IMG/VR virus record: IMGVR_UViG_3300025096_000134
Location: 1 to 23,712 of that record
DNA length: 23,712 nt
Origin: a virus
Reading direction: 5' to 3' (one strand)
A program made the position numbers and the translations under genes. Positions within the stretch are counted from its first letter, which is position 1, and the number at the start of each line of letters is the position of its first letter. Positions 1-23,712 of the stretch are shown piece by piece. Under the pieces are notes generated by a model that saw only the letters and a program-made list of their open reading frames with translations, had not been told where the DNA came from and made no database searches.

Positions 1-155
1 CCAGCTAATCGATCTTTAATACATATATTATCTTCAATAGCTACATCAATTCTACGATTTAAATATTCTAAAACTTTATCCTTTAAATCAACCTGCAACC
101 ACCCCATAGTAGGTGGCTGCACAGCAGCAGATCTAAACAAAGATTCTTTTTCCAT
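1..155 (-). CDS. Unknown protein, N-terminal 51 residues (runs off left edge)
   Basis: An open frame begins with ATG at 155 and stays open to the window edge; its protein begins MEKESLFRSAAVQPPTMGWL and continues to a final visible KDRLAG. It follows the 68-aa membrane protein gene after a 20 nt gap that holds a TATAAT box ending six bases before the ATG, so it may have its own promoter. No Shine-Dalgarno sequence is visible. The position after gp16 and the small genes could suggest large terminase gp17, but the sequence does not look like the N-terminus of gp17 in T4 or in cyanophages. A weak resemblance to the N-termini of phage 2OG-Fe(II) oxygenases (a region leading into LAG) is only an impression; none of the catalytic residues would be in this part. 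Best treated as a partial gene of unknown function. Confidence 0.6.
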   Translation of the reverse strand, partial: MEKESLFRSAAVQPPTMGWLQVDLKDKVLEYLNRRIDVAIEDNICIKDRLA

Positions 156-161
156 GTCACT

Positions 162-167
162 ATTATA
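162..167 (-). promoter_or_regulatory. Extended -10 promoter element (TGGTATAAT) directly before the leftmost gene
   Basis: On the minus strand TGG-TATAAT (170 to 162) is a perfect bacterial -10 hexamer with the TGn extension, which can work without a good -35 box; none is clear upstream. Only six bases (AGTGAC) separate it from the ATG at 155, so transcription would start at or next to the start codon. It could equally serve as a degenerate phage late promoter. Function is inferred from sequence alone. Confidence 0.45.
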
Positions 168-175
168 CCATAAAA

Positions 176-382
176 TTAAAGATAAGCCTTAGATATATTC
201 GTGGCAAATCCGATTACAGTAACACCAGCAGCTATAACAGCAGCTGCGCCTATAACCCACTTTTCAACAACACGAAGTCTTTCAAGTAATTCTACTTGTT
301 TTTCTTCTAATCGTTCGATCTTATTCTGCAGGATTACTATTCGTATCTCCTGTTTCGTATCCAATGTCATCTCTTCCATCAT
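176..382 (-). CDS. Small coiled-coil plus membrane-segment protein (XhlA-like layout)
   Basis: The 68-aa product has an N-terminal amphipathic, charge-rich stretch (about residues 12-44, including KIERLEEKQVELLERLRVVE) predicted to be coiled coil, then one membrane segment (about 45-63, rich in A, V, I, G) and a short tail SKAYL. That order matches XhlA-type hemolysin or holin-associated proteins of phages, but no sequence identity is claimed. Two in-phase ATGs (382, 379) are available; the GGAG at 387-390 is 4 nt from the first and 7 nt from the second, so the start may be at 379. The gene begins inside the preceding 54-aa membrane protein gene, overlapping it by 62 nt in another frame. A role in lysis or membrane remodelling is inference from topology and gene pairing. 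Confidence 0.72.
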   Translation of the reverse strand: MMEEMTLDTKQEIRIVILQNKIERLEEKQVELLERLRVVEKWVIGAAAVIAAGVTVIGFATNISKAYL

Positions 383-485
383 TCATCTCCAAATAAGCCA
401 TACGCATTATATAGTAGATGGCATAAACTGTACCAGTAAGTCCTGCAACAAGGAAGTATATAACTCCCCAAACAGCTTCTTCCAT
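321..485 (-). CDS. 54-aa single-pass membrane microprotein
   Basis: The product has a short N-terminus (MEEAVWG), one long hydrophobic segment (about residues 5-30, with YFLVAGLTGTVYAIYYIM) and a polar acidic tail of about 22 residues. Its ATG at 485 shares a base with the TAA of the 26-aa gene upstream (TAATG), a classic coupling arrangement, which is why this start is preferred over an in-frame TTG at 536 that would extend the protein into the 26-aa gene. The last 62 nt also encode the start of the 68-aa coiled-coil/membrane protein. The hydrophobic segment followed by a charged tail would suit a small holin-like or antiholin-like protein, but no family is recognised. Confidence 0.6.
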   Translation of the reverse strand: MEEAVWGVIYFLVAGLTGTVYAIYYIMRMAYLEMNDGRDDIGYETGDTNSNPAE

Positions 486-565
486 TAGTAAGCACTCAGA
501 GATAAATGTATTAGAGATGATGCAATGGATCCCCAAATGAGAATCTTAATTGCGATCAAAGTCAT
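485..565 (-). CDS. 26-aa membrane microprotein between two coupled genes
   Basis: This tiny frame reads MTLIAIKILIWGSIASSLIH and ends LSLSAY: nearly all hydrophobic, enough for one membrane span. Its ATG overlaps the stop of the 71-aa gene (ATGA at 562-565) and its TAA overlaps the ATG of the 54-aa gene (TAATG at 483-487). A tiny frame that exactly fills the space between two genes, with coupling overlaps at both ends, is unlikely to be accidental, though it is too short for compositional evidence. Function unknown; by context it belongs to a run of three membrane peptides. It could alternatively act as a translated leader that delivers ribosomes to the next gene. Confidence 0.5.
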   Translation of the reverse strand: MTLIAIKILIWGSIASSLIHLSLSAY

Positions 566-777
566 CGAACAGCACTAAACTGACTACCACCATCCTTTAA
601 AATGCAATCTATTGTGGAGGGATGTGCATTTAAATAAGGTACATCATGTACAGCAACATTCCTAGCATCCCAAGCATCTTCTGCATAAGTGCAAATTGAT
701 GTGTGATGCCGTGTTTCGTCTAAATATTGGACTGTGTAATGAGACACGAAATTAGCCGTGGGCTCGCATAAATTCAA
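562..777 (-). CDS. Conserved-looking 71-aa protein, TTG start uncertain
   Basis: The frame has the alternating hydrophobic pattern of a small alpha/beta protein: a strand-like segment HYTVQYLDE, then TSICTYAEDAWDARNVAVHD (helix) and a segment with VPYLNAHPSTIDCILKD. This layout (short strand pair, helix with A.DAWDAR, then V.YL..HP) resembles small hypothetical proteins common in marine T4-like phages. There is no ATG or GTG in frame before residue 1; the first usable codon is TTG at 777, just after a perfect 14-nt palindrome (776-789), and an in-frame stop lies at 790-792. The stop overlaps the start of the 26-aa membrane peptide gene. Function unknown. Confidence 0.6.
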   Translation of the reverse strand: MNLCEPTANFVSHYTVQYLDETRHHTSICTYAEDAWDARNVAVHDVPYLNAHPSTIDCILKDGGSQFSAVR

Positions 778-789
778 TAAATATTTATT
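776..789. promoter_or_regulatory. Perfect 14-nt AT palindrome containing a late-promoter-like AATAAATA
   Basis: AATAAATATTTATT reads the same on both strands. On the minus strand it presents AATAAATA (789 to 782), one base off the T4 late-promoter consensus TATAAATA. It lies in the 44-nt gap between the NifU-like gene and the 71-aa gene and overlaps the putative TTG start at 777. It may be a weak late promoter, or simply an AT-rich spacer. Confidence 0.3.
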
Positions 790-821
790 CTAAAACCAGG
801 TATTATTACCGATTATTATAC

Positions 822-1088
822 TCATCTCAACACCACTTTTGCAGTAGGATAAATCTCTTTTAGATGATCTTCAATACCCTTCTGTAAAGCTGGTTTGTTT
901 AACATGCATGGATTACACCATGCTCCTATATTAGGGCAATCAATACAATGTGATGGAGACGATTCCACTCTAAGTGTAATTGTTTTACCACGAACTCTAA
1001 CTATCTCAAGAATTCCCCCATCACTTTCTATATGATTTTTAATACCAATAAGAGATAATTCAATATCTTTAAAGGAAAATTGCGCCAA
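822..1088 (-). CDS. NifU C-terminal-domain-like iron-sulfur protein
   Basis: The 88-aa product matches the layout of the NifU C-terminal (Nfu) domain, which holds a [4Fe-4S] cluster between two subunits and hands it to target proteins: a helix with GIKNHIESDGG (domain signature with DGG), two strands (LEIVRVRGKTITLRV), a CxxCP motif (C48-I-D-C51-P), then LQKGIEDHLKE and PTAKVVL as in Nfu proteins. Unlike ordinary Nfu, the CxxC is followed by a second pair (C58-N-P-C61). The start is placed at TTG 1088 because AAGGA at 1096-1100 lies 7 nt upstream; an in-frame TTG at 1106 is possible but has no such site. The gene overlaps the upstream 52-aa gene by 20 nt. Iron-sulfur maturation genes are known in marine phages; the role of this one in infection is inference. 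Confidence 0.7.
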   Translation of the reverse strand: MAQFSFKDIELSLIGIKNHIESDGGILEIVRVRGKTITLRVESSPSHCIDCPNIGAWCNPCMLNKPALQKGIEDHLKEIYPTAKVVLR

Positions 1089-1227
1089 TAATAAATCCTT
1101 TAGCAAATGAAATACACACTACTTGATAATCAGAAAGTCCAAACTTATCTTGGAACTTCTTAAGTAGGTTCTTATCCCATTCAACAACTTTATCGAATCC
1201 ACCTTTAACTTTACTTCTTAATGACAT
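1069..1227 (-). CDS. 52-aa protein with amphipathic N-terminus and hydrophobic tail
   Basis: The frame starts with ATG at 1227 and ends at TAA 1069. The N-terminal two thirds are charged and probably helical (MSLRSKVKGGFDKVVEWDKN, then LLKKFQDKFGLSDYQ), and the C-terminal ~18 residues are hydrophobic (VVCISFAKGFIIGAIFL), consistent with a tail-anchored or membrane-associated protein. It sits 8 nt after the basic 175-aa gene and overlaps the NifU-like gene, whose ribosome binding site lies inside this frame. The weak AGGT upstream gives only modest support for the start. Codon pattern and fit between neighbours support a real gene; function unknown. Confidence 0.6.
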   Translation of the reverse strand: MSLRSKVKGGFDKVVEWDKNLLKKFQDKFGLSDYQVVCISFAKGFIIGAIFL

Positions 1228-1235
1228 GATGATAC

Positions 1236-1763
1236 CTAGGTCAACAATCTATTTAGTTTAACACTATTTGCTTTTTCCCAAATAGTATCTTCATAAGTCA
1301 TATGTTTTTTACCAACTTGAGTACTAAATTCTCCTTTCTTTACTTTAAGTTTACCTGCGGTATCACTCTTCTTCTTACCCAATCCACCTTTTCTAGTGGC
1401 ATGTAACTTAGCAGATGAACTACCTTTTTGTTTAACTAAAACTGAATCTTGGTCATGCTTTGCAGCAACATTCTTCATATCTTTTTTAAACTTACGCTTA
1501 CTCTTTTTACCTGAGGTAACAAAGTAAGACCTCTCTTTAACCTTTTTCTCCTCACCAGTCTTAGTATCTTTCTCTGAATATGTACCAGTGGTTTTCTTAG
1601 GACCATATCCTCTACCACGAAGATCTTTCTCTAATTGCTTAGATCTAGACTTATTCTCCTTTTTAGATTTATCACCTCTCTCAGCAGATACAGTTGCATG
1701 AGATTTCTTCTTATCCTTTGCTCTTGCAACTACACGAGCTAAACCACCTTCATCTAATTTCAT
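1236..1763 (-). CDS. Highly basic protein with DUF3293-like pattern
   Basis: The 175-aa product is extremely rich in Lys (with Ser, Thr, Gly). It opens MKLDEGGLARVVARAKDKKK and has a central segment with LEKDLRGRGYGPKKTTGTYS, then ERSYFV and later KHDQDSVLV. This order (short helix, GYG..  .TG.Y, E-S/R-FV, a helix, then QDSVL) resembles the DUF3293-type proteins found in marine T4-like phages, where they are unassigned. High positive charge suggests nucleic acid binding, possibly with the virion or packaged DNA; that is inference. ATG at 1763 is preceded by AGAGGT at a 7-nt spacing and overlaps the stop of the 32-aa membrane peptide (ATGA). Confidence 0.85.
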   Translation of the reverse strand: MKLDEGGLARVVARAKDKKKSHATVSAERGDKSKKENKSRSKQLEKDLRGRGYGPKKTTGTYSEKDTKTGEEKKVKERSYFVTSGKKSKRKFKKDMKNVAAKHDQDSVLVKQKGSSSAKLHATRKGGLGKKKSDTAGKLKVKKGEFSTQVGKKHMTYEDTIWEKANSVKLNRLLT

Positions 1764-1858
1764 TTAATACCTCTATATTTAAGTGGCCATGCCATGTGCA
1801 TTCCTGTCACTAATAATGTAATAAAAAGGAATGGAAACAAGGTTACAAATACTATCAC
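1760..1858 (-). CDS. 32-aa membrane microprotein, GTG start
   Basis: The frame (MIVFVTLFPFLFITLLVTGM, then HMAWPLKYRGIK) is one hydrophobic span with a short basic tail, giving a likely outside-N, inside-C orientation. The GTG at 1858 shares its first base with the TAG of the zinc-finger gene, and the TGA overlaps the ATG of the basic 175-aa gene. The ATGs at residues 20 and 22 would leave only a peptide without the span. No Shine-Dalgarno is seen, so expression would rest on coupling. The exact fit between neighbours and the clear span-plus-basic-tail pattern support it; function unknown. Confidence 0.5.
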   Translation of the reverse strand: MIVFVTLFPFLFITLLVTGMHMAWPLKYRGIK

Positions 1859-2004
1859 TATTTATTATTAGATGGTTTTTTCTGACAAAAATATTTTAAA
1901 TGCCCCTGCATCATGCCTTGTGCCGTTTCTGACACATGACCACAATAGGGACATTCATATACTTTCTTACCATTTTCATCGATTGTACTCATTGGTAATC
2001 TCAT
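1858..2004 (-). CDS. 48-aa zinc-finger microprotein
   Basis: The product carries C18-P-Y-C21, then H35 and C40 (CPYCGHVSETAQGMMQGHLK followed by YFC), a C-x2-C-x13-H-x4-C arrangement typical of a single zinc finger, with a polar Lys-rich C-terminus. Such small C2HC proteins in phages are often nucleic-acid-binding or protein-binding adaptors; no target can be named. Two starts are possible, ATG 2004 and ATG 1992 (MSTIDENGKK); neither has a strong ribosome binding site, and the shorter start would not touch the finger. The stop TAG shares a base with the GTG of the following 32-aa gene. Confidence 0.62.
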   Translation of the reverse strand: MRLPMSTIDENGKKVYECPYCGHVSETAQGMMQGHLKYFCQKKPSNNK

Positions 2005-2026
2005 GGTAAGTCGCCATTATAGCATA

Positions 2027-2326
2027 CTAGAATGGTGATTGAAAAGATGGAATACCACCAGAAGCAGCTTGGGTATCAGGGGTAACAAGATCATTAGATC
2101 CAGTAGGTAGTTCTGGAGCAAACCCACCACTTAGTCCAGCGGCATCACCTGCTGCACCACCAAGTCCACCAAGTCCACCAAGAGATCCCATAGCTGCATC
2201 AACAGCTTGTGACTTGATGTTATCAACGATGGCTCCACGATTGACATATACATATACCCCACTGCCAACAACGGCAAGAGATACAATACCAGACGCAATT
2301 GAAATGATGTTAACAATTTTTTGCAT
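2027..2326 (-). CDS. Membrane-anchored Gly-rich protein (99 aa)
   Basis: An N-terminal hydrophobic span (about residues 4-28, IISIASGIVSLAVVGSGVYV) is followed by a short helix (NRGAIVDNIKSQAVDAAMGS), a Gly/Leu repeat (GGLGGLGG) and a Pro/Ser/Thr-rich tail ending FQSPF. The span has no lipobox and no clear signal-peptidase site, so it probably acts as an anchor. It follows the 155-aa membrane protein after 32 nt. A similar pair of small membrane or Gly-rich proteins after gp16 occurs in marine T4-like phages as I recall them, without assigned function. It could be a virion component or a membrane effector. Confidence 0.8.
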   Translation of the reverse strand: MQKIVNIISIASGIVSLAVVGSGVYVYVNRGAIVDNIKSQAVDAAMGSLGGLGGLGGAAGDAAGLSGGFAPELPTGSNDLVTPDTQAASGGIPSFQSPF

Positions 2327-2358
2327 AACTTTAATACAAGTGAATTATTTAGACACAA

Positions 2359-2826
2359 TTACATTGTGAATTTTTCTTCAGTTGATTTGCTATCAGCAGT
2401 AGTAATCTTAAGAGGTGCTTGTTCGATTCTAATAGTCTGAACAGGACCAGCACTAGCATTTGCCATCATCTTTTCCATGTCTGCTTTAGTAACAGCACCA
2501 TTAGGTCCACCAGCACCATTCATCTTCATAGTACCATCACCCTTCTTGGATGCTGTCTGAATTCCGAAGCTAGCAAGAACTCCTGTAAAAACTGAAGCTA
2601 TGAAAGTCGGATCAATTTTTTGTTGTGGAATGCCAGGTACTGTAACATAATTTAATGTTAATATTCCCCCCGACCACACAAGAACGCCAAGTCGTACAAA
2701 TGTACTAACGATTGCTGCTTGTTCATCTTGATCTGGAAGAATAGCATCTTTAAGTTTACCAAGAGCACCTTTCTTCTTGGCACCATCTGTCCCAATACCA
2801 ACCTTTACTTCTTTTTTCTCAGACAT
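2359..2826 (-). CDS. Two-span membrane protein with charged termini (155 aa)
   Basis: A Lys-rich N-terminus (MSEKKEVKVGIGTDGAKKKG) leads into two hydrophobic segments, about residues 38-62 (AAIVSTFVRLGVLVWSGGIL) and 73-92 (PTFIASVFTGVLASFGIQTA), then a soluble Met/Ala-rich tail with AVTKADMEKMMANASAGPV and QTIRIEQAPLKITT. Two spans with charged ends are compatible with a class II-like holin, but the C-terminal domain is longer than usual and no family is recognised. ATG 2826 lies 18 nt after gp16; a late-promoter-like AATAAATA sits 19 nt upstream and no Shine-Dalgarno is visible. Confidence 0.85.
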   Translation of the reverse strand: MSEKKEVKVGIGTDGAKKKGALGKLKDAILPDQDEQAAIVSTFVRLGVLVWSGGILTLNYVTVPGIPQQKIDPTFIASVFTGVLASFGIQTASKKGDGTMKMNGAGGPNGAVTKADMEKMMANASAGPVQTIRIEQAPLKITTADSKSTEEKFTM

Positions 2827-2844
2827 TAAAATAAGGCAACTACT

Positions 2845-3270
2845 TTATTTATTATCTAGCAACCCTTTTTTAATTAGCTTTTGTAGCTCTGCTGTACTAC
2901 CAGTAAAAATAGCATTATTAGTAACACTAGTTGGACCCTTAGATTTGGTCTCGTCAATCTCTTTTACTTTCTTTTGCAGATCCATCAATTTATCTGCAAT
3001 GTCAGCAGTTGACTTTAATACCTGACCAGCAACTTCATATGCTCTAGGAGAACCAGACCCATCAGCAACTTCCATAATACCATTAAGAGTCTCTTGACCC
3101 TTTTCTATTAAAGAATATAATTGACCTCTTGTATATTCATAATCTTTATCTATATCTACTTTTACTAATTGATCTTTTCTTACAGCACATCCACCTTCTG
3201 GAGTATTACTTACTTCAACATCAATAGTTTTAGAGGTAGTATTCAATGCATCATCAATTTTTTTGGACAT
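2845..3270 (-). CDS. gp16: Small terminase subunit gp16
   Basis: The small terminase recognises or organises phage DNA for the packaging motor and stimulates the large subunit gp17. The 141-aa product (T4 gp16 is 164 aa) has the family core: DKDYEYTRGQLYSLIEKGQE, a helix with LNGIMEVADGSGSPRAYEVA, and then the helical hairpin GQVLKSTADIADKLMDLQKK that forms the oligomerising coil. The C-terminal segment with TGSTAELQKLIKKGL is also typical. ATG 3270 overlaps the gp15 stop (TAATG) and has an AGGAGG at 3278-3283, 7 nt upstream, the best ribosome binding site in the window. Unlike T4, gp17 does not follow directly. Confidence 0.88.
   Translation of the reverse strand: MSKKIDDALNTTSKTIDVEVSNTPEGGCAVRKDQLVKVDIDKDYEYTRGQLYSLIEKGQETLNGIMEVADGSGSPRAYEVAGQVLKSTADIADKLMDLQKKVKEIDETKSKGPTSVTNNAIFTGSTAELQKLIKKGLLDNK
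2846..2853 (-). promoter_or_regulatory. Possible late promoter AATAAATA before the 155-aa membrane protein
   Basis: AATAAATA on the minus strand differs from TATAAATA, the T4 gp55-dependent late promoter core, at the first base. It overlaps the last codons of gp16 and lies 19 nt before the ATG at 2826, a suitable distance for a short leader. It could separate expression of the left accessory genes from the gp16 transcript. AT-rich sequence makes chance matches common. Confidence 0.35.
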
Positions 3271-4082
3271 TATACATCCTCCTGTCTAGTAGGACTATAC
3301 TTCTTGGAATCATCATACATTGAAGTAACCTCAGTAAATCCAAAGTCATCCTCTGGTGAAGCATTAATAGGATCAGGTTCAACTGTATACCTCATTTCAC
3401 GCTTAGCTGTCCTAATATCAGTATCTGCATAGTAATCAACCTGAACCTTCCTAATAAGACCATCTGTAGTATCAGCAATAGGTCCGAATAGATAGGACTT
3501 TGCCATAAAATTAAAGGTGTACATCAATACCCTTCTAGTTGAAAAGTCACCTTCATACTCATCACTAAATGATATGTTCTCTAATACAATAGGAATATCT
3601 CTTTTCTCTCCTATAGAATCTACTAAATCAATAGTAACATTAAATGCTGGTTGGAAGAATGGAAGTATCTGTTCTACGATCTGTAATGCATCATCATTTA
3701 ACTTAGTCATCACATTGAGTTCAAACCCTATATTGTAAGGTACTGGAAGATATACTTTCTTTGCTTTCTTATTAGATGGGTCAGTACTATCAACTGCTTT
3801 AAATGTTCTAGTTATGCTAGCTTTTCTACTAGGATCATAAGACATACTGGACATCTCAAATGACATCCTAGGTAATGTAATAGCAACTGCTTTTGATAAC
3901 TCTGCTTGTTGCTCAAGTTTTGCAAGGAACTTTTGCTTAGGACCATATATCAATGGAACTTTAGTCTCACTAAGAGTACCACCAGTTCTATCATCATGTC
4001 GAATATGAATATCATTAAACAGTGTGCCAAAAGCAATAACTGTTTTTCTCAGAATTTCGTGATAAAAATAAGTTCCTAACAT
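3270..4082 (-). CDS. gp15: Tail completion / sheath stabilisation protein gp15
   Basis: gp15 forms a hexameric cap on the finished tail, contacting the tail terminator gp3 and last sheath ring, and provides the docking face for the neck (gp13, gp14). The 270-aa length matches T4 gp15 (272 aa). Recognisable stretches are the N-terminal GTYFYHEILRKTVIAFGTLF, the segment DRTGGTLSETKVPLIYGPKQ, and RRVLMYTFNFMAKSYLFGPI, which are typical of this family in marine T4-like phages. Start ATG 4082 overlaps the gp14 stop (TGATG). Its place between gp14 and gp16 is the T4 order. No oddities seen. Confidence 0.92.
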   Translation of the reverse strand: MLGTYFYHEILRKTVIAFGTLFNDIHIRHDDRTGGTLSETKVPLIYGPKQKFLAKLEQQAELSKAVAITLPRMSFEMSSMSYDPSRKASITRTFKAVDSTDPSNKKAKKVYLPVPYNIGFELNVMTKLNDDALQIVEQILPFFQPAFNVTIDLVDSIGEKRDIPIVLENISFSDEYEGDFSTRRVLMYTFNFMAKSYLFGPIADTTDGLIRKVQVDYYADTDIRTAKREMRYTVEPDPINASPEDDFGFTEVTSMYDDSKKYSPTRQEDV

Positions 4083-5743
4083 CAGATTACACCAAAGGGA
4101 TTTTTCTCAGTAAAGTCTAAAAGATCATCTGCAGCAGCTTCAAATTCATCATTCATAAAGTATTCATCACCTGCAGCAGCATCACTTAAATCATCATTCC
4201 AAGAGAAAATTTGATATCTAGCAGATGATGCAGTTCCAGTAATGTACTCACCAGACCAGAAATCACCAGTATTTATCGATACCTGCAATTCTCTTGTAGA
4301 TGAATTCCAACTCTTAACAAATGCTTCAGCACCAGAATTAGATCCAACTACTCTTTCATTTAGATGATATGTTCCAATACCAGTACTCAATGGAGCACTA
4401 ATAGAAATTGTAGGAGTTGCCTCATATCCTGTACCAGCATCTGTTAGATATATTCTATACATTTCATCAGCAGATAGAGTTGCAACAGCAGTTGCTTGTA
4501 TCTGTCCAGCCTTGACGCCAACCATAGCACCAGTACCAATGAAGGTAACATTGGATGCAGTTCCAGTACCACCTATGGATGTACCAATACCAACACTATT
4601 AGCACCAATAGAAGTTACAATACCACCACCAGCAAGTGTTACAGCACCAAGAGACTTGAAGTTAATAGTATGACCAATAGCAATATTTGCCATAGTATTA
4701 ATACCAACAATCTCCATTAGACCAGCAGTTGCAATACCAGTAAATTCATACTGCTTGTCAACATACTGGGGATGTTGAATAGTAACTATAGGTGGAGAAA
4801 CATAATTATATCCAGGTTGCTGAATACGAATAGATGCAATACCACTATTAGTTAATGTAGCAGTTGCAGCAGCACCTACACCTGGAGTACCAAATCCAAT
4901 ATTAGGTGGTTCAGTGTATGCAAAACCTGGATTAGTTATTGCAAGATAATCAATAGCAGCAAGATTGCCCTTAGTGGTTATAAATCCAACAACTTGTCCT
5001 AGTGATGTTGATACACCAGCAGGAGATGCTTCTACTATAATATTTGGTACTGTAGTATATCCAGAACCATCATCATTCAATGATAATTTCTGTAATGCAC
5101 CTTCCAATGCAAATGTATCAACAGAAGCAGATGCAGTTGAACCAATACCAGCAAGCTTTACAGTAGTAATATATCCTTCTTCACTAAGTTTTTCATCAAT
5201 AAGAGGAATATTTGTATCGATAATATCGTCTTCGAGTTGATATAGTTCACACTGAAGTTCATAAGTGTAATTCTTACCTAGCTGGAAGAAAGGACTCTCA
5301 TGTTCTATATGCTTAATTTCAAAAAGTCTTTCACCTAATGGGAAAAATATTAAATCCCCTTCTTTAGGTCTTGCATTAAGTAAGATATCTCCATCTCTTG
5401 CATCTTGCAAGTTGGTTGAATTAAACAAAAATGGTGCAATGAAATCTTCATACTTTTCCCTGGAAACTGTTAAAGTAATTTCATTTTGAAGATTAATACC
5501 AAATTTTGACATTACATCACTACCTTTAGCATACCCTTCATAATTGTTAAGATATGCTTCCATAATAAAATTATCATTAAACTTTGAAGATTGAACTTCG
5601 CCAAGTATATCATCAGTAGTAATTAATTTCCTTGGGATATAATAAATTTCAATCCCAAACATACCTAAATGCTCATCGATTAGTTGTTGTACTAATCTCT
5701 GCTCATCTGGAGAACCGTGTTGAAAAAAGGGAGTTATAGGCAT
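4082..5743 (-). CDS. gp14: Neck protein gp14 with large repeat insertion
   Basis: gp14 joins gp13 in the neck that connects the filled head to the tail. The N-terminal part (about residues 1-190: MPITPFFQHGSPDEQRLVQQ, IEIYYIPRK, LIFFPLGERLFEIKHIEHES, FQLGKNYTYELQCELYQLE) and the C-terminal ~50 residues (YQIFSWNDDLSD to KNPFGVI) are the gp14 fold. At 553 aa it is more than twice T4 gp14 (256 aa): about 300 residues between these parts are an insertion with four copies of a G-x-G/A-Y-x4-P-x-I motif (starting near residues 226, 272, 310, 437) and Gly/Thr-rich strands. The insertion probably projects from the neck. It starts at ATG 5743, which overlaps the gp13 stop (TAATG). Confidence 0.9.
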   Translation of the reverse strand: MPITPFFQHGSPDEQRLVQQLIDEHLGMFGIEIYYIPRKLITTDDILGEVQSSKFNDNFIMEAYLNNYEGYAKGSDVMSKFGINLQNEITLTVSREKYEDFIAPFLFNSTNLQDARDGDILLNARPKEGDLIFFPLGERLFEIKHIEHESPFFQLGKNYTYELQCELYQLEDDIIDTNIPLIDEKLSEEGYITTVKLAGIGSTASASVDTFALEGALQKLSLNDDGSGYTTVPNIIVEASPAGVSTSLGQVVGFITTKGNLAAIDYLAITNPGFAYTEPPNIGFGTPGVGAAATATLTNSGIASIRIQQPGYNYVSPPIVTIQHPQYVDKQYEFTGIATAGLMEIVGINTMANIAIGHTINFKSLGAVTLAGGGIVTSIGANSVGIGTSIGGTGTASNVTFIGTGAMVGVKAGQIQATAVATLSADEMYRIYLTDAGTGYEATPTISISAPLSTGIGTYHLNERVVGSNSGAEAFVKSWNSSTRELQVSINTGDFWSGEYITGTASSARYQIFSWNDDLSDAAAGDEYFMNDEFEAAADDLLDFTEKNPFGVI

Positions 5744-6564
5744 TACGCAATCATGTCAAGGACAGGTATCTCGTAAGTAGACAGCATCATTTCTTCAATA
5801 TCTTTAATCTCCTGTACACCATCTTCAAAAATCTCTCTACCATTTAATTCAATTCCACCAGGAAGTTTCACTCCACCAAACTTAATTAAGTTTTGACCCC
5901 ACTGCTTCTTCATTTTAGCAGTAGCATATTTCTTTAAGAAAGAATCATTCCATACTGAAGTAGAATTTGCAGGATCCATAATTCTATAACACTCAATTAA
6001 TGCCCAAGAATCAGTAGGTACAGAAGCCCAATCAACATCCATATACAATTTATTATTCCTTTTATTATATCTAATTTGTGTTGATGTAGTAAGTAAGAAA
6101 TTAATATCTTCTAGATATGTCTTGGTCATAGAATAATTCATCAGGCCATCATATCCTAAATTAAATGCAATATCATTCAAGAATAACTGATACTTTAAGT
6201 TAAACATTCCATTACTAAGTCCACTACTATCAAACTGCATTACTCTTTCTACTCCCAGAATAGAATCTGGCAAAATTAAGTAATTTGCATTTTCTTCAAA
6301 AGTGAATCCTGAAATAGTAGTTGAAACTATCCCTTGACTAAATCCACCACCTCTTGCTCTACCCTTCTCAATATCATTTGAAGTAAACTTATATTTAAGG
6401 AATACTTTTTCTACACCATCAAAATGCCTTTCATAAAAATATTGAAGACTATCATCGATTATGTCATCAACTTGTTCATCAGCAATATTGATTTCAAGAA
6501 TTGGAGCACCTAATTGCCTTAAACAATAATCAGCAAATGTTGCTTTAGTATTTGGTTGTGCCAT
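5743..6564 (-). CDS. gp13: Neck protein gp13
   Basis: gp13 caps the portal after DNA packaging and, with gp14, forms the neck. The 273-aa protein (T4 gp13 is 309 aa) begins with the family signature TFADYCLRQLGAPILEINIA and DEQVDDIIDDSLQYFYERHF, followed by YLILPDSILGVERVMQFDSS, IRYNKRNNKLYMDVDW, and a helical C-terminus with KKYATAKMKKQWGQNLIKFG. ATG 6564 overlaps the stop of the 694-aa fibre-like gene (TAATG) and has GGAGG (6574-6578) 9 nt upstream. The immediate gp13-gp14-gp15-gp16 order supports the call. Confidence 0.93.
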   Translation of the reverse strand: MAQPNTKATFADYCLRQLGAPILEINIADEQVDDIIDDSLQYFYERHFDGVEKVFLKYKFTSNDIEKGRARGGGFSQGIVSTTISGFTFEENANYLILPDSILGVERVMQFDSSGLSNGMFNLKYQLFLNDIAFNLGYDGLMNYSMTKTYLEDINFLLTTSTQIRYNKRNNKLYMDVDWASVPTDSWALIECYRIMDPANSTSVWNDSFLKKYATAKMKKQWGQNLIKFGGVKLPGGIELNGREIFEDGVQEIKDIEEMMLSTYEIPVLDMIA

Positions 6565-8648
6565 TAGAAGAATCCTCCATCGATAGAGTCAGTCCATTGT
6601 GGAACTCCAGAAGCGTTTGTAGTCATAACATAGTTAGAAGTAGTTAAGAATCCAACTGTGCTTGCTGTACTTACCAGTCTTCCATCATCTTCAAAGTAAC
6701 CCATACCATTTGGACCACTGTATCCAATACCAGTGATTCCACCTTGATCTGAACGATAATATAAACCATTCTTAAATGTAGCATATCCAACAACTTGGAC
6801 ATTATCTTGAATAGTAACTTGACCAGCAGCAGAGTCTAATACCAATTCTCCAAAATTAGTATTAATCTTAGTCATGGAACTGCCTTTACCAACAGTCACA
6901 TGAGAAATAGTACCAATACCAGTTACTAATAGGTTTTGTGAAATAAGGTCAGTACCGAAACCAGCAACAACCGTACCACCTGCACCTGTAATGTTAATAC
7001 CATTAACATTCAAACTTTCTGCAATAGTTGCAACACCAACAACATAAAGGTTTTGAGTACTAGTCAGACCTATGTTTGTAGATGCAGTAGAGACCTGAAG
7101 GTCATCTATTGCCATTGTAGTTACAATACCAGTGTAGATATTAGCGGTTGTAATAGCAAACGCAGTTGCTAAACCAGCTGAAATCTTAACATCTTCAATA
7201 TCAGCATCAATAACATCAATTGCATTAGCAGTTACTACACCAGCAGTTGCTGTGATAGAAGAACCAATTGCAACTTCGCCCTTATAAACACCGTTATCTT
7301 TGAAGGTAACGATACCAAGCATCTCTGAACCAGATGCTCTAACAATCAATCTGTCACCGATACCAGAAGCAGCGGAGTCAGCATACATCAACTTAAGTGT
7401 CTTATTATCGACAGTTAAGAAATCACTGCTACCAGCAGCAGTTTGAACACTGAAGTAATCACTTCTTATCTGTAATCTACTATATGTTGCATCACCATTA
7501 GCATGACGAAGTTGACTATGACCTCTGTTAGAGAATCCCTCAACATCAATATGCTCAACAGTTAGGTCATCATCTGAACCAATCCTGACCATTACATTGT
7601 CAGGAAGATCAGTATGACTATTAATTCCAGTAGGAGCATTAATAGTTAATGAACCATCACCAACTACTTGACCAACTGTGAAGTTAGTTGTAATACCTGT
7701 AGTGATCTTAGCATCGTTAAGATCAGCATTAGTTGCCTTAACTGTAGTAATTGTGGCATAACTACCAACTACAGAGTCAACACTTAAGTCATCAACATAA
7801 GCAACACCATCAATATGAATATCTTTCCATTGCTGAGTGGCACTACCAATGTTGAAAGTGTCATCATCATCAGGAATAAAGTTGGAATCAATATCTGCAT
7901 TGAATACAACATTATCTGTTATAGAATCACCAAGACCAATTGTACCACCGTTGAAGGTTACATTACCAGTGAAGGTAGTTGCACCACCAACTCTAAGGTC
8001 ATTAACAACATCTACAGTACCAGTAAATGTAGATAGACCAGATACAATTAATGAAGTTGCTGTAGTTAAACCACCAGGTTGTTGTAATCCTTTTGTTCCA
8101 GTGTATCTGTATCCAACAATATAAACATTACTTGAAGTGACTCCACTTGGTATTTGATCACCATTAAAGTTTAGAACACCTGATGAATAATCAAAGAACC
8201 ATGTATCATTAGAACCAGCACCAGCAGCAGATAACTGAACTCCACCAGAATTAGGATCACCTTTATAAACTTTTACAATATACGCATCACCAAACTGAGT
8301 ATCAATCCAATCACCTAGAACTGCAGTAGAGGTATTATTATAAGTTGAGTGTGCAATAAATGTACGACTACCAGATACAGTACTATCTTCGGTCAATCTA
8401 TGACCAGAAGATGCTGCCAGATAAGGCTCAACCCATCCCGTTGATGCTCCTGGAGGAGTTGTAGGAATGAATGAACTGTCTGCCCAAACACTAGTTGTTG
8501 GGACAACTAATGGTGAGGGAATTGCTTCACCAGAAGGGGATTTTTTAGTACCCGTTAAACTTCCATCTTCAGCTATACCTGTCTTAGTTGCGGTATAACC
8601 AATCTTCTTTAATAAGAAGTCTACCTTTTGTTGTGTTGATGCTGCCAC
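6564..8648 (-). CDS. Fibre-like virion protein in the fibritin (wac) position
   Basis: The 694-aa product has three parts. Residues 1-190 form a distinct N-terminal domain (MAASTQQKVDFLLKKIGYT, SWVWADSS-like region around 55, DTWFFDYSSGVLNFNGDQIP near 160) that I recall as shared by many marine T4-like phages and that probably anchors to the virion. Residues ~195-620 are Ser/Thr/Gly-rich beta repeats (LRVGG, GNVTFNGG, VGVATIAE-type strands), suited to a trimeric shaft. The end (GITGIGYSGPNGMGYFEDD, then VPQWTDSIDGGFF) is a compact tip. Its place directly before gp13 is that of T4 fibritin, so a neck fibre is a fair inference, but there is no coiled-coil fibritin signature. It starts at GTG 8648 after GGAGAGG (8658-8664). 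Residues 216-294 are near-duplicates of part of the next upstream gene. Confidence 0.8.
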   Translation of the reverse strand: MAASTQQKVDFLLKKIGYTATKTGIAEDGSLTGTKKSPSGEAIPSPLVVPTTSVWADSSFIPTTPPGASTGWVEPYLAASSGHRLTEDSTVSGSRTFIAHSTYNNTSTAVLGDWIDTQFGDAYIVKVYKGDPNSGGVQLSAAGAGSNDTWFFDYSSGVLNFNGDQIPSGVTSSNVYIVGYRYTGTKGLQQPGGLTTATSLIVSGLSTFTGTVDVVNDLRVGGATTFTGNVTFNGGTIGLGDSITDNVVFNADIDSNFIPDDDDTFNIGSATQQWKDIHIDGVAYVDDLSVDSVVGSYATITTVKATNADLNDAKITTGITTNFTVGQVVGDGSLTINAPTGINSHTDLPDNVMVRIGSDDDLTVEHIDVEGFSNRGHSQLRHANGDATYSRLQIRSDYFSVQTAAGSSDFLTVDNKTLKLMYADSAASGIGDRLIVRASGSEMLGIVTFKDNGVYKGEVAIGSSITATAGVVTANAIDVIDADIEDVKISAGLATAFAITTANIYTGIVTTMAIDDLQVSTASTNIGLTSTQNLYVVGVATIAESLNVNGINITGAGGTVVAGFGTDLISQNLLVTGIGTISHVTVGKGSSMTKINTNFGELVLDSAAGQVTIQDNVQVVGYATFKNGLYYRSDQGGITGIGYSGPNGMGYFEDDGRLVSTASTVGFLTTSNYVMTTNASGVPQWTDSIDGGFF
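7767..8003. repeat. Copy A of a ~237-bp module shared with the 1645-aa fibre gene
   Basis: This stretch aligns without large gaps to 11476-11713, with roughly 80% identical bases by eye, including identical runs such as ATATCTTTCCATTG and ACCAACTCTAAGGTCATT. Encoded protein in both: LRVGG-(A/S)-TF-x-GNVTF, NADIDS-FIPDDDD, QQWKDIHIDGVAY, DDLSVDS. It is a direct repeat 3.7 kb apart in two neighbouring genes. Confidence 0.85.
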
Positions 8649-8666
8649 TTGGATTTACCTCTCCTT

Positions 8667-11600
8667 TTATGTATCTGATAATGAGATATCACTAGTAGAA
8701 TTACCACTAGTTAATTTAAATCTAATCAAAACTCTATTATTAGAATCATTAGAAGATGATTCGGTTCCGAAAGTACATGTAAATGTACCTCCATTAGTAT
8801 CCATTAGTCCACCAGAAGAACATCCTGGTTCAGCTGTAGTTGGAACACCAGATCCTTTATATGCTTGGAACATGTCTGCCCAACCATTTGTACCAGATAA
8901 CGAAGTAGTCCATGTAGAATTATCAGGCATACATACCCAACATCCTGTTAAGGATCCAGTGTAAGAAATTCTAAATTCTGAGATACCTGATTGTATAAAC
9001 TGGTATTGGAAATACTGATTGGCATCGTGACTAGAATAATCAGGACCAACTGGTAGATAACCAGTGGAGTAATTAGTCTGATCATGTCGCAAATCTCCAC
9101 CTCTTACTGCTGCCTCATAAGTATCAATAGAACCAGCAGCATTGCCAGTCCAAGAAGCATATGCAGGAGTTGGATTATCTCCAGTTGCACCTGCCTTAAC
9201 TCTTATTGCAGAACCACCAGTTAGAGAACCAACAGTACATTCAATTGCGTCCTCATCAACATTATTAGTATAATCAGCACTAGTACCCATGATATTAAAA
9301 TCAGTGGTAAATCCTATTCTCTGATTATTGTGTGATCCATAAGGAGTTGACACATCATATCGAGTAAAGATATTTGTTGTCACAGTAGCATGAAGATTTC
9401 TTGGTGTATTTGTAATCAAACAAGTTACACCAGTACCAACACCAAAGTCTTTTGCGGGTGGATTAGTTCCTCCTGCAAAGTCTGTATAATCTTTATCGCC
9501 TGGACTTGCGAATGCACTTGTCTGCCCATCATCAGTAACGAATGTATTCTGGGTATACATCTCACCTGATGCATTCGTGACTGTCATCACATAGGTGAAA
9601 TTATTATCAGTAGATTGTGTATAATGAGGTATTCCAGATGAGTAACTATAAGTTGGGGATGAAGGATAAGTAACAGGTCCAAATGATATAACAGGTGCAG
9701 ATACAGTGCTTGCGTCTTCATACCAGAAGACATCTGCTGTATTATTTCCTAGTTGACTGATATGTGCCTTGTTGTATCCATCAGGTGATGCAGCATCGAT
9801 CAGTCTTGAATCATAAACCTCATAGAACAGTGAAGTAATTCCAACATCTCTTGTTGACTCATAAGCATCCTTATCATTAGCAATCTGCAATGCTCCATAT
9901 GTTCCAATATCAGATTTGACTGCAGCAACTCCAAATGAAACATTCAGAGCAGTTGTACCAACACCAACAGCATTAACCCAACCTTCAACTGATCCAGAAT
10001 CTCCTGGACCATATTCAGTGATATAGTTAGATGTGACTGTACTATCAGTATTTCTAGTATATTGAGTTCCTGCTACTGGTGCAGCACCACCCGTATTATT
10101 TGTTGGAGTAAATCCATCACAAAGTCTACCGTTTCCTGCAGTTCCAGTCAGTGTAAATGCTGCACCATCAATATTAGTTGGTGATGGTGGAACTAATTTA
10201 CCCAGAATAAAATTAAGTTCTTCTATTGAATTATCCACGGCTGAAATAGTTGTGAGTCCAACTGCTCCTCCTCTGAAACTTCCTGTAGTTGGTGTACCTA
10301 AAGTTAGATCACCACCTTCTCCAACATAATTATGTGCTGTTATAACTCCTGTGTTGTTTATATAATCAGAATCTAGAGTCTCTACTTCAGAGACTGCGAT
10401 AGTTGAATAAGTACCAACTTGAGATGTAATAATACCAGCAGTAATATATGCAAACTTAATATCTGCATTGTTAACATCAATAACACCTGTGAAGGTTGCT
10501 GCCATACTGACTTGTACATCAGTAACTGCCAATCCAACAAAGGATAGAGTATCAGCACTTAAGGTGTTGATATGTGCAGTCGTGATAGTGGCATAAGTAC
10601 CAACAAATGATGTTATAACACCAGCAGTAATCTTAGCATCAAGAATATCAGCAGAATCAAGATGAGCAGTACCATCAATATAAAGGTCTTGCCACTCTAG
10701 ATCTGTTTGACCTAAATCTTTTACTCCATCTGCACTAGGTGAGAAGTCCTCTGTGACCTTCCAGGAGTCCCTAGCATTGTCCCATAGTAAACTATGGTCT
10801 GTATCACCCTTAAGGATAAGTCCCCCGCCGTCTGCGGTCGTATCCGTGGGAGTCGTAGCTGTTGTAACACCCAGTTCTAAGTGCTTGTCCTGGACTTGTA
10901 CTGTAGTACTCTCAATTGTGGTTGTCGTTCCTTGAACAACTAAATTTCCACCAATCTCAAGATTTCCAGTAACAGTAGAAGATCCACCAACTCTAAAGTC
11001 ATCTACAACTCGTACATCTGTAATGGTTGCATAAGTACCAACCAATGATGTAATAATACCAGTTGTAACCTTAATGTCATTAAGATCAGCAGTCTCAGTA
11101 TCAAATACTGTTATGGTTGCATAAGTACCAACTAATGATGTAACAACACCAGCAGTGATCTTAGCATTAACTATATCACCTTCTTGTACATCAAGAGTGT
11201 TAATAGTAGAAGCAGTACTAACAAGTGATGTTACAATACCTACATCAATATAAGCATTAGTAATAATACCAACACTATTAACAAGGTTTGTAATAGCAAA
11301 ATCAGTTGCTAAACCAGCAGTAATCTTAACATCTTCAATATCTGCATTTACAAAATCAACATTAGTTGTAGTATTAGCAGTACCAACAATGTCAGTAACA
11401 ATACCAGCAGTTATCTTAACATCCCTAAGATCAGCAGTTTCTGTATCAAATACAGTAATGGTAGCATAAGTACCAACTGTTGAATCAACACTTAAATCAT
11501 CAATATAGGCAACACCGTCAATATGGATATCTTTCCATTGTTGACTAGCACTACCAATGTTATAAGTATCGTCATCATCAGGAATGAAACTTGAATCAAT

Positions 11601-13604
11601 GTCAGCATTGAATACAATAGCGTCACTAGTAGAATCACCAAGACCAATTACGCCACCTTTAAAGGTAACATTACCAACGAAGGTAGATGCTCCACCAACT
11701 CTAAGGTCATTAGTAATATGAACATCTGTGATGGTAGCATAAGTACCAACCAAAGAAGTAACAAGACCTGTTGTAACCTTAATATCATTAAGATCAGCAG
11801 TTTCTGTATCAAATACAGTGATGGTAGCATAAGTACCAACTTGAGATGTAATGATACCAGCAGTAATATATGCTGCTTCTATACCAAGATCATTAACATC
11901 TAATTGTGGAACAGTACCAACACCAGTGATATTGACATCACCATCCACATCGAGGAGGGCAGTTGGTGTTGTGGTCCCGATTCCGACCCAACCTTCCTTG
12001 TCACCAGATACCCACTTAACATCACCAGAACCAATAATTAACTGATCGTCTTGATCTGGATATCTAACATCTTGATCCTTACCAATGATAACATTGTTAC
12101 TACCAGTGTTCTCTACACCAGCAGATTGACCAATGGCAATGTTATTATCACCATAAACCTTATAAAGTGCAAATGCACCAATAGCAATGTTATTGCTTTG
12201 GTTAGTTGATATACCAGCACCCCATAGTGCTTCACGACCTATACCAATGTTCTGATCGTGATCTTCCAGACCACTATTTGTAGTGATACCAGAAGTTACG
12301 AGTAAGAAACCATACTGACCAGAAAGACCAAGATATCCTGAAGAAGAACTATCTAAGTAGATACAATCATTATTGTCAGTAAGTAACGCAAAGTCGTTAC
12401 TACCCTTAACTTTAAAAGGACCAGCCTTAGTTTTACCTAAGTGACCCTGACTTGCAGTACCAACATTAAATGTTAGATTATTATTAACCGCATTATTAAC
12501 TACACTTAAATCATTAAGATCTTCAATAGCAATTGCCCACATACCACCAGTTACACTGGTAATACCTGCAGCTTCTATACTACCATATACCTTATAGTCA
12601 TAAGGATCTGTTGGTAATGTACTAGCATCCGAGAAGGAAATTGCTGTAGCAGTACCAGTTTCACCATATCCAATAAGAGTCTGAGAACCTAAATCCTGTC
12701 CTGACTTATCACCAATATAGATGTTATGTGAACCTTCTGCTTCTTGTCCTGCAAAGTTTCCAAGGAAGATACTAGATTCTGATTTAGTCTGACCACCTTT
12801 TTGGAAAGCACTATGACCAATAGCAACATTTCGCTTAGTAAGAGTGGATAAACCAGCGTTCGTACCAGCATAGTTACCAATAAAGAATCCCTGACGATCA
12901 CTACCATCAGTTTCTTGCCAACCAGCTTCTTTACCAATTCTAATTAACTGGGTTCTAAAATCATAGTTCTTTTCAATTGTAGAAATGCCAGTAATCGTTA
13001 GATTATTAGTCGTAGAGGCATGACTTACATTAATCTGCTCAAACTGTGCAGATGTAGAATTGAAATCATTAAATGTACCACCAACACCAGCAAGAGCACT
13101 TATAATACCTACCTTACTTTGTAGGTTAAGAGTGTCAGTAATGTCAGTTACATAAAGATTTGGTGCAGTTGCAACACCAGTTATATTCCAGTTTCTTGCG
13201 TTTACTTCATCGTATGTTAAATCGCCTGTAACCGCTAGATTTCCTGCAACAGATAAATCCCCCGATACAGTGGCTGCAGCACCTACTAGAAGGTCTGTAG
13301 CGACACTCCAGGTGTTGATCTGCCCTAATGGGTTAAGAATAACTGCCCTAGAACCAACTGGCTTACCAAAGTCAGCAGGGTTACCTGGTAACATATCGGT
13401 GTAGTATTCACCACCGATTGCTATAGGAGCATTTGTATTACCGTCTGGATGACCAATATATAATTTCTTATAAGACTTACCTGCACCTACATTCGTAATA
13501 TCATAGGTGTATACTAATTCACCAAAAGATACACCAGTTCCTACTGGTGCGACGGTTGGTGGCGAGGTTCCTTTGGTCCTCTTTAAAAGAATCGTTGCGG
13601 CCAT
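8667..13604 (-). CDS. Giant repeat-rich fibre / adhesin-like virion protein (1645 aa)
   Basis: Probably a long trimeric fibre or adhesin on the virion. The N-terminus (AATILLKRTKGTSPPTVAPV, VSFGELVYTYD, KKLYIGHPDG) follows the pattern of phage fibre N-terminal domains (RRG..P....GEL.Y......LYIG). Residues ~235-300 and 450-520 contain YadA-head-like repeats (NVAIGHSAF, NIYIGDKSGQ, NNIAIGAFAL, NNIAIGQSAG, NNVIIGKD), then WVGIGTTTPTALLDVDGD at ~540. Residues ~585-1075 hold seven VGTYATI-type repeats plus a copy of the module found in the 694-aa protein. Residues ~1130-1645 are non-repetitive with several Cys (GCWVC, PGCSSGG, FTCTFG) and may be the receptor-binding part. ATG 13604 follows GGGGTG; the gene starts 2 nt after the 71-aa gene. 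Which virion site it occupies is unknown. Confidence 0.85.
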   Translation of the reverse strand: MAATILLKRTKGTSPPTVAPVGTGVSFGELVYTYDITNVGAGKSYKKLYIGHPDGNTNAPIAIGGEYYTDMLPGNPADFGKPVGSRAVILNPLGQINTWSVATDLLVGAAATVSGDLSVAGNLAVTGDLTYDEVNARNWNITGVATAPNLYVTDITDTLNLQSKVGIISALAGVGGTFNDFNSTSAQFEQINVSHASTTNNLTITGISTIEKNYDFRTQLIRIGKEAGWQETDGSDRQGFFIGNYAGTNAGLSTLTKRNVAIGHSAFQKGGQTKSESSIFLGNFAGQEAEGSHNIYIGDKSGQDLGSQTLIGYGETGTATAISFSDASTLPTDPYDYKVYGSIEAAGITSVTGGMWAIAIEDLNDLSVVNNAVNNNLTFNVGTASQGHLGKTKAGPFKVKGSNDFALLTDNNDCIYLDSSSSGYLGLSGQYGFLLVTSGITTNSGLEDHDQNIGIGREALWGAGISTNQSNNIAIGAFALYKVYGDNNIAIGQSAGVENTGSNNVIIGKDQDVRYPDQDDQLIIGSGDVKWVSGDKEGWVGIGTTTPTALLDVDGDVNITGVGTVPQLDVNDLGIEAAYITAGIITSQVGTYATITVFDTETADLNDIKVTTGLVTSLVGTYATITDVHITNDLRVGGASTFVGNVTFKGGVIGLGDSTSDAIVFNADIDSSFIPDDDDTYNIGSASQQWKDIHIDGVAYIDDLSVDSTVGTYATITVFDTETADLRDVKITAGIVTDIVGTANTTTNVDFVNADIEDVKITAGLATDFAITNLVNSVGIITNAYIDVGIVTSLVSTASTINTLDVQEGDIVNAKITAGVVTSLVGTYATITVFDTETADLNDIKVTTGIITSLVGTYATITDVRVVDDFRVGGSSTVTGNLEIGGNLVVQGTTTTIESTTVQVQDKHLELGVTTATTPTDTTADGGGLILKGDTDHSLLWDNARDSWKVTEDFSPSADGVKDLGQTDLEWQDLYIDGTAHLDSADILDAKITAGVITSFVGTYATITTAHINTLSADTLSFVGLAVTDVQVSMAATFTGVIDVNNADIKFAYITAGIITSQVGTYSTIAVSEVETLDSDYINNTGVITAHNYVGEGGDLTLGTPTTGSFRGGAVGLTTISAVDNSIEELNFILGKLVPPSPTNIDGAAFTLTGTAGNGRLCDGFTPTNNTGGAAPVAGTQYTRNTDSTVTSNYITEYGPGDSGSVEGWVNAVGVGTTALNVSFGVAAVKSDIGTYGALQIANDKDAYESTRDVGITSLFYEVYDSRLIDAASPDGYNKAHISQLGNNTADVFWYEDASTVSAPVISFGPVTYPSSPTYSYSSGIPHYTQSTDNNFTYVMTVTNASGEMYTQNTFVTDDGQTSAFASPGDKDYTDFAGGTNPPAKDFGVGTGVTCLITNTPRNLHATVTTNIFTRYDVSTPYGSHNNQRIGFTTDFNIMGTSADYTNNVDEDAIECTVGSLTGGSAIRVKAGATGDNPTPAYASWTGNAAGSIDTYEAAVRGGDLRHDQTNYSTGYLPVGPDYSSHDANQYFQYQFIQSGISEFRISYTGSLTGCWVCMPDNSTWTTSLSGTNGWADMFQAYKGSGVPTTAEPGCSSGGLMDTNGGTFTCTFGTESSSNDSNNRVLIRFKLTSGNSTSDISLSDT
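10400..11860. repeat. Tandem and dispersed ~90-bp repeats in the fibre gene
   Basis: The 14-mer GCATAAGTACCAAC (plus strand) occurs exactly at 10591, 11029, 11119, 11464, 11737 and 11827, with a one-base variant near 10405. The pairs 11029/11119 and 11737/11827 are both spaced 90 bp, i.e. 30 residues, and the sequence between them is nearly the same in both pairs (VFDTETADLNDIKVTTG). Each unit encodes VGTYATIT followed by a DxxITxGIVTS strand. Confidence 0.88.
11476..11713. repeat. Copy B of the ~237-bp module, within the 1645-aa fibre gene
   Basis: Partner of 7767-8003. It encodes residues about 631-710 of the large fibre. Shared strings at protein level include FIPDDDDTYNIGSASQQWKD against FIPDDDDTFNIGSATQQWKD. 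Same orientation as copy A, so recombination between them would fuse the two genes and delete the DNA in between. Confidence 0.85.
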
Positions 13605-13606
13605 TT

Positions 13607-13822
13607 TTAGTATTCACCCCCATCAACTGTGGTGGTTGGTAAGGTAGATTGAGCTACGAATTGAGCGGCTGCTGAATCGTATACTAAAAAACTACCGTTG
13701 GTTAAATTTGAAGTGTTTACATCAGAAAGTAAGGCTAACTTACCACCTCCACCACCGCCTCCTAAAGAGCCGCTGGCAATAACTTTTACTTGGCTACCTG
13801 TGCCTATTCGTAATGATGGCAT
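13607..13822 (-). CDS. Small Gly-rich fibre-associated structural protein (71 aa)
   Basis: The product has a strand-rich N-terminus (MPSLRIGTGSQVKVIASGSL), a run of seven glycines, and a C-terminal motif LLSDVNTSNLTNGSFLVYDS followed by AQFVAQSTL. The segment L-DV-TSNL-NG--LVYDSA---F is a common building block of phage fibre and baseplate proteins, where it forms short beta modules. It begins at ATG 13822, overlapping the stop of the 112-aa gene (TAATG), with AAGGGG upstream, and ends 2 nt before the giant fibre gene. Likely an adaptor or accessory protein to the fibres; exact role unknown. Confidence 0.8.
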   Translation of the reverse strand: MPSLRIGTGSQVKVIASGSLGGGGGGGKLALLSDVNTSNLTNGSFLVYDSAAAQFVAQSTLPTTTVDGGEY

Positions 13823-14160
13823 TACCTTGTTACCCCTTGTCTAACGAGGACAGAGCCCTCAACAACTTTATACTTCTTAGAAGAAGAATCGGTTATAACG
13901 ACATCATAAACATACCTACCAGGACTAAGTGTATTAGTCGTAGTATCAGTCATTTCGAGTTTAATTTCTCCATCTACAGGAGCTGGAATACTTGCAGTGA
14001 AAGCAGTATGAGTTGTACTCCCAGACCACTTACGAAGGTAAGCAGAAATTGAGAATCCACTAAGATTCAAGGTAGTATTATTATCATTATCACCTAATGA
14101 GAATAAATGTTCAAAATCCATACCTTGCTCAATCTGTAGATTAGCAACATATACTGTCAT
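13822..14160 (-). CDS. Small beta-sandwich structural protein (112 aa)
   Basis: The protein is almost all beta strand: YVANLQIEQGMDFEHLFSLG, LNLSGFSISAYLRKWSGS, GEIKLEMTDTTTNTLSPGRY, VYDVVITDSSSKKYKVVEGS, VLVRQGVTR. Sequences of the form (I/Q)xGxxFxxxF ... L..(F/Y)...A.(I/L)R ... L....T..L..G.Y.YDV.(I/V)...G......G...V are widespread in phages as BppU-like or Ig-like modules of baseplate and fibre proteins. By position it belongs with the fibre genes. ATG 14160 has no close Shine-Dalgarno; the nearest AGG is about 15 nt upstream. The stop overlaps the next ATG. Confidence 0.82.
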   Translation of the reverse strand: MTVYVANLQIEQGMDFEHLFSLGDNDNNTTLNLSGFSISAYLRKWSGSTTHTAFTASIPAPVDGEIKLEMTDTTTNTLSPGRYVYDVVITDSSSKKYKVVEGSVLVRQGVTR

Positions 14161-14180
14161 TTTTACAGTCTAATATCCTA

Positions 14181-14357
14181 TTAGGTATTTAGTTTCTGGG
14201 GAAGTTCCTGAATGAGTCTAGCTAAATGGTCAACTTTTCTATTTAAAATCTCTATATCATTTCTTAATATTGCCATATCTCCAAGTTCTGCGATATCTGG
14301 ACATACATTATCTTCACCATGAAGATACCTTAAATGCTCTACATGTGGATCTCTCAT
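14181..14357 (-). CDS. 58-aa coiled-coil protein
   Basis: A short frame beginning ATG 14357 and ending TAA 14181. The first part is MRDPHVEHLRYLHGEDNVCP, the second part (DIAELGDMAILRNDIEILNR, KVDHLARLIQELP) has a clear heptad pattern for a coiled coil. The ATG overlaps the TGA of the upstream 66-aa gene (ATGA), so the two are translationally coupled and both encode coiled-coil proteins. Small coiled coils in fibre operons can act as assembly chaperones or as fibre parts (T4 gp57A is a 79-aa example); that role here is inference only. Confidence 0.72.
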   Translation of the reverse strand: MRDPHVEHLRYLHGEDNVCPDIAELGDMAILRNDIEILNRKVDHLARLIQELPQKLNT

Positions 14358-14554
14358 GTGATTTTTTCAGCAATTTTTGCCAGCATATCTTTTATTTCAG
14401 TAATTTCTTTCTTCATACTATCTAGCTCTGCTCTCTCCATCTGTTTCTTAGTCTTTGCTTGTTGATACGCAATATAACCAGAGCTATCATCATTTATGAT
14501 AGCTCCTGTTTTTTCATCCCTAAAAAGGTTCGTATGACCTTCCACTCTTATCAT
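14354..14554 (-). CDS. 66-aa conserved coiled-coil protein
   Basis: N-terminal segment MIRVEGHTNLFRDEKTGAII followed by NDDSSGYIAYQQ and a coiled coil (KKQMERAELDSMKKEITEIK, DMLAKIAEKIT). The start I/V-EGH..L.RD..TGAI-N-D...Y..Y is one I recall from small proteins in many T4-like cyanophages, usually listed as hypothetical. ATG 14554 overlaps the stop of the 2431-aa gene (ATGA) and its own stop overlaps the next ATG, so it is a link in a coupled chain. A 10-bp perfect hairpin lies within codons ~17-25. Role unknown; a structural or chaperone function would fit the context. Confidence 0.8.
   Translation of the reverse strand: MIRVEGHTNLFRDEKTGAIINDDSSGYIAYQQAKTKKQMERAELDSMKKEITEIKDMLAKIAEKIT
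14481..14516 (+). terminator. Strong hairpin followed by T-run on the plus strand, inside a minus-strand gene
   Basis: GAGCTATCAT (14481-14490), a 5-nt loop and ATGATAGCTC (14496-14505) form a perfect 10-bp stem, followed on the plus strand by CTG and six or more T. This is the layout of an intrinsic terminator for antisense transcription. On the minus-strand mRNA the same stem lies early in the 66-aa coding region without a following U-run, where it could affect translation or RNA processing. No function is shown. Confidence 0.4.
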
Positions 14555-17500
14555 GCCAATGCCAGTGCTCTAATATTTTTGATAACTGGTACTTCAGCCT
14601 GATTGGATCCGTTCATCACAATTTTAATAACAAACCCAGTAAATGGATCTAAGTCATTAATTGTGTATTGATATTCTTTAAAGTCCTCCCCTGGAGTAAC
14701 TAAAGAATCAGCACGGCCATCATTCCTATTGAAGTTGATAGATGTGTCTCCAAATCCATCACCATCAGTATCAACCATATTTAGATAACCTGGGAATAGT
14801 GTAAATTTCTGATCAACTTCACTATAATCCTCACTAACAACACTGTATAAAACTCTAAAATCAGTAGATGCTGGTCTATAACCATCAAATACAACTTTAA
14901 GAGAAGTTGCTGGTTTCTTAATGTTAATTACTCTAGAAGTATAATAAGATGTGTGAACATCTCCAAAGAGAGCATTAACTCTAGCATCAATAGGATAATT
15001 CCCCTCATCAATTGGCTTATTGATCCTATTGGAAGAAAATCTTATAGACATTGTGTCTAAACAGATCATTGGAGAACTCCAGAAGTTTCCACCATTGCTG
15101 ATAGCAACCCTAGCAGTTAATGATCTATTCCTAAACATATTAGTCAACCTAATATTTTCATTAACCTCAGATGCCACAACCCTAGTAGTAGGAAGTCTTG
15201 TTCCTTGATTAAGAATAAATGGTTCAAATCCTTGATCGATAAATGATTGCTCATCACCATCAATACTAGTTCCACTTACTGTTCTAAGACTTAAGGTGGA
15301 AACATCCGTTGGTCCAGGTGTTGTAATGTCAAATAGTGGAGTAACAGTATCATACTGAATATTCTTAGAGGCATGAGCATTATCTCCACCACCATGAATA
15401 TTTGATGCAAAAGAGAGTTGAGGTTGTTGAAGTGCTGATATATCAGTACCTCTACCTTCTCTATCAATTTTGATTATAAAGTCATCCATATTTCTACCCA
15501 AAGTAGAAACATCATGATCTTTATTAATCTTAGTTAAACTAATACCACTAAATTCATATTTACTAATAATATCTCCTTGGGCATGATTAATAGATTGAGT
15601 ATTCTTTACTCCCCTAGTAATACCACTTAGAGTATTAATACCAACAGATGTATAGGAAATAAGTTCATTGTTGATAATAGCATATGCAGTATTTGCTGCA
15701 CTAACTAGAACACCTTCAAATACATTAAATCCAATACTATCAGCAATAGCAACACTACTTGTAGTAGAATTAATTATTGTTGAAAGTGTGGTTGGTACTG
15801 TATTTGGAGAAGCACCACTAATAGAAACCTTGTTACCAGTTCCATACATTCCATGGTTAAAATAACCAACTCGTGCATATTCTCCAGTATACAAACTACC
15901 AGTTGCATCAAACCTAGTGACATCAAGAGTTGAGTCAATAACAGTTCCTGCAGAATGATAGTAGGATACATCATCACCAGTAGTAAATTCTTCACCTTGA
16001 ATATCAGTAAGATAAAGAGTATCAATTCCATTAAGAGAATTAATACCAATCCTACATCCAGAACCACTACCACTCATATCAGCAGTTACGATTCCGACCA
16101 TATCACCAACTTTGTAACCTTCACCATCTTGAGTGATAGTAGCAGCAGTAATTGGTGAAGCACCAGTACCTACAGTTACAGAAAGTTTTAATCCAACACC
16201 ACTACCAGTAATGTTGTATGTTCCAACACTAGCAGCAGGAGTTCCATAAGAAGTGCCATTGGTTTGAATACCAACTACACCAGTAACGGGACCACCAACA
16301 TCTTCGATAAATCCATATCGATAATCAGCTTGTGCATCACCAACCTTTCTTCCAATAGTAAACACTGTTCCTATAAGACCAGGATTTTGAGAAGTTGTAA
16401 TACCAAGTGAAGCTTTCTTAGGAAGTGCTTCAATTGGATTCTTATTCAATGCTGGTAGAATACCATTATTAGATCTAATTGGTGGGTTTTGGAATGTTAC
16501 CACTGCATCAGTTTCTTCAAACTCTGCACGATATAGTTTAAATGTTAAATCTTCAAACTGGCATGGAGTCCATGTAGATGCATTTTGAGACTTGAACAAA
16601 GAACCTACAGAGAACTGGTTACTATAAACCCGTCCTGCAGCACTTGGCAAAGTCTGTGCATTAAGAGCAGTCTGACCCATTTCTGCAATAAACACTTCAT
16701 AAGTGTTCGTAGGAGCACCTACAACAATAGCGTATTCTTTCGCAGGTTCCAGATATACTGGAGCAGGGAATGTCGCTCTAGTTGCCACTGAGGCATCTGT
16801 AGTGACTGTGATATTTGCAGAAGTCAAAACCACTCTTGAGTCAGGAGAAACCAACTTTTCAGTTGGGAATCCCAATTCCATTGTCCTCAATTCCACGAAA
16901 GCGGGAACGGTTGGATCTGTATCAATTGTTGCAAAATATACATCAATACCAGTTACATATGCACCAAATTGATCCACTGTAAATGACTGTGCTAGAGGGT
17001 CACGATTTCGAGGAGCTCTAGGAGGTGGAGGAGTAGGTACAGGAACTGGCCTAATAATAGTCCTATTTACAGTCCTAGTTCTATCAATAACCCTTGTGTT
17101 ATTAATAATAACTGGGGGTGGTGGTGGAGGTGGTGGGGGCGGTCTACGGTTTACAAAGGTAAGCGTTACATCTCTTTGTATCGTTGTCGTTTCTAAAGTT
17201 GTAATCCTAACATCAGTTTGTATAATTCTTGTAGTTCCAATTGCAGTATAAATTGAATCAGCAGCAGAAATTGCAGTACTGCCCCTCAATCCAGTAGCAT
17301 TAACAGAACTAGATGTTACCTTAAATTCTCTTTCACCAGATCTTACTCTAGCAAGTGGAGCTGGTGTAGCAGTAGGATTTCTAATCCATACACATGCTCT
17401 CAAATCACCATAAGGATCAGAGAACAAATTAAGATTAGAAATTGTAGCTTGTGCTCCACTAGTTGCTCCAGAAATTACTGTTCCAACTGGAAGATATCCA

Positions 17501-20500
17501 AAGAAATCTCCTTGTGCTTGAGCAGCAAGTGCAGCAGTATCAACATTAATAACTGTAGAACCTTGAGAATATGCTGTAGGTAGAGTTTCATTCCTATCTA
17601 AAGGATTAACCTCATATACTGTCGCAGGACTTGCAAATGGACCTGTTTTATGATCAGGTCTACAAAGTCTGAATGTATAATTCTCTCCATTTACAAGAGC
17701 ATTAATTGTTTCTCCTACAGTAAAGGCACCAACAACATCCTGAATTCCAATAATCTTAGGAATAATATCACAATTACCAATCTCATCAAAGAAGGTAAAG
17801 AATCTAGAATTAGGTCTTAAACCATCTACATTATACTCAATATTTCTAGATCTAATGAATGGATCAAAAGTCTCTTGAGCAATATAAGTATTCCTTGATT
17901 CAATATCATCTCTTTCTACACCAGATACAAATTCATTTGTACTTCCTCGTAATTCATCTTGTCCAAATCCACCATCAACATTTTGTACTCCAACTCTAGT
18001 ATCAAAGACTCTTCGTCTAATAATTTGAGTAGTAAGAGTTTGAGTTCTTTCAGTATTAATCCAATTATCACTAGTTGGATTTAATGTTAAATTGCCAGTG
18101 TAATTATAAACAAGGAATGGATTGAGATTCTCTACTCTTGTTGCAAAGTTTTGATTAACAAATTCAGTTTCCTTATACTTAAGGGTAATCATCCTACCCG
18201 TCTTCTGAGACTTATCATCCAACAAAGGAAAGTCCTCAGTGAAATCTAATGTTTCTGGAGATTGCTGTGTCTCAGGCAAAAGCTGCATATCCAGAGAAGT
18301 GATATCAGTAAGAGGTCTTAATTCTCCCCTAACAGTATCAACATCAACAGGAGAAGATATGTCAATAAAATCTTTGGTCCTAAGACCATCAGCAAAATAC
18401 CCACTCTTAAATCTATCAAGTCCATCAGCATCTCTAACTTGTAAAGTTTGAACTTTCTGTTCTAATAGAGATAATGTTGTTACTTTTTCTAGATTTTCAA
18501 CCCTATCTTCCAAATTACCAATATCTCTCATTGTATAACGACGATTATCAATTAAGAATACCTGTGCGCTACTTGTTTCATAAAGGTATGGTGGCCAGAC
18601 AATGGTAGCAAGTGTCATGCTATCCCCATCATCTGCAGGGGGTTTAGGATTAGAAGAAGGAGTTCCCTTCAAAACAAACATATTACCCGATGTTTTAAGA
18701 ATGAGTTTATCCATTCTTCCAAAGTAATGCTTGTATCCAAATCTAGAAGATTCATTTGGAGTTACAATCCTACTACCTACTGAGATATTATCTCTATTAC
18801 TATAGAAGAATGGTGAAACAGTAGCACTACCTGGTGTAAATTCTACAACTCTAGACCTAAAATCAAGAGTATCACTTGCCCTATAGTTTTGTTTACCAAT
18901 TCCTGGAATATTCTTACTAAATCTTTCTGCATCGTAACTATTGACAGTAAATACATCTCCAGTATCTGCAGATGGAATTTCATATCTATCAAGAATTACT
19001 AAAAGACGCTTAGATGGAATATACCCATCATTAACCCTCATCAATCTGGAATAATCATAATACTGTTCTTTCTGACCTTTATCTAAAGTAAATGCATCTG
19101 TTACATCATTATACTTTCCAGGAATTATTGCTTGAAGAGTTGCTGTAGCATTAGATTCTTGGAAAGAAAGTGTTTCTAGAAGTTGGAACTTATCAGATGT
19201 TTTGTATACGATACTGATATTACTATTACCAGCATCAATAGATACTACTCTTGCAACCGAATTGGTATTTTCTCCAACGATAGATTCACCAACAATAGCA
19301 TTTTCAAAAATAGGATCAGTAGAAGTAAAGACTAATTTGTCTAAAATAGGCTTATCTTTATCTAAAGATTCGTAAACAGCAATTACTTCACCCACATCAG
19401 GATGATTTAAACAAATATCCTGGTCTTGTACTCGTATTCCATAAAGAGCACTATTAGTTAATCCATCATTAAGAGTAGAACCTTGAACTGTTCCTGACCC
19501 TATTTTATTAGAATAAATTATATCAACTTGCTGACTTCTCTTATATTCTTTAACTTTTGTTTTAATATTATTCTTAGTAACTGTTGCATTAACAGTCATC
19601 CCAGATTCTGAGAATTTTAGTCCATTAATAGTTAAAGTTGTATCAGTAACAACTACTTGTGATTGATCAATAGTAGCAATTTCACCATCATCATATTGTA
19701 CCTGATATCTTTCTTGATCAAATCCAACAAAACTAATATCATTAATTGAAATATTAGAAGTAGAAACTACTAAAACTCCATTAGCATCTGTAGATTCATT
19801 TTTTACTTGTGCAGAAAGAGTAAGTTTAGCTCCAGTAAAGTCAATATCAGCAATATTATTTTTAGGAAGTTTTAAATACAATCCTGCATTATCTTCATTA
19901 GTCAACTGTTGTTGACCAATTCTAAAAGTACCCGTATATGCAATACCAGGAAGAGTTCCACCATAAAGATCAGGATTTGATGTCATTGCAACAACTTTCA
20001 TGCTACCACCATCAGCAGCAACTTCACTAACAATATTTCTAGAAGGTAATGAACTAGTTGGATTGTTATAAAGTATTACATCACCTGGCTTAAAGCGTTC
20101 AAATGTTTTACCAGTACAAGTAACCGCACCTGCAGATGTAATACTAACAAAATCGGTAGCAGAGAACCCATATGGTATTACTTCATTAAGCTTTTTCTTA
20201 CCATAAAATGAAGAGGACTGTTGTACAGAATCAACATCGTCAATATTATAATTCCTTACTCTCTCAACAGTTCGTGACAATCCATTAATATTACCATCAA
20301 CTACAATCTTTTCACCTGGTTGAAATTTACCAGATACCTGAGTTATTGAAATTGTACTAGTACCAGCACCAGCAACTGAATGTCCAAGAGCATAACCTGT
20401 AGCACCACTCTCTTTACCTTCAATATAAGCAGATGTAATTACATCTGTAGATTTAACATTATCATTTAATGATAATTCCGTAAACAATTGAACATCATAC

Positions 20501-21846
20501 AAATAAGCATCAAACTCAGTTGAGTTATCCGTATATTTTGAATCTACTAATCCAAAATTATAAACTTTTGCAGTACCAACTCTTGCACTACCAATACCAC
20601 TCTGAAGATCTAACGCATTATTAAATGTTGTTACACCAGTAACACCATTAAGCCTAAGTCTATTTCCTAACCTAAAAGAAAAATTCTCTTCTAATTTTTC
20701 GGAAGTAATTCTTGGTTTATCTACATCGAGAGTCTCTCCCATAGTCTGGAATTCATATCCTTTCACATATGCAGTACCAGGAGAAACCCTAACAACTGCA
20801 AGATCATCATTTGGTGTGTTACCCTCTCTAGTACTTTCAGTAGCATAGTAGATACCTTCACTACCCATTCTATCATTCAAACTATCCATTACATTGATAA
20901 AGAATGGACTTACTGTGTAATCTCCAGACTCATCATGTGTCCTTTTAGCAATATAATCTCTAATTAAATTATACTCACTATGTCGCTTAATTTCTTTTTC
21001 AACAATACCAGCTCTTACTCTTATAACTTCAATAAAATCTGTATCATCAAAATCATCAACATCCTTCTTAGCAAGAATTAATTCTATTTTTAATCTATCA
21101 GCACCAGGAGCAGCATAGTTTGAAAATCCTTTAGCATTATCATAAAGATCTGGATCTTCTTTAGCATTAATTGCACTTTCAACTACTTGCAATCCAACCC
21201 TATAAAATGGCTGATTATCATACTGATCCAAAATAAGAGTTTGTTGATTAACTCTTACAAAAGCACCTCTAACAAAATATACTCCAGCGGAAATATTTAC
21301 TGCAGATCCTGAAAGACAAGAATCCTGAGCAATAGTTGATGCAACAGATGAACCAGTATTTAATGTAGTATTGCCATAAGTAACAGGTTCTTCTAATAAT
21401 ATTATTTCAGAATCTTCAAAGAAATCAAAAGATCCACTTGGACCTGGAGACAAATATTTTACATATAATGTTGGATCTGACGAAATAGAATCTACTGCAG
21501 TAAGATAATTAACAACTTTTGCAGTAATACCAGAAGTTTGTCCTTTTATTCTTTTTCCTACAACACTACTTAAATAAATCTCAACATCCGTTCCTAAATG
21601 AGTAGCATCTAAACGAACTGCAAAATAATTTCCATCATAAGTAACACCACCAGGAATAACAACAGATCCCTCTTTAAAAATATGACTACCAAACTGTTCA
21701 ACCTGATTCTGCATAATAGACTGCAGACTCGTTAATTCACGAGCTTGAACAGGAAATCCTGGTTTAAACAGAACTTTATGATAATTGTCCGTCCTGTCAA
21801 AGTCGTCGTAATAAGGACTTATGTTCAGATTTGTCTGTTGTGGCAT
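14551..21846 (-). CDS. Giant DUF4815-type virion protein (2431 aa), baseplate/fibre region
   Basis: The N-terminal ~570 residues (ISPYYDDFDRTDNYHKVLFK, PVQARELTSLQSIMQNQVEQ, FGSHIFKEGSVVIPGG, then AYVKGYEF) are the DUF4815 pattern of phage structural proteins. The middle is a long string of strand-rich modules. Residues ~1569-1578 are ten prolines in a row, followed by basic and Pro-rich linkers, then RDPLAQSFTVDQFGAYVTGI, a module common in marine phage virion proteins. Further on are G-x-G-Y type units (~1850-1940), a Ca-binding-like DTDGDGFGD (2359-2367) and the C-terminus FVIKIVMNGSNQAEVPVIKN. It sits between gp8 and the fibres, the T4 gp9-gp12 position, so a baseplate-peripheral or fibre-connector role is inferred. 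ATG 21846 is 4 nt from the gp8 stop, without a Shine-Dalgarno. Confidence 0.88.
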   Translation of the reverse strand: MPQQTNLNISPYYDDFDRTDNYHKVLFKPGFPVQARELTSLQSIMQNQVEQFGSHIFKEGSVVIPGGVTYDGNYFAVRLDATHLGTDVEIYLSSVVGKRIKGQTSGITAKVVNYLTAVDSISSDPTLYVKYLSPGPSGSFDFFEDSEIILLEEPVTYGNTTLNTGSSVASTIAQDSCLSGSAVNISAGVYFVRGAFVRVNQQTLILDQYDNQPFYRVGLQVVESAINAKEDPDLYDNAKGFSNYAAPGADRLKIELILAKKDVDDFDDTDFIEVIRVRAGIVEKEIKRHSEYNLIRDYIAKRTHDESGDYTVSPFFINVMDSLNDRMGSEGIYYATESTREGNTPNDDLAVVRVSPGTAYVKGYEFQTMGETLDVDKPRITSEKLEENFSFRLGNRLRLNGVTGVTTFNNALDLQSGIGSARVGTAKVYNFGLVDSKYTDNSTEFDAYLYDVQLFTELSLNDNVKSTDVITSAYIEGKESGATGYALGHSVAGAGTSTISITQVSGKFQPGEKIVVDGNINGLSRTVERVRNYNIDDVDSVQQSSSFYGKKKLNEVIPYGFSATDFVSITSAGAVTCTGKTFERFKPGDVILYNNPTSSLPSRNIVSEVAADGGSMKVVAMTSNPDLYGGTLPGIAYTGTFRIGQQQLTNEDNAGLYLKLPKNNIADIDFTGAKLTLSAQVKNESTDANGVLVVSTSNISINDISFVGFDQERYQVQYDDGEIATIDQSQVVVTDTTLTINGLKFSESGMTVNATVTKNNIKTKVKEYKRSQQVDIIYSNKIGSGTVQGSTLNDGLTNSALYGIRVQDQDICLNHPDVGEVIAVYESLDKDKPILDKLVFTSTDPIFENAIVGESIVGENTNSVARVVSIDAGNSNISIVYKTSDKFQLLETLSFQESNATATLQAIIPGKYNDVTDAFTLDKGQKEQYYDYSRLMRVNDGYIPSKRLLVILDRYEIPSADTGDVFTVNSYDAERFSKNIPGIGKQNYRASDTLDFRSRVVEFTPGSATVSPFFYSNRDNISVGSRIVTPNESSRFGYKHYFGRMDKLILKTSGNMFVLKGTPSSNPKPPADDGDSMTLATIVWPPYLYETSSAQVFLIDNRRYTMRDIGNLEDRVENLEKVTTLSLLEQKVQTLQVRDADGLDRFKSGYFADGLRTKDFIDISSPVDVDTVRGELRPLTDITSLDMQLLPETQQSPETLDFTEDFPLLDDKSQKTGRMITLKYKETEFVNQNFATRVENLNPFLVYNYTGNLTLNPTSDNWINTERTQTLTTQIIRRRVFDTRVGVQNVDGGFGQDELRGSTNEFVSGVERDDIESRNTYIAQETFDPFIRSRNIEYNVDGLRPNSRFFTFFDEIGNCDIIPKIIGIQDVVGAFTVGETINALVNGENYTFRLCRPDHKTGPFASPATVYEVNPLDRNETLPTAYSQGSTVINVDTAALAAQAQGDFFGYLPVGTVISGATSGAQATISNLNLFSDPYGDLRACVWIRNPTATPAPLARVRSGEREFKVTSSSVNATGLRGSTAISAADSIYTAIGTTRIIQTDVRITTLETTTIQRDVTLTFVNRRPPPPPPPPPPVIINNTRVIDRTRTVNRTIIRPVPVPTPPPPRAPRNRDPLAQSFTVDQFGAYVTGIDVYFATIDTDPTVPAFVELRTMELGFPTEKLVSPDSRVVLTSANITVTTDASVATRATFPAPVYLEPAKEYAIVVGAPTNTYEVFIAEMGQTALNAQTLPSAAGRVYSNQFSVGSLFKSQNASTWTPCQFEDLTFKLYRAEFEETDAVVTFQNPPIRSNNGILPALNKNPIEALPKKASLGITTSQNPGLIGTVFTIGRKVGDAQADYRYGFIEDVGGPVTGVVGIQTNGTSYGTPAASVGTYNITGSGVGLKLSVTVGTGASPITAATITQDGEGYKVGDMVGIVTADMSGSGSGCRIGINSLNGIDTLYLTDIQGEEFTTGDDVSYYHSAGTVIDSTLDVTRFDATGSLYTGEYARVGYFNHGMYGTGNKVSISGASPNTVPTTLSTIINSTTSSVAIADSIGFNVFEGVLVSAANTAYAIINNELISYTSVGINTLSGITRGVKNTQSINHAQGDIISKYEFSGISLTKINKDHDVSTLGRNMDDFIIKIDREGRGTDISALQQPQLSFASNIHGGGDNAHASKNIQYDTVTPLFDITTPGPTDVSTLSLRTVSGTSIDGDEQSFIDQGFEPFILNQGTRLPTTRVVASEVNENIRLTNMFRNRSLTARVAISNGGNFWSSPMICLDTMSIRFSSNRINKPIDEGNYPIDARVNALFGDVHTSYYTSRVINIKKPATSLKVVFDGYRPASTDFRVLYSVVSEDYSEVDQKFTLFPGYLNMVDTDGDGFGDTSINFNRNDGRADSLVTPGEDFKEYQYTINDLDPFTGFVIKIVMNGSNQAEVPVIKNIRALALA

Positions 21847-21850
21847 CGGT

Positions 21851-23422
21851 TTAGAATTCTAATACGATTTTGATGTCTTCTTTTTGACGCACATTCCTTG
21901 TAATAGAAGGTCTATTATCAAGGTAGATGATCTCGCCACTCCTCTTATTTATTTCAGCATCAGCAAGACCATTTGTAAACTGTGCGCCAAGATCAACAAC
22001 CTTACCCGAAGGAGTAGTTGTAGAGATGCCACTAAAAGTCTGATCTATATTAACACTGAAAGCACTACTAGTAACTGCATTAGCAGTTGCTTGGAAATTT
22101 AAAACAGGAGATTGATTGTTAACTTCCTTACTGTCAGTCTGATCATGAGTTAATTGATTGTAAGAAAGACTTCTATCTTGGAAGTACTTAATTACCTTAG
22201 TATCAATATCATAAGAAGCAACATATCCTCTAGCAGTACCAACTCCAGTAATACTTTGTTCAATAGCAGTACCAATACCAAGAATCTGAGAGGTATCTCC
22301 AGTAAATTTAAGTGATTTCAACCCAGAAAATTCAGAAGTTTGAAGATAATTAGTTCCTGCTACACCAATTGCAGTTGGGTTTCTAATTAATCCAACTTGA
22401 GAGAATTTAGTATCTGATGCAAAATCATATGAAGATGAATCAAATCGAGTATAAATTAAGACTTTATCTGTTCCTAGTTCCTTATAAGCATTATAACCAT
22501 GCCCTAAAGAAGGAGGAATGATAGGTGTTAATCTAGCAAATTTAGTAGCAGCACCATTAATAGAAGACAAATCAACACGAGCATAACTATAACCTCGACC
22601 GCCAGATGTTACCTGTGCGGAAATAATTTGACCATTGGTATTAGTTAGGATTCTAACTTTACCTCCCGTGCCATCACCAACAATATCAACTTCAATAGGA
22701 CTGGAAAGGAAACTATATCCTGTTCCTGCCTCATCAATTGATACTACTTTAATCTGATTACTATTAGTATCAGAATCACCATTATCTCTAACAACTTTAA
22801 TATCAGCATCAATTGTGGTGTCCCAATCATTAGGAACAGCAATATATTCAGTAGAGTCAAATTTCACGATATCCGCAGGAGGAACCGTGAACATATACTT
22901 CCAAAGATAACTATCACCACTTACACCAGCAGCAGATGGTTCGAGATCAGTAAAAGTTGGTTCATCTAATGATGCACCTGCAATAGTGGAAATACCAGCA
23001 GAACCATTATTAATACAAATATAGACTCGATAGTCTTTATTCATTACATAATAGTTTGCAGAGTAAAGTCTACTAGAGTTAGATACTAAAGAACGATGAG
23101 TTACACTATAATCATGGCGATACATGTCATAAGATGTACCTTTAGTCCAAGCAACTTTTCTAATCAACCTTCTAACATCACCAGGAAAGACCTTTCTACC
23201 AAATAACATAGTATCATATACATGGTTATTGTAATTGATACTATCAACAGGTGATGGAGGTTGGATAGTTGTACTATTCCAAGTATCCGTGCGTCCAAAT
23301 CCCGCTATTGTTGGATTTACTAATCCTAAAAACGCATAGTAAGAATTAGTTCCTGCTGTAACATCATCCATGAAGTTATTAGCATTAATAATCCTAAATT
23401 GGTCGGTTATAATTGCTGCCAT
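21851..23422 (-). CDS. gp8: Baseplate wedge protein gp8
   Basis: gp8 is a wedge subunit of the contractile-tail baseplate that binds gp7 and gp10. The 523-aa product keeps the gp8 pattern of T4-like phages: FRIINANNFMDDV, TNSYYAFLGLVNP, DTWNSTTIQPPSPVDSINYN, MLFGRKVFPGDVRRLIRKVA, YVMNKDYRVYICINN, PTFTDLEP and DSYLWKYMFTVPPADIVKF. T4 gp8 is 334 aa; the extra length includes G-x-G-Y units at about residues 228-241 and 269-287. The start at ATG 23422 is preceded by a TATAAATA late promoter 35 nt upstream, but no clear Shine-Dalgarno. Place before the DUF4815 protein and after a gp7-position gene supports the call. Confidence 0.87.
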   Translation of the reverse strand: MAAIITDQFRIINANNFMDDVTAGTNSYYAFLGLVNPTIAGFGRTDTWNSTTIQPPSPVDSINYNNHVYDTMLFGRKVFPGDVRRLIRKVAWTKGTSYDMYRHDYSVTHRSLVSNSSRLYSANYYVMNKDYRVYICINNGSAGISTIAGASLDEPTFTDLEPSAAGVSGDSYLWKYMFTVPPADIVKFDSTEYIAVPNDWDTTIDADIKVVRDNGDSDTNSNQIKVVSIDEAGTGYSFLSSPIEVDIVGDGTGGKVRILTNTNGQIISAQVTSGGRGYSYARVDLSSINGAATKFARLTPIIPPSLGHGYNAYKELGTDKVLIYTRFDSSSYDFASDTKFSQVGLIRNPTAIGVAGTNYLQTSEFSGLKSLKFTGDTSQILGIGTAIEQSITGVGTARGYVASYDIDTKVIKYFQDRSLSYNQLTHDQTDSKEVNNQSPVLNFQATANAVTSSAFSVNIDQTFSGISTTTPSGKVVDLGAQFTNGLADAEINKRSGEIIYLDNRPSITRNVRQKEDIKIVLEF

Positions 23423-23456
23423 TGCAATATGCTAGAGAGAGGTCTTACTATTTTGG

Positions 23457-23464
23457 TATTTATA
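23457..23464 (-). promoter_or_regulatory. T4-type late promoter TATAAATA before gp8
   Basis: On the minus strand CTTATAAATACC matches the T4 late promoter core TATAAATA exactly (23464 to 23457). It lies 35 nt before the gp8 ATG and overlaps the stop codon of the preceding gene, giving a leader of about 25-30 nt. It is the only exact TATAAATA I found on the coding strand of the window. It would be read by the phage late sigma-like factor gp55 with sliding clamp, by analogy to T4. Confidence 0.65.
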
Positions 23465-23712
23465 AGGTTTTATTAAAGGCTCCAGTGTTTCTCAATCCAA
23501 TATTGCGCCTTTGTGCAATTGGATAATTATCTAAGGAGGGATTATAATTAATTCCTTTAACATCAAGAGCGATTGGATAACCAACATCTCTTGTTGCAGA
23601 AGAGAATCTTCCCCAACTCATTCTTGCTGCAGGGTGTAAGGTTGATCCAATACCAACCAATCCTGAAACATCAGTTCCTGAATGAATATTGCAGGTTATA
23701 ACACCTGTTCTA
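23460..23712 (-). CDS. C-terminal end of a virion protein at the gp7 position (runs off right edge)
   Basis: The frame is open from the window edge to TAA at 23460, so this is the last ~83 residues of a larger gene; upstream of the TTG at 23660 it reads on without stop (TGVITCNIHSGTDVSGLVGI). The end carries LHPAARMSWGRFSS, RDVGYPIALDVKG and IAQRRNIGLRNTGAFNK, a C-terminal pattern (...RR..GLR.TGA..K) I recall from marine T4-like structural proteins. It precedes gp8 as gene 7 does in T4, so it could be a gp7 counterpart or a wedge-associated protein; the fragment is too short to decide. Its stop overlaps the late promoter. Confidence 0.72.
   Translation of the reverse strand, partial: RTGVITCNIHSGTDVSGLVGIGSTLHPAARMSWGRFSSATRDVGYPIALDVKGINYNPSLDNYPIAQRRNIGLRNTGAFNKTL

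Follow-up and report, generated by a model that had tools for sequence, protein, structure and literature searches.

Nfu proteins are late iron-sulfur (Fe-S) carriers in which the cluster is held by one cysteine pair per subunit. A [4Fe-4S] cluster is bridged between two subunits of NFU1, each of which contributes one CxxC (PMC9313013). In chloroplasts, NFU2 serves photosystem I and ferredoxin, and its loss leads to fewer photosystem I proteins (PMC5890173). Arabidopsis chloroplast NFU2/CnfU (2z51) and the C-domain of human NFU1 (2m5o) have the same fold as the viral protein analysed here and the same position of the canonical CxxC, but they lack its extra CxxC: each active domain has one CxxC, by which clusters are bridged or carried (PMC9313013, PMC5890173).

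Marine viruses, too, are known to have Fe-S assembly genes (PMC5332604, PMC8940887), in agreement with the original prediction on this DNA, made from the sequence alone, which had mentioned Fe-S carrier genes of marine phages. Ordinary phage Nfu (phrog_29737) is carried by P-SSM2 (nifU, PSSM2_228) and P-TIM68 (AVU42_gp100) as well as by two loci related to the one described here, L344 and L353. In P-TIM68, a protein annotated as hypothetical (L236:5995-6276) proves to be an ordinary Nfu whose inter-strand loop is long; it is encoded two genes past the terminase large subunit. The ordinary form and the four-cysteine form reported below have in common the Nfu fold, a CxxC of the C58/C61 type and cyanophage-type genomes. 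The ordinary form, however, has a single CxxC per subunit without a CxDCP insert and retains GGACxxC and TL[KR]xGIE; it matches phrog_29737 with E values of 1e-29 to 1e-58, whereas the four-cysteine proteins match it weakly (E 1e-8 to 0.03).

Outside the Nfu family, an Fe-S cluster is bound by the M2 motif of anamorsin/Dre2, a protein of Fe-S assembly (PMC8251831); this motif, CX2CX7CX2C, is also a twin CX2C and has almost the same spacing. Anamorsin is an unrelated protein with seven residues between the pairs against six in the four-cysteine Nfu, and the likeness is one of motif only. No publication naming a phage Nfu with extra cysteines or CX2CX6CX2C was found in the literature searched, which lay for the most part outside subscription papers.

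The four-cysteine gene and its extra CxxC

The window, that is, the whole stretch of 23,712 nucleotides that was analysed, encodes T4-like gp15, the terminase small subunit and further cyanophage-type virion genes, which bears out the assignment of the Nfu-type gene to a phage. This gene had been predicted with cysteines C48, C51, C58 and C61, a DGG, paired strands and LQKGIE, all of which are present, on the minus strand. The features used in the analysis are the following.

822-1088 (stop codon included), minus strand: four-cysteine Nfu-type gene, 88 aa, TTG start (PF01106, AF2 model, PDB matches)
1096-1101, minus strand: AAAGGA, Shine-Dalgarno-like, 7 nt ahead of the TTG at 1088 (from the sequence; same AAAGGA-7 nt-TTG in L132)
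918-956, minus strand: insert of 13 residues (45-57, PSHCIDCPNIGAW) carrying C48/C51, no counterpart in ordinary viral Nfu
936-947, minus strand: extra CxxC, C48 and C51 (CIDC, then Pro); CxDCP in 8/8 distinct four-cysteine proteins
906-917, minus strand: canonical Nfu CxxC, C58 and C61 (CNPC), in register with the CxxC of ordinary Nfu
1069-1227, minus strand: small gene, 52 aa, immediately upstream, with 20 nt of overlap at the Nfu start; positional anchor, conserved ahead of four-cysteine or ordinary Nfu
562-777, minus strand: small gene, 71 aa (phrog_8866), directly downstream; follows ordinary Nfu in L344/L353 and four-cysteine Nfu in L132
3-155, minus strand: 5′ part of a 2OG-Fe(II) oxygenase homologue, truncated at the end of the window; in one cluster with L154:9214-9837 (PF13759, E = 4e-10)
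2845-3270, minus strand: terminase small subunit (gp16), which fixes the locus (phrog_445, E = 7e-49)
3270-4082, minus strand: gp15 tail sheath stabiliser, which fixes the phage type (PF16724, E = 1.7e-88)

The open reading frame extends over 822-1106 if read from the first TTG and over 822-1088 from the TTG at 1088; the plus-strand frame at 822-1088 is full of stops. An ATG for this frame is absent from the window sequence. Read from the TTG at 1088, the protein is LAQFSFKDIELSLIGIKNHIESDGGILEIVRVRGKTITLRVESSPSHCIDCPNIGAWCNPCMLNKPALQKGIEDHLKEIYPTAKVVLR, with residue 1 read as Met, DGG at residues 23-25 and LQKGIE within helix 2. Four-cysteine relatives other than L132 start with GTG, in some of them with a stop codon immediately 5′. 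The overlap of the frames and the absence of an ATG raised the possibility of a frameshift fusion of the 52-aa gene with the Nfu gene; this was ruled out since several relatives have a stop right before GTG and some have another upstream gene.

The virus is T4-like and of cyanophage type, and its protein is a divergent member of the Nfu type; the NifU-C/Nfu fold that had been proposed for it is upheld by profile, model and structure comparisons. Its only Pfam match is NifU (PF01106, E = 2.2e-6), at 28.1 bits just above the cut-off of 27. Two relatives score higher (L154, 38.9 bits; L141, 38.3 bits) and one falls below the cut-off (L132, 20.3 bits). When a profile built solely from four-cysteine proteins was run against the PDB, five Nfu structures ranked first, the best being 2z51 (E = 1.4e-6), with just the first two matches below 0.01. 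AlphaFold (AF2) models were obtained for the window protein (pLDDT 79.8, from an alignment including ordinary viral Nfu) and for the L154 protein (pLDDT 84.7, from four-cysteine rows only), and both have the helix-strand-strand-helix-strand topology of Nfu; in the window protein the elements are H6-22, E26-33, E36-42, H65-79 and E84-87. The DGG that ends helix 1 is found in the window protein and most members and is DYA in L132. Both models are weakest in the cysteine loop, which has the lowest confidence in that of the window (pLDDT block means of 66 and 49), so the models support no reading of metal geometry. With the model as query, the top five Foldseek matches in the PDB were Nfu proteins (E 0.004 to 0.27), and VIA-align gave 2z51 a Z of 8.3 over 72 residues (rmsd 3.1), with a Z above 7 for three further Nfu.

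Neighbouring classes were also considered. NifU proper, the full-length three-domain protein (TIGR02000), reaches 14 bits against a cut-off of 273, through its C-terminal part only. CIAPIN1/anamorsin does not fit a protein with the spacing CX2CX6CX2C and NifU as sole Pfam match. Thioredoxin membership was rejected, the predicted topology being that of Nfu and the sequence matches not being significant.

The original prediction had taken the second CxxC as the extra pair, and here the alignment reverses the assignment. When four-cysteine proteins were aligned with eight ordinary viral Nfu, C58/C61 fell on the ordinary CxxC and residues 45-57 were unmatched in all eight. Once the insert is removed, the window protein aligns without gaps to the ordinary Nfu of related phages through helix 2, with CxxC and L[KR]xGIE in register: LRVESS-CNPCMLNKPALQKGIE in the window and VRLGGA-CATCAMSTMTLRNGIE in a related phage's ordinary Nfu. 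In HMMER local alignments either pair may land on the ordinary CxxC. C58/C61 sit where Nfu proteins have their CxxC, after strand 2 and ahead of helix 2 and with LKxGIE in register, and an additional pair precedes them. This gap-free register identifies CxDCP and its spacer, directly ahead of the ordinary CxxC, as the addition at the level of the alignment.

Locus, relatives and selection

The window gp15 is 72% identical to that of Synechococcus phage S-SRM01 and 83-88% identical to those of loci with a four-cysteine Nfu. In the longer contigs the four-cysteine gene lies between the genes for the small and large terminase subunits, and in the shorter ones after the small-subunit gene. The terminase interval of four-cysteine contigs includes one or two 2OG-Fe(II) oxygenases, a plastoquinol terminal oxidase (L129) and a plastocyanin (L132), neighbours whose annotation points to cyanobacterial hosts. 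In L344/L353 the order is DUF6450, a small gene, the 52-aa gene, ordinary Nfu (whose ATG overlaps the stop of the 52-aa gene) and the 71-aa gene, and the window has this order apart from an extra gene of 175 aa. The ordinary Nfu of these two loci thus occupies the identical slot, between the same two small genes, and by gene order the four-cysteine gene is the positional counterpart of its relatives' ordinary Nfu. Both forms were never seen on one contig, all contigs being fragments. Since related phages have either form at the same genome spot, the four-cysteine Nfu has the appearance of a genuine variant maintained by selection.

In IMG/VR the motif was found on 17 contigs, each with a true relative; they encode seven distinct proteins besides that of the window, to which these are 27-39% identical. 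The eight distinct proteins share C-x-D-C-P-x4-[YW]-C-x-P-C, in which four cysteines, the D and two P are kept, and features of ordinary Nfu have decayed: the GGAC ahead of CxxC is gone, and GIE is lost in most members. In the closest relative of the window protein (L132:5516-5842, 39%), DGG is replaced by DYA, yet all four cysteines are kept.

Because these contigs had been found by their cysteine pattern, the conservation of the cysteines in them is partly by construction, and searches blind to the cysteines were therefore run. The N-terminal half alone recovered 14 loci, all among the same contigs and 14/14 with four cysteines. The upstream 52-aa gene was used as an anchor at 80 loci among at least 291 relatives; in the downstream DNA covered, an Nfu-type gene was present at 28 of the 80 (8 four-cysteine, 17 ordinary and 3 cut at the contig end). 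Intermediates between the two forms were absent from both searches (14 loci and 28 Nfu-bearing anchor loci). Conservation of the four cysteines in relatives had been named beforehand as a check; the motif is kept in all 17 contigs and the cysteine-blind searches agree. A hypergeometric value for motif conservation was discarded as circular.

Close relatives are under purifying selection, with pairwise dN/dS of about 0.07-0.37 among five four-cysteine members. In a tree of about 75 residues built without the insert, the four-cysteine proteins stand apart from ordinary Nfu with an ultrafast bootstrap of about 95%. No cellular copy was found by a motif search of 84,980 prokaryotes (one genome per species), where 0 of 19 matches, attributable to chance, lay in an Nfu-like reading frame, and a profile-based scan of prokaryote genomes gave zero matches. 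A single-sequence IMG/VR search with the window protein found zero relatives, and in an annotated phage collection its one weak match was an ordinary Nfu. A loose pattern of DGG and four cysteines gave at least 120 matches, nearly all by chance, with one true relative (L117); allowing variable distances between the pairs brought in no new members.

Possible roles of the four cysteines

We prefer a one-subunit Fe-S site because of NFU1, NFU2, the Fe-S genes of marine viruses and the twin CX2C of anamorsin, and we give slightly less than an even chance to the proposal that the protein is a variant Fe-S carrier with the cluster held within a single subunit. CxDCP and its spacer ahead of the ordinary CxxC would create a compact C-x2-C-x6-C-x2-C site in each subunit. 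With four cysteines, one subunit could ligate a [2Fe-2S] or a [4Fe-4S] cluster by itself, whereas in ordinary Nfu two subunits bridge one. We infer that during infection the cluster would then pass to client proteins of the host or the phage; photosynthetic or redox proteins are plausible recipients. A broader proposal is offered a little more tentatively: the proteins may form a phage-specific Nfu class in which an inserted CxDCP knuckle completes the half-site of ordinary Nfu, giving one subunit all four cysteines; a cluster (or metal) could then be held and delivered without dimerisation. Such a class may replace ordinary Nfu at the same cyanophage locus.

The same C-x2-C-x6-C-x2-C spacing also suits zinc or mononuclear iron, as do four cysteines set in two short knuckles with prolines. 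The CxDCP and CxPC knuckles might hold one structural metal, with the Nfu fold serving as a small binding or regulatory module, and the retention of the cysteines while ordinary Nfu features relaxed is consistent with this. Further structural neighbours of the model include several zinc-transporter C-terminal domains and NusA or ribosomal KH-type domains, which shows that the arrangement is common and no more. However, the ordinary CxxC stays in register, the gene has the slot of the ordinary Nfu of related phages, and none of the neighbour genes suggests gene regulation, so that we regard a zinc or mononuclear iron site as rather unlikely. The metal-binding regulator suggested in the original prediction found no support in the analysis.

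The register of C58/C61 and helix 2, which align to ordinary Nfu without gaps, together with LQKGIE in the window protein, would also suit an ordinary dimeric Nfu acting through C58/C61, with C48/C51 in an accessory role, as a redox switch, in sulfur handling or in contact with clients. This appears improbable: CxDCP is as strictly kept as CxPC in all members, and some members lack GIE or DGG, a pattern not easily accounted for if function resided in the canonical site only. Thiol-disulfide chemistry in place of metal binding is less probable again: [WY]CxPC resembles a thioredoxin active site, with an aromatic residue ahead of CxPC, a helix after it and weak thioredoxin matches at about residues 55-79, but these are not significant (E 0.33), the predicted helix-strand-strand-helix-strand topology is not that of thioredoxin, and a redox pair alone leaves the conserved CxDCP unexplained.

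A four-cysteine phage Nfu where relatives keep the ordinary form allows half-site and full-site carriers to be compared as they occur in nature. It also suggests that cyanophages adapt the handling of Fe-S clusters or metals in the infected photosynthetic cell.

Other genes of the interval

The auxiliary genes of the terminase interval vary among loci (L132:6069-6446, L129:3524-4057 and L154:10245-10781; plastocyanin, plastoquinol terminal oxidase and 2OG-Fe(II) oxygenases). The extra gene of the window (1236-1763, minus strand) encodes a lysine-rich protein of 175 aa that matches nearly the entire S-AdoMet_lyase profile (PF23780, E = 2.4e-16), is 41% identical to a P-SSM2 region and has zero matches in the other four-cysteine loci compared. 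It may be a SAM lyase with an anti-restriction function, or a related protein that serves another purpose. The 52-aa gene gave no significant Pfam or PHROG match; it ends in a C-terminal FAKGFIIGAI(F/L)L, occurs also in loci L321-L398 and has at least 291 IMG/VR relatives. In about one third of the 80 loci an Nfu-type gene lies downstream of it, mostly less than 700 bases away.
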